A stretch of DNA of 42,977 bases from a virus: the IMG/VR virus record IMGVR_UViG_3300043434_001094, positions 1 through 42,977 of that record. The stretch is one strand, 5' to 3'. The number at the start of each line of letters is the position of its first letter. Positions within the stretch are counted from its first letter, which is position 1. Positions 1 to 42,977 of the stretch are shown piece by piece. The position numbers were made by a program, and so were the translations under genes. The notes beneath the pieces were generated by a model that made no database searches, was not told the DNA's origin, and worked only from the letters and a program-made list of their open reading frames with translations.

Positions 1-144
1 CGGTCCACATTTCTTCTCCACGGCCAAAGGCATAGACCACTATTTCAAAACGGTCTTTTTGCACATCGACACCAGCTAATAAAATCAATCCACCACGCGG
101 AACAATTTGTAATGGAAAGTCTTCAGCTCGTTTTTTGAGGTCGT
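1..144. repeat. Terminal direct repeat, left copy (contig circularity)
   Basis: These 144 bases recur at 42834-42977 with a single difference at base 127 (C here, A in the right copy). The repeat lies inside terL, and overlapping the two copies restores one uninterrupted reading frame. The simplest reading is that the window is a circular or circularly permuted genome written out with a short overlap, not a genome with true short terminal repeats. The single mismatch changes an Ala codon to a Ser codon in TerL, so it could be a population variant or an assembly error. Confidence 0.9.
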
Positions 145-1279
145 CAGCGTCTGTTTTTTCGACATCATCTTCGTAGACATCGCCTAGCGTGGTATTGATG
201 AAGGTTTTCAGATCGGAGCGTTCGCCGTGCTTGGCTTTAGCAACGGCCGTGCGCCATTCACGTACGATGTTTGACCAGGTTGTTTGTGGACTGTAAATAG
301 CCCAAAAATTATCGAATGCAATGGATTTTGGCGGGCGTATGGGTTCGCCGGCGGCATTTTTGAACATGCCTTGTTCGTGGTCGTACCAGTTGCCTTGGCG
401 ATCAGTCCAGCGGCAACGCTGCCAAACGCTTAGGTATTCAGCTTGGGTGAATAAGGCGCCACAGTACGAACAGGCGTAAGCCGCCGTTTCTGGATCTTGG
501 TTAAACCATTTCAAGCCGTGGGCGCTGTTGGTATTGCCAAAATGCAACGGTTGGTAAGCGTCGCAATGTGGGCACGGTACATGACAGAGGTAGACAGCTT
601 CGGCTTCTTCGACGGCGCTAGCAATTTCGCAAAGGTATTTAAGTTTAGGCGTTGAACCAATGATGAGCTTACGGAAAGTTGCGCCTTCAGTACGCTTTTT
701 GGCGAGTTTGCGCGGGCTTCCTTCTTGATCGATGTCTTTGTCAAACGAGGAGACTTCGTCGATGATGGCAACGTCAACAGAAATACGGCGATAGTTTCGC
801 GCTGATGCACCACCTTTGACATACGCTACGCATCCCAGAAATTTTTTGTAGCTGTTGGTGTTATGTTGATGCTTTTTTTCAAGGTGCGGGAAAATAGGTT
901 TGATAGCTTTGACGTCTCGCAGCATCGGGTTGTATTCAGTTTCAACGAACTCTTGTGCATCGGAGTCAGTCGGTTGCCATAGCGCTTGGTTGCGTCGACG
1001 GTAGACAGTGAAGTAGGCCATGGCGGCCATCAGCATTTTCGTATAGCCGGTACGAGCGCTTTTTTTAACAGCAACTTCTTCAATGTCGTCGTTACCAAAT
1101 GCATCGAGGATGGCGACTTGTGGCGGATAGGCCTTCCAACGGCCTTCGGTGTAGCTGGATTCTGCCGATAGGTAGAAATGCTCGGCAGCCCATTGCGATA
1201 AGCGCATGGGTGGCTGAGTTTTAAGTACCCGCAGTCCTTTGCGGAAAGCTCGGTGTGCTCTAGTCTTCCAAGTCGACAT
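1..1279 (-). CDS. terL: Terminase large subunit, N-terminal part (GpA family)
   Basis: This is the ATPase half of the packaging motor, which cuts concatemeric DNA and pumps it through the portal. It belongs to the lambda GpA family. The N-terminus runs 'RKGLRVL' then 'YTEGRWKAYP', followed by the family's atypical Walker A (KSARTGYTK, about residues 73-81). Walker B is IIDEVSSFD (about 172-180), and two Cys pairs (CPHC about 236-239, CSYC about 270-273) look like a zinc ribbon. The ATG at 1279 is preferred over a later Met because the extra residues match the family's N-terminus. It overlaps the terS 3' end by 20 bp. The frame is open at base 1 and continues at 42833 on the circle, giving 678 residues in all. 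Confidence 0.93.
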   Translation of the reverse strand, partial: MSTWKTRAHRAFRKGLRVLKTQPPMRLSQWAAEHFYLSAESSYTEGRWKAYPPQVAILDAFGNDDIEEVAVKKSARTGYTKMLMAAMAYFTVYRRRNQALWQPTDSDAQEFVETEYNPMLRDVKAIKPIFPHLEKKHQHNTNSYKKFLGCVAYVKGGASARNYRRISVDVAIIDEVSSFDKDIDQEGSPRKLAKKRTEGATFRKLIIGSTPKLKYLCEIASAVEEAEAVYLCHVPCPHCDAYQPLHFGNTNSAHGLKWFNQDPETAAYACSYCGALFTQAEYLSVWQRCRWTDRQGNWYDHEQGMFKNAAGEPIRPPKSIAFDNFWAIYSPQTTWSNIVREWRTAVAKAKHGERSDLKTFINTTLGDVYEDDVEKTDADDLKKRAEDFPLQIVPRGGLILLAGVDVQKDRFEIVVYAFGRGEEMWT

Positions 1280-1799
1280 CGATGTCACTATCCTCGTTGG
1301 TTTGTTCGTCGAACCAGTCAATCGTCATAGTGGCAATGTCGTTACGCACTTCGGCGATGATGGCACTGACGGTGTCAAGGTCGCTGGCTGTAAGCTTGTC
1401 GTTTCCGAGTTTGAGCTTTCCAGGCACGGTGTCGAGTTTGGAGGCGACACGGGCCATGCAATCGCTGATGCTTTGCTCGAGGGCGATGATCGGGCCGTAT
1501 TCGCGACGAGTAATTTCGTTCTGCATATCGATGCGCTCACGTTGTGAGCGAGCCAGCATGGCGCGCTCCGTGACGAGATCTATGTCGCCATTGCCAGCAC
1601 GACCGGCAGCAAATTCTCTGATATAGCTACAGTATTTAGTTAGCCATATCCCAAGCGTTTCTCCTGATGCAATTACATTTCTTTTTTGCATATCTGAAAC
1701 GGCTTGTTGTGAAACACCAATTATTAGTGCAAATTCATTTTGTGTACATGGCTTTGAAAAATCAAATATATGTTTCAATTCAATTACTTCTGACAACAC
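1260..1799 (-). CDS. terS: Terminase small subunit (Nu1-like)
   Basis: This is the DNA-recognition subunit of the packaging terminase, placed directly upstream of terL as in lambda-type phages. The 179-residue protein has an N-terminal helix-turn-helix (about residues 15-45, around 'EFALIIGVSQQAVSDMQKR'). A long helical middle, rich in Arg and Glu, probably mediates assembly, and the C-terminal tail is strongly acidic (EDSDIDVDLED) and may contact TerL. The start is not ATG: GTG at 1799 or TTG at 1796, just behind an AAGGGGG Shine-Dalgarno. The 5' part of the gene looks more AT-rich than its 3' part, which may reflect recombination of the DNA-binding domain. Confidence 0.85.
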   Translation of the reverse strand: MLSEVIELKHIFDFSKPCTQNEFALIIGVSQQAVSDMQKRNVIASGETLGIWLTKYCSYIREFAAGRAGNGDIDLVTERAMLARSQRERIDMQNEITRREYGPIIALEQSISDCMARVASKLDTVPGKLKLGNDKLTASDLDTVSAIIAEVRNDIATMTIDWFDEQTNEDSDIDVDLED

Positions 1800-1882
1800 A
1801 ACCCCCTTAGAACACGCCCGACATTAGCCAAAAAGTGGGGTCCGAATTACCCGTATTCCAGACACCTAGGAAGGACCCAAGA

Positions 1883-2083
1883 TTATTTTTTGAACGTTCT
1901 TGCACTGCCATCCCACTTGCATTTGTCACGACTAAACTCTCCGCTTTCAATAATTTCTCCAGATGCCAACTCAACTTTAATTGCCAAAGGCTTACCAAAA
2001 GCCTTGGCAAAGTCGGTCATGAACTTTGCTATATCTGGCGATTGCGATTGGATCAATGCCCACTGTTCACGCTTAATACTCAT
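1883..2083 (-). CDS. Small hypothetical phage protein (66 aa)
   Basis: I do not recognise this 66-residue protein. It is a mix of predicted helix (residues 4-30, 'REQWALIQSQ') and strands ('LAIKVELASGEIIESGEF'), with a basic C-terminus ending in KK. It lies between the repeat-rich non-coding region and terS, on the same strand as both. The ATG at 2083 directly abuts the 2084-2327 repeat region. It is kept as a gene because of its orientation, soluble-protein-like composition and position in the operon. Confidence 0.6.
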   Translation of the reverse strand: MSIKREQWALIQSQSPDIAKFMTDFAKAFGKPLAIKVELASGEIIESGEFSRDKCKWDGSARTFKK

Positions 2084-2327
2084 CTATGACCACCACGACC
2101 AATCTATGACCACGAAACCCTTGATATGACTGGCTTGGTCATAGTGGTCATAGTGGTCATAGATAGTTTTAAGATAATTTTTTAGTACAGAAAACAACCC
2201 GGATAAAAACATACTACAGGCCACTAAAAAACATACCCAGACCACCCTGACCACCCTGACCACCCCACGGATGACGCGGGTTCCAGAAAAATCCTATCCC
2301 CGACCGGACCTATGACCACCCCGACCA
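2084..2327. repeat. Non-coding region with clustered 9-bp repeats; possible origin
   Basis: There is no credible gene here. Three perfect head-to-tail copies of TGGTCATAG occupy 2136-2162. The inverse, CTATGACCA, occurs at 2084-2092, 2104-2112 and 2310-2318. A related 9-bp unit, GACCACCC(T/C), is repeated three times at 2240-2266. The stretch between them (about 2163-2235) is AT-rich. Iteron-like repeats beside an AT-rich tract, immediately downstream of the primase-helicase gene, fit a replication origin. Binding sites for a regulator of the terminase genes are an alternative. The function is inferred, but the repeats are plain in the sequence. Confidence 0.6.
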
Positions 2328-4844
2328 CTAACCATACACGTCGCCACTTTCATGCTCAGCCCAAAATGCTTCTGGAATACCCCAGCGTTGACTAAACGTG
2401 GCGCGCGCCTCATCGATGCCAGGAAGCACATATTGCAGATAACGACCACCACCCGCATCACGGGGGCGGGCAGTTTTCACGCCCATACTTGATAACACAC
2501 GACCAATTACCGCCGAATGCTCAGGATGGGCTACTTTGTAGCGATTGCAGTAGCCAAGATAGGTATCGTTGATTTGTTTAAATGGTGCGCGATCAGGCCA
2601 GGTCAATCGTTTTTCCTCAGAATAACCATCGGATTCCCACATATAACCCTGCTGTAACATCTCAAACCACCAACGTACTACGGATCCAGCCGACATAATC
2701 TTCATCTCCCAACCCCTCAACAAAATATGCTTAGGAATTTGACGAGGATGCCAGGCCTGAATGTCACGCTCTAACAAATACTGAAACAACGCAGACGTGC
2801 CACCGTTCGCCATTTCATGACGCAATTGTTTGAAATACTCCCAATCCTCTTTGCGTACTGCTGACACATCGGTAATCACATAACGACGATCATCCTCCCC
2901 ACGGGGTACCGCCCATTGCTCATTAGTCGCAAAAATCATCCGGCGAAATGACTTCACCATCGACAAATCGCGGCCTTTGTACTCAATTGGCTGTACTTGG
3001 TCAGTGATCATGCTCTTCAAAACACCCTGAGCCGACTTATCACCACCCCACACGGATTCGTTACAAAAAACCAGCAAAGCATTGGCTAGATGACCGGAAA
3101 ACCGCCCGGTCACCTGGTTCAATGACGACAACAACAAGTAATGCTCACGTCCTACGATGTCCGAAATCGGATCGATGAACGTGTTTTTACCAATACCTTC
3201 ACGACCACGAAACACCAAGGCCGTTTCCGGCAACTCTTGTGGCCGCTGCACCAAATGCGCCAACCAATTCATGATGTAGTCATACAACTCATCATCGCCC
3301 GAACAAATCACTTCATGTACGAACGTTAGGTAGCGAGAACAATCACCCGCCCCCGGCTCAACACCCCAACCCATCCACAAATTCAGATAATCGTTTTGAT
3401 GTTCACCGGGTAAAAACACCATGCCCTTGTATTCGGCACGGTCCGAGTGATTCAACCAATACTCTCCCCAGCCCACCTCATCCCCTCGGTCGTAGACTTT
3501 GCGATTGCAATAACGCAACTCAAAATCAGACTTCGACGAAAAAGAGAAATAGCGTTTATTCAACACGGGGTCATATTCGCGGTTCATGATCACCACCCGG
3601 CCGCCCATCGGCAATACCGCATGATCATCATTCAATTGCGACACCACCTCATCCATTTGCAAATGAGACGGTGCTTTTTGACGCGCGGTCGGTGAAACCA
3701 ACTTGATTTCATCCAACAGCACCTTTTTAGACACATTACATTTTTTGGCAATTTGACTCACCAAATACTCAACCAATGGCTTTTTAATCCCTGATTGAGC
3801 TATTTCAACCAGCAAATCACCTATCAAGAAATCAATATCATCTGATGCATCAATCCTATCTAAAAACGCCTTTTTTATCTGATTGTCAGATTTAATATCA
3901 ACGTTCTGATCAATAGAACATGCTTCATCAATTGCCGACTTAACTGTAGCTAAACCGTACAGCCGATGCATATCGTTGAAGTCTGTCGGCGTCTTGCCAT
4001 CGATAGTTTGATCTTGGAACTTGGCTACTGCCAGCATGCCGCCCACCTGCCTGGCGCATTCTTGCGCCTTGTTCAGACCTGGATTACCTTCCGTGGCAAC
4101 GTCATTATCCGCACAAACGATGATGCTCAACGCCGGGAACTTCTCACGCATCGCCCGACCAACGGCCAGCAAATTGCCAGCATTAAACGCCACAGCCACC
4201 GCATACCCCGTTGCTTCGCGAATACTTGCGCCGGTCGCGAAACCCTCACAAATACACAACACGGTTTCCGGTTTACCCATGGCAAAGTAACTGCCGGCCA
4301 CTTCACCGCCGGTCAGAAACTTCTTGCTACCATCCGCGTTAATAAACTGCAAACTGGTGATCACACCGGACGCGTTCCAGAGCGCAATCAACAGCTGTTC
4401 GTTCAAACGCTTCAATCCATAAGGCTTCACAGCCTTCGCCAACAAATAGGGATGCGAGTCGACCGCCGCCGGTCTCGCCAATTCCCACAAATGCGCCGCT
4501 TTATCACGGGCATTTTGACGCACGCGCTGCAACTCCATTTCGCGTTGATGTTGCATCGCTTGCTGTTTTTTCCGCCACGCCTCGCGCTCAGCGGGCGAAA
4601 ACTCGCGCTCGGACTTGACACACCAGTTTTGCGAAACACCGGTTTTCCACGATCCAAACGCCCCAGCCGGTATGTCACCATCGTCATAGAGCACATACCA
4701 ACCGTTATCAGAACCCGATTTATCCCCCGCTACGCGATAACGGTGAATTCTGCCGTCGGGCACTAAATTCAACGACCCATGCGGCTGTACTTCAACCGCC
4801 GCCATGGCGTCTAAAAACTTACCTTCGTTATCAGAGGTCAACAT
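2328..4844 (-). CDS. TOPRIM primase / SF3-like helicase fusion
   Basis: This is a probable two-domain replication protein. The N-terminal half has a TOPRIM domain: catalytic Glu in CEGFATG (about residue 200), CADND (about 244-248) and DFND (about 288-291). This suits primer synthesis. The C-terminal half has a Walker A motif GREGIGKNT (about 547-555), then FCNES and FATNE motifs typical of D5/DUF5906-type viral helicases. I chose the ATG at 4844 because it overlaps the upstream helicase stop (TAATG) and has AAGGAG nine bases upstream. That gives 838 residues; an upstream in-frame ATG at 4871 has no such site. It is the central replication gene of the leftward operon. Confidence 0.87.
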   Translation of the reverse strand: MLTSDNEGKFLDAMAAVEVQPHGSLNLVPDGRIHRYRVAGDKSGSDNGWYVLYDDGDIPAGAFGSWKTGVSQNWCVKSEREFSPAEREAWRKKQQAMQHQREMELQRVRQNARDKAAHLWELARPAAVDSHPYLLAKAVKPYGLKRLNEQLLIALWNASGVITSLQFINADGSKKFLTGGEVAGSYFAMGKPETVLCICEGFATGASIREATGYAVAVAFNAGNLLAVGRAMREKFPALSIIVCADNDVATEGNPGLNKAQECARQVGGMLAVAKFQDQTIDGKTPTDFNDMHRLYGLATVKSAIDEACSIDQNVDIKSDNQIKKAFLDRIDASDDIDFLIGDLLVEIAQSGIKKPLVEYLVSQIAKKCNVSKKVLLDEIKLVSPTARQKAPSHLQMDEVVSQLNDDHAVLPMGGRVVIMNREYDPVLNKRYFSFSSKSDFELRYCNRKVYDRGDEVGWGEYWLNHSDRAEYKGMVFLPGEHQNDYLNLWMGWGVEPGAGDCSRYLTFVHEVICSGDDELYDYIMNWLAHLVQRPQELPETALVFRGREGIGKNTFIDPISDIVGREHYLLLSSLNQVTGRFSGHLANALLVFCNESVWGGDKSAQGVLKSMITDQVQPIEYKGRDLSMVKSFRRMIFATNEQWAVPRGEDDRRYVITDVSAVRKEDWEYFKQLRHEMANGGTSALFQYLLERDIQAWHPRQIPKHILLRGWEMKIMSAGSVVRWWFEMLQQGYMWESDGYSEEKRLTWPDRAPFKQINDTYLGYCNRYKVAHPEHSAVIGRVLSSMGVKTARPRDAGGGRYLQYVLPGIDEARATFSQRWGIPEAFWAEHESGDVYG

Positions 4845-6265
4845 TAGCGCGCTCCTTGCTGTTCGCGCCATTGTTGACGACCTTGTAAAATCTTATCCGC
4901 CCAAAACATCGGATTTTTGTAATGTCGCTGTTGACCCAACGCGATCAAATCTTCGCGCGTTCTGGCTTTGATCAACTCAGAACGCTTTTTACGCCGTACC
5001 GCTTCCAGCATTTCCGGTGTCATTTCCACCAAATCGCCATCCCTAGCCTCAATATCACGTTCACGCACTTCAAACGCCGAACCGCACTCAGGGCAAAACC
5101 GCGCCGATAACGCCACCATTGCCCCGCAGGGCTCACACATTTTGACCATCGCCTGACCTTTGTTTTTTTTCTTCTTGAGGCCATCCAATGACCATTCAAC
5201 CGCATCCGTCGGCAACCCGTGTTGCCGCACGTTATCGGCATGATCCAAAATAATCGCCTTTTCTTTACCGGGACTTGAGCGCAATGCGCGGCCAATTTGT
5301 TGCATCGCCAACGCATAACTCTGCGTGGGGCGGAGGAGAATCGCCGCACTCACACTGGGTATGTCCGTGCCTTCTGAAATCACATTGCAACTCGCCAGAA
5401 CCTGCAATTGACCGGTCCCCAAATCGCGGATCATTTGCGCCCGCTCTTTATCCGGTGTCGATCCCGTCAACACCGCCGCCTGATAACCGGCCGCCTGAAA
5501 CTGCTCCACCACATGCGCGGCATGTGCCACGGTAATCGTGAAAGCAATCGCAGACTGACCATCGCAATACTTGCGGTAATGCGCCACCGCATCACCGGTA
5601 ATCGACGCTTTATCCATCGCTCCGGCCAATTGCGACGCCACAAAATCACCACCACGGGTTTTCACACCTGACAAATCCAATGCTTGCGCGGGCGCATAAA
5701 TCACTGGCCGCGCCAAGCGACCACGTTCGATCAAATCCGCCGCAGAAGGGCCGACGACCATCGCATCAAAAAAGCCGTCCGCATGCTGTCCCAACCCTTT
5801 GCCATCCAAACGCACCGGCGTCGCCGACACACCCAACAACTTAGCAGCGGCGTTATGCTGCAAAATCGCACCCCAGGTACTGTTCTTGATCGCATGATGC
5901 GCCTCGTCCACAATCACCAGGTCAAATCGATAACGACCCGCCCGATCCAACTTGATACGATTCGCCAATGTCTGTGCCATGCCCACCTGTACCGCATGCG
6001 ATGTTGGCTTGCTATCAGGCCAAATGATGCCGTGTGGTACCGACCACAACCCTAAGGCCGCCGAAATCTGGCTCACCAATTCCCGGCGATGCGCGACCAA
6101 CAACACTTTCAGCCCTTTCTCGCTGGCCCGCGCGGCCATATAGGTGAAACACACGGTCTTACCACCGCCGGTAGGCAACACCAGTAATGGCGCGCTGGAT
6201 CCATCCGCATACGCATGACGCAACTCATTCACCGCCTGCTGTTGATAATCGAACAACGTAATCAT
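4844..6265 (-). CDS. SF2 DEAH-box helicase with C-terminal zinc ribbon
   Basis: This is a 473-residue superfamily 2 helicase of the type common in phage replication modules, probably unwinding DNA at initiation or during recombination. Visible motifs are Q-motif-like 'FDYQQQAV' near the start, Walker A TGGGKT (32-37), DEAH (120-123), motif III SATP, and motif VI QQIGRALRS. A Cys4 zinc ribbon follows (CEPCG and CPECG, about residues 378-397). It overlaps the upstream minor-tail-like gene by ATGA and the primase gene downstream by TAATG, so all three are translationally coupled. Confidence 0.9.
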   Translation of the reverse strand: MITLFDYQQQAVNELRHAYADGSSAPLLVLPTGGGKTVCFTYMAARASEKGLKVLLVAHRRELVSQISAALGLWSVPHGIIWPDSKPTSHAVQVGMAQTLANRIKLDRAGRYRFDLVIVDEAHHAIKNSTWGAILQHNAAAKLLGVSATPVRLDGKGLGQHADGFFDAMVVGPSAADLIERGRLARPVIYAPAQALDLSGVKTRGGDFVASQLAGAMDKASITGDAVAHYRKYCDGQSAIAFTITVAHAAHVVEQFQAAGYQAAVLTGSTPDKERAQMIRDLGTGQLQVLASCNVISEGTDIPSVSAAILLRPTQSYALAMQQIGRALRSSPGKEKAIILDHADNVRQHGLPTDAVEWSLDGLKKKKNKGQAMVKMCEPCGAMVALSARFCPECGSAFEVRERDIEARDGDLVEMTPEMLEAVRRKKRSELIKARTREDLIALGQQRHYKNPMFWADKILQGRQQWREQQGAR

Positions 6266-7050
6266 TGCAGCGCCTTCTCAAGATTGATTTGCATCTCGCG
6301 GCCAAAAACATCTTTCAAATTATCGTTGAGAATGTCACGCGCAGTCTGGTGAAAGCTAAACTTTGGCGCATACCAAAAATTCGCTTTGGGCACATACAAA
6401 AACATTAGATAAATCTTCGAATTAGCCTCGCCTGGCTGATATGGCAGGAAAACGCGGCGATAAATACCCGCTGGTAACTTACCTTTGGCTGTTTTGATTA
6501 CAAAAAACTCATAGCCCAACGTACTGCGAGTGCCAGTGCGGCGTTTATTGCGCGTGGTGTCCGTCATGTTGCTCTGATAGCCATCACGCACAGGGTTAGC
6601 TTCAAACCAAGCCAAAATTTCTTTCATCACACCAGCCGACACGTTGCCATACGCATCTAACGGCTGATCTTTACCCGGCACGGTCATCCAGCCGGATGGA
6701 ATCAGACGCTTAGCCAGTAACGCGGCTTCAAACTTTTTGAACCCACGCATCACGCCATACGTAGTCGGATAAAGATAATGTTGGCTCTCAGAAAGCCGCG
6801 TAGGATCTTGAAACCGCAATTTAGCCGACAGATTCTCTTTGCTGGCTTTGTCGACATAAAATGCATTCAATGTAAACGGCGTTGGACGGTCCAAGTCCGT
6901 CTTCATTTGCTCAACGACAGCGGCTTTGGCCATAAACGCCACATCATTCAATGCATTGCGCATTGCAGTTGGGTAAAGGTTTTGCTGAAAATCAGTCAGG
7001 CCTTTTTTGAGTTCATCCAGGCCTTTGATTTCAACGCCGCCGCGCATCAT
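6262..7050 (-). CDS. Minor tail / virion morphogenesis-like protein
   Basis: The N-terminus ('GLDELKKGLTDFQQ', then a helical stretch ending 'AKAAVVEQM') resembles tail-completion and minor-tail families (HK97 gp10 or gpZ type). At 262 residues it is longer than HK97 gp10. The C-terminal half has a strand-rich segment and a Tyr/Phe-rich region ('MFLYVPKANFWYAPKF'). The location is odd: it sits between the dNMP kinase and the SF2 helicase, overlapping both by a few bases, far from the tail genes at 16-27 kb. A different function is possible; the family call rests on sequence flavour only. Confidence 0.5.
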   Translation of the reverse strand: MMRGGVEIKGLDELKKGLTDFQQNLYPTAMRNALNDVAFMAKAAVVEQMKTDLDRPTPFTLNAFYVDKASKENLSAKLRFQDPTRLSESQHYLYPTTYGVMRGFKKFEAALLAKRLIPSGWMTVPGKDQPLDAYGNVSAGVMKEILAWFEANPVRDGYQSNMTDTTRNKRRTGTRSTLGYEFFVIKTAKGKLPAGIYRRVFLPYQPGEANSKIYLMFLYVPKANFWYAPKFSFHQTARDILNDNLKDVFGREMQINLEKALQ

Positions 7051-7589
7051 TTGCCCAACCCCAAACAGACATCGACCACGTCATAAACCTTGTCTTCCAG
7101 CTCGCTGATCGTGCCGTCGTTGCGGATCACAATGTCACCGCGTAACACCGATACGCCGCGCTCACTCTCGTGGGCATCAAACGACTCGGTCTGCTCGCGG
7201 CGAATGTGAATGATCTGGCCACCGGCCTGGCGAATCATGTGCGCCTCGTTCTCGAAACGCACATCGTCAAACACGACGTCGCAACAACTCATCATCTTGT
7301 GCTTGGCAGCAATCACCCACAAATCACTGTGAATCATCTTGCGCCCCCAGTCGGTGCCGAGGGTTTGGCACAGGTGGCGATACGACACGCCCAAAATCGG
7401 CATCGGTTGTTCTTTGTGGGTTTGCGCATCGATGATCTGTTCTTCGTTCATGCCGCAATCACGCATCAAAATGCGCGCCATCAGCTTCAATGTGGCCGCG
7501 AACGACTGACGTTCGAAATCGATCGCCTCTAACGCATCCGCTGCCGTGGTCTTGCCTGCGCGTTTTTTACCTGCAATGCCAATAATCAC
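7047..7589 (-). CDS. Deoxynucleoside monophosphate kinase
   Basis: This enzyme probably phosphorylates dNMPs to dNDPs for phage DNA synthesis, like T4 gp1. The N-terminus 'MIIGIAGKKRAGKTT' is a P-loop (GKKRAGKT, residues 7-14). The family features 'LGTDWGR', 'FDDVRFENE' and 'IIHIRRE' follow in order. At 180 residues it is typical of the short phage forms. The start codon is GTG at 7589, supported by GGAGG nine bases upstream and by a GTGA overlap with the stop of the preceding small gene. Confidence 0.88.
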   Translation of the reverse strand: MIIGIAGKKRAGKTTAADALEAIDFERQSFAATLKLMARILMRDCGMNEEQIIDAQTHKEQPMPILGVSYRHLCQTLGTDWGRKMIHSDLWVIAAKHKMMSCCDVVFDDVRFENEAHMIRQAGGQIIHIRREQTESFDAHESERGVSVLRGDIVIRNDGTISELEDKVYDVVDVCLGLGK

Positions 7590-7723
7590 TCAAAATCCTC
7601 CACATGATCCCCCAGCCACGCCAGCCCTAAATCAACCGCGCAATACACCGCCAAACAAATCACCAGCCAAAACAACCCAAACAAGCTGGCAATCAACCAA
7701 AACACGCCCTTCAAGATCGTCAT
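7586..7723 (-). CDS. Small single-span membrane protein (45 aa)
   Basis: This is a 45-residue ORF with one long hydrophobic segment (about residues 7-32, 'FWLIASLFGLFWLVICLAV') and an acidic C-terminus (GDHVEDFE). The ATG at 7723 overlaps the stop of the LuxR-type gene (ATGA), and its TGA overlaps the GTG of the kinase (GTGA). Such tight coupling on both sides argues for a real gene. The function is unknown; small inner-membrane proteins in phage early operons can affect host physiology or exclusion. Confidence 0.6.
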   Translation of the reverse strand: MTILKGVFWLIASLFGLFWLVICLAVYCAVDLGLAWLGDHVEDFE

Positions 7724-8079
7724 TCGCGCACCTTGACCCGGCTGATCGTCACGCGCGGGGTGGGTCGCGCACGCATCAACACCTCGTCATCCAGGCTGAC
7801 CGCCTGAATCATCAACACCACGCACAACAACCGCGTGCTGATGCGTACCATGCCCCGTGCCACCGCCGATGAAACTGCGGCAACCCGGTGGTTGATCGAC
7901 AGCTCTTTAACCTGCAATTTTTCGTAGATAGCAGAACACTTGGCCTCAACCGTCTTGATCGAAATCGCCAACATGCGGGCAATGACCTTGTCCGGCTTGC
8001 CCTCACACATCAGCTTCAATACATCGGCCTCACGCTTCGTCAGGCCGTCGCTGTCAATGACATCTGCATGCAGATCCAT
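7720..8079 (-). CDS. LuxR/GerE-type HTH protein
   Basis: This 119-residue protein has a GerE/LuxR-type helix-turn-helix near its N-terminus (about residues 14-68: 'LTKREADVLKLM', 'PDKVIARMLAISIKTVEAK', 'YEKLQV'). A hydrophobic stretch ('LLCVVLMIQAV') and a basic tail follow. There is no receiver or autoinducer domain, so it would act as a stand-alone DNA-binding protein or membrane-tethered regulator. The ATG at 8079 has AGGGGG upstream and follows the cro stop by ten bases; longer in-frame starts lie inside cro. As the second gene of the early operon it is a candidate switch from early to later transcription, which is inference. Confidence 0.75.
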   Translation of the reverse strand: MDLHADVIDSDGLTKREADVLKLMCEGKPDKVIARMLAISIKTVEAKCSAIYEKLQVKELSINHRVAAVSSAVARGMVRISTRLLCVVLMIQAVSLDDEVLMRARPTPRVTISRVKVRE

Positions 8080-8089
8080 GGTGGTCCCC

Positions 8090-8320
8090 CTACTGTTGCA
8101 ATGATCCAAAAGGATCGATACTGCCAAACAGCTCAGGGCGCAATTCAGCAGCGGAGATTAAACCGCCAGATGCCGCCTCGAGACGACGGCATAACAAAGC
8201 GCTGGGTTTTCTATGACCACCAGCAATCTGCCAGAAATAGGCAACACTTGTCCCAAGCCGATTTGCAAGGGCTTCGCGCTCATCAGGCGATGTGTTTTTG
8301 AGAAAAGTTTTCATGTCCAT
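8090..8320 (-). CDS. cro: Cro/YdaS-like repressor
   Basis: This 76-residue HTH protein begins 'MDMKTFLKN', the usual opening of the YdaS/Cro-like family. The helix-turn-helix region is 'REALANRLGTSVAYFWQIAGG', and the family ending 'SAAELRPELFG' is present. It is transcribed divergently from cI across an operator region and should bind the same operators to favour lytic growth. The ATG at 8320 lies only six bases beyond a predicted -10 element (8327-8332), so the message may be leaderless; a second ATG at 8314 is possible. I see no Shine-Dalgarno. Confidence 0.8.
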   Translation of the reverse strand: MDMKTFLKNTSPDEREALANRLGTSVAYFWQIAGGHRKPSALLCRRLEAASGGLISAAELRPELFGSIDPFGSLQQ

Positions 8321-8326
8321 AAATTT

Positions 8327-8394
8327 ACTTTAGCTTATAGCTAAAGTTTGTGCAACTAAATCTTAGCGATATGCTTATTTATCAAAACGCTAAA
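8327..8394 (-). promoter_or_regulatory. Leftward early promoter with operator array O1, O2 and O5
   Basis: Reading leftward, TTGCAC (8355-8350), a 17-bp spacer and TAAAGT (8332-8327) form a promoter for cro. The perfect palindrome ACTTTAGC-N5-GCTAAAGT (8327-8347, O1) fills the spacer. Further sites of the form TTTAGC-N5-GCTAAA lie at 8362-8378 (CTTAGC-GATAT-GCTTAT, 9 of 12 core bases, O2) and 8378-8394 (TTTATC-AAAAC-GCTAAA, 11 of 12, O5). A possible rightward cI promoter is TTGTGC (8348-8353) with TATGCT (8370-8375), which would place O2 over its -10. CI and Cro are the expected ligands. Confidence 0.75.
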
Positions 8395-8412
8395 AAGGCG
8401 TTAAATAGCCTG

Positions 8413-9114
8413 ATGGAAATGACAAACGATGTGATAAGACGCGAAAACCTGTTGATTTTGCTGAAAGAAACCGGCGGCAAAAAAAAAGACTTAGCCGAAA
8501 AAGGCAACACTGCCCCGAGCTATATCAGCCAGATTTTGACTAAAAACGAAGTAAAACGACGCAGAATTGGCGATGATTTGGCACGTAGCCTAGAGACTGG
8601 CTTTGGAAAGCCCAGAGGGTGGATGGACGTTTGGCATCCATACGAATCAAAACAAACGCTTGGCCAATCGCTTGAGGTTAAAGAACCGGGTGGTCGCCAT
8701 CATTACGTGCCGGTTTTTGACATTAAGTTACAAGCGGGCATCACAGGCTTTGAAGTAGACATCCTTGCCGATGAAATTGAAACAATTTTTTTGCCAAACG
8801 CTTGGTTCATCAAGCGCCGAGTTAAACCAGACAGGCTTATCGGCTGTAAAATCATAGGGGATTCAATGGAACCCACATTGCACCCTGATGATATCGTCGT
8901 GATCAACCTGGAATCAACAACACCCAAAGACGGCAAAGTGTTTGCAATCAACTATGAAGGCCAGCTGGTCATTAAACGGATGATGCGCGATCAAGGTCTG
9001 TGGTGGTTGCAATCAGACAACCCAAATAAAACCAAACATCCAAACAAAGTATGCGAGGGTGATTTGTGCTTGATCATCGGCGAAGTAATCCACTGCCGCA
9101 CAGATACGCTATAA
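8413..9114 (+). CDS. cI: CI-like LexA/S24 phage repressor
   Basis: This protein should maintain lysogeny and self-cleave when RecA is activated. An N-terminal HTH (about residues 12-55) is followed by a linker with the probable Ala-Gly cleavage site (108-109, 'LQAGI'). The S24 protease domain has the catalytic Ser in GDSMEPT (Ser151) and the Lys in 'QLVIKRM' (Lys188). I chose ATG 8413 (233 residues; ATG 8419 is equally possible) because the open frame upstream runs through operators O2 and O5 and the likely cI promoter. It is followed by a strong terminator. Confidence 0.88.
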   Translation: MEMTNDVIRRENLLILLKETGGKKKDLAEKGNTAPSYISQILTKNEVKRRRIGDDLARSLETGFGKPRGWMDVWHPYESKQTLGQSLEVKEPGGRHHYVPVFDIKLQAGITGFEVDILADEIETIFLPNAWFIKRRVKPDRLIGCKIIGDSMEPTLHPDDIVVINLESTTPKDGKVFAINYEGQLVIKRMMRDQGLWWLQSDNPNKTKHPNKVCEGDLCLIIGEVIHCRTDTL

Positions 9115-9139
9115 AAATCTAAACCGAAAACCCTACTAA

Positions 9140-9163
9140 GCCCGCAATCGCGGGCTTTTTTTT
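9140..9163 (+). terminator. Rho-independent terminator after cI
   Basis: A GC-rich stem GCCCGC (9140-9145) and GCGGGC (9150-9155) with a four-base loop is followed by eight T residues (9156-9163). It ends the cI transcript 26 bases after its stop codon and insulates cI from the rightward promoter just downstream. Confidence 0.92.
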
Positions 9164-9179
9164 GCCCAAAAAAAAATAA

Positions 9180-9221
9180 TTTAGCGATGGGCTTGCATTT
9201 TATTTAGCAAGCGGCTAAAGT
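9180..9221 (+). promoter_or_regulatory. Rightward promoter with CI/Cro operators O3 and O4
   Basis: TTGCAT (9193-9198), a 17-bp spacer and TAAAGT (9216-9221) form a rightward promoter. O4 (TTTAGC-AAGCG-GCTAAA, 9203-9219) is perfect in both arms and sits between -35 and -10. O3 (TTTAGC-GATGG-GCTTGC, 9180-9196) overlaps the -35. The distance from -35 to the operator (4 bp) and the -10 sequence are the same as at the cro promoter. CI should therefore silence both directions in the lysogen. Confidence 0.75.
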
Positions 9222-9244
9222 TTTAACACGCTGATGCGCCACTC

Positions 9245-9272
9245 GCCAGCCCTCAAGGCTGGCCCATTTTTT
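9245..9272 (+). terminator. Leader hairpin with T-run near the rightward transcription start
   Basis: The stem GCCAGCC (9245-9251) and GGCTGGC (9257-9263) with loop CTCAA is followed by CCA and six T residues (9267-9272). The expected transcription start is near 9228, so the hairpin would stop or pause polymerase after about 45 nt. This is the layout of an attenuated or antitermination-controlled leader. Confidence 0.65.
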
Positions 9273-9282
9273 GTGAGGCCGT

Positions 9283-9375
9283 ATGTCAATGCCAACGATT
9301 TGGACCCTGATTGTCATTGCCGGTTTGATCATCAATGCCGCATTAGTGAGATTTGTTTACCTCTCGTTGTTATGA
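9283..9375 (+). CDS. Tiny membrane peptide (30 aa)
   Basis: This 30-residue ORF begins MSMPTIWTLIVIAGLII and is almost entirely one hydrophobic segment. It has a clear Shine-Dalgarno (GTGAGG, about seven bases before ATG 9283) and lies between two terminator-like hairpins. It could be a tiny membrane effector or a leader peptide whose translation affects the second hairpin. No family is recognised. Confidence 0.5.
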   Translation: MSMPTIWTLIVIAGLIINAALVRFVYLSLL

Positions 9376-9378
9376 CCT

Positions 9379-9406
9379 GACCCGGCTAGTTTAGCGGGTC
9401 TTTTTT
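9379..9406 (+). terminator. Second leader terminator
   Basis: GACCCG (9379-9384) pairs with CGGGTC (9395-9400) and is followed by six T residues. The stem may extend inward (GCTA with TTAGC). The Shine-Dalgarno of the next gene (GGAG, 9407-9410) begins right after the T-run, so termination and translation initiation signals abut. Confidence 0.75.
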
Positions 9407-9417
9407 GGAGCAAGATC

Positions 9418-9651
9418 ATGAACACACTAAACCGTTTGCAAAACAAGCTAGATGCAGAAGCCATTGACCAGCTCAGAGACGTGGCAGCCCATCTTTACGA
9501 AGAACTCGAAAAAACAAAATGTGAGCTACAAAAAGCCCACGACGCATTACAAAGAGCGGAAGAAATCGCCGAGTTTTGGCGCGAACAGGCCACTAGTGTT
9601 GACGCACAACTGGCGATCACTAAAACCGGCGACATAGTGGTCATTAACTAA
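9418..9651 (+). CDS. Small coiled-coil phage protein (77 aa)
   Basis: This 77-residue protein is mostly helical, with heptad-like Leu spacing through residues 4-60 ('LRDVAAHLYEELEKTK', 'ALQRAEEIAEFW') and a short C-terminal strand. It is probably oligomeric. ATG 9418 has GGAG eight bases upstream. It is the first longer gene of the rightward operon, and the following 296 bases hold no gene. The function is unknown; a regulatory role is possible from position alone. Confidence 0.7.
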   Translation: MNTLNRLQNKLDAEAIDQLRDVAAHLYEELEKTKCELQKAHDALQRAEEIAEFWREQATSVDAQLAITKTGDIVVIN

Positions 9652-9671
9652 TGGCCCGTGAAGCAGCAACA

Positions 9672-9874
9672 GAGCCATCCTGAAAGCCTTGACGGCCGTG
9701 CCGGTTAGCTCCACTGGCACAATACGTCGCCAGGGCTTTCAAGATGGCTCAACCGGTGTCCTCCAGCACCGACCAAAAAGCCTGGAGCCAGTGATTTGTT
9801 GAAGACAAACCGGCGGGATCGGAAAAACGTCGGTTGGCAGTGTGGGTCAGCACCATCGACCCGTGTGGCCTGCC
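9672..9874 (+). ncRNA. Highly structured non-coding segment (candidate RNA)
   Basis: No credible ORF lies in 9652-9947. A 17-position stem pairs 9672-9688 (GAGCCATCCTGAAAGCC) with 9734-9750 (GGCTTTCAAGATGGCTC), with one C-A mismatch. Nested inside are GACG 9691-9694 with CGTC 9725-9728, and GTGCC 9698-9702 with GGCAC 9716-9720. Further stems follow: CGGTG 9754-9758 with CACCG 9767-9771, TTTGT 9795-9799 with ACAAA 9805-9809, AACCG 9808-9812 with CGGTT 9831-9835, GGCAG 9836-9840 with CTGCC 9870-9874, and GGGTC 9844-9848 with GACCC 9858-9862. The last two are nested, and the TTTGT and AACCG helices share two bases, so not all form at once. It is bounded downstream by a terminator. I do not recognise the family. 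Confidence 0.55.
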
Positions 9875-9909
9875 GTTGAGCCATCGACCATTAACCCTAC
9901 CGACACTCG

Positions 9910-9933
9910 CCGCACGGACGCGGTATTTTTTTT
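9910..9933 (+). terminator. Third rightward terminator
   Basis: A short GC stem CCGC (9910-9913) and GCGG (9920-9923) is followed by TA and eight T residues (9926-9933). As at 9379-9406, the next gene's Shine-Dalgarno (GCGGAGA) begins immediately after the T-run. It would define the 3' end of the structured RNA unless polymerase is made termination-resistant. Confidence 0.6.
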
Positions 9934-9947
9934 GCGGAGACACCAAC

Positions 9948-10265
9948 ATGCTACCTCACGAACTCACTACCACCTCCAAACAAGCCATTCAGAACCGCGT
10001 GGCGCACGAAAAATGGGTCAAAACCTGCGCCGAACAACGCTACCGGGCCGAATGCGAAATCACAAAAGCGCGAAAATCCCGCAACCGCAGCATCCTGGCC
10101 ACTGTGATGTTTTTTATAACCATCACCAGCGCTGCATTTGCCCTCGGCAACAGCGTTGCTGAAACCGGCGCCAAACCCGGCCCGATCACAGCCAAAAGCG
10201 AGCTGAGCAAAGCCGAGATCAAGGCGCTCAACATCATGCCTAGCGTTAGCGAAAAACGGAAATAA
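9948..10265 (+). CDS. Single-span membrane protein (105 aa)
   Basis: The N-terminal 50 residues are polar and basic ('AEQRYRAECEITKARKSRN'). A hydrophobic segment follows (about residues 48-66, 'SILATVMFFITITSAAFAL'), then a Pro/Lys-rich tail. This predicts a membrane protein with a charged cytoplasmic N-terminal domain. ATG 9948 has GGAGA about nine bases upstream, just past the third terminator. Its operon also carries the endolysin, so a holin or spanin-type role is possible, but nothing in the sequence proves it. Confidence 0.65.
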   Translation: MLPHELTTTSKQAIQNRVAHEKWVKTCAEQRYRAECEITKARKSRNRSILATVMFFITITSAAFALGNSVAETGAKPGPITAKSELSKAEIKALNIMPSVSEKRK

Positions 10266-10268
10266 GCC

Positions 10269-10817
10269 ATGGCTCAAAAAGACATCATCATCAATATCTT
10301 GAAGAGCTACGTGAAATCCGGCGACGAACTGACCGCACGCGAGATCTTTCAAGACATGGAGCCTAGCGAACAAGGGGCATTCACCAACGGTCAAGACCAA
10401 GTCTCAAAAGTGCTGAGCCTGTTGCGAGACGCTGGCCTGGTCGAAAACGGCATCAGCAACATCGTCAACGGCCGATCAACACTCACCTGGCGACTGACCA
10501 AACAAGGCCAGGCCGCCGACGTCCAGATTAGCGCTGTCGAACCTGACCCGGTACCCGTGCTAGAGCCAGAATCCGCCACAGCAGACACGCCAACACCCAA
10601 AGACGACGACTTTTTGACCGAAATGGAACACGGATTTGCCTGGCTGATCCAATCCTACAAACTGTCAAAAGCCACCACCAAGCCTGTCATCAGCAACAAA
10701 CCGGAAAAAATCGGTCTGCTGAATCTGCTGAAATCTCACTATGGGTATGTGAATAGTGATTTTGAAACCGTACTCAACGACATCATTGCCGACCTCGAGC
10801 AGCTGGAGGCCGTATGA
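10269..10817 (+). CDS. Winged-helix protein with C-terminal extension
   Basis: The first ~80 residues look like a winged helix: 'IINILKSYVKSGDELTAREIF', 'QVSKVLSLLRDAGLV', then a wing ending 'LTWRLTKQG'. A Pro/Asp/Glu-rich linker (about 85-115) joins a helical C-terminal domain ending 'DIIADLEQLEAV'. A DNA-binding regulator of the rightward operon is plausible, and it is a candidate antiterminator because of the terminators upstream; both are inference. It begins three bases after the preceding gene stops and overlaps the next gene (ATGA). Confidence 0.72.
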   Translation: MAQKDIIINILKSYVKSGDELTAREIFQDMEPSEQGAFTNGQDQVSKVLSLLRDAGLVENGISNIVNGRSTLTWRLTKQGQAADVQISAVEPDPVPVLEPESATADTPTPKDDDFLTEMEHGFAWLIQSYKLSKATTKPVISNKPEKIGLLNLLKSHYGYVNSDFETVLNDIIADLEQLEAV

Positions 10818-11317
10818 GACTAGTAACAGTGCAGCAACTAGCAAAAGAGTATGGGTTACCAATCGACAGAATTCGGAAGTTGTTGACCAAAATACCGGTT
10901 GACCAGTATGGCAAACAAAACAAATCGTTTTATCAATCAAAAAATGCCCGCGCAATTATTGAAAAATACATCAGCGAAAAATCTGGGCCACCGCCTGGTC
11001 TGGCAACGTTAACAGACATTCGTCAGTACCATGGAGTTTCTGTTCAAACTATGAAACGCATGCGTATGCATCCTGATATGCCAAAACCAGCTGGCAAATG
11101 GCGAGTTAAAACAGGCGTTTTTTGTGATCATTATTCAATCGAAGACGTAGTTAAGTTTTCCCAAAAAAACACCTGGTTAATCAAGCCAAAACAGTTTTAC
11201 GAGAGCAGAAACCAAGACGATGACGTGCCGTATGCAATCCCTAAAGCACCCATGATCAATCCGTGGGCCGCCGCATTTGTGCGCTGGGACTTTAACAGCC
11301 CGCTGAGACTGTCATGA
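10814..11317 (+). CDS. Phage protein with two HTH-like segments (167 aa)
   Basis: The N-terminus ('VTVQQLAKEYGLPIDRIRKLL') looks like a MerR/excisionase-type helix-turn-helix. A second similar segment ('TLTDIRQYHGVSVQTMKRM') occurs near residue 70, followed by a Trp-rich tail. Duplicate HTH segments suggest DNA binding, perhaps as a regulator or DNA-bending protein. The gene looks more AT-rich than its neighbours. ATG 10814 has a clear GGAGG site and overlaps the upstream stop. No firm family assignment. Confidence 0.65.
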   Translation: MRLVTVQQLAKEYGLPIDRIRKLLTKIPVDQYGKQNKSFYQSKNARAIIEKYISEKSGPPPGLATLTDIRQYHGVSVQTMKRMRMHPDMPKPAGKWRVKTGVFCDHYSIEDVVKFSQKNTWLIKPKQFYESRNQDDDVPYAIPKAPMINPWAAAFVRWDFNSPLRLS

Positions 11318-11481
11318 CCTTTCAAAAGCCCCACAAAAAACACCGGCAATTTACATGCCCCTGCGGCGCCACGGTCCACACCATTAGCCGGGTGCAGAAA
11401 TACTGCAAAACCTGCGCTGCCGAAGTCAAATTGCTCACCGCCAAACTCTACGCCCAACAACGACGCCATGGACAACATTGA
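11314..11481 (+). CDS. Small zinc-ribbon protein (55 aa)
   Basis: This 55-residue basic protein has two Cys pairs (CPC at 15-17 and CKTC at 31-34) in a zinc-ribbon arrangement, with many Lys, Arg and His residues. ATG 11314 overlaps the previous stop (ATGA), and its end overlaps the endolysin start by 14 bases. Nucleic-acid binding is likely from composition; the role is unknown. Confidence 0.6.
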   Translation: MTFQKPHKKHRQFTCPCGATVHTISRVQKYCKTCAAEVKLLTAKLYAQQRRHGQH

Positions 11482-12016
11482 ACAAGAAATTGACAAACTC
11501 ATCGCGCGCGAAGGCGGTTTCGTCAACGATCCCGCCGACAACGGCGGCGCCACGAAATACGGCATCACCCAGCACACGCTGACCCTTTGGCGAGGACGAG
11601 AAGTAAGCGTGGACGACGTCAAAGCCCTCGAAAAACACGAAGCGCGCGAGATCTATTACGCCTGGTACTACATCAAGCCGGGATTCAACGCGCTGCCCTG
11701 TGCCATCCAGCCGATCATGCTCGACATGGCTGCCAATCACGGCGCATCGCGCGCTATCAAAATCTTGCAAGACGCCCTGCTCAGCCACGGCTACCAAGTC
11801 GGCAAGATCGACGGCAAGCTGGGCCCAAAAACGATCAGCGCCTGCAACGGCGCCATTCAACAGATCGGGCCACAACGCCTGATCAGCTTGCTCGTCAACC
11901 GCCGCGTGATCTTCTACGAAGGCCTGGTCCGAGCCAACGACAGTCAACGCCGGTTCCTCGGCGGATGGATTGCCCGCGCAGAATCGTTCCTGCCCGCCAC
12001 CGAGACACGCGCATGA
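11468..12016 (+). CDS. Endolysin, GH108-type muramidase
   Basis: This enzyme should cleave peptidoglycan at lysis. The glycoside hydrolase family 108 signature 'REGGFVNDPADNGGATKYG' lies near residues 14-32 with the catalytic Glu in REGG. The C-terminal half carries a peptidoglycan-binding-type helical domain around 'GKIDGKLGPKTISACN'. At 182 residues it is of normal length. It has no signal peptide or N-terminal membrane segment, so it would need a holin. It is unusual that it lies in the CI-controlled rightward operon and not beside the tail genes. Confidence 0.88.
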   Translation: MDNIEQEIDKLIAREGGFVNDPADNGGATKYGITQHTLTLWRGREVSVDDVKALEKHEAREIYYAWYYIKPGFNALPCAIQPIMLDMAANHGASRAIKILQDALLSHGYQVGKIDGKLGPKTISACNGAIQQIGPQRLISLLVNRRVIFYEGLVRANDSQRRFLGGWIARAESFLPATETRA

Positions 12017-12204
12017 TGTGCCGGACCGCATTGCATTTGACACTTTGCCCAGGCGAATGGCGCCTGATCCCCTGGATCAACACCTTGCAGCCATCCGAAC
12101 AAGGCCGCGGCTTTTATCACAGCGGATGGCGATTCACCTGGTTATTCATCCGCATCGAACGTCACCGCCTACACGACCACGTCACGGAGTATTTTGATGA
12201 CTGA
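12013..12204 (+). CDS. Small Trp-rich hypothetical protein (63 aa)
   Basis: This 63-residue protein is rich in Trp, Arg and His ('WRFTWLFIRIERHRLHDH'). Its ATG overlaps the endolysin stop (ATGA), and its end overlaps the exonuclease start by eight bases. Coupling on both sides supports a real gene. No membrane span is certain and no family is recognised. A lysis accessory role is possible from position only. Confidence 0.5.
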   Translation: MMCRTALHLTLCPGEWRLIPWINTLQPSEQGRGFYHSGWRFTWLFIRIERHRLHDHVTEYFDD

Positions 12205-12763
12205 CATCATGATCGACCTGGAAACCCTATCTACGCGCGCCGATGCCGCCATATTGAGCGTCGGCATCGCGGTTTTTGACATAAAAACCGCCATCGTGTC
12301 AGATGTACTATACAAAGAGGTTGCCATGGTGACCCAAGAGGAGTACGGCCACATTGATCCCGAGACGGTGAAATGGTGGATGAAACGCGATGATGCAGCA
12401 CGCAGCGCTATTTATCAGCCAGCTGACCCCGAGTCGCTATACGAAGTGCTCTACGCAGTCCGCGACTTTTTACGCCCACACAACTACAGAACGACCCGCG
12501 TTTGGTCCAACGGCAGCAGCTTCGACCTGGTCATCTTGCGGAATGCCTTTCAGCGCCACACTATGAAATGCATCTGGGACTACTGGCAAGAGCGCGACGT
12601 CCGCACCATCGTGGATCTCGCCCGCGATCTCGCCGGCGTCGACGTCAAACAAACCACACGCAAAGATCATATTGAACATCACGCCCTCGGCGATGCGTTG
12701 TTTCAGGTGGCGTATGTGAGTGAGGCGTATCGGGTGTTGTCTGAACGGAGTAGAAAACCATGA
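12197..12763 (+). CDS. 3'-5' exonuclease, DnaQ/Rv2179c-like
   Basis: This 188-residue DEDD-superfamily nuclease probably trims RNA or DNA 3' ends. It shows ExoI 'MIDLETL' (Asp and Glu metal ligands near the N-terminus), a middle motif 'WSNGSSFDLVIL' (Asp ligand), and 'HHALGDALFQ' with the last His and Asp. The motif set matches the phage exonuclease group related to Rv2179c. ATG 12197 has GGAG eight bases upstream; the frame also has a TTG at 12194. It overlaps the next gene by ATGA. Confidence 0.85.
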   Translation: MTDIMIDLETLSTRADAAILSVGIAVFDIKTAIVSDVLYKEVAMVTQEEYGHIDPETVKWWMKRDDAARSAIYQPADPESLYEVLYAVRDFLRPHNYRTTRVWSNGSSFDLVILRNAFQRHTMKCIWDYWQERDVRTIVDLARDLAGVDVKQTTRKDHIEHHALGDALFQVAYVSEAYRVLSERSRKP

Positions 12764-13122
12764 GTTTTCATGTCCCTGAAAAATACCGCATCACAAACGG
12801 CATTATGGGGAGCGACGAGACATACGGCAACAATGGGGCGTTCAAAATCTCCATCAAAAAACTGAAGATCGATTTGTTTTGCGTCGCATCAGATCAACTG
12901 GGATGGGATCACGTCAGCGTATCAACGTCAACTCGCTGCCCGACTTGGGAAGAAATGTCATTTATCAAGAACCTATTTTGGGACGACGAAGATTGCGTTA
13001 TTCAATATCATCCACCTAAAAGCCAATATGTGAATAACCATCCGTACTGCCTGCATTTATGGCGCCCAACGTACCAAGGTGCCACGATTATGCAACCTCA
13101 TCGATCATTAGTGGGCGTATAG
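12760..13122 (+). CDS. DUF7694-like phage protein
   Basis: This 120-residue protein has the order 'HVSVST', 'RCPTWEEMSFIKNLFW', 'CVIQYHPP' and 'YVNNHPYCLHLW', which I recognise as a conserved uncharacterised phage family (DUF7694 from memory). No enzymatic motif is evident. Conserved Trp, His and Pro suggest a compact alpha/beta fold. Its ATG overlaps the exonuclease stop. The family usually lies among small phage accessory genes, as here. Confidence 0.7.
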   Translation: MSFHVPEKYRITNGIMGSDETYGNNGAFKISIKKLKIDLFCVASDQLGWDHVSVSTSTRCPTWEEMSFIKNLFWDDEDCVIQYHPPKSQYVNNHPYCLHLWRPTYQGATIMQPHRSLVGV

Positions 13123-13124
13123 CC

Positions 13125-13313
13125 ATGACCACCCAAAAAACCATTATTCACAAACTCCGCTTACTGCAAGACAACATTCTCGATATTGCTGCCGAAATTG
13201 ATTATTACGGCGGATTCAATACTGAATTACAAGACGTCAAAAAACGATTATTACTGCAAGCCGCGCAAACTGAGATGTGGGCGGATAATATCGAAACCAT
13301 GAGAGACGAATAA
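13125..13313 (+). CDS. Small helical hypothetical protein (62 aa)
   Basis: This 62-residue, almost entirely helical protein reads 'KLRLLQDNILDIAAEIDYY' then 'DVKKRLLLQAAQTEMW'. ATG 13125 lies two bases after the previous stop. It is part of the tight run of small genes between the exonuclease and the PrtN-like gene. No family is recognised. Confidence 0.6.
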   Translation: MTTQKTIIHKLRLLQDNILDIAAEIDYYGGFNTELQDVKKRLLLQAAQTEMWADNIETMRDE

Positions 13314-13315
13314 CT

Positions 13316-13546
13316 ATGTTTAGACCACAAACCGCAAGACACCTATCCGAGTTTTTCAACGACATCATCAAACGTTGGGAGCAGTTGACCCCAGAAGAAA
13401 AAGACTCAGGCGAATGGATCAACCCCGATGAGCCTATCGTGCTCTCGGTGCCAAACCCACAATTTGACGGTGAACCCTCAGAAGACGAGGACGCGTGGGG
13501 CGAGCCCCGGAGGCTTCTATTTCCATACGGTATCACACGGCGCTGA
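13316..13546 (+). CDS. Small acidic hypothetical protein (76 aa)
   Basis: This 76-residue acidic protein has a helical start ('LSEFFNDIIKRWEQLTPEEK') and a Pro/Asp/Glu-rich second half ending in 'PRRLLFPYGITRR'. ATG 13316 follows the preceding stop by two bases. The function is unknown; the acidic surface could suit DNA mimicry or protein binding, but that is speculation. Confidence 0.55.
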   Translation: MFRPQTARHLSEFFNDIIKRWEQLTPEEKDSGEWINPDEPIVLSVPNPQFDGEPSEDEDAWGEPRRLLFPYGITRR

Positions 13547-13599
13547 CGGCTATTGCCCGGGAGATGGTGCACCAATACCCCCACGACGATGCTATCTAA
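13495..13599 (+). CDS. Possible overlapping small ORF (34 aa, GTG start)
   Basis: A 34-codon frame overlaps the end of the previous gene in another frame and ends at 13599, past the ATG of the next gene (13589). It has GAGG a few bases before GTG 13495. The encoded helix includes 'ALTAIAREMVHQYPHDDA'. It fills the only gap between the two flanking genes. Overlap with the next start would allow translational coupling. The case is weak because of its length and non-ATG start. Confidence 0.33.
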   Translation: MGRAPEASISIRYHTALTAIAREMVHQYPHDDAI

Positions 13600-13819
13600 C
13601 CAACTCAAAGCCCTCAAAACGGCGCAGATCCTAGAACTCCACGACGTCCTCGTCACCGCCTGCACCGCCGCCGAACTCGACGGCGACTGGCGTGAGGTTT
13701 TCAGGCGCGCAAAAAACCGCAAAGTGGGCCGCATGCGCCGCATTTATGAGTTGCTGTACAACGCAGACAAAGCCGACATCCACCGAGCCGCACAACACTT
13801 GGTAGACCACTTACTATGA
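13589..13819 (+). CDS. Small helical basic protein (76 aa)
   Basis: This 76-residue protein is helical throughout ('ALKTAQILELHDVLVTAC', 'REVFRRAKNRKVGRMRRIYELL'), with a basic middle that could bind nucleic acid. It ends in 'AAQHLVDHLL'. ATG 13589 is preferred to an upstream TTG. The stop overlaps the PrtN-like ATG (ATGA). No family is recognised. Confidence 0.55.
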   Translation: MLSNQLKALKTAQILELHDVLVTACTAAELDGDWREVFRRAKNRKVGRMRRIYELLYNADKADIHRAAQHLVDHLL

Positions 13820-14091
13820 AAATCACCACCATCTTTGCACTGATGACCGAATTCGGCACCGCACATATTCCGGTAATTGAAGTCGGCAAAAAGTATTTCG
13901 GCTACGATGAAAAACAAGCTAAACGCGCGGCCGTTCAAAACGATTACCCGTTCCCCGTCTTCCGCGCCGGCAGTAACAAAAGCCCATGGGTCGTCGATGT
14001 CGCAGACTTATCGGCTTACCTCGACCAATGCCGAGAAAAATCACATCAAGAATTCAAAACCGTACGCGCTAATTACACGATGCAACAATAG
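13816..14091 (+). CDS. PrtN-like (pyocin activator family) protein
   Basis: The 91-residue protein matches the pyocin activator PrtN pattern: an N-terminal 'LMTEFGTAHIPVIEVGKKYFGY', then 'KRAAVQNDYPFPVFRAG' and the final 'WVVDVADLSAYLDQCREK'. In Pseudomonas, PrtN activates pyocin genes. Phage homologues often sit beside integrases and are suspected DNA-binding or excisionase-like proteins. Here it is the last gene before int, separated by a 217-bp gap, which favours a role in excision or its control. Confidence 0.72.
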   Translation: MKITTIFALMTEFGTAHIPVIEVGKKYFGYDEKQAKRAAVQNDYPFPVFRAGSNKSPWVVDVADLSAYLDQCREKSHQEFKTVRANYTMQQ

Positions 14092-14308
14092 ATATCCTGC
14101 AACTCATTGAATTAAAAGCACGTAACCAAAAACCCCATCCAATCCAGCATCGGTGCCACGCAGAAGCGGTGGCGGGCTTCGGCTAGGGTTGGCGCGGTTT
14201 CTAGCGTGCGCATTCTATTGTTTTTTGCGTTATTTTCGGGCATTTTGTTACACTGATTACACGTTGAGTACCCGGTGATTTTCAGCGGGGAGTTTGGGAG
14301 TGTAATCC
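14092..14308. other. Intergenic region upstream of int
   Basis: There is no gene here. It holds a hairpin-like pair GCCAC (14155-14159) and GTGGC (14169-14173) and a possible weak rightward promoter: TTGCGT (about 14234-14239), 17 bp, TTACAC. An integrase-binding or attachment site could lie here, but I cannot identify an att core from one sequence. The GGGAG at 14296-14300 is the int Shine-Dalgarno. Confidence 0.4.
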
Positions 14309-15325
14309 GTGGCAAAACCGCAAAAAATCAAGAACCGGGACGGTTCGACATCTTACCGCATTCAAATTTATAAACGCATCGATGACCGGACCTGGCGAGA
14401 GTCCAAGACGTTCAGCACGCGGCAGAATGCGCTGGACTGGGCCGCCAAACGAGAGGCCGAGATCGAGCGTGAAGCGGTGCATGGTGAAGCGACTACGCAA
14501 CAACTGAAAGACATCATCAAAAACTACCAAACCCAGTTCGGTCATGGCTATGGTCGGTCGAAAAATTACGACATCGAGCGGCTGTTGAATTACCCGCTGG
14601 CAGAGATTGCGGTCAATAAGCTGACGACTAAACACTTGATCAACCATTGCATTGAGCGTAACAAAACCGCCAAGCCGCAAACCGTGCATAACGACATCAT
14701 CTGGCTGCGCACGATTTTGCGCACGATGAGCGGGGTCGAGGGCTTTGATTTTGATTTCAATGTGTTTGAACGGGCGATGATCGTGTTACGCGCTGAAAAG
14801 TTGGTGGGCAAATCGGCGGAACGAGAGCGCCGGCCGACTGCCCGCGAACTATGGCGCTTGTCGCGCTATTTTGCGCGAAGCCGATCCAAAATACCGATGC
14901 TGCACATCATGTGGTTTGCGGTGTATTCCGCGCGGAGGATGTCTGAAATCACTCGGCTCGAGTGGACCGATAATAATGATGACCGGCAAACCGGCCTGGT
15001 GCGCGATGCGAAACATCCACGCCAGAAGGAAGGCAATCACAAGCGCTTCAAATACTCGAAATCGGCGTGGAAAATTGTCTGCAAACAGCCCAAAACCAAT
15101 GCGTTGATTTTCCCGTATAACCCACAAACCATCGGCGAATTGTTCAAACGCGCGTGCCGGCTGCTGGAAATCCAGGATTTGCATTTTCACGACTTACGGC
15201 ATGAAGCTACTAGCCGGCTGTTCGAAGCGGGCTATAGTATTGAGCAAGTACAGTTATTCACATTACACGATAGTTGGGCCACATTGAAGCGGTACACGCA
15301 TCTCAGGCCGGAAGACATCGATTGA
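14309..15325 (+). CDS. int: Tyrosine integrase
   Basis: This enzyme would integrate and excise the phage genome. At 338 residues it has an N-terminal arm-binding region ('DGSTSYRIQIYKRIDDRTWR'), a core-binding SAM-like helical domain (about 60-160) and a catalytic domain. Catalytic residues visible are Arg in 'SARRMSEI', Lys in 'DAKHPRQKEG', HxxR in 'FHDLRHEA', and the nucleophile Tyr in 'LKRYTHL'. The start is GTG 14309 with GGGAG nine bases upstream. It is co-oriented with the PrtN-like gene upstream and the membrane gene downstream. Confidence 0.92.
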   Translation: MAKPQKIKNRDGSTSYRIQIYKRIDDRTWRESKTFSTRQNALDWAAKREAEIEREAVHGEATTQQLKDIIKNYQTQFGHGYGRSKNYDIERLLNYPLAEIAVNKLTTKHLINHCIERNKTAKPQTVHNDIIWLRTILRTMSGVEGFDFDFNVFERAMIVLRAEKLVGKSAERERRPTARELWRLSRYFARSRSKIPMLHIMWFAVYSARRMSEITRLEWTDNNDDRQTGLVRDAKHPRQKEGNHKRFKYSKSAWKIVCKQPKTNALIFPYNPQTIGELFKRACRLLEIQDLHFHDLRHEATSRLFEAGYSIEQVQLFTLHDSWATLKRYTHLRPEDID

Positions 15326-15337
15326 CTGAGACTCACC

Positions 15338-16138
15338 ATGCCTATCACCTGCCCCAAATGCCACCACACTCGCAGCGCGCACGATGATCCGTTGATCCCG
15401 GATTATCAGTGTCCGGCGTGTGGGGTGGTGTATGCCAAGGTTGCTCGACATGATTTATCTGACGACGTGATGAACAACATTCGACGATCACGTGAACGGC
15501 CTGAAAACTTGCAGCCGGCCGTGTTGGAGGAGAATGAAAAGTTGCGCGATGATAGTCTCAGATCGCGTATGCCATCGTTTGAATCGCCTTTGATTGATCC
15601 AAAAATGGTAGGCGTGGTTTCAATACTTGTACTCGGTGGGCTCATGTTCTCTTGGGTGTTAACAGGCTATGAGCAACAATCCACAGCAAACAAGTTACAA
15701 GCAGATAAAAAAACGGCAGAAATACGGGCCAGCGAAGAAAGACGCATCGCAAACAATGCCAGGGCCGAGCGTGAACGTGAAGAATCACGCCGGATGCAAC
15801 AAGAGAGCACTAGAATAATAGCCGAAAAAGCACAAAACAAGTGTTTAGCTGATGCAAAATGCACGTTTTTAGGCTTGAACAGCATGCCGAGGATTGATTG
15901 TCAAAAAATGGTCGAAAAGCAGTCTAAATGGTCATTTAAATGGACAGATGGTATTTCTGAAAACAAGTTTGATCGGTTTGCATGGGTTGATGCCGCGCAT
16001 AGTGCTATTTATGCTGCTGGTGACCATGTTCAATTTCAGAATGGTTTTGGCGCCGTAGCTGACATGAAGTACATTTGCGAAGTCGATGCCAAAACGGGGG
16101 CCATCAAAAACGTGACGGTACAACAAGGTCGTTTCTAA
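15338..16138 (+). CDS. Zinc-ribbon single-span membrane protein (moron)
   Basis: The 266-residue protein begins with a Cys4 zinc ribbon (CPKC at 5-8 and CPAC about 25-28, followed by GVVYAKV). A linker leads to one transmembrane segment (about residues 88-108, 'MVGVVSILVLGGLMFSWVL'). A long charged coiled coil and a C-terminal domain with several Cys residues follow. The zinc ribbon would be cytoplasmic and the C-terminal domain periplasmic. It is not needed for any phage step and sits next to int, so it may be a lysogenic-conversion or superinfection-exclusion gene. I associate this type of zinc ribbon with methanotroph proteins, loosely. Confidence 0.72.
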   Translation: MPITCPKCHHTRSAHDDPLIPDYQCPACGVVYAKVARHDLSDDVMNNIRRSRERPENLQPAVLEENEKLRDDSLRSRMPSFESPLIDPKMVGVVSILVLGGLMFSWVLTGYEQQSTANKLQADKKTAEIRASEERRIANNARAEREREESRRMQQESTRIIAEKAQNKCLADAKCTFLGLNSMPRIDCQKMVEKQSKWSFKWTDGISENKFDRFAWVDAAHSAIYAAGDHVQFQNGFGAVADMKYICEVDAKTGAIKNVTVQQGRF

Positions 16139-16310
16139 ATCTACATGATCTAAAAACGTGTGTTTATAGCCAAAACACACGAGTGAATTTTAGGCGGTTT
16201 TTTACGTTTTTAATCAATAGCTTACAATGCAAAAAATCGCGCAAAATGCGCTACGCGCGTAGAATGTGGTTGATGGCTATCGTGGGGCGTTTCGTGTGCG
16301 TAGCATGTGG
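16139..16310. other. Intergenic region between moron and tail operon
   Basis: There is no gene in these 172 bases. Apart from the leftward terminator, they hold a 12-bp palindrome CTACGCGCGTAG (16251-16262) and a GCGC-N5-GCGC pair at 16239-16251. Convergent genes end on each side. An attachment site could lie here because the integrase cluster ends here, but no core is identifiable. Confidence 0.4.
16152..16181 (-). terminator. Terminator of the leftward morphogenesis operon
   Basis: On the minus strand, a 9-bp perfect stem (CGTGTGTTT, 16181-16173, with AAACACACG, 16165-16157) and a 7-base loop are followed by five T residues (16156-16152). It lies about 130 bases beyond the last tail gene and would end the long late transcript. 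Confidence 0.8.
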
Positions 16311-18713
16311 TTATGAATACGTGACATTCACCGCTTTACTGTACGTGGCTGTTGACTGGGTCAAAGCGGGATTGGTTGGCACGCCATTGTCTGGGTCGCT
16401 GCTGGCGTTAATCCATGTGAATAATGACTGTGGGTCGCCGAATGTTGTGGTGGTGCTGGATGACTCACTGATCACGGCGTTTTGTTTCCAGGTGCGAAAT
16501 GTCATAGTCGTGGTGATTTCAGGCACAACGCCGCCGGTGTCGACGTTGGGGTTCACGCCATACGAGCCCTCACCAACACATTGATACACCCTGATCTGCT
16601 CTTCTTCGAGAACGTAACTGTCGGAAAACGTCGAAAATAAAAACAGCCGTAAACTTCTCGTTTTTTGCGTGTAATTGTTGTTGATAGTGTACGATCGCGA
16701 TTCGCTATACTCTGGGTCAAGAATAATAGTGTCTGTTGCACTGGCGGTAGCAGTGTGGGAGATCTCGTACACGACATAGCTATCTAAGCCCATGACCTGC
16801 TTTAATAGCGCATCGAGTTTAAGTGTTGTGGTGGTTGTCTCTGTCGTTGCGGTCTGATCAGTGGCCGTTTTATTTTGTATGTCGCCTATAAATGTTTTTG
16901 GCCCAACAGTCAACGAATATACAGTCGACCATTCAAACTCGATGGGCGTTGTTGGATACCTTACGTTATTGTAATATGATTTTTTGATCACCGTGGTTGT
17001 GCCGCTCGAGTTCCAGTTGGCCTCGATGGCACTACTATTGACTGTGTATTGCAACGGCGTACCTGACACCGATGCAATGGTGGCTGAGTTAATCGTGCCC
17101 ACGTTATAGTTAAAAATATCGATCATCCAAGACTCACCGCCACCGCCACCACCAGGATCATCTGTGCATTTTTTGGGGTTGCTATAAAATCCAATCACCG
17201 CTTGCGCAGTGACATCAAATATCACACGATCACCCGTTTCAAAAACCTGTGCATTGCAGGGTGGATAAGTAATTGCAACATTGCTGTAGTTGTTTGTTTG
17301 TGAAGCAGGCAGAATAGGCAATGAATCTGTCAGTTTGCTTTTCGTCAAGCTGGCTGTAAAAATGCCATCCAGCGTGATGTTACAAGTATCGTCGTTTTTG
17401 TCCACACTGGTTAATGTGGCAACCCGATACCGTCCGTGGTCGCGCTGCGCGGCAGGCAGCATGGCTAAATTAAACCACGTCGCATGTTCAGACGTAGCCA
17501 TTGTATGCTGCAAAATGCTGTCTGGAGCTGTTGGCGTAGATTGTTCTTGGGTAGCAGGTATCCAGAACCCCGTGTCATTTCTGATTTGATTCGTCAACGG
17601 GTCACGCTCGATTACATAGTCAACTTCAATGGTTTTGGTTTCTCCGGTCAGGTCTTCGTTATAAGCAACGCACCATGCACGGGCGCTGATCGATGACGGG
17701 CAATAGGCATCGAGCATCGCAATCTCTTTTGTCAGCGCTTCTTTGTACAGTTTGATTTGATTGATTTTTCGGTCGATTGCGTCCAGCTCGGCGCGCTTTT
17801 TGAGTGCGTTTTTGTTGGCTTCGGTCACCGCATTGAAATCGGTTTGAATGATATGACCATCATCGCCTTCCTGAATCGTCTCCAATGGCAGCTGCTTTTT
17901 GTTTTTTGACCGCCCATAGTCGATCTTCAGCGTATTCGTCGGCACGTCGCCAGGCTTGAATTCAAACTGCAGTTGCCGCTTGCTAGGATCATAATCAACC
18001 CATACGACTTTATTGCCGAGAATTCGCGAGACTAATGATAGATTTTGATTGTACTTTCGTTTAGCTATTTCTCCGATCTCATCGACAGACGGGTTGAGCG
18101 GCAAATCGTCCCCTTCCGTCAGCGTCAATAAATCACTGCCATTGAGCTTGACCTGAAAAGGATCGAAGTTTGGATCGTCTGGCGATTCGACATCGATGTC
18201 ATCGTCAGTGTCTTCCAATATCGCTGCGATGCGTTTTGCAATCTCATCGGCGATGCGCTTTTTTTCTGCGTCGACAATCAACAAGACACTGTTGATCTTG
18301 GCGTTGATGTCCGATTTGCCGAGCGGCCGCAACGACAGAGTATTCGGCTCTGATATTTCAAACGTGATGCTGTCATATGGCAACGTCAGCAACAGATTCA
18401 ACGGCTGAATAATACGCAACCGATCGCCGCTGTTTTTTAGCGTGACGGTGTCGATGTCACACTCCAACTCTAATGCATCGATCGTCAATGCATCTGAATG
18501 AGTGCCATCGACGCTCAATACGATGTTTTGTAGATACCCGTAAACGTTGAGCGTTTTGATCTCTAACGATTCAGCCGCCGGCTGACGCATAACCGGGTTA
18601 TCAATGCTGATAAACAGGCCCAGCGTATCGATCGACATGCCCGTAGGCCGGGTAATGTCGATGGCACTAAATAGCGCATTGAGTTTGAGCGTTGAGACAG
18701 TCAGTGTGGTCAT
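16311..18713 (-). CDS. Large tail-tip or baseplate protein (800 aa)
   Basis: This is the last gene of the late operon. I do not recognise a family. The N-terminal ~150 residues are strand-rich with repeated 'LxI/DxLxL' patterns. A coiled-coil segment lies near residues 300-340 ('NKNALKKRAELDAIDRKIN'), followed by a mixed domain. A Gly-rich linker (DDPGGGGGGES, about 530-540) precedes a Ser/Thr-rich strand domain to the end. That build, length and position downstream of the tape measure fit a central tail-tip or fibre protein. It starts right after the 72-residue gene stops. Confidence 0.6.
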   Translation of the reverse strand: MTTLTVSTLKLNALFSAIDITRPTGMSIDTLGLFISIDNPVMRQPAAESLEIKTLNVYGYLQNIVLSVDGTHSDALTIDALELECDIDTVTLKNSGDRLRIIQPLNLLLTLPYDSITFEISEPNTLSLRPLGKSDINAKINSVLLIVDAEKKRIADEIAKRIAAILEDTDDDIDVESPDDPNFDPFQVKLNGSDLLTLTEGDDLPLNPSVDEIGEIAKRKYNQNLSLVSRILGNKVVWVDYDPSKRQLQFEFKPGDVPTNTLKIDYGRSKNKKQLPLETIQEGDDGHIIQTDFNAVTEANKNALKKRAELDAIDRKINQIKLYKEALTKEIAMLDAYCPSSISARAWCVAYNEDLTGETKTIEVDYVIERDPLTNQIRNDTGFWIPATQEQSTPTAPDSILQHTMATSEHATWFNLAMLPAAQRDHGRYRVATLTSVDKNDDTCNITLDGIFTASLTKSKLTDSLPILPASQTNNYSNVAITYPPCNAQVFETGDRVIFDVTAQAVIGFYSNPKKCTDDPGGGGGGESWMIDIFNYNVGTINSATIASVSGTPLQYTVNSSAIEANWNSSGTTTVIKKSYYNNVRYPTTPIEFEWSTVYSLTVGPKTFIGDIQNKTATDQTATTETTTTTLKLDALLKQVMGLDSYVVYEISHTATASATDTIILDPEYSESRSYTINNNYTQKTRSLRLFLFSTFSDSYVLEEEQIRVYQCVGEGSYGVNPNVDTGGVVPEITTTMTFRTWKQNAVISESSSTTTTFGDPQSLFTWINASSDPDNGVPTNPALTQSTATYSKAVNVTYS

Positions 18714-18932
18714 TTACAACCGCCGAATGGCGTCATCGAGGATCATCAACAACAGCGATAATTCGAATCGCAGTTGCTGCTGTTGGGCTTCAAGTGTATC
18801 TAGCTCAGCTGTAAGCTGAGTAATTCTCGTATTAGCTGCTGTTTTTTTAGCCTCGATGGCCGCATTGTCAAAGAGTATATCCACGTCATACAAGCCATCG
18901 CCGACGTGAGACTTGATAATAGCTTTGCCCAT
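18714..18932 (-). CDS. Small coiled-coil protein in tail cluster (72 aa)
   Basis: This 72-residue protein has a short strand-rich start ('HVGDGLYDVDILFDNAA') and then one long coiled coil ('RITQLTAELDTLEAQQQQL'). Strand plus coiled coil suggests a trimeric linker or a chaperone for neighbouring tail-tip proteins. It stops one base before the 800-residue gene starts. Confidence 0.6.
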   Translation of the reverse strand: MGKAIIKSHVGDGLYDVDILFDNAAIEAKKTAANTRITQLTAELDTLEAQQQQLRFELSLLLMILDDAIRRL

Positions 18933-18934
18933 GT

Positions 18935-19348
18935 TTACAACGTAATGAACCCAGCGCTTTGATCAAGATCGATCTTAAATGTTTGTGTATTCGTCAACGA
19001 CACATCCTCGCCGTTGTCGGCATAGCCGATCAATCGATTATTGGCGCCGTTATAAAAGATCACATAGCGAAACGGCCCGACAGCGCCGGTAGCCGTGAGC
19101 GTAGGCGGATCAGCGCACACCAGCTTGGCCTTGCCACCAGTCTGGCTTAACGAGACTTTCGTCAAAGCGATGCCGCCATGTGTGTAGCCATTGCCGGTAG
19201 GCAATTCGCCTGTGATCTCTGAATACAGGATGTGACCTTTGGTCGGCGCGATACTAGTGAAACAGGCATAGATGACATCGTTATCAAAGTCATGATGCCC
19301 CTGCATTAAGTTGAGTGTGAAATTATCGTATTTACTAACAGTTGCCAT
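18935..19348 (-). CDS. Tail-associated protein (137 aa)
   Basis: This 137-residue strand-rich protein contains 'DVIYACFTSIAPTKGHILYSEI', 'GGIALTKVSLSQTGGKAKLV' and 'GPFRYVIFYNG', resembling the small beta-rich structural proteins that phages place near fibres. The pattern is related to that of the 137-residue protein at 30214-30627, which suggests paralogous fibre-type domains. Its exact role is unknown. Confidence 0.6.
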   Translation of the reverse strand: MATVSKYDNFTLNLMQGHHDFDNDVIYACFTSIAPTKGHILYSEITGELPTGNGYTHGGIALTKVSLSQTGGKAKLVCADPPTLTATGAVGPFRYVIFYNGANNRLIGYADNGEDVSLTNTQTFKIDLDQSAGFITL

Positions 19349-19350
19349 GA

Positions 19351-20967
19351 TTAAACCTCTGCAATTTCCATAATCGCCGTTTTGACGTCGACGATATAAA
19401 TGATGTCGCCAACAACCAGCGAATCATTATTGATCAACGCTGTATCGCCTGGCCTTAGATTGGGATTGATTGCGCAGCGGTAGCGCTTCTGCCCAGATTG
19501 CTGCGCGTAGTATGTCGGATCTGTGAGCGTGATGGTTTCTGTAGTGTCGGGCTCGAAATTGCCCGTTGCAGTCAGCGTGCCCGTCATGCCTGCGCGGCCG
19601 CCCTGTTGCACGTCTAACCTTTCTAACGTGCCGCTGGCCATCACGTAACGTGAGATGCTGCCATCGGCCAGCACATATTCACGAAATATGGTGAGGATGC
19701 CGGTGCTACGCAACGCAATAGCGTCAACATAGGCATCGGCCCCATTCAAAACACAGGTGATGGCCGATAATCCATCGACGCGCAACCGGCACTGAAACGA
19801 CGATATGGGCAAGAGCAAATCGTTCAGCGTGCAGCGATAGCGCGTTGAAACCCATTGCTTGGGCGTATCTACAACAGTGCGTAAAACAATGCTAGGTGTC
19901 TGTCCCGCCAGGTCTAGCATTAGTTGAGACGCCGTGACAGTCATGGGGATATGCAGCACGAAAACAGGGTTTGCACCGGTTAACGTCAACGTTGACTGTG
20001 TTGGCTGCCCAACCCAGTCAGGCGGGATGGTTTGCAGCGTCATGACGCGATTGCCGGTGCCACTATCAGCGACAGCTACTAACTTTCCACTGCCCTGGCA
20101 GACAGATTTCCAATATAAATTGGCGGCCGCAGTGCGCTCAGTCCAGGTGATGCCATCCGCAGATGACAGAGCTGTTGAACTCGCGCCGACAGCAATAAAA
20201 AATCCCCCGTCAGAACACCATTCGACAGCGTAATAATAGTTGGTGTTTGGAAATGAGCGATCTGTCCAGGTTACACCATCAGATGATGTGGCGCATCCAG
20301 GGTACGTCATACCGTAATCATTGACGGCACAAAACAATGATAGCGCTGGCGACCAACACACCGCGCCATAACCTGCTGATGTATTGATAGAGCGGTTCGT
20401 CCATGTGATGCCGTCAGGTGATGTCATGCAGCGATAATTCCCGTTATCTGCAACGGCTACCAGCAGATCTAAATCAGATGACCAACAAACACTGGTCCAG
20501 TTCGAGTATGTGGCGCCTGTCGGGGTCGTCCTGAGCGTCCATGTGATGCCATCCGGCGATGTCATGCAACGGTTATTGCTAGTGCCGCTGCCACCGACCG
20601 CCACAAACAACGACAATTCAGGCGACCAGCACAGTCCATACCAGCTATGCGCCGTACTCGCTGCACGCAACGTCCAGGTGATGCCATCCGGCGATGTCAT
20701 GCACCGACCGGTTGTCGTTCCGTTGCTAGATACGGCACAAAACAACTCAAGTTCTGGCGACCAACACACGCATGACCAGAGATAGTCGGCAGCACTGGTG
20801 CGCGCGGTCCATGCAATGCCATCCGGTGACGTCATCACGCGCGTGCCGGTGCCGCTTTGACCAACCGCAACATATAAATTCAGCGCAGGCGAATAGCAAA
20901 CAGACTTCCACTGGTCTGAGTCGTTGGCACTGGCCCGACTAATCCATGATGCGGATGGATAGGCCAT
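19351..20967 (-). CDS. Tail protein with predicted seven-bladed beta-propeller
   Basis: Residues 1-312 carry seven ~43-residue repeats with the pattern 'VCWSPELxLFxAV', Gly turn, 'RCMTSPDGITWT'. Blades begin near residues 20, 63, 109, 156, 200, 244 and 285. The last blade lacks the 'DGITWT' strand, but the N-terminus (SWISRAS, 7-13) resembles it and could close the ring. Residues ~320-538 form a different strand-rich domain, perhaps the virion-binding part. A receptor- or glycan-binding role at the tail tip is likely but inferred. The repeats are also visible in the DNA (20008-20967). Confidence 0.72.
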   Translation of the reverse strand: MAYPSASWISRASANDSDQWKSVCYSPALNLYVAVGQSGTGTRVMTSPDGIAWTARTSAADYLWSCVCWSPELELFCAVSSNGTTTGRCMTSPDGITWTLRAASTAHSWYGLCWSPELSLFVAVGGSGTSNNRCMTSPDGITWTLRTTPTGATYSNWTSVCWSSDLDLLVAVADNGNYRCMTSPDGITWTNRSINTSAGYGAVCWSPALSLFCAVNDYGMTYPGCATSSDGVTWTDRSFPNTNYYYAVEWCSDGGFFIAVGASSTALSSADGITWTERTAAANLYWKSVCQGSGKLVAVADSGTGNRVMTLQTIPPDWVGQPTQSTLTLTGANPVFVLHIPMTVTASQLMLDLAGQTPSIVLRTVVDTPKQWVSTRYRCTLNDLLLPISSFQCRLRVDGLSAITCVLNGADAYVDAIALRSTGILTIFREYVLADGSISRYVMASGTLERLDVQQGGRAGMTGTLTATGNFEPDTTETITLTDPTYYAQQSGQKRYRCAINPNLRPGDTALINNDSLVVGDIIYIVDVKTAIMEIAEV

Positions 20968-20969
20968 AG

Positions 20970-21434
20970 CTAGACGATCTTAAACCAGCCATTAGCCGGC
21001 GCTTGCACAGTAAATTCATCCGCCGTCGACGAGACAGTCGATGATGCGGACGTCGTATTCAGATCAACGTAAAACAGCAATTTACTCGTTGTGGCACTAA
21101 ATGTGCCCGCAGTTTCAGGCATTACGGCCACCAGATATTTGGCAGTGATCGTCACAGGGTTGCCAAACGCAGCATCAGCACTGTCAAAATAAGTGGTGCC
21201 GGCGGTCGTGGTGCTGTCGATTGCTAGCCCAGTTGCGGCGATCGGCGCGCCATCGCCGCTGGTGATCAATCCCGCCAAGTCAGTGGTCGTGCTATGTGTC
21301 GCGCTGGGGGTGTATGCGTCACTGCACAAACAAAACATGATGTTGCCAGCCGTGCTATCGTCCCACTGTCTGTTTGCATCGGCGGCAATTTGCTTTTCGA
21401 GCCCGTTATATTTTGTGACAGAACCCACGGCCAT
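20970..21434 (-). CDS. Small tail protein (154 aa)
   Basis: This 154-residue protein begins 'MAVGSVTKYNGLEKQIAA' and has a strand-rich, Ala/Thr-rich body ending 'ADEFTVQAPANGWFKIV'. ATG 21434 is chosen over an in-frame start at 21536 because the latter lies deep in the preceding gene and ATG 21434 has AGGGG upstream. Small phage structural proteins of this style often act as fibres or their adapters. No firm family. Confidence 0.65.
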   Translation of the reverse strand: MAVGSVTKYNGLEKQIAADANRQWDDSTAGNIMFCLCSDAYTPSATHSTTTDLAGLITSGDGAPIAATGLAIDSTTTAGTTYFDSADAAFGNPVTITAKYLVAVMPETAGTFSATTSKLLFYVDLNTTSASSTVSSTADEFTVQAPANGWFKIV

Positions 21435-21436
21435 AC

Positions 21437-21793
21437 TTACCCCTGCGCGATGTCGCGCGAAACTAAAAATCGAATTTTGAATGCGTTGGCTTCGTCTACT
21501 TTTTCCACCACGCCCAGAAAACAGCCTGCTTTGCACGACAGCACCAACAAACTATGCGTTTTGATGGTGTCGAGCAGCGCCGTGCGCGCGGTGGCGCTGA
21601 TGTGCGGTAAGCTGATGGTGAACGTGGCATCCGACGCGGTGTAGCCGTTGTCGACGATCAACGCCCCGCCGTCGAGTGTGGCCGTGCGCGAAACGCGACG
21701 GGAAGCGACGGTAAAGTCGCTGTCTTTCATGTCGGGCTCAAAGCGGTGGTCGCCGTTGAGGTCGAACAAATGACTACAGAATGAGACGATCAT
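21437..21793 (-). CDS. Minor tail protein (118 aa)
   Basis: This 118-residue protein lies directly after the tape measure gene, with an ATGA overlap. It is strand-rich ('DATFTISLPHISATARTALL', 'LSCKAGCFLGVVEKV') and its position corresponds to the lambda M/L region. It probably takes part in the tail tip. The assignment is by position and size. Confidence 0.6.
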   Translation of the reverse strand: MIVSFCSHLFDLNGDHRFEPDMKDSDFTVASRRVSRTATLDGGALIVDNGYTASDATFTISLPHISATARTALLDTIKTHSLLVLSCKAGCFLGVVEKVDEANAFKIRFLVSRDIAQG

Positions 21794-24540
21794 AAGCCCA
21801 CCAATAGAGATAAACCTTGTTGCGACGCCTTGACTTGGGTGTAACGCAGTATCTTGTCAAACACCAGTTCCAGCTCGGGGGCCAGTTCGCGGGCATCGAT
21901 GCTGATGATTGGCTCGCCGGAGTTGAGGCGGTTGGCGGTAGCCTGCGCTTGTTCGATGACTGCGTTGGTCATGTCGCGTTTGAGCTGCAGCTCTTCATCC
22001 AAGCGCGCTTCCATTCGTTCAGCGGCAGCGGCAATGGCATCGCCGCCTTTGAAACCGGCATGATCGCCAAACGCGACCCACAGATCGGTGACGCTGGAGG
22101 CCAAGTAACCGATGGTTTCTGCGGCGGCCTGGAAGGCGGATTGAATGCGTGCGGTGTCGGCTTCGATTTGCGCGGTTTGCAGGTCCACGTTGGCACGAAC
22201 ATCAATCTCATATTTTTCGAGGGCCAACTCGCCCATTTTGATTTTGAAATCATTGGCGGCTTTTTCGGACTCGATCAGCGTGTCCTGTATGTTTTTCCAC
22301 TCTTTTGAGCCTTCCTTGGCCGCTGTGGCCGCGTCGTCAGTCGCAGTTTTGGCCGCTGTAATTTCGCCACCGTATTCCTCGGCAGCATTCTTGACTTTGT
22401 ACAGCCCATCCTCGAACTCGATGTACACATTCTTGCCGTCATTGACGGCATACCACAATGCGGTTTGTGCATCCTCTAAATTCGTAAACTCGGTGCCGGT
22501 CTTTTTAGCTTCCTCACTAGCCAAGCCCATCGACGCTGCGACATCGTTGACCATGTCCGCGAACGACTTGCCATTCTCAGCCGCCGATGAACTGGCATCG
22601 CCGATGCTGGTAATGCCGGTGCTGGCTTTTTCCCATTCGCCGTTGGCCTCGTTGAACACCAACACGCCGTCTTTGACTTTGGTGTTGAAGTCGTCCATGT
22701 CCGTGACGACGACCCCTGTTTTTTCGCTGATCTCTTTCAGGCGATCACGAATCTTGGCTTGATTCGCTTCCAGGCTCTCAGATGACGTGCTGACGGCATC
22801 TTGGCGGGTTTTGTAGTCTTCGTATGCCTCTACATTTTCTTTGATCGCAAATCCGACGGCGCCCAACGTAGCGGCCATGGCTACAAACACCGGCGCGCCC
22901 ATCGCAGTAGCTAAGCCACCGATGGCTTCAGCGGCTTGAATACCGGCGATGGCTGTCAACGCTTTGCCGACGGTGTCCAGCGCATCAGCGCCGCCGGTGA
23001 CAAAGCTTTTCAGCGTTTCGAATACTTGGCTCAAGCCGGCAACGGTGCCGGTCGCGGTTTTGGTGTCGGCATCCAAATCGTTGAACGCATCGACCCCGTC
23101 GAGAATGCCGCGCAAAAACGGCGTCCAGGCGTCGACAATACCCTCGGTGACGCGCGTCAGTGATTCAATGGTGTCGACAATGCCTTGAATCGCTGTGCTC
23201 AGACCTTCCGGCGTCGTCAAATCAACGCCGTCAAAAATGCCCGCCAATGAGTTGCCTAAATCACCAAGCGCATCTAGCAGGCCACTGAAATCGACTGACT
23301 TCAACGCGTCTGGCAGGTTTTCGGCAATGCCGTTGATGTCATCGGCTAAATCCTTGCCGAAACCCTGGATCGCCGTAAACACCGGTGCAAACGCACCCTC
23401 GTCGATGGACAGATTCAGGCCGCCGACGGCGTTTTTGAGCGCATCGAGGATGCCGGCCCAAGTGTCTTGCAGCGGGTCACCCACTTTTTGCAGCAGCACC
23501 GTGGCGGTGTTTTCCAGCTTTTGCGCTGAATCGGCGACGCCACCGGTGACCGCATCCAGGTTGGTTCTGAAATCGGCCGCGCTGGTTTTCATCGCTTGCA
23601 ACGTGCCGTCAAATTTGCCGGCACTGTCGTTAGCGAGAATCAACGCGGCTTTGGCGGCTTCCGATGAGCTGAACAGTTCGAACATCTTGTCTGCACTGCC
23701 GCCGGTGACTTCTTTGAGCTTGTCCATGACCGCTGGCAAGCCATCGCTGGTTAGCTTGACGCCACCCAGCGCCGCGTCGAGTTCTTTCGACGGCGACAGC
23801 AATTCTTTGATCGCGGCATTCAACAGCGTGGTGGATTGCTCTGCATTAACACCGGCACCGGTCAACGCGGCAATCGCAGCGCCGACGGTTTCAATGTCCA
23901 CGCCAGCAGCGGCGGCCGTGGACGCCACTTTACCCATGTTTTCAGACAGCGCGGCCATGTTCACGTCGCCGTTTTGCACGGTGGTGAACATGGCGGCCAT
24001 CACCCGCTCGGCGTTTTCGGTGTTGGTTTTGCTGTCGTCCGTCGCTAGGCCATAGGCGTTCATGGTTCGGGTCAGCAATGCGGTGGTGGTTTCCAGGTCC
24101 GTGGCGCCGACCATTGCGCCGGCCTCGGCGGTCGAAAGGATGTCTAACGCTTTCGAGGTGTCGCCCAGATTCGACGTTGCGATATACATCGCGTTGCCAA
24201 TCGCTTCGAAATTGCTGGTCGAGTTGACAGCAAAATCTTGAATCGCGGTTTTTAAAGCGTTTTGCTCATCTGCTGTCGAGTTGGTCAGCGTGCCGATTTC
24301 TTCGATCTTTTCACCGAATTTGGACGCTTCATTGACCGCCACCGACAAAAACGCCACCCCGGCGGCCAGAATAGCGGCTTCGGCTTTGGTGGCCTTTTCG
24401 GCGACATCGGCCAGCGGTCCGGTGATGGCGGAAATGCTATTGACGGCGCTGCCGATGTTGCCTGACAAGCCGGACAGCGTGCTGCCGGTGTTGTCGACCG
24501 CACCGAAGATAATCTCGACTGTTTTAGTGAGGTCGGCCAT
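21790..24540 (-). CDS. Tail tape measure protein
   Basis: This protein sets tail length and probably aids DNA entry. At 916 residues it is Ala/Gly/Asp-rich and mainly helical. The TP901-type core (about 70-400) is recognisable from 'FAVNSTSNFEAIGNAMYI', 'NMAALSENMGKVAS' and 'GAAIAALTGAGVNAEQ'. Helical stretches and a hydrophobic segment (about 535-570) follow. It starts at a TAATG overlap with the GT chaperone frame, the standard order. The length suggests a tail of roughly 130-140 nm by the usual per-residue rule. Confidence 0.92.
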   Translation of the reverse strand: MADLTKTVEIIFGAVDNTGSTLSGLSGNIGSAVNSISAITGPLADVAEKATKAEAAILAAGVAFLSVAVNEASKFGEKIEEIGTLTNSTADEQNALKTAIQDFAVNSTSNFEAIGNAMYIATSNLGDTSKALDILSTAEAGAMVGATDLETTTALLTRTMNAYGLATDDSKTNTENAERVMAAMFTTVQNGDVNMAALSENMGKVASTAAAAGVDIETVGAAIAALTGAGVNAEQSTTLLNAAIKELLSPSKELDAALGGVKLTSDGLPAVMDKLKEVTGGSADKMFELFSSSEAAKAALILANDSAGKFDGTLQAMKTSAADFRTNLDAVTGGVADSAQKLENTATVLLQKVGDPLQDTWAGILDALKNAVGGLNLSIDEGAFAPVFTAIQGFGKDLADDINGIAENLPDALKSVDFSGLLDALGDLGNSLAGIFDGVDLTTPEGLSTAIQGIVDTIESLTRVTEGIVDAWTPFLRGILDGVDAFNDLDADTKTATGTVAGLSQVFETLKSFVTGGADALDTVGKALTAIAGIQAAEAIGGLATAMGAPVFVAMAATLGAVGFAIKENVEAYEDYKTRQDAVSTSSESLEANQAKIRDRLKEISEKTGVVVTDMDDFNTKVKDGVLVFNEANGEWEKASTGITSIGDASSSAAENGKSFADMVNDVAASMGLASEEAKKTGTEFTNLEDAQTALWYAVNDGKNVYIEFEDGLYKVKNAAEEYGGEITAAKTATDDAATAAKEGSKEWKNIQDTLIESEKAANDFKIKMGELALEKYEIDVRANVDLQTAQIEADTARIQSAFQAAAETIGYLASSVTDLWVAFGDHAGFKGGDAIAAAAERMEARLDEELQLKRDMTNAVIEQAQATANRLNSGEPIISIDARELAPELELVFDKILRYTQVKASQQGLSLLVGL

Positions 24541-25138
24541 TATTTACCCCGTCGCTTTTCTTTGTCCATGTAGTACAGTTCCCAGAGCAATATCTCCGTG
24601 CCCGTGATTTCGCCCTCGGGAAACAGTGACCGCTTGTGTTCGTACAAAAACCCGCCGCGTAAATCCAGCAATGCCATCAGCCCTCTGACTTCGTCGTTTC
24701 GCCAGAGGTTTTCGGCTTTTTTACATCCATCCCCAAGCCGGTCAGTTTCAATATTTCGTTGGTCAGGGTGTAGAACTCGATCGGTCGCACTTCCGCCAAA
24801 CGCACCGCGACATCCAGCGTAATAGCCGGTTCCACGCTGCACTGCACCAGTTGCTCCAGGCGCTTGATGATCTCAGATGGCGTGTCGGTGGATACACCCA
24901 CCGCGCGTTTGAGTTCGGCGATTTGGTCTTTGTTGTTGGCGATGGCTTTGATGATGGCATCGATGTTCTGATGTTTTTGGCTGGCTTCCATGGCCGCCGC
25001 AATCTCGGACGCGGTTTGACCGCGCACTGTCCATACGGCATCGTCACCCCCGAAAAAGTCTGTGAGGCCCGGGACGTCAACCCGTGCCGTCCGTGGCACG
25101 AATTGCGCTTGCATAAAGGCCTTTGAGTTAAAGGCCAT
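24540..25138 (-). CDS. Tail assembly chaperone GT (made by -1 frameshift)
   Basis: The first 141 residues are those of the G protein. At A AAA AAG (24722-24716) a -1 slip adds 58 residues beginning AENLWRNDEVRGLMALLD and ending EKRRGK. The stop at 24540 overlaps the tape measure ATG. The total is 199 residues. In lambda-like phages the rare GT form binds the tape measure and recruits tube subunits. The downstream frame stays open upstream of the slip site, and the product has the expected T-domain size and place. Confidence 0.8.
24677..25138 (-). CDS. Tail assembly chaperone G
   Basis: This 153-residue protein is encoded between the tail tube and the tape measure, the conserved chaperone slot. 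It is helical ('QNIDAIIKAIANNKDQIAEL', 'RPIEFYTLTNEILKLTG') with a hydrophilic tail. A share of ribosomes should shift frame near codon 141 to make GT. The start overlaps the tail tube stop (TAATG). Confidence 0.82.
   Translation of the reverse strand: MAFNSKAFMQAQFVPRTARVDVPGLTDFFGGDDAVWTVRGQTASEIAAAMEASQKHQNIDAIIKAIANNKDQIAELKRAVGVSTDTPSEIIKRLEQLVQCSVEPAITLDVAVRLAEVRPIEFYTLTNEILKLTGLGMDVKKPKTSGETTKSEG
24716..24722 (-). promoter_or_regulatory. Slippery heptamer A AAA AAG for -1 frameshift
   Basis: In the G reading frame the codons are GAT GTA AAA AAG CCG, so the heptamer A AAA AAG has exactly the X XXY YYZ phase. It is among the most efficient -1 slip sequences in bacteria. Slipping fuses G to the downstream T frame, 13 codons before the G stop. 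Confidence 0.82.
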
Positions 25139-26121
25139 TAGGCATTAACCTCGAAGGTTGCAGTCTCAGCCGAGATGGTGCAGGCCGCTTCGATGTTGCC
25201 GCCGGCTGGGAAGGTGCGGCTGATGCCGAGCTTGCCCAGGGTCAGCATGTACTGGTCTTTGTAGCGATCGGGTAAGAATTTGAACCACAAAATCTCGTTT
25301 TTTAGACCCACCAACGCATCACTGACGCCATCATTCAAATAGGCATTGAATGACGCTTGACCTAATGAGCTGGACGAACTGCCCAACGTGCCGCCGTAGA
25401 TCTGCGTCGAGCTGACGCTGTGCGTGGTTTCGGCCGGAGTAAAATCGGACGCTAGAGAGATATCAGAGAAGATCGGCTCAGCATAGGATGCATAGACCTT
25501 TTTAGCGACTGTTCCGGTGTGGATTTTGGGCAATGCCGAGGCAAACACCACTTGACCAGTCAGATAATCGATGTCAAATATGGGGTAGTCGTAACGCTCT
25601 TGATGCAATCCGACCACGCTAAAAATTTCGGTGTCGTCGACAGCTGCAGCCGTCACGCTGGTTGTGCGCACTTGAGCGATCTCAACAGAGCCCACCGGAA
25701 TCAACGGAGGCCCGCCGTTTCCGCCGCGCGTCTCGGTAAACGATGTGCCGTCCACACCGGACACTGCGGCAATCGCGCCCGCACTGGTAACGGTGATCGA
25801 GGTGATGTTGTGCGTGTCTGTAGTCAGGCCGCGAGTGATGCTGACATCAGTCGCCGCCGCTACAGCGGTTTTAACACCAGCCAAATAAACGGACAACGCG
25901 GCGACATCGACCTTGTCATTGGTGCCCGACACCGCAGGGATGACCGCGCCGCCGGTGATCAAACCGTTGGGGCGTACATCAGGAGCATAACCTGATTTTT
26001 TGCTGAACAGTTCAGCGGATGATGTAAAAATCGTCGCATCACCGGAGTCAGTGAGTGCAGACATGGGGTAGGCCGTTTGACCGGCCTCGTATTGTAATTT
26101 TGCATTTTCGGCTGTAGCCAT
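25138..26121 (-). CDS. Major tail tube protein
   Basis: This 327-residue protein lies just before the chaperones, the conserved place for the tube subunit. It is rich in Thr, Ser, Ala and Val with alternating strands, and ends in 'LTLGKLGISRTFPAGG' and 'TISAETATFEVNA', a tube-like ending. The middle (about 70-200) looks like an inserted Ig-like or surface domain, which would explain its length. It begins 15 bases after the preceding gene stops. Confidence 0.78.
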   Translation of the reverse strand: MATAENAKLQYEAGQTAYPMSALTDSGDATIFTSSAELFSKKSGYAPDVRPNGLITGGAVIPAVSGTNDKVDVAALSVYLAGVKTAVAAATDVSITRGLTTDTHNITSITVTSAGAIAAVSGVDGTSFTETRGGNGGPPLIPVGSVEIAQVRTTSVTAAAVDDTEIFSVVGLHQERYDYPIFDIDYLTGQVVFASALPKIHTGTVAKKVYASYAEPIFSDISLASDFTPAETTHSVSSTQIYGGTLGSSSSSLGQASFNAYLNDGVSDALVGLKNEILWFKFLPDRYKDQYMLTLGKLGISRTFPAGGNIEAACTISAETATFEVNA

Positions 26122-26136
26122 TTCAATTACCTCTCA

Positions 26137-26565
26137 TTAAATTGATGAGTACGGATCGCCGATGGGCGTCAAATACTCGATGTTAAAAACCATTTGAACT
26201 GTCACAATGCTGCTACCGTCCGTGGGGTATCCGGGTGTGGTGGATTGCAGCACGGTCTTCAATGCCAGCCCGCCAAACGTGCGGTCAGCATCTAATACCG
26301 TCTGCTCGATCAGGCCGATAATGGCATTGGCCTCGATGCTGGGGTTGTCGACCGCTTGCCAGGCCGCTTCGACGCCGATTTGCATCGCATGCGTGTGCGC
26401 GCCGGGACGTTGGATCGAGACATTGTCTTGACCGTCCCAGACCGAGACAAACGGTTCTTTGCTCGAGGGCATCGAGCGTCTGCAGCGGTCGACGGGATTG
26501 CTCGACAGCGATTCGCATCGAGCAGCAAATGCGGTGATGATTTGTTCGCGGAGGGTGTCAGACAT
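26137..26565 (-). CDS. Tail terminator-like protein
   Basis: This 142-residue protein begins 'MSDTLREQIITAFAARCESL', with a helix then strand-rich body ('THAMQIGVEAAWQA', 'SIVTVQMVFNIEYLTP'). Size, fold pattern and place between the neck and tail tube genes match lambda gpU/gpZ-type terminator proteins. The start overlaps the preceding gene by eight bases. Confidence 0.68.
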   Translation of the reverse strand: MSDTLREQIITAFAARCESLSSNPVDRCRRSMPSSKEPFVSVWDGQDNVSIQRPGAHTHAMQIGVEAAWQAVDNPSIEANAIIGLIEQTVLDADRTFGGLALKTVLQSTTPGYPTDGSSIVTVQMVFNIEYLTPIGDPYSSI

Positions 26566-26854
26566 AACGGCAGGCCAAGGTTAAATGCGTGCGAGTATCG
26601 TTGGTGATGGCATCAACGACTAAGGTTTTGCCGTTGTGCACCAATTTCGAGCCGCGCTTGACGTTGGGCAAGCTGCTCTTGAGCGCTTGCACGCGGATTT
26701 GAGCCGCAGTGGTGTACGCATCGATCATATTGATGTCTTGCAAGCCGTAATCGATGATCGCGTGGATCGTCGTGCCGTTGTAGGTGCAAACATCACCTAG
26801 CGCATCCATGATCGAGGCTTCGTCAGTATCGGTAAACACGTCGCTAAAACTCAT
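26558..26854 (-). CDS. Head-tail joining protein (gpFII-like)
   Basis: This 98-residue protein starts 'MSFSDVFTDTDEASIMDALGD' and continues with strand-rich 'GTTIHAIIDYG', 'RVQALKSSLPNVKRGS' and 'KTLVVDAITNDT', the arrangement seen in lambda FII-type neck proteins. ATG 26854 overlaps the upstream stop (ATGA), which favours it over an earlier in-frame ATG at 26872. Confidence 0.72.
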   Translation of the reverse strand: MSFSDVFTDTDEASIMDALGDVCTYNGTTIHAIIDYGLQDINMIDAYTTAAQIRVQALKSSLPNVKRGSKLVHNGKTLVVDAITNDTRTHLTLACRYV

Positions 26855-27147
26855 GAGTGCCTCGCTTTGCAATCTATGTTGCCGTCAATTTGATATTTTT
26901 CAGAGCCGACTGCAACGAGGCAAGCTAGGTTATATGTGACGCCGGCCACACCATTGCGGACCAGTTGCACCACGGTCAAACCATCGAGCACCGGCGCACC
27001 GTACAGCATCGCTGATGCTGAGGCGTCGGTACCGCTGATCACGGCAATCGAGGTTGACACAATGCTGAGTGTCGCATTGGGTAAGAGTTCGCTGTAGTCA
27101 AAAATGACTGGGATTACTTCGCTGGGTGTCTTGGCACTGATTTTCAT
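26851..27147 (-). CDS. Small virion-region protein with Ig-like pattern (98 aa)
   Basis: This 98-residue strand-rich protein reads 'SEVIPVIFDYSELLP', 'ATLSIVSTSIAVISG' and 'GVAGVTYNLACLVAV'. The pattern resembles the short Ig-like phage proteins encoded next to fibres and neck proteins. It overlaps genes on both sides by four bases. Its precise role is unknown. Confidence 0.6.
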   Translation of the reverse strand: MKISAKTPSEVIPVIFDYSELLPNATLSIVSTSIAVISGTDASASAMLYGAPVLDGLTVVQLVRNGVAGVTYNLACLVAVGSEKYQIDGNIDCKARHS

Positions 27148-28673
27148 GCGTTCGCCATTAGTCTGTAATTGCGCTCACGGCCGGTCATCACATAGTTGCG
27201 CGCGGCTCTGAGTGTGTATTTTTCAATCACCGTGCCAGACCACAAATCCGCAACGGTCAGCGTGCCGATGGCTTGGGCCTGAGCCAATGCAGCCGCATCC
27301 AACGGCATGGCAATCGTGATAGAGCCACCAGCAATCACATCGGCAATTGCAGCAGCGGACAACCCGGTACCAGTAATCTGCAAATCACCATTGGCTAACG
27401 CAGATACTACGGCGGTACCCGATAATGCGTGCGTGTTAGACAGGCCGGCCGCGCTGTTTACGGTTGCAACCGCATCACCCAGCACGGGTATGGATTGCAT
27501 GATAGAGCCCGTGGCGCCAGTCGACGCTTGCGCATTGCCGCTTAATACGTTTTGTTGACCTGAGTCTAAATCCGCGCTGGCCAGCGCTTGTGCAATGGCG
27601 GTAGCGGATAGTGACATCGTTAATCCGACGGTACCCGTCATGGTCGCAGATGATTCGGCGTGGGTGTCTAACGCTAATGCCGATGCCAGCGTACCCGACG
27701 CAAACGACTCAACAAATCCGTTTCCGGCCAACGTGGTCGTAATCATCGCCACGCCATTGGCTACGCTGATCGATGCTGCTGATCCTGCGATGCTAACGGT
27801 TTGATTGACGACGCCGGTGGCGGTGGCGAGGGCAACGGATGCACCGGTGAGTGTGACGGCTTGAGTGATGGTGCCGGTGGCTGATGCTGATGATTGCGCA
27901 TCGGCGGATAGATCGATGCCCGTTGCCGCCGAACCCAACGCAAACCACTGCCTACGCGGGGCGAATATTTGCCAGGGGTTTTTCGATAGCGCTAATCCGT
28001 CAGTTCTTGCAATGCTCCATGCATGGAAGTTTGTGAAGGTGCCTTTGCCCCACCTACTGTCTAAATTATTGGTTCTGGCCGCTATTTGTAAATGACTTGT
28101 TGTATTTAGGATACTTCCAGATGCAACGGCGGATGCAGTACTTTCCACGCCATTAATATAGATACTAGATGGTTTACCAGAACCTCTATGTACAACACAA
28201 ATATTATATGTAGAGTTGGGTAGGATAGAGATTGTGAAACCGTGGTCTTGTATAGTTACGCCACCTGTAGTCCAAGCTCCAAACTGTATATAGGTGTTTG
28301 TTTGTACCACATTATATTCTAAAGACCCGGAAGCACCGCCGGATGAGTTGCGCTTGAAAAGTATAGCTCTTGCGTTAGCATCTAATGATGCAGGCGCAAC
28401 CCACGTAATCAAAAGCGTTAACGTATCAGAGTAAAACGCATCACCGAAGCTCATATAGCTTGAGGAGCCATTAGCTACAAATCCCTGACCGTCGATAAAG
28501 CTGCCGTTTGTCATTCCAGAGTTTGTAATAGAAACTCCAGCCGGCAATATGTTATTCGTCAAATCACCTGCTAACGGTGCGGATATTTGCAGACCGTCTC
28601 TATATTCCGGTCTGATGAGAGGGAGCCGAGGCTGCCTAGTCCAAACCTTGCGCTCGGGGACGTAAATCGCCAT
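27144..28673 (-). CDS. Fibre-type protein: lectin domain plus 20-residue repeats
   Basis: Residues ~30-235 look like a LamG/concanavalin-type lectin fold ('GDAFYSDTLTLLITWVAP', 'YNICVVHRGSGKPSSIYINGV', 'NFHAWSIARTDGLALSKN'). The 'NPWQIFAPRR' motif that often ends such domains in phages follows. Residues 255-476 are eleven consecutive repeats of about 20 residues with the pattern L-S-x-x-A-x-A-x-A-x-A-x-G-x-I/L, consistent with a beta-solenoid or beta-rich shaft. A basic C-terminal tail follows. It lies between capsid and neck genes, so it could decorate the head, neck or tail. Confidence 0.7.
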   Translation of the reverse strand: MAIYVPERKVWTRQPRLPLIRPEYRDGLQISAPLAGDLTNNILPAGVSITNSGMTNGSFIDGQGFVANGSSSYMSFGDAFYSDTLTLLITWVAPASLDANARAILFKRNSSGGASGSLEYNVVQTNTYIQFGAWTTGGVTIQDHGFTISILPNSTYNICVVHRGSGKPSSIYINGVESTASAVASGSILNTTSHLQIAARTNNLDSRWGKGTFTNFHAWSIARTDGLALSKNPWQIFAPRRQWFALGSAATGIDLSADAQSSASATGTITQAVTLTGASVALATATGVVNQTVSIAGSAASISVANGVAMITTTLAGNGFVESFASGTLASALALDTHAESSATMTGTVGLTMSLSATAIAQALASADLDSGQQNVLSGNAQASTGATGSIMQSIPVLGDAVATVNSAAGLSNTHALSGTAVVSALANGDLQITGTGLSAAAIADVIAGGSITIAMPLDAAALAQAQAIGTLTVADLWSGTVIEKYTLRAARNYVMTGRERNYRLMANA

Positions 28674-29098
28674 TACGCGGCCCTTTGTTCCTCGATCCGC
28701 GCCGCCACCGTGACGTTACGTGTCGCGGCATTAGCACAGGTGACGGCCAGTTTGAATTTCTGCGCCACGACATCGACGATGATTGTCCGTCGTGCGGGAT
28801 CTTCGCCTGGCGTATTGGTCGCGTAGGTATCCAATACCGTTAGATATTGTGCGTGTTCGGACGTGTCGTAGTCGTCGCCAGTGTCGGCCAGCACATCGCC
28901 AGTCGACCATTGGATCCGCCAGACGGCAGTATCGCCGGATGCGGGTGTGCCCGCGTTGTCTGCACTGACAGTGATCGCGAGTGATACGCATGTGGCATCC
29001 AGCGTAACAACATCGCTGACAACCTCAGTAGCGGATGTGACAGATTTTGTCGAGGCGGATGACCATAAAACTTGTGATGCTGTGCGTGTGATAGCCAT
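28673..29098 (-). CDS. Beta-rich virion-region protein (141 aa)
   Basis: This 141-residue protein is rich in Thr, Val, Ala and Asp with alternating strands ('VVSDVVTLDATCVSLAITVS', 'RTIIVDVVAQKFKLAVTC') and a basic end. It overlaps the lectin-fibre gene by one base and the preceding gene by one base. It may be a fibre base or adapter. No family is recognised with certainty. Confidence 0.6.
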   Translation of the reverse strand: MAITRTASQVLWSSASTKSVTSATEVVSDVVTLDATCVSLAITVSADNAGTPASGDTAVWRIQWSTGDVLADTGDDYDTSEHAQYLTVLDTYATNTPGEDPARRTIIVDVVAQKFKLAVTCANAATRNVTVAARIEEQRAA

Positions 29099-29574
29099 TA
29101 GTAATTCCTCAATGCAATGGAAACATCAGCCGCTGTTACGGACTGCCCAACTGTTTCATAAGCCAGTGACGATGGCTGGATCGCCAGGGCTTTAATCGCA
29201 TCGGCTTCGGTTTGGGTGATCACGTTGGCTACAGCCAAACCATCTAGCATCCCCTGTGTCTCAGGATCGCCCAGGTTAACGCCCTGCGGGGCGTCCATCG
29301 CCAGCATCGCCCATTTCAATGCCGGGATTCCGGCTTTCGCTTGATCCAGTTTTTCGAGGATCGTCGCGCCCGTCACAGCGCCCAGGGCCGACATGATCCC
29401 GATGGCATTCTCGAAACGCTCAACCAGCCGCGTACCAACCGGTAGATTAAAGATGGCGGCAATCGAGCTATCCTTCTCGAAATAGTCAGGGTCTTTCGGC
29501 ATGTCGTTAGTGACGACATATTGAGCGCAATCGGCGTTGGCCAGAATGGCGGTTTTTAATGCTGAGTAATTCAT
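29098..29574 (-). CDS. Hypothetical phage protein in head region (158 aa)
   Basis: This 158-residue helical protein reads 'MNYSALKTAILANADCAQYV', 'FENAIGIMSALGAVTGATIL' and 'VITQTEADAIKALA'. The opening matches small conserved proteins seen beside fibre genes in several phages; the function is not established. ATG 29574 overlaps the preceding stop (ATGA), favouring it over GTG 29586. Confidence 0.62.
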   Translation of the reverse strand: MNYSALKTAILANADCAQYVVTNDMPKDPDYFEKDSSIAAIFNLPVGTRLVERFENAIGIMSALGAVTGATILEKLDQAKAGIPALKWAMLAMDAPQGVNLGDPETQGMLDGLAVANVITQTEADAIKALAIQPSSLAYETVGQSVTAADVSIALRNY

Positions 29575-29726
29575 TCGATAATCCACCTAAAATCTGATTC
29601 ATAAACGGCTTTAATGCAGTACACACAGCCCATTGCCAGCGCGATCAACACGATGACGATGCAGATGCAGCCGACGAGTAGCGCGAAGAACAAAATCTCG
29701 AGCCATTCTGCGGCACTGTTAATCAT
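29571..29726 (-). CDS. Small membrane protein (51 aa)
   Basis: This is one strongly hydrophobic segment ('FFALLVGCICIVIVLIALAM') flanked by a short polar N-terminus and a charged C-terminus (YESDFRWIIE). The internal ATG 29726 overlaps the previous stop; a longer start at 29759 is also possible. It could be a holin, antiholin or lysis regulator; the sequence alone does not decide. Confidence 0.5.
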   Translation of the reverse strand: MINSAAEWLEILFFALLVGCICIVIVLIALAMGCVYCIKAVYESDFRWIIE

Positions 29727-29898
29727 GCCCATTGCGTCGGTCCCGATCGCACTGCTCAACGGCTTCGCGCATCAAACATTCGGCGACCGGTGTCATGCGA
29801 ATCAGGTCCACCGATCGATGCGCGTGTTTGGCGCTGAGCAAAATCAGCGTTTCAAGTTCTTCACGCAGGGTCATCGCGTCGATCAGCTTAATCTTCAT
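29719..29898 (-). CDS. Small charged helical protein (59 aa)
   Basis: This 59-residue protein has a helical body ('MTLREELETLILLSAK', 'LIRMTPVAECLMREAVEQ') and a very charged end (CDRDRRNGHD). ATG 29898 lies within the last codons of the gene before it, and its stop overlaps the next start. It is soluble by appearance. The function is unknown. Confidence 0.5.
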   Translation of the reverse strand: MKIKLIDAMTLREELETLILLSAKHAHRSVDLIRMTPVAECLMREAVEQCDRDRRNGHD

Positions 29899-30172
29899 GA
29901 TCTTCCAGCTTGTTAATCAGCGCATCAAAACGGCCGTCAAACTTATCTTCTAAACGATCGATCTTGTGAAAAATCGCGTTTTCAAGGCGATCTAGGCGAT
30001 CGGTTCTGACATATTGACTGACCATAAGCACCTCATTCGCATTGATCCGTTCGTGGGTCGACTTACATTCTTTCTCGAGCAACGCGATACGACGATTGAG
30101 TGTCGAATATACCCAGGTCGCCAACACGCCAGCGGTGGCGGCCAACCCTTGTAAAACGGTGTCTTGATCCAT
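29888..30172 (-). CDS. Membrane-anchored coiled-coil protein (94 aa)
   Basis: A short N-terminal hydrophobic stretch ('GLAATAGVLATWVYSTL') precedes a long coiled coil ('RIALLEKECKSTHERIN', 'RLDRLENAIFHKIDRLEDKF'). The design resembles an i-spanin or small holin-associated protein, but its location within the structural operon leaves this open. ATG 30172 is preferred to one at 30199 because the extra residues are unlike the rest. Confidence 0.55.
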   Translation of the reverse strand: MDQDTVLQGLAATAGVLATWVYSTLNRRIALLEKECKSTHERINANEVLMVSQYVRTDRLDRLENAIFHKIDRLEDKFDGRFDALINKLEDHED

Positions 30173-30213
30173 AACCGCCCACGCGCCTGACTCCCGCATA
30201 ACCGCGTTCGGGA

Positions 30214-30627
30214 TTAGTTGTCGATTTGTACTGTTAAAGCCCCGGCTGCAAAACTTGGGGTCGAGCCATTGGTGATATTGCGCGAACTGGTCAGCGCGGC
30301 ATACACCAGCAGATTGCCAGCGGTCGAGGCATCGTAAATGCCAAAATGCGTGACCGTTCCCCAGTCGGCTGTAGCGGCTGGAAATGTCACGGCATTGACG
30401 TTGGATGTCGTGCCGTTGTTGCCGGTGGCATCGGCCCAGTTTGATGAGTTTGCAGTCACCGCGACACGCGCATAGTCACCACCGGATACCTCGGTCACCG
30501 TGCCTGCCTCGCCGTCTGACACGGCCGTAAACAGCGCAACGTATAACGTCGATGGACTGGTAAACGTCGTGTTTTGGAAAATGTGGTCAATCAACTTGTT
30601 TTCTAAGTAGTTCGTAAAAGCAGCCAT
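30214..30627 (-). CDS. Virion fibre-type protein (137 aa)
   Basis: This 137-residue protein has the well-conserved phage pattern 'NYLENKLIDHIF', 'STLYVALFTAVSDGEAG', 'EVSGGDYARVAV', 'ADWGTVTHFGIYDAST' and 'GNLLVYAAL'. Homologues are known from many tailed phages as structural or fibre-associated proteins without a firm role. The compact beta-rich fold and its place between decoration and fibre genes fit surface decoration. Confidence 0.7.
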   Translation of the reverse strand: MAAFTNYLENKLIDHIFQNTTFTSPSTLYVALFTAVSDGEAGTVTEVSGGDYARVAVTANSSNWADATGNNGTTSNVNAVTFPAATADWGTVTHFGIYDASTAGNLLVYAALTSSRNITNGSTPSFAAGALTVQIDN

Positions 30628-30636
30628 AAAAATCCT

Positions 30637-30873
30637 TTAGGTTCGCGAGTTTTCTTTAGCCCAGGCTACGGCCAGTTCGATCGCGAGATTGATCAACCAG
30701 CCGGCCAGGCCGTAACCGAGCTGTTGAATCAACTCGATGGCTTTGGAACGTTTTTCTGAGCCAGTCAACGCCGGGTCATCGACATGCGTGACGATCGCTC
30801 GCACGGCTGCAAAGATGCGACCGCTGAGCAGAAATGCGGCAAAGCGTTCGATGGCAAACGCCTTAATCTTCAC
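30637..30873 (-). CDS. Small hydrophobic protein (78 aa)
   Basis: This 78-residue protein has two moderately hydrophobic helices ('AAFLLSGRIFAAVRAIV' and 'GYGLAGWLINLAIELAVAW') joined by a charged loop. It overlaps the next upstream gene by four bases. It may work together with that putative holin-like protein. No family is known to me. Confidence 0.5.
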   Translation of the reverse strand: MKIKAFAIERFAAFLLSGRIFAAVRAIVTHVDDPALTGSEKRSKAIELIQQLGYGLAGWLINLAIELAVAWAKENSRT

Positions 30874-31205
30874 AATGCATCCTCATCTCGAGTCCGTCGA
30901 TCGCTGTCGTGTAGTCGGTGCGGATGACGCTGACCGGATTGACGGTGAGCCGACAAACCGACGCGACGATCGGCGGCCAGCGTGAAGTAGGCGTTGAGCA
31001 CGCCGCCAAGAGTAGCCACGCCAGCAGCCACCATTTGCAGGTCGGTCTGCTCGATCGCCAGCTCGGGCGGCAAAAACGCCAACGCACCACCCAGTACCGC
31101 CAAGACGGCATTGGCCGAGGCTTGGCGGTTTTTCCAGGTCGATGCATTGGCGAGTTCTTCCCCGGCAGTCAGTACCCGGCCGATGGCCCAGAGTTTGTCG
31201 AGCAT
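30870..31205 (-). CDS. Holin-like two-span membrane protein (111 aa)
   Basis: The N-terminus is helical ('KLWAIGRVLTAGEELAN'). Two hydrophobic segments follow (about 30-46, 'NAVLAVLGGALAFL', and about 56-75, 'MVAAGVATLGGVLNAYFTLA'), then a basic tail. The arrangement resembles small phage holins with two or three spans. It starts at a TAATG overlap with the DUF2190 gene. If it is the holin, it is far from the endolysin at 11.5 kb, which would be unusual. Confidence 0.55.
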   Translation of the reverse strand: MLDKLWAIGRVLTAGEELANASTWKNRQASANAVLAVLGGALAFLPPELAIEQTDLQMVAAGVATLGGVLNAYFTLAADRRVGLSAHRQSGQRHPHRLHDSDRRTRDEDAL

Positions 31206-31873
31206 TACGCGATCGTGCTATGCAACAACACCCACGCCGCGCCGGTTGACACGAATTGCGCCAAGTCGTTGTTAGCGTCGATGGTTGCAAATGTTGAGCC
31301 GCCCGCGATGGTTTCTGAGCCGTCAGGATCAATTGTTACTGCCTGCGCAGTAGCATCGGTTTTTTTGACGAACAGTTTTGAGCCTGGAGGGATGGTCGCC
31401 ACGCTGGGCAATGCCAAAGTTTTTGCACCGGTGTTAGGCACGAACAGGATCAATTCACCGCTGGCGAAGTCGCCAACGTTGAGGGTTTCGTTGCCGGTGG
31501 CGGCCAGTGTCAGTACGCGCGGACCTTCGGCGTCGAATTCTTCCAGCGCAACATTGATAGTGGCAGTGGCGGCCAATGCGGATTCAGTCGCGTAGCCGAT
31601 GAAATAGGCATTTTTAGCCGGGGCGTTGATCACTTCGCCCGCTGAGGCATCCCACCACAGTTTTTGACCGGCTGTGACGGCATCGCTGGTGTTTTTTGCC
31701 AAATCATAAACGCCGTCGAGCGATACTGTGCCAGTTGCCGCGTTAACAATATCGACTAAAGCGATGCCGAGTTGTTGATTGCCGACAACGACGACATCCC
31801 CGCTGGATACTGCGCTGCCGGTGCCATTGGTCCAGGTAATTTGCTTACCCGGTTGAACATAATTGTTTGCCAT
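31205..31873 (-). CDS. DUF2190 capsid decoration protein
   Basis: The N-terminal ~107 residues have the DUF2190 pattern: 'YVQPGKQITWTNGTG', 'SGDVVVVGNQQLGIALVDI', 'TVSLDGVYDLAK' and 'GQKLWWDASAGEV'. The family decorates capsids, and the gene sits directly after the major capsid gene as expected. Residues ~110-222 are a second strand-rich domain not found in the shortest family members ('GPRVLTLAATGNETL', 'GAAWVLLHSTIA'), probably exposed on the head. Confidence 0.8.
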   Translation of the reverse strand: MANNYVQPGKQITWTNGTGSAVSSGDVVVVGNQQLGIALVDIVNAATGTVSLDGVYDLAKNTSDAVTAGQKLWWDASAGEVINAPAKNAYFIGYATESALAATATINVALEEFDAEGPRVLTLAATGNETLNVGDFASGELILFVPNTGAKTLALPSVATIPPGSKLFVKKTDATAQAVTIDPDGSETIAGGSTFATIDANNDLAQFVSTGAAWVLLHSTIA

Positions 31874-31941
31874 TGTTAAAACCTCATGAAACTGTGAAAA
31901 GGCGCGACATCAGCCGCGCCGTTGCGAATCAAAACCGATGA

Positions 31942-33864
31942 TTAAGCGCCGTCGTTGAAGTACGCGCCACGGAAATCGACCACGCCGACGCCGAATGGCA
32001 ACTCAACCGACCAGGACAAGCCTTTGGTGCGGAAGTTTTCCTCTTGCTCGATGCGAGGCGCTTGGTTGCCGTCGAGGAACACGACTTCGAGAACTGGCGC
32101 ATCGGCTGGATCGGCGAACAAGTAGAAACCAGCAGTGATGCGCGGAGTATCCACGACTTCACGCACGATGCCATTGACAGCGTTGGGTTTTTGTAGCTTG
32201 TTGGCGGTGTCTGGATCGTAAACCGCATTAACGGTAACGCGAGCGCTGCCACCTTCCGCTGTTTTGCACAGCAAAACGGCGGGCCTGATGTTCAGGTAAT
32301 CGTTGCCATCGATGTCGGTTTGCTGTGCCATGGCCACGCGCGCGGCGTCCAACGTCGTGACACTGATCGCAGCGCCGCTAGTTTGAATGTTGCCATGCTG
32401 CGTGGAGAACAGTGCAAAGCCGTCGCTCATGGTGGGATTAGCAATCAATTTGGCATAGACAGCCGCTTCAATCGTTCGCGCCGCAGCACGACCCAGGGCA
32501 TTGGTTTGGTTGGCAATCCAGTCGAAATCATCGTTGATAATGGTTTCTGGGGTAATGCTGATGATGTTGCCGTAGCGGTACGCTTGCACGCTTTCGGCTT
32601 CGGCATCAGAAATGACTTTATTGGTCAGTTCGCCATGCTCATTGACTTGATCCAGGTTGGCAATGGAACCCGTGCGGAGACGTTTCCATGCTCTGAAATC
32701 ACTGACGGAACCAACGCGGCAAAATGAGCGCCAGGTGTCGGGTGCTGTTTGGTAGCTATTCAGCAGCAATTTGTGCATGGTGTTTTCGAGCAACACTGGA
32801 AAATCACTGGTGCCTTGGCTACGTGACAGCACGGCTTTAGCCATTGCATCGTATGACATGCCAATCGTGCGCACGCCTGAGCGTTCGAGCGAATGACGGG
32901 CAAAATCGCTTAAACGCATGCCGCGAAATTCGTTTTGCGTGTCGTCTTTTTCAACGCCAGCGCGGAATAACATCGCTTTTTCAGCACCGCGCATGAATTT
33001 GTCGCGTTCATCAACAGTGATGTCAATGTGGCCGCGCACTTCGGTTTCTTTGTCCATTTTGTCTGCCAGTTTGTCGATCATTTCCAAACGCACATCAGCA
33101 GACGCAATGCCGCGCTCGATGTAGTCGTTGATGATGGCTTCGTCGGCGCGATAGCGTTCACCGTAGCTGCGGATTTCCGCAATCCGTTTGCGCTCTGCTT
33201 TGGCAATTGCCGACGCATCGATGGTTTCATGCTTGACCGTCTCAGCCGGAGCGGGAGCCGCCCGTTGTTCGGTCGCTTCTTTTTCGACTGGATCAGTCAT
33301 AGCGTTTACCTCATGGTTAATGATTGTTACGTTGAATTTTTCGCCTTCGCTGCGCACTTGTGCACCGGCGTCGGCAGGAATGGTGACTAGGCTGATTTCC
33401 ATCGGCTCCCAATTCACCGCACGATAAACAGGCAGATCGTCTTTGCGCTCTTTCTGTTTTTCAAATTGATGCACGACATAGCCCACGCTGATATTGCGCA
33501 GAATGCCGGTTTTGACGTCTGCCAGTATGGGTGCCACATCTGCGCGCTCGCTAAAACGCACCACAGCCCGGCCTTCGTTGCCTTCGATCCATGCCCGCTC
33601 AACAACGCCCAGCACGTTATCCAGCGAATAACTGTTGTGATTGGCCAGCAATGGCGCGCCGCTGTTAAGACGATCTAACTGAACGTGAGCGCTGTCCAAA
33701 CTTAACTCTTCAACCCATTGTGTTTCTGTCCACCAATGGGTTCGGCGAACTTGAGCGCCGGTAGTCCAGGTCAGTTCGACCGTTCGCGCCTCTTCATTGA
33801 GCGTGGACGGTACGAAGGCCGCACGGGCATGCAGCTTAGGGATTTGTCGTGTTTGCATTGTCAT
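31942..33864 (-). CDS. Prohead protease fused to major capsid protein
   Basis: This 640-residue fusion has a prohead protease at residues ~1-185 and a capsid subunit at ~300-640. The protease has catalytic candidates His76 in 'PLLANHNSYS' and Ser126 in 'GILRNISVGYVV'. A helical, charged linker (~185-300) could act as a scaffold. The capsid half carries the Mu gpT-like pattern 'YRYGNIISITPETIINDD' and 'RTIEAAVYAKLIANP'. Self-cleavage should release the capsid protein. An internal ATG before 'MTDPVEKEATEQ' (about residue 190) might also yield a capsid-only product. It overlaps the portal gene 3' end. Confidence 0.88.
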   Translation of the reverse strand: MTMQTRQIPKLHARAAFVPSTLNEEARTVELTWTTGAQVRRTHWWTETQWVEELSLDSAHVQLDRLNSGAPLLANHNSYSLDNVLGVVERAWIEGNEGRAVVRFSERADVAPILADVKTGILRNISVGYVVHQFEKQKERKDDLPVYRAVNWEPMEISLVTIPADAGAQVRSEGEKFNVTIINHEVNAMTDPVEKEATEQRAAPAPAETVKHETIDASAIAKAERKRIAEIRSYGERYRADEAIINDYIERGIASADVRLEMIDKLADKMDKETEVRGHIDITVDERDKFMRGAEKAMLFRAGVEKDDTQNEFRGMRLSDFARHSLERSGVRTIGMSYDAMAKAVLSRSQGTSDFPVLLENTMHKLLLNSYQTAPDTWRSFCRVGSVSDFRAWKRLRTGSIANLDQVNEHGELTNKVISDAEAESVQAYRYGNIISITPETIINDDFDWIANQTNALGRAAARTIEAAVYAKLIANPTMSDGFALFSTQHGNIQTSGAAISVTTLDAARVAMAQQTDIDGNDYLNIRPAVLLCKTAEGGSARVTVNAVYDPDTANKLQKPNAVNGIVREVVDTPRITAGFYLFADPADAPVLEVVFLDGNQAPRIEQEENFRTKGLSWSVELPFGVGVVDFRGAYFNDGA

Positions 33865-35221
33865 TAGGCGTTACCGTGTTTTGTGTTGTGCCGGCGGCAG
33901 AGGTTTGACGCGGATCGCTATCGAGCACCACGCCGGCCGCATCCATCGCGGCATTGAATTCGGCGATTTCTTTCAGCATGTTTTGTGGGTCGTAACCCTG
34001 CTCGCGCATGGCTTCCGGCAATGTCATCAAGCCCGTTCGGATGGCGTCTTTGATGGCGGGAATTTCGCGGGCAGGATCGACGATAGTCCTAGCAGGTGGT
34101 GTCCAGTCGCGCGGTTGTTGATCCATGCCGGGCACAGCTTCAATGAACCAGTCTGCGACACGCTCACACAAACGCGGGATGATTAACTGCCAACGCCACG
34201 CATCGATAGAACGGCCGAACTCCTGCCAGCCCATGCGAGCTGATGAAAAGTTGACTTGTGATAGGTCGCCGGTCAGTGCTTCATACGTCACACCCAAACC
34301 AGCGGCCACCGCTTTGAGATTAGCCAGGGTGTAAGGTCCGTAGTCAGCCGCTTGTGGTGGTGTCGAGAAATCAATCTTGCGACCGGGACGCATGACGTAA
34401 ATCGAACCGGGCATTAGCTCTTCGAGCGCGGTAAATTCTTCTTCGGCTTCAGATGGGTCGTCGGTTTCGACAAACGCGGCAAACAGATTGGCCAGCTTTT
34501 GGCGATTGAGGTACGCATCTTCGAAAATGTCCAGCTCACGCAATCGGATCATCACGGGTGCCAGCCAGGACACACCGCGATTTTGACCAGGGCGGTCAGA
34601 GCGAAACAGATGGATGATGTCTTTGGCGTCGACGCGGGAGTAATCGCTTGTTGAGCGCGAATAGTAAAAACCGCTATCGCCGGGATGCTGTTTGTATAGC
34701 CAATAGGCCACGCGGCGACCAATAGCGTCAAACTCGATGCCATGCGTGATCCATCCGCCATTCGGTAATGTGCCATCCTTGGCGGAGGTCAGGTAGTCTG
34801 GTTCGATGACTTGCAATTGCACCGGCACATTCAAACCGTCTTCGGTTTTGCGGTAGCGGCGACGGATCAGACATTCACCGGATTCCACCATGGCGCGAAC
34901 AGCCAACTGCTGAATGCCGTAAAAATCAGTTAGTCCTTGGGCATCGCATTGGGTAGATTCAGCCCAGGCGCGCCATTGTTTTTGCAAGGCGGGCTTTTTG
35001 AATTGACAACGAATGCCATAACCGATGGTGTTATTGACGATTACCGACACGCCTTTGGCGGCCCAAGGGTTATTGCGGACTAAATCGCGGGCGCGGTTGC
35101 GAATGGTTTGCGGGTCAACGATGGCGGCATTGGCATCGGTTGACGTGGTGCGCCAATTGTTAGTGCGAGTGGTTTTGCTGGCAGCGTCGTAGCGCCGTTT
35201 TTTGAAATCGACGACGCTCAT
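33836..35221 (-). CDS. Portal protein (lambda gpB family)
   Basis: The portal forms the dodecameric ring through which DNA enters and leaves. At 461 residues it shows the lambda-type order: 'NRARDLVRNNPWAAKGVSVI' near residue 40, 'GYGIRCQFKKPALQKQWRAW', 'VMIRLRELDIFEDAYLNRQK' and 'YEALTGDLSQVNFSSARMGW'. It overlaps the gpW-like gene by four bases. It ends in a flexible Asn/Thr-rich tail. Confidence 0.92.
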   Translation of the reverse strand: MSVVDFKKRRYDAASKTTRTNNWRTTSTDANAAIVDPQTIRNRARDLVRNNPWAAKGVSVIVNNTIGYGIRCQFKKPALQKQWRAWAESTQCDAQGLTDFYGIQQLAVRAMVESGECLIRRRYRKTEDGLNVPVQLQVIEPDYLTSAKDGTLPNGGWITHGIEFDAIGRRVAYWLYKQHPGDSGFYYSRSTSDYSRVDAKDIIHLFRSDRPGQNRGVSWLAPVMIRLRELDIFEDAYLNRQKLANLFAAFVETDDPSEAEEEFTALEELMPGSIYVMRPGRKIDFSTPPQAADYGPYTLANLKAVAAGLGVTYEALTGDLSQVNFSSARMGWQEFGRSIDAWRWQLIIPRLCERVADWFIEAVPGMDQQPRDWTPPARTIVDPAREIPAIKDAIRTGLMTLPEAMREQGYDPQNMLKEIAEFNAAMDAAGVVLDSDPRQTSAAGTTQNTVTPNDNANTTNP

Positions 35222-35427
35222 AAGCCTTTGCCCGTAGCGATGTTGACGATACGGGACTTAGCAGCAGTCGGTAATGAGACACCGAGTTCGGTGCGCATCA
35301 CATCGCGCAATTTGATCATGTCAGTGAGTGACTGATACGTGACGCGACGTTCGCCGAATTGCACCGAGGTCATGCCTTTGGCAATAGCGGCTTCTAACGC
35401 TGTGAGTTGTGATTCTGAGAATGCCAT
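35218..35427 (-). CDS. Head-tail connector, gpW-like
   Basis: This 69-residue protein has the gpW-type pattern 'SQLTALEAAIAKGMTSVQFG', 'RRVTYQSLTDMIKLRDVMR'. It is helix-strand-helix with a Lys-rich end, and lies immediately before the portal as in lambda-type phages. ATG 35427 is preferred; an in-frame ATG at 35469 would read through the inverted repeat 35451-35480. It is the first gene of the long late operon. Confidence 0.8.
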   Translation of the reverse strand: MAFSESQLTALEAAIAKGMTSVQFGERRVTYQSLTDMIKLRDVMRTELGVSLPTAAKSRIVNIATGKGL

Positions 35428-35450
35428 GGGTGACAGAATCACACAGGGCT

Positions 35451-35480
35451 TGTGACATTTTCTAGGCAAAAAATGTCACA
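35451..35480. promoter_or_regulatory. Perfect 11-bp inverted repeat before the late operon
   Basis: TGTGACATTTT (35451-35461) and AAAATGTCACA (35470-35480) are exact inverse copies with an 8-bp spacer. The repeat sits 24 bases upstream of the first late gene and just downstream of the accessory island. It may be the binding site of a late activator or repressor. A second short repeat, GGTGCGC-ATG-GCGCACC (35488-35504), lies next to it. No strong -35/-10 pair is visible, so activation may be needed. Confidence 0.6.
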
Positions 35481-35510
35481 GATAATGGGTGCGCATGGCG
35501 CACCAAACTT

Positions 35511-35720
35511 TTACTTTTTTGCTAAACACTCCAAACAGAATTGCACGACATACGGCGCATCGGTAGCAGATGACGCAGAACGGTCGGCGAGATATTTACG
35601 CATCACGCGATCAGTAATGCCCAATTGATCGGCCGCTTTGCGTTGGCTCAGACCTGATTTAGCAATGAGTTCGCGTAAATAGGCCGGGTCCGGGTTGTAT
35701 TGGCTGCTGTCTGGTTTCAT
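35511..35720 (-). CDS. Small XRE-type HTH protein (69 aa)
   Basis: This 69-residue protein has a clear helix-turn-helix: 'LRELIAKSGLSQRKAADQLG' then 'ITDRVMRKYLADRS'. It is the last gene of the accessory operon and overlaps the previous gene (ATGA). It could regulate the island promoters or the late operon that follows, which is inference. The size fits small phage Cro-like proteins. Confidence 0.75.
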   Translation of the reverse strand: MKPDSSQYNPDPAYLRELIAKSGLSQRKAADQLGITDRVMRKYLADRSASSATDAPYVVQFCLECLAKK

Positions 35721-36250
35721 CGGCCCAGCGCCTCCAGTTTGATAGTGTTGGCAAGTTGTTCGGGCTGCTGTTGCATCCAGATAGCGAGCTGTCTATCACC
35801 CTCGGTTGTAGCCAGTTGATCCTGTACGGCAGACAAAAAAGATAGGGTCAGAGCTGGCGATAATGTCAGCGCCCGCAAGGCGCGCAAAATGCCTTTGTCA
35901 TCGACGGCATGTAGCTCAATGACCAGGCGTTGATCAGGGTTGTCGATGCTGTACAACTGGCGGTCATCTGCGGGAATGACACGGGCGTCAAAGGGTGCAT
36001 CAAAGGTAAATAGCCGGCGGCCATCTTTGCCGTAGAAAATGAACAACCACAGCAAAGCCCCGTTTTGATACAAAAAGCCACCGGTAATTAGGCCATTTCT
36101 GAAGGCCTGCTCTTCGGCGCTGGTCATTCTTGACAGCATGACTAACAGTCTATTACCACTGCTGCGCAGAAAATCCGCTACGGCGCCGTCTTGTTGAGGA
36201 TATTGCAGCGGGTACGGTTGACCGCGCGATAGAATAACAGGGTCATTCAT
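35717..36250 (-). CDS. Hypothetical protein of accessory island (177 aa)
   Basis: This 177-residue protein is not recognised. It has a helical N-terminal part ('DGAVADFLRSSGNRLLVMLS'), a central aromatic, strand-rich region ('GGFLYQNGALLWLFIFYG') and a helical end ('LSFLSAVQDQLATTEGDRQ'). No membrane span is certain. ATG 36250 overlaps the end of the ParB-like gene, so it is coupled to that gene and may function with it. Confidence 0.62.
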   Translation of the reverse strand: MNDPVILSRGQPYPLQYPQQDGAVADFLRSSGNRLLVMLSRMTSAEEQAFRNGLITGGFLYQNGALLWLFIFYGKDGRRLFTFDAPFDARVIPADDRQLYSIDNPDQRLVIELHAVDDKGILRALRALTLSPALTLSFLSAVQDQLATTEGDRQLAIWMQQQPEQLANTIKLEALGR

Positions 36251-36779
36251 AATGTGGCTCCCAAGCTGGTGAATAATCGTGTTTGACGAATAAATCAGGC
36301 ATGCCTGAGTTTTGTTTGAGCCGCAAAACTTCGTCAGCATCCATACCCAGGTTTTCGGCAATTTCAAAATCATGCATGCCCAGCGTGACCAGGTCGGCAA
36401 CAATGTTGCTCATTTGGTTGATTTGATGGGTACCACGGGCGCGGTTGAAGCGGATGGTTGCACTCATCAACTCGCTGACGTCAGCATCCAGAATCACGAC
36501 TGGCACGAATTCCATTTTGAAATGCTTGGCGGCCAGGTGGCGATGAAAGCCGTCGACGATCATGTAACTGGTATCGCTTTCTTTGATGACGACGATCGGA
36601 AAGCAAAAGCCGCTTTTTTTGATGTTGAGCTTGAGCAGATCCAGTTCGGGTTTGGCAACAGCGTTAGGGTTCCAGGGATTGGGTTTTAAATACTCGAGAC
36701 GCACCAATTCTGGCATTTTGATTGGAATGTCAGTGTTGCCGAATAAATCGACTTGATCAGATGTCTTTCCACTTTTCAT
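36243..36779 (-). CDS. ParB/IbrB-like nuclease-domain protein
   Basis: This 178-residue protein has a ParB N-terminal-type domain: 'ELVRLEYLKPNPWNPNAV', 'FCFPIVVIKESDTSYMIVDG', and 'FHRHLAAKHF' with the family's G-F-H-R core. A Helix-rich end with an HTH-like segment ('HDFEIAENLGMDADEVLRLK') follows. It comes right after a PAPS-reductase-like gene, the IbrA/IbrB order, so it is probably the IbrB partner. ATG 36779 with GAGGGG upstream is chosen. The biochemical role of such pairs is not settled. Confidence 0.8.
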   Translation of the reverse strand: MKSGKTSDQVDLFGNTDIPIKMPELVRLEYLKPNPWNPNAVAKPELDLLKLNIKKSGFCFPIVVIKESDTSYMIVDGFHRHLAAKHFKMEFVPVVILDADVSELMSATIRFNRARGTHQINQMSNIVADLVTLGMHDFEIAENLGMDADEVLRLKQNSGMPDLFVKHDYSPAWEPHYE

Positions 36780-37992
36780 AAAGCCCCTCGATTTTGTTTT
36801 GCATTTTGTTGGAGTAGCCAAAGCCGTATTTTTTGAACACAAAGTCGCGTTTGATGATCGCTTCGGCTAAGGCTTCCCAGGTAATAAAGTATTTTTGTTT
36901 CAGGCCAGTTTCAGCCATGACTTTGTTGCGGTCTTTGCGGCTGTCCTGGATATACACCGATTTCGGGATGTTTTCCTTTTGTTCGTAATGATGCCGGTGG
37001 TACCAGAACACGATCTCGAATTTTTCCTCGAAAATCTTGCGCGCGTCTTCCGGCAAAGATGCCATTAGCACCTTGGTATATTCGCGCCAGGTCAGATTGT
37101 CGGGTTTTTTAACCTTGCCGCTATTGATGCGGGTATGGTTGTAAATCTTGCCGAAGTTTGCGCCCTCAACGCGGGTGACCATGCGATTCCAGGTAGCGGG
37201 TTCAATCACACACCATTGATGCAGTGTTTTCGACTGCTCTTCACCAAATGCAAAACAGGTGCGTTGCTCGTGTGGCGGAATGCCCATTTTCCACATTGCG
37301 TCATAGACGCGGTTGTAATCTAGCTGATTGGCTGCGTAATAGTGCCAAATATCGGCGATTTTCCAATCGTGAATCGGCAGGCAAATCCAGGTTCGTGGTG
37401 TGCGGCCGTTGACATAGCGGTAGGTATGCGGGTTCTTCTTGTCCCGGTTTTTCATGGTGTGGACATTCATCAACCGGCCGTAGCTTTCATCATCACGCAT
37501 GCCGATAAAATTGATGATGGTTTGCGCGCCGGTTTTATCGCATAACGCCTCGCCCATACGAGTGATGGTCCATTCATTGGTGGCACGGCTTTGGTAATAC
37601 GGGGCCAGCCAATCGGGCAGATTGTCTTCATGGATCACGTAAGGCATATCTGGCATGTCGCGTGACCATGGTTGCTCATCTTTGCCCCAGTATTTGAAAT
37701 ACCTCTGATAAACGCTGCTGGCGTTGTTTTCAATCTCCGCCAGGCACAGCCAATACGGCTCAATTTCTGGCCTGTCCATTTGGTAGCGGGTGTAACGTGC
37801 GGTTTCCTCGAAAATGATTTCCAGATCGGCAAAGACGGTTTTAACCGGCAGGCGGTTGAGCTGTCTGGCGACATCGATCACCAGCTCGAGCAAGACGCCG
37901 GAATCCTTGCCGCCCGAAAACGAGACATAGAAATCATCGTGGGTGGTGATGGCTTCTTCAATGCGGCTTTTGGCCGCTTCAAGCACGTTCAT
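36757..37992 (-). CDS. IbrA-like PAPS reductase-family protein (DUF3440)
   Basis: The 411-residue protein has the PP-loop 'FSGGKDSGVLLEL' (Ser26-Ser31), used by PAPS reductases and related ATP-pyrophosphatases to adenylate a substrate. Family features of IbrA proteins follow: 'ETARYTRYQMDRPEIEPYW', 'NFIGMRDDESYGRL', 'TWICLPIHDWKIADIWHYYA' and 'GIPPHEQRTCFAFGEE'. A true sulfate-reduction role is unlikely in this context; regulatory or nucleic-acid modification roles are suspected. It overlaps both neighbours. Confidence 0.85.
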   Translation of the reverse strand: MNVLEAAKSRIEEAITTHDDFYVSFSGGKDSGVLLELVIDVARQLNRLPVKTVFADLEIIFEETARYTRYQMDRPEIEPYWLCLAEIENNASSVYQRYFKYWGKDEQPWSRDMPDMPYVIHEDNLPDWLAPYYQSRATNEWTITRMGEALCDKTGAQTIINFIGMRDDESYGRLMNVHTMKNRDKKNPHTYRYVNGRTPRTWICLPIHDWKIADIWHYYAANQLDYNRVYDAMWKMGIPPHEQRTCFAFGEEQSKTLHQWCVIEPATWNRMVTRVEGANFGKIYNHTRINSGKVKKPDNLTWREYTKVLMASLPEDARKIFEEKFEIVFWYHRHHYEQKENIPKSVYIQDSRKDRNKVMAETGLKQKYFITWEALAEAIIKRDFVFKKYGFGYSNKMQNKIEGLYEKWKDI

Positions 37993-38453
37993 CGTTTTAT
38001 GTCCTTGACGTGCCAGGTGTAGCGGCCGCGTTTGGATTTTTCAATAAAACCCAACTTGGCTAACACGGGCGAACTGTCGCCGGTGCAGAGTGCCTTGATG
38101 GTTTCGGCGTCGGTGTCTTGTTCAACGATCTTGATACGGGCTTCGATCAGTCGGCGATAAATACCGGTACCGCGACAGTCTTTTTGCATGAAACCGTAGT
38201 TGAGCAAAGCAAACTTTTTGTCGAGGTGGCTGATGTCGATGGCGCCAAAGCCGACGACTTCATTGTTAATGATCGCCAGTGCCCAAATCATGTCTTCGTT
38301 ATCATACACGGGCTCGCCCAGCGATTCGGCCACTTCACGGCTGGCGAACCATTTGCCCATTAGTGCCCAGAATTCTGGGGCATCGTTTTTGGATGTCGCC
38401 ATCCAGATAACGCATTCGCCTTTTGGGGTCATAAATTTGTTGAGTGCTTTCAT
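37989..38453 (-). CDS. GNAT-like acetyltransferase-fold protein
   Basis: This 154-residue protein has the GNAT order: a strand 'IIWALAIINNEVVGFGAIDI'-like segment (about residues 55-75), 'FALLNYGFMQKDCRGTGIYR' giving the acetyl-CoA loop (R-G-T-G), and a final 'LAKLGFIEKS'. It resembles the acetyltransferase-like genes that accompany IbrA/IbrB pairs. The substrate is unknown. ATG 38453 has AGGAG upstream and is preferred to an earlier in-frame ATG at 38525, which lies in the previous gene. Confidence 0.75.
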   Translation of the reverse strand: MKALNKFMTPKGECVIWMATSKNDAPEFWALMGKWFASREVAESLGEPVYDNEDMIWALAIINNEVVGFGAIDISHLDKKFALLNYGFMQKDCRGTGIYRRLIEARIKIVEQDTDAETIKALCTGDSSPVLAKLGFIEKSKRGRYTWHVKDIKR

Positions 38454-38470
38454 GGCTGCTCTCCTAAATG

Positions 38471-38495
38471 GCAGGGTACGCAGCACGTACCCTGC
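38471..38495 (-). other. Perfect 10-bp hairpin between accessory genes
   Basis: GCAGGGTACG (38471-38480) and CGTACCCTGC (38486-38495) form an exact stem with a five-base loop. It lies between the 168-residue gene and the GNAT-like gene. There is no long T-run on the minus strand, so it may be an mRNA-processing or stability element more than a terminator. The next gene's AGGAG follows within 10 bases. Confidence 0.55.
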
Positions 38496-38503
38496 TGTGT
38501 CAT

Positions 38504-39010
38504 TTAACGACTGGTTACTGCCCATCTAAAACCGGGGATTTCGTCATGCTCATCATCGATGGCAATCAAGCTTTCATCGCAATCGGTATAACCCAAGGCC
38601 TTGGCTTCTTGTTTTGATGCGGCAATCAATTCGCCTTGGTATTTAACAACCCAACAATGTTGAATGTTTTTCAATGCTTCTTTGGTGCATCTAAAAAACG
38701 TTTTGATGGTGTGATCGGCTTCTTCTTCAAAAACTGCGGCTTTAAAGTTACGGGTGAATGAAATTTTTGTATTAGTAATACTTATTTCTTCTTCAACAAC
38801 ACTTATAAGATCATCATTTTGATCCCAAGAAATAGGTTGCTGACCAACGCCAAAATCAATAGTAACTAAATATTTCCCTAATCTTGAGTTTTTCTCAGAA
38901 AGTCTAATATGTGCTACTTTATGTGCAGCAAATCCTTTTCCATAACGGTCCAATACGACTTTATGTTTTTTTGAATCGAATTCGCTTATTTTTATAGTTT
39001 TTGTGTTCAT
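38504..39010 (-). CDS. Hypothetical protein of accessory island (168 aa)
   Basis: This 168-residue protein is unrecognised. It is strand-rich in the first half ('KISEFDSKKHKVVLDRYG', 'KYLVTIDFGVGQQPISW') and has two Cys residues in 'FFRCTKEAL' and 'IQHCWVVKY'. The gene looks clearly AT-richer than its neighbours, which suggests separate acquisition. ATG 39010 is chosen because the promoter's -10 (39083-39078) lies between it and the earlier in-frame start. It is the first gene of the second island operon. Confidence 0.6.
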   Translation of the reverse strand: MNTKTIKISEFDSKKHKVVLDRYGKGFAAHKVAHIRLSEKNSRLGKYLVTIDFGVGQQPISWDQNDDLISVVEEEISITNTKISFTRNFKAAVFEEEADHTIKTFFRCTKEALKNIQHCWVVKYQGELIAASKQEAKALGYTDCDESLIAIDDEHDEIPGFRWAVTSR

Positions 39011-39077
39011 GACTGGCCTCGCTTTCGCTGGTATTCGCCTTGCATCCTGCCGGCTTAATGATGTCCTGTTGCTGATA

Positions 39078-39106
39078 ATGATAGGTACTTTGTTCCTAAT
39101 TGTCAA
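39078..39106 (-). promoter_or_regulatory. Near-consensus promoter with inverted-repeat operator (copy 2)
   Basis: Reading leftward: TTGACA (39106-39101), 17-bp spacer, TATCAT (39083-39078). The spacer holds TAGGAAC-AAA-GTACCTA (39098-39082), an inverted repeat with one mismatch. The same design recurs at 41799-41827. The -35 starts eight bases after the helicase stop. A promoter this strong with an operator inside the spacer is probably repressed. Confidence 0.82.
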
Positions 39107-39113
39107 GCTGATT

Positions 39114-40574
39114 TCATAATTCCATCACTATTTTTCGCAACTTTTCTTTGCTGCTGGTTTTCACGCGATCCACGTCGGCTTTAAATTTGGCCACGGCATT
39201 GCTTTTACTCCACAGCGCATTCTGGATGCGCTCATCAATGCCAGCGTCGCTACAAATATCGATGTAAACGCATTTGTGGGTTTGACCGATGCGATGATTG
39301 CGATCTTCAGCCTGAATGCGTTCGGCGTATTTGAAACCATTGTTGTAAAAAATGGCGTAGCGCGCCTCATTGAGCGTTAGTCCGTGACCACCGCAACTCG
39401 GAGTCGCGACGAAAAAGCGCGCGTTGGCGCGAAATCTGGTCAGTTGTTCAGCCCGTTGTCGTTCGTTGTAGTCGCCATAAAACAACGCCACGCTGTCAGT
39501 GCCAAACAGCGCGTTCAGCTTGGCGGCGATATGCTGAATGTCGTAGCGGTATTTGGCCCAAATAATGATTTTTTCGTTTACTGGGATGCTGGTGACGGTG
39601 TCGATTAGCACATCCAGGCGCTCGTGATCGATCTCGATGAACTCCTCGGTCAATCGGCCTGAGATATCCGTATAGCGTCTATTCCAAAATCCGCAGGTGA
39701 TTTGTTGCAAAGCGGTAAATAACCGAAACAGGGTGTAGGACGTGAAATCATCCGGGTTTTCAGTCAGGATTTCTTCCTTAGCGGCTTCATACCAACGGCG
39801 TTGGACTGAGTTCATGTCTACATAGCGTGTTTCGTAAATTTTGGCTGGTAGATCCAGGCACTCGTCTTTAGTGACCTGGTAAACGTAGGGCTTGATTTTG
39901 GCCGCGATCCATTCGGTATTATGACTGCGCACGATCAATCCTTTGTAGCGTTCCGAGTATTCCAGATGGTTGCGGCTAAACGAATAAAACGAGCGGTAAC
40001 CGAGGATTTTTGGCGATAAAAACCGCATTTGCGCATACAGATCGACGATGCCTTGACTGATCGGTGTGCCAGTCAAAATCAAGCGATAACGGGCGCGCTC
40101 GGCCATCACTGTAATGCGCTGGGTACGCATCGACTTGTGGCCTTTGATGTAGCTGGATTCGTCTACGATGACCATGCTGGTATCGTCGATCAGTCGGTTG
40201 ACGGTCAGTGCTACCCGATTACTGGCACTCATAGACTCGATGCCCACCACGTACCAAAAACAATCGGTCAGGTTGCGGCTATTGGTTTTATCATCAAAAG
40301 TGCAGATATCGGCGTCGGTGTGCTCGGTGTGCTTGAGGATCTCATGACGAATAGTCTGTTTGAGGGCTACCGGACAGAACCACACCACTCGGCTGATTTT
40401 TGTTTGCCGCAACCTGGCCAGCTCGATAGCAGTGCGGCTTTTTCCTGTGCCCATTTCCATGAACAGCGCGCCGACACGCGTCGGCAACTGCTTGGCAACG
40501 GCTTCTTGTTGGTGACGTAATAACGGCGTAGTGGCGACAATCGCCCGGCGTTCAATCGCGCAGGTCATCGTCAA
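39114..40574 (-). CDS. SNF2-family helicase
   Basis: This 486-residue SF2 translocase has Walker A MGTGKS (41-46), motif II DESSYIK, motif III LTGTPIS, and motif VI 'QAEDRNHRIGQ', the SNF2 signature. Such proteins remodel DNA-protein complexes or fork DNA; phage forms may counter host DNA-binding proteins or aid replication. The Met at 40574 or 40568 begins within the preceding gene's end, giving a 17- to 23-base overlap. It is the second gene of the first island operon. Confidence 0.88.
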   Translation of the reverse strand: MTMTCAIERRAIVATTPLLRHQQEAVAKQLPTRVGALFMEMGTGKSRTAIELARLRQTKISRVVWFCPVALKQTIRHEILKHTEHTDADICTFDDKTNSRNLTDCFWYVVGIESMSASNRVALTVNRLIDDTSMVIVDESSYIKGHKSMRTQRITVMAERARYRLILTGTPISQGIVDLYAQMRFLSPKILGYRSFYSFSRNHLEYSERYKGLIVRSHNTEWIAAKIKPYVYQVTKDECLDLPAKIYETRYVDMNSVQRRWYEAAKEEILTENPDDFTSYTLFRLFTALQQITCGFWNRRYTDISGRLTEEFIEIDHERLDVLIDTVTSIPVNEKIIIWAKYRYDIQHIAAKLNALFGTDSVALFYGDYNERQRAEQLTRFRANARFFVATPSCGGHGLTLNEARYAIFYNNGFKYAERIQAEDRNHRIGQTHKCVYIDICSDAGIDERIQNALWSKSNAVAKFKADVDRVKTSSKEKLRKIVMEL

Positions 40575-41742
40575 CCTCTACATCGGAAGGCACTTCCAGC
40601 TCTACCGGTTCTCCGTCGTCGCCCCGCTTATCTGGTTCCTCGTAGCGCACGTCGACCACTAGCGCCGCGTCTTTGGCCTGTTTGGCAGCTGCCATGGCTT
40701 CGCGGGCGGCGGCGGTGATGGAGAAGCCATTGACCTCGGCAAAATCCAATACCTGTTCAAATTGCTCGATGGCGACGGAAATATGCGGCTTGGCATAACG
40801 GGCGGTCGGCAGGCGCTTGGCGACTTTCCAATAGTCTTCGTCTTTTCGCTCCCAACGGATGCATAAACGGCCTTGTTCTTTACCTGATGTAAACAGGGCA
40901 ATCCAGCGGGTTTGGCATGCTTCGAAATAGCCGTGAATCATGGCATTGCGAATGTCGGCATTGAACTGGCGAACGATGTAGCCGTGGGCCAGCAGAAAAT
41001 GGCCGATCTCGGCAGCGCGATCGAACGTCGTACCGTCCAGGGCTGAAACCAGGCGCTGCCAACGATTGTTATCCCACCGAAAATGGTATTTGTGCATGAT
41101 CAGCCGGAAATTTTCGCGCTTTTCAGGAAATGAAACGCGTACATATTGACCGTTAATCGTGATTTCCGCCACGGTTTCTGTCACCGGATTGGCCGGCCTT
41201 ACGGTGGCCTCTAGCTTTGCTTCGTCGATAATGGCTTTTTGTTCCGGTTTTACCTCGGCAGCAGGTGGATTGGCGACAAATAACTCGCGCAGGATGAAAC
41301 CGATTTTGCTGTCGCGGCGGTCTATCCACCAGGAAGCAGAGGTTTGTTGCTTGAGCAGGTCAATGGCGTAATAGGCGTGCGGATGGTCAACCGGCAATGG
41401 CTCTTGATGCCATCCTGCCGAGCCCCAGTAGGCATCGATCATCATGTGGTCCAGTTCGCCGGCGAGCGACTGGCGGATGGTTTCCAGTTTCTGGGCTCGG
41501 ATTGTCTCAGCCCAGGCGATTTGTTTGTCGCTGCCGGTTAGCTCTGGCAATCCTGCGGCCTGGTTTTGCTCAGCCGCTTTGGCGTTTTCGGTTTGGCGTT
41601 GTTTGTCTTGGCAGTCTGAGCAGATAAATCCTTGTGACTCGGCCCATTCCGCTTTACGGTCGGCGAGTTTTCGGTTTTGCTCGATGAACATGATGGTGTG
41701 GGTGCAACCTTCGGTTGCGCAGTGGGCGTAGGCTTTGGCCAT
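40552..41742 (-). CDS. Zinc-ribbon protein paired with SNF2 helicase (396 aa)
   Basis: The N-terminus has a CX4C...CX2C zinc motif (Cys8, Cys13, Cys41, Cys44). A segment 'ELTGSDKQIAWAETIRAQKL' follows, known to me from uncharacterised bacterial and phage proteins. A middle domain ('EITINGQYVRVSFPEKRENF', 'YHFRWDNNRWQRLV') looks like a small DNA-binding module and faintly recalls the HARP domain of eukaryotic SMARCAL1. The acidic C-terminus ends 'DVEVDDDLRD'. It is co-transcribed with and overlaps the SNF2 gene, so the two may act as one complex. Confidence 0.65.
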   Translation of the reverse strand: MAKAYAHCATEGCTHTIMFIEQNRKLADRKAEWAESQGFICSDCQDKQRQTENAKAAEQNQAAGLPELTGSDKQIAWAETIRAQKLETIRQSLAGELDHMMIDAYWGSAGWHQEPLPVDHPHAYYAIDLLKQQTSASWWIDRRDSKIGFILRELFVANPPAAEVKPEQKAIIDEAKLEATVRPANPVTETVAEITINGQYVRVSFPEKRENFRLIMHKYHFRWDNNRWQRLVSALDGTTFDRAAEIGHFLLAHGYIVRQFNADIRNAMIHGYFEACQTRWIALFTSGKEQGRLCIRWERKDEDYWKVAKRLPTARYAKPHISVAIEQFEQVLDFAEVNGFSITAAAREAMAAAKQAKDAALVVDVRYEEPDKRGDDGEPVELEVPSDVEVDDDLRD

Positions 41743-41798
41743 GGTCTTGTCCTCTTAACGATGTTAATGGAAGGCGCCTCCCTTTCGGTGGCTGGCCA

Positions 41799-41827
41799 AT
41801 AATAGGTATTTTGTTCCTATTTGTCAA
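41799..41827 (-). promoter_or_regulatory. Near-consensus promoter with inverted-repeat operator (copy 1)
   Basis: Reading leftward: TTGACA (41827-41822), 17-bp spacer, TATTAT (41804-41799). The spacer holds a perfect AATAGG...CCTATT inverted repeat (41821-41801) containing TAGGAACAAAATACCTA. Compared with copy 2, most of the operator is identical. It begins four bases after the Mor-like gene stops and drives the 396-residue and SNF2 genes, with a leader of about 50 nt that includes a GGCGCC palindrome. Confidence 0.85.
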
Positions 41828-41830
41828 GCC

Positions 41831-42079
41831 TTACGGACCTAAAATCCGGTAAATCGTGCGTTTGCTGAAGCGGTACCGTCGGGCCAGTTGTTCAACGCTG
41901 GCTCCAGCAGCATGCAAACTGCGAATCTCGGCGTTGCGGGTGTGGTAGTCGCAGGTGGGGACATACAGCCGCTCGCCACCGAAGGTACTGATCAAGGCAT
42001 AAACGATGTCGGCGGCTTTTTGATCGTCATTGATCACCGATGACACGACGCGTTGCATTTCGTGGATGATGCCGGTCAT
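41831..42079 (-). CDS. Mor-like transcription activator
   Basis: This 82-residue protein matches the Mor family of phage Mu: 'ALISTFGGERLYVP', then 'RNAEIRSLHAAGASVEQLAR' and the HTH 'RYRFSKRTIYRIL'. Mu Mor activates the middle promoter as a dimer bound to an inverted repeat. Here it follows terL with an ATGA overlap, at the end of the early operon, so it could turn on a later operon such as that starting at 35.4 kb; that target is inference. Confidence 0.8.
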   Translation of the reverse strand: MTGIIHEMQRVVSSVINDDQKAADIVYALISTFGGERLYVPTCDYHTRNAEIRSLHAAGASVEQLARRYRFSKRTIYRILGP

Positions 42080-42977
42080 AGCAAAGCCGAACTCCGTTTT
42101 GGTTGTTTGGTTTTATAGTTTGGGATGGTTGTGCGGATAAGCGTGTCTGAAGTTCGTGTTACTGTGTCAATCGATGAATCAAACAAATCATTTTGCGCAG
42201 GTTGCACAATTTTTTCTAAACGATCCCATTCACTTTGAGTTTTTCGATGCAAGGCAATTTTATGAGCACAAAATAATGTCATGACAGTACAGTCAAGAGC
42301 TTCATTACGCGCATGGGCACGTCTAGGCACCCAACTACTTATCGTGCCGCGTGATGTTTGTTTAAGCACCCTAACCTCATTTGTAATGTGCTCAAAAAAT
42401 ATGTTTGGTAGGTGTTTTGAAATATGCAAGCACCCTGGTCCAGAATCCTTAACTTGCAAACGGTTATGAATTAAATCTTTAGCAGTGTCAGTGCCGATAA
42501 GATAAAGCTTTACGCCAAATTTAATGATGCGATCTCTAATAGTGACATCCTGCATCTTGCCACGACTGCTGATGGGTTGTCCTGATGTGCTAGATCCCTT
42601 AGTTGCGTAAACTTTAGGCGGATAAAGTGTGTTTTTGCTCCAACCACTTGCTGTGCGTCGATCTCGTGCATAAATATAAGCTTGATGAGTCCAATGGCCG
42701 CCGGTATCAATAGCTACATGTTCAATGCTTAATGTTCCACCTGCACTGTGTGGATATCGGTAAAGCAAATAATCATCTAATTTGTCCCATTCAGTTTGTA
42801 CAGCAGGATTAGCTTCAATAACCTGGTAATCAACGGTCCACATTTCTTCTCCACGGCCAAAGGCATAGACCACTATTTCAAAACGGTCTTTTTGCACATC
42901 GACACCAGCTAATAAAATCAATCCACCACGCGGAACAATTTGTAATGGAAAGTCTTCAGATCGTTTTTTGAGGTCGT
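42076..42977 (-). CDS. terL: Terminase large subunit, C-terminal part
   Basis: This is the nuclease half of TerL, continuing the frame that runs off base 1. It contains 'LLAGVDVQKDRFEIVVYAFG' with the first catalytic Asp, 'HVAIDTGGHWTHQAYIYARD', 'GTDTAKDLIHNRL' and the final 'NEALDCTVM' Asp, the usual GpA-type nuclease layout. Bases 42834-42977 duplicate the window start. The part nearest the stop looks AT-richer than the N-terminal half, which may reflect recombination. Confidence 0.92.
   Translation of the reverse strand, partial: DLKKRSEDFPLQIVPRGGLILLAGVDVQKDRFEIVVYAFGRGEEMWTVDYQVIEANPAVQTEWDKLDDYLLYRYPHSAGGTLSIEHVAIDTGGHWTHQAYIYARDRRTASGWSKNTLYPPKVYATKGSSTSGQPISSRGKMQDVTIRDRIIKFGVKLYLIGTDTAKDLIHNRLQVKDSGPGCLHISKHLPNIFFEHITNEVRVLKQTSRGTISSWVPRRAHARNEALDCTVMTLFCAHKIALHRKTQSEWDRLEKIVQPAQNDLFDSSIDTVTRTSDTLIRTTIPNYKTKQPKRSSALL
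42834..42977. repeat. Terminal direct repeat, right copy
   Basis: This is identical to 1-144 except at 42960, where A replaces C. The match ends exactly at the window edge, as expected when a circular sequence is written with a short overlap. Confidence 0.9.

What the first reader, a model, noticed from the sequence alone, without database searches (positions are those of the whole stretch)
39078..41827. Two identical promoter-operator cassettes define a private regulon
Two sites have TTGACA, 17 bp, TAT(T/C)AT, with nearly the same TAGGAAC-AAA-TACCTA inverted repeat in the spacer, and each begins within ten bases of a gene end. The operator differs from the CI sites, so a separate repressor must control these two operons. 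The XRE protein encoded at the end of the second operon (35511) is a good candidate, forming a feedback loop. I found no third copy.
Basis: partly seen in the sequence, partly recalled or inferred. Interest (0 to 1): 0.66.

Follow-up and report, generated by a model that had tools for sequence, protein, structure and literature searches.

The report
Aca1-controlled double operon with RNA hairpins
This phage carries two strong, nearly identical promoters that match the target of Aca1, the known switch-off protein for anti-CRISPR genes, so one small repressor (encoded by the phage itself) probably shuts down two groups of candidate anti-defence genes; the mRNAs also begin with a conserved RNA hairpin that I did not find described.

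Summary
Two 29-bp sites (39078-39106 and 41799-41827, minus strand, 26/29 identical) each have TTGACA, a 17-bp spacer and TATYAT, with TAGG-N9-CCTA in the spacer. They are the only such sites in the window. The proposed regulator is right and can be named: the XRE protein at 35511-35720 is an Aca1 homologue (55-60% identical to Aca1 of Pseudomonas phages; solved Aca1 is the top PDB match). The DMS3/D3112 acr promoter carries the same operator frame, TAGGCACAATGTGCCTA. A blind scan of 2.9 million viral contigs for the strict promoter-operator pattern returned three contigs (two distinct phages), each encoding Aca1 beside it. A diverged phage (L049) keeps the same two-operon layout with different cargo. 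So the "private regulon" is an Aca1 regulon spanning two transcription units. Cargo is unproven: no known Acr, but a recurrent phage module (unknown protein, SNF2 helicase, IbrA/PAPS-reductase-like, IbrB/ParB-like). New here: most resolvable Aca1 leaders (38 of 43) carry a covarying hairpin with a 1x2 internal loop; in this clade there are two, the second covering the Shine-Dalgarno sequence. Whether Aca1 binds it is untested.

The parts
39078..39106 (-). Promoter 1: TTGACA-17 bp-TATCAT with Aca1-type operator TAGGAACAAAGTACCTA (39082-39098) in the spacer
41799..41827 (-). Promoter 2: TTGACA-17 bp-TATTAT with Aca1-type operator TAGGAACAAAATACCTA (41803-41819) in the spacer
39037..39054 (-). 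Leader hairpin 1a GCC-G-GCA-GGA-TGC-AA-GGC
   Evidence: best hit in the whole window (39034-39057) of a model built without this clade
39017..39031 (-). Leader hairpin 1b CC-A-GC-GAAA-GC-GA-GG; the 3' arm holds the Shine-Dalgarno sequence, 6 nt before the ATG
41776..41792 (-). Leader hairpin 2a GCC-A-CC-GAAA-GG-GA-GGC
41751..41770 (-). Leader hairpin 2b CC-A-TTAAC-ATC-GTTAA-GA-GG; the 3' arm holds the Shine-Dalgarno sequence, 8 nt before the ATG
35511..35720 (-). aca1 homologue (69 aa, phrog_3865), last gene of operon 1
38504..39010 (-). First gene of operon 1: 168 aa, no confident family match, 36% GC against 51% for the window
37989..38525 (-). GNAT acetyltransferase
36757..37992 (-). IbrA-like protein (PAPS reductase domain + DUF3440)
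36243..36842 (-). IbrB-like protein (ParB_N)
35717..36250 (-). 177-aa protein (phrog_12389) directly upstream of aca1 in three phages; no PDB fold match
40552..41742 (-). First gene of operon 2: 396 aa, phrog_16123, unknown function
39114..40574 (-). Second gene of operon 2: SNF2-family helicase (phrog_62)

Best explanation
The two sites are Aca1 operators inside strong sigma-70 promoters. On entry of naive phage DNA no Aca1 is present, so both operons are transcribed at once: operon 2 (40552 protein, SNF2 helicase) and operon 1 (168-aa protein, GNAT, IbrA, IbrB, 177-aa protein, Aca1). Aca1, the last gene of operon 1, accumulates, binds TAGG-N9-CCTA as a dimer between -35 and -10 of both promoters, excludes RNA polymerase, and so limits both operons and itself. 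Shown by sequence: the sites, the Aca1 homology, the operator's conservation with aca1 across phages, and the two-operon layout in a second phage. Inferred: binding, early timing, and an anti-defence role of the cargo. A second layer is likely but unproven in mechanism: conserved hairpins at the start of the mRNA and, in this clade, over the Shine-Dalgarno sequence probably make translation regulated too, either by Aca1 itself (as Aca2, an unrelated Aca, binds RNA) or by another factor.
For: Aca1 identity: phrog_3865 E 3.6e-29; 56-60% identity in the listed hits to the gene next to acr genes in 127 phage records, 126 of them Pseudomonas; PDB Aca1 chains 7c0g/7fa3/7vjn are the only PDB matches. 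Operator: DMS3, D3112 and Etesian acr promoters carry TAGGCACAATGTGCCTA, the sequence within the Aca1 probe printed in PMC9410881. Blind scans: strict pattern, 3 of 3 contigs (two distinct phages) encode Aca1 beside the site; loose pattern, 18 of 41 sites have Aca1 within 1.5 kb downstream on the same strand. Reverse direction: in Aca1 loci TAGG-N9-CCTA is 75 hits against 11 for a control of the same composition in 1.19 Mb, mostly 250-1050 bp upstream of aca1. Architecture: L049 repeats TerL, Mor-like, site, 40552 homologue, SNF2, site, other cargo, IbrA, IbrB, 177-aa protein, Aca1; L048 has one site driving one combined operon ending in Aca1. Hairpins: 38 of 43 unique leaders against 0.3 in shuffles and 2 in antisense; the inner stem covaries, score 0.386 against 0.093, 0/500 shuffles; CC-A-stem-loop-stem'-GA-GG occurs three times in 43 kb, all in these two leaders.
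Against: No binding data for this protein. The half-site is TAGGWAC/T rather than the Pseudomonas TAGGCAC. No known Acr is recognisable in the cargo. Fifteen Aca1-homologue loci, mostly weaker homologues, have no recognisable site of this type, and 23 of 41 loose-pattern sites have no Aca1 downstream on the same strand. Hairpins: individual free energies are mostly not unusual; a model built without this clade ranks hairpin 1a first in the window but at E 0.16, and hairpin 2a only 45th; a PAPS-reductase operon in L004 has the operator but no hairpin.
Confidence: 0.9

Rival explanations
1. The phage CI (or Cro-like 8090-8320) repressor controls the two promoters, making them ordinary immunity-controlled morons.
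For: The phage is temperate, with CI at 8350-9114 and an integrase, and operators in promoter spacers are typical of CI targets.
Against: The repeats near cI are TTTAGC-N5-GCTAAA, unlike TAGG-N9-CCTA, and the latter tracks aca1 in unrelated phages and prophages.
Confidence: 0.03
2. The Mor-like protein (41831-42079), encoded just upstream of promoter 2, activates both promoters as late or middle promoters.
For: Adjacent gene with a Mor/late-activator domain, and a Mor-like gene in the same place in L049.
Against: Both promoters have a perfect -35 and near-consensus -10 at 17 bp and so should need no activator; the repeat lies in the spacer, not upstream of -35; the operator occurs with aca1 in phages in other gene contexts.
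Confidence: 0.03
3. A host repressor (for example a LexA- or XRE-type regulator) uses the sites and Aca1 is incidental.
For: Not excluded directly; 23 of 41 loose-pattern sites have no Aca1 downstream on the same strand.
Against: The strict pattern finds only Aca1-bearing phages, and sites recur across Pseudomonas, Acinetobacter and Moraxella together with aca1.
Confidence: 0.03
4. On the hairpins only: they are not binding sites for a regulator but plain 5'-end mRNA stabilisers or translation-tuning structures.
For: The first hairpin starts close to the predicted transcript start in most leaders, where 5' stems are known to slow decay; folding energies are modest.
Against: A stabiliser needs no conserved 1x2 internal loop or invariant GCC/GGC closing stem; the second hairpin reuses the same CC-A...GA-GG frame over the Shine-Dalgarno sequence in several lineages.
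Confidence: 0.45

Closest known systems
acr-aca1 operons of Pseudomonas phages (DMS3, D3112, JBD30 group)
   Same: Aca1 as last gene; TAGG-N9-CCTA operator overlapping the core promoter; insertion among head genes; leader hairpin GCC-A-GCC-loop-GGC-GA-GGC
   Different: Known ones are a single operon of small acr genes, with a second upstream repeat in DMS3. Here two operons share the operator, the cargo includes large enzymes and no recognisable acr, there is one repeat per promoter, and the half-site is TAGGWAC/T
Aca2 dual DNA/RNA control
   Same: Aca repressor with a DNA inverted repeat in the promoter and RNA stem-loops in the leader; an Aca2-RNA complex is documented in PMC11239489; stem-loops in the acr-aca2 leader are recalled from memory, the paper is not held
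   Different: Aca2 is about 125 aa with a DUF1870 domain (PMC9410906); this is the 69-aa Aca1 family. RNA binding by Aca1 has not been tested here, and I did not find it described in the papers held
Regulatory-sequence-defined anti-defence gene sets of archaeal viruses (PMC11065993)
   Same: A shared strong promoter with a regulatory motif marks several anti-defence genes of one virus
   Different: Archaeal viruses and promoters, other regulators

Membership tests
Aca1 regulators | Aca1-type HTH protein sequence, 60-80 aa | tested here: met
   phrog_3865 3.6e-29; 56-60% identity to the DMS3/D3112 neighbours of acr; PDB Aca1 chains
Aca1 regulators | Encoded at the 3' end of an operon under the promoter it regulates | tested here: met
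   35511-35720 is the last gene after the 39106 promoter
Aca1 regulators | TAGG-N9-CCTA inverted repeat within the core promoter | tested here: met
   DMS3 comparison; published probe PMC9410881
Aca1 regulators | Protein binds the repeat and represses | not testable with these tools
   needs gel shift and reporter
acr-aca operon | Contains a known or validated acr gene | tested here: inconclusive
   no Acr family matched; only 15% of Aca-like genes had known acr neighbours in PMC9410906
Aca2 (DUF1870) RNA-binding regulators | DUF1870 domain, about 125 aa | tested here: not met
   69 aa, no DUF1870 match; works-like claim only
Aca2-like RNA control (works like, not member of) | Conserved stem-loops in the leader, one over the ribosome-binding site | tested here: met
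Aca2-like RNA control (works like, not member of) | The Aca protein binds the RNA | not testable with these tools
   needs RNA gel shift
CI-controlled operon | Operator matches the CI sites of the same phage | tested here: not met
   TTTAGC-N5-GCTAAA at CI against TAGG-N9-CCTA

The most novel reading that the evidence does not exclude
Aca1 is, like Aca2, a dual DNA- and RNA-binding repressor: it shuts promoters through TAGG-N9-CCTA and translation through hairpins with a conserved 1x2 internal loop (CC-A...GA-GG) placed in the leader and over the Shine-Dalgarno sequence, and in this phage clade it runs a two-operon anti-defence regulon that includes the SNF2-IbrA-IbrB module.
Probability: 0.35. 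Interest if true: 0.78.

Novelty: new variant of a known kind. Interest (0 to 1): 0.62.

Why it matters
Aca1 is a marker gene used to find anti-CRISPR genes (PMC7913775), normally by looking at its immediate neighbours. Here the operator points to a second operon 3-6 kb away, so scanning for TAGG-N9-CCTA promoters extends guilt-by-association beyond neighbours and puts a widespread, uncharacterised phage module (40552 protein, SNF2 helicase, IbrA, IbrB) on the list of candidate anti-defence genes. The covarying leader hairpin occurs in well-studied Pseudomonas acr-aca1 operons too, so whether Aca1 also acts on RNA can be tested in an existing laboratory system.

Tried and rejected
CI, Mor and host repressors as controllers (see rivals). 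blastn of the cassette region against phage records: no match. Rfam search of the leader region: none. A covariance model of the hairpin made without this clade is too short for genome-wide significance; used only for rank. Looked for a hairpin upstream of the same cargo where Aca1 is absent (L126, L127, L130-L132, L140): absent or one chance-like match, so the hairpin goes with aca1, not with the cargo. Looked for the operator in weaker Aca1 homologue loci (L090-L106 and others): none found, left open. Fold of the 177-aa protein: fairly confident (pLDDT 82) but no PDB match; the 40552 protein was folded but not searched. The Aca2-RNA Nature paper and the Aca1 structure paper are not held, so the statement that the Aca1 leader hairpin is unreported rests on a limited library.

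Full report
Observation. The pattern TTGACA-N16..18-TATNAT is found only at 39078-39106 and 41799-41827 on the minus strand (shuffles mean 0.06). The two 29-mers, TTGACAATTAGGAACAAAGTACCTATCAT and TTGACAAATAGGAACAAAATACCTATTAT, share 26 bases. No third operator exists within 3 mismatches. They lie 7 and 3 bases past the ends of the SNF2 and Mor-like genes. They are the two top promoter-like matches in the region.

Context. The window is an IMG/VR virus record. TerL matches occur at both ends of the record, consistent with a circularly permuted contig of a temperate phage carrying CI and an integrase. The two operons sit between TerL plus a Mor-like gene and the head-tail adaptor, portal and head genes. 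Operon 2: 40552-41742 (phrog_16123) and a SNF2 helicase. Operon 1: 168-aa protein, GNAT, IbrA-like (DUF3440/PAPS), IbrB-like (ParB_N), 177-aa protein (phrog_12389), XRE.

The regulator is Aca1. The XRE (69 aa) is phrog_3865 at 3.6e-29. tblastn finds it in 127 phage records, 126 of Pseudomonas, at 56-60% identity in the best listed hits, next to acr genes in DMS3, MP29, Etesian and others. The only PDB sequence matches are Aca1 structures. The published view is that Aca1 dimers bind inverted repeats in the acr promoter and block RNA polymerase (PMC9410881, PMC9410906).

The operator is an Aca1 operator. The DMS3, D3112 and Etesian acr promoters contain TAGGCACAATGTGCCTA in the same frame, and the Aca1 probe printed in PMC9410881 contains it. 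Searching blindly with the window's strict promoter-operator pattern in 2.9 million viral contigs gave three contigs (two distinct phages), all with an Aca1 homologue beside the site. A looser pattern gave 40 loci; 18 of 41 sites have Aca1 within 1.5 kb downstream on the same strand. Starting instead from Aca1 homologues, the TAGG-N9-CCTA repeat is 75 hits against 11 for a control, and sits 250-1050 bp upstream of most aca1 genes, including Acinetobacter and Moraxella ones. Fifteen loci, mostly with weaker homologues, have no such site.

Two-operon regulon. L049, a diverged phage (TerL 58%, Aca1 63%), has both sites in the same places, TAGGTATAACATACCTA after the Mor-like gene and TAGGAATAATACACCTA after SNF2, while operon 1 carries different cargo. 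L047 keeps a site after SNF2 in the variant form AAGGAAATAATTTCCTA. L048 has one site driving 40552-SNF2-GNAT-IbrA-IbrB-Aca1 as one operon, in the opposite orientation to the neighbouring portal and terminase genes. L004 has divergent sites driving an Aca1 operon and a PAPS-reductase operon. So Aca1 control of genes outside its own operon is not unique to the window.

Leader hairpins (not in the finding). Leaders after the operator share GCC-N-stem-loop-stem'-NN-GGC: 38 of 43 unique leaders against a mean of 0.3 in mononucleotide shuffles, 2 in antisense, and 3.3% of random 70-mers. The inner stem changes in a compensated way (GCC/GGC, AGC/GCT, GCA/TGC, TCAA/TTGA and others): 99.4% of cells paired, covariation score 0.386 against 0.093 in shuffles, 24-38% paired when slid. 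The sequences were chosen by the pairing pattern, so the unselected 38/43 count is the fairer test. In this clade all six leaders have two tandem hairpins; the second is CC-A-stem-loop-stem'-GA-GG and its 3' arm is the Shine-Dalgarno sequence, with its GG ending 6 and 8 nt before the ATG in the window's two leaders. In the whole 43-kb window that strict motif occurs three times, all in these two leaders. Two other Aca1 loci (L079, L098) show a second hairpin of the same kind 5 and 8 nt before an ATG. Leaders of the same cargo without Aca1 have none or one chance-like match. Weak points: single-sequence folding energies are mostly ordinary; a model built without the clade ranks hairpin 1a first in the window at only E 0.16 and 2a 45th; one operator-bearing operon in L004 lacks the hairpin. 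An Aca2-RNA complex has been solved (PMC11239489), so RNA binding by an Aca protein has a precedent, but Aca2 is a different protein family and nothing here shows Aca1 binding RNA.

Cargo. No known Acr was recognised. The order 40552-SNF2-IbrA-(GNAT)-IbrB recurs in about 17 viral contigs; among those examined only the window and L046-L049 group has Aca1, and some others carry different palindromic promoters. The cargo is best described as candidate anti-defence or DNA-processing genes; the role is inference from Aca1 control.

Verdict. Observation confirmed, interpretation supported and named. What is known: Aca1, its operator, its autoregulation. What is new as far as I could check: one Aca1 serving two operons with this cargo, and the conserved leader hairpin.

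Noticed in passing
L127, L128, L130-L135, L137-L140 against window 36243-41742: A recurrent phage module in the same order (40552-like protein, SNF2 helicase, IbrA/PAPS-reductase-like, often GNAT, IbrB/ParB-like) in about 17 diverse viral contigs; function unknown.
   Followed up: partly
L132:9986 upstream, L135:10001 upstream: Copies of that module without Aca1 have other palindromic promoters (TATAACGACACGTTATA; ACCACGAAATTCGTGGT), suggesting other autorepressors play the Aca1 role.
   Followed up: no
window 35717-36250: 177-aa protein directly upstream of aca1 in three phages, with distant relatives in L123 and L132 lacking Aca1; predicted alpha/beta fold (pLDDT 82) with no PDB match.
   Followed up: partly
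window 1-1258 and 42076-42977: Terminase large subunit matches lie at both ends of the record, so the contig is probably circularly permuted.
   Followed up: partly
window 8329-8345 and 9204-9220: TTTAGC-N5-GCTAAA inverted repeats flank the cI gene; probable CI operators.
   Followed up: partly
window 7720-8127: A LuxR/sigma-factor-like HTH protein (phrog_3282) overlaps the Cro-like gene at the start of the leftward early operon.
   Followed up: no
L090-L093, L095-L097, L100, L102, L103, L106, L108, L120: Aca1 homologues (about 80-107 bits) with no recognisable TAGG-N9-CCTA site; they may use another operator.
   Followed up: partly
L010 (site 1175-1203, minus) and L013 (site 7821-7849, plus): Operator-pattern sites followed by an Aca1-type leader hairpin but with no Aca1 gene in the held DNA; possibly a diverged or truncated aca.
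   Followed up: no
window 38504-39010: First gene of operon 1 is 36% GC in a 51% GC phage and has no confident family match; likely a recent acquisition.
   Followed up: partly
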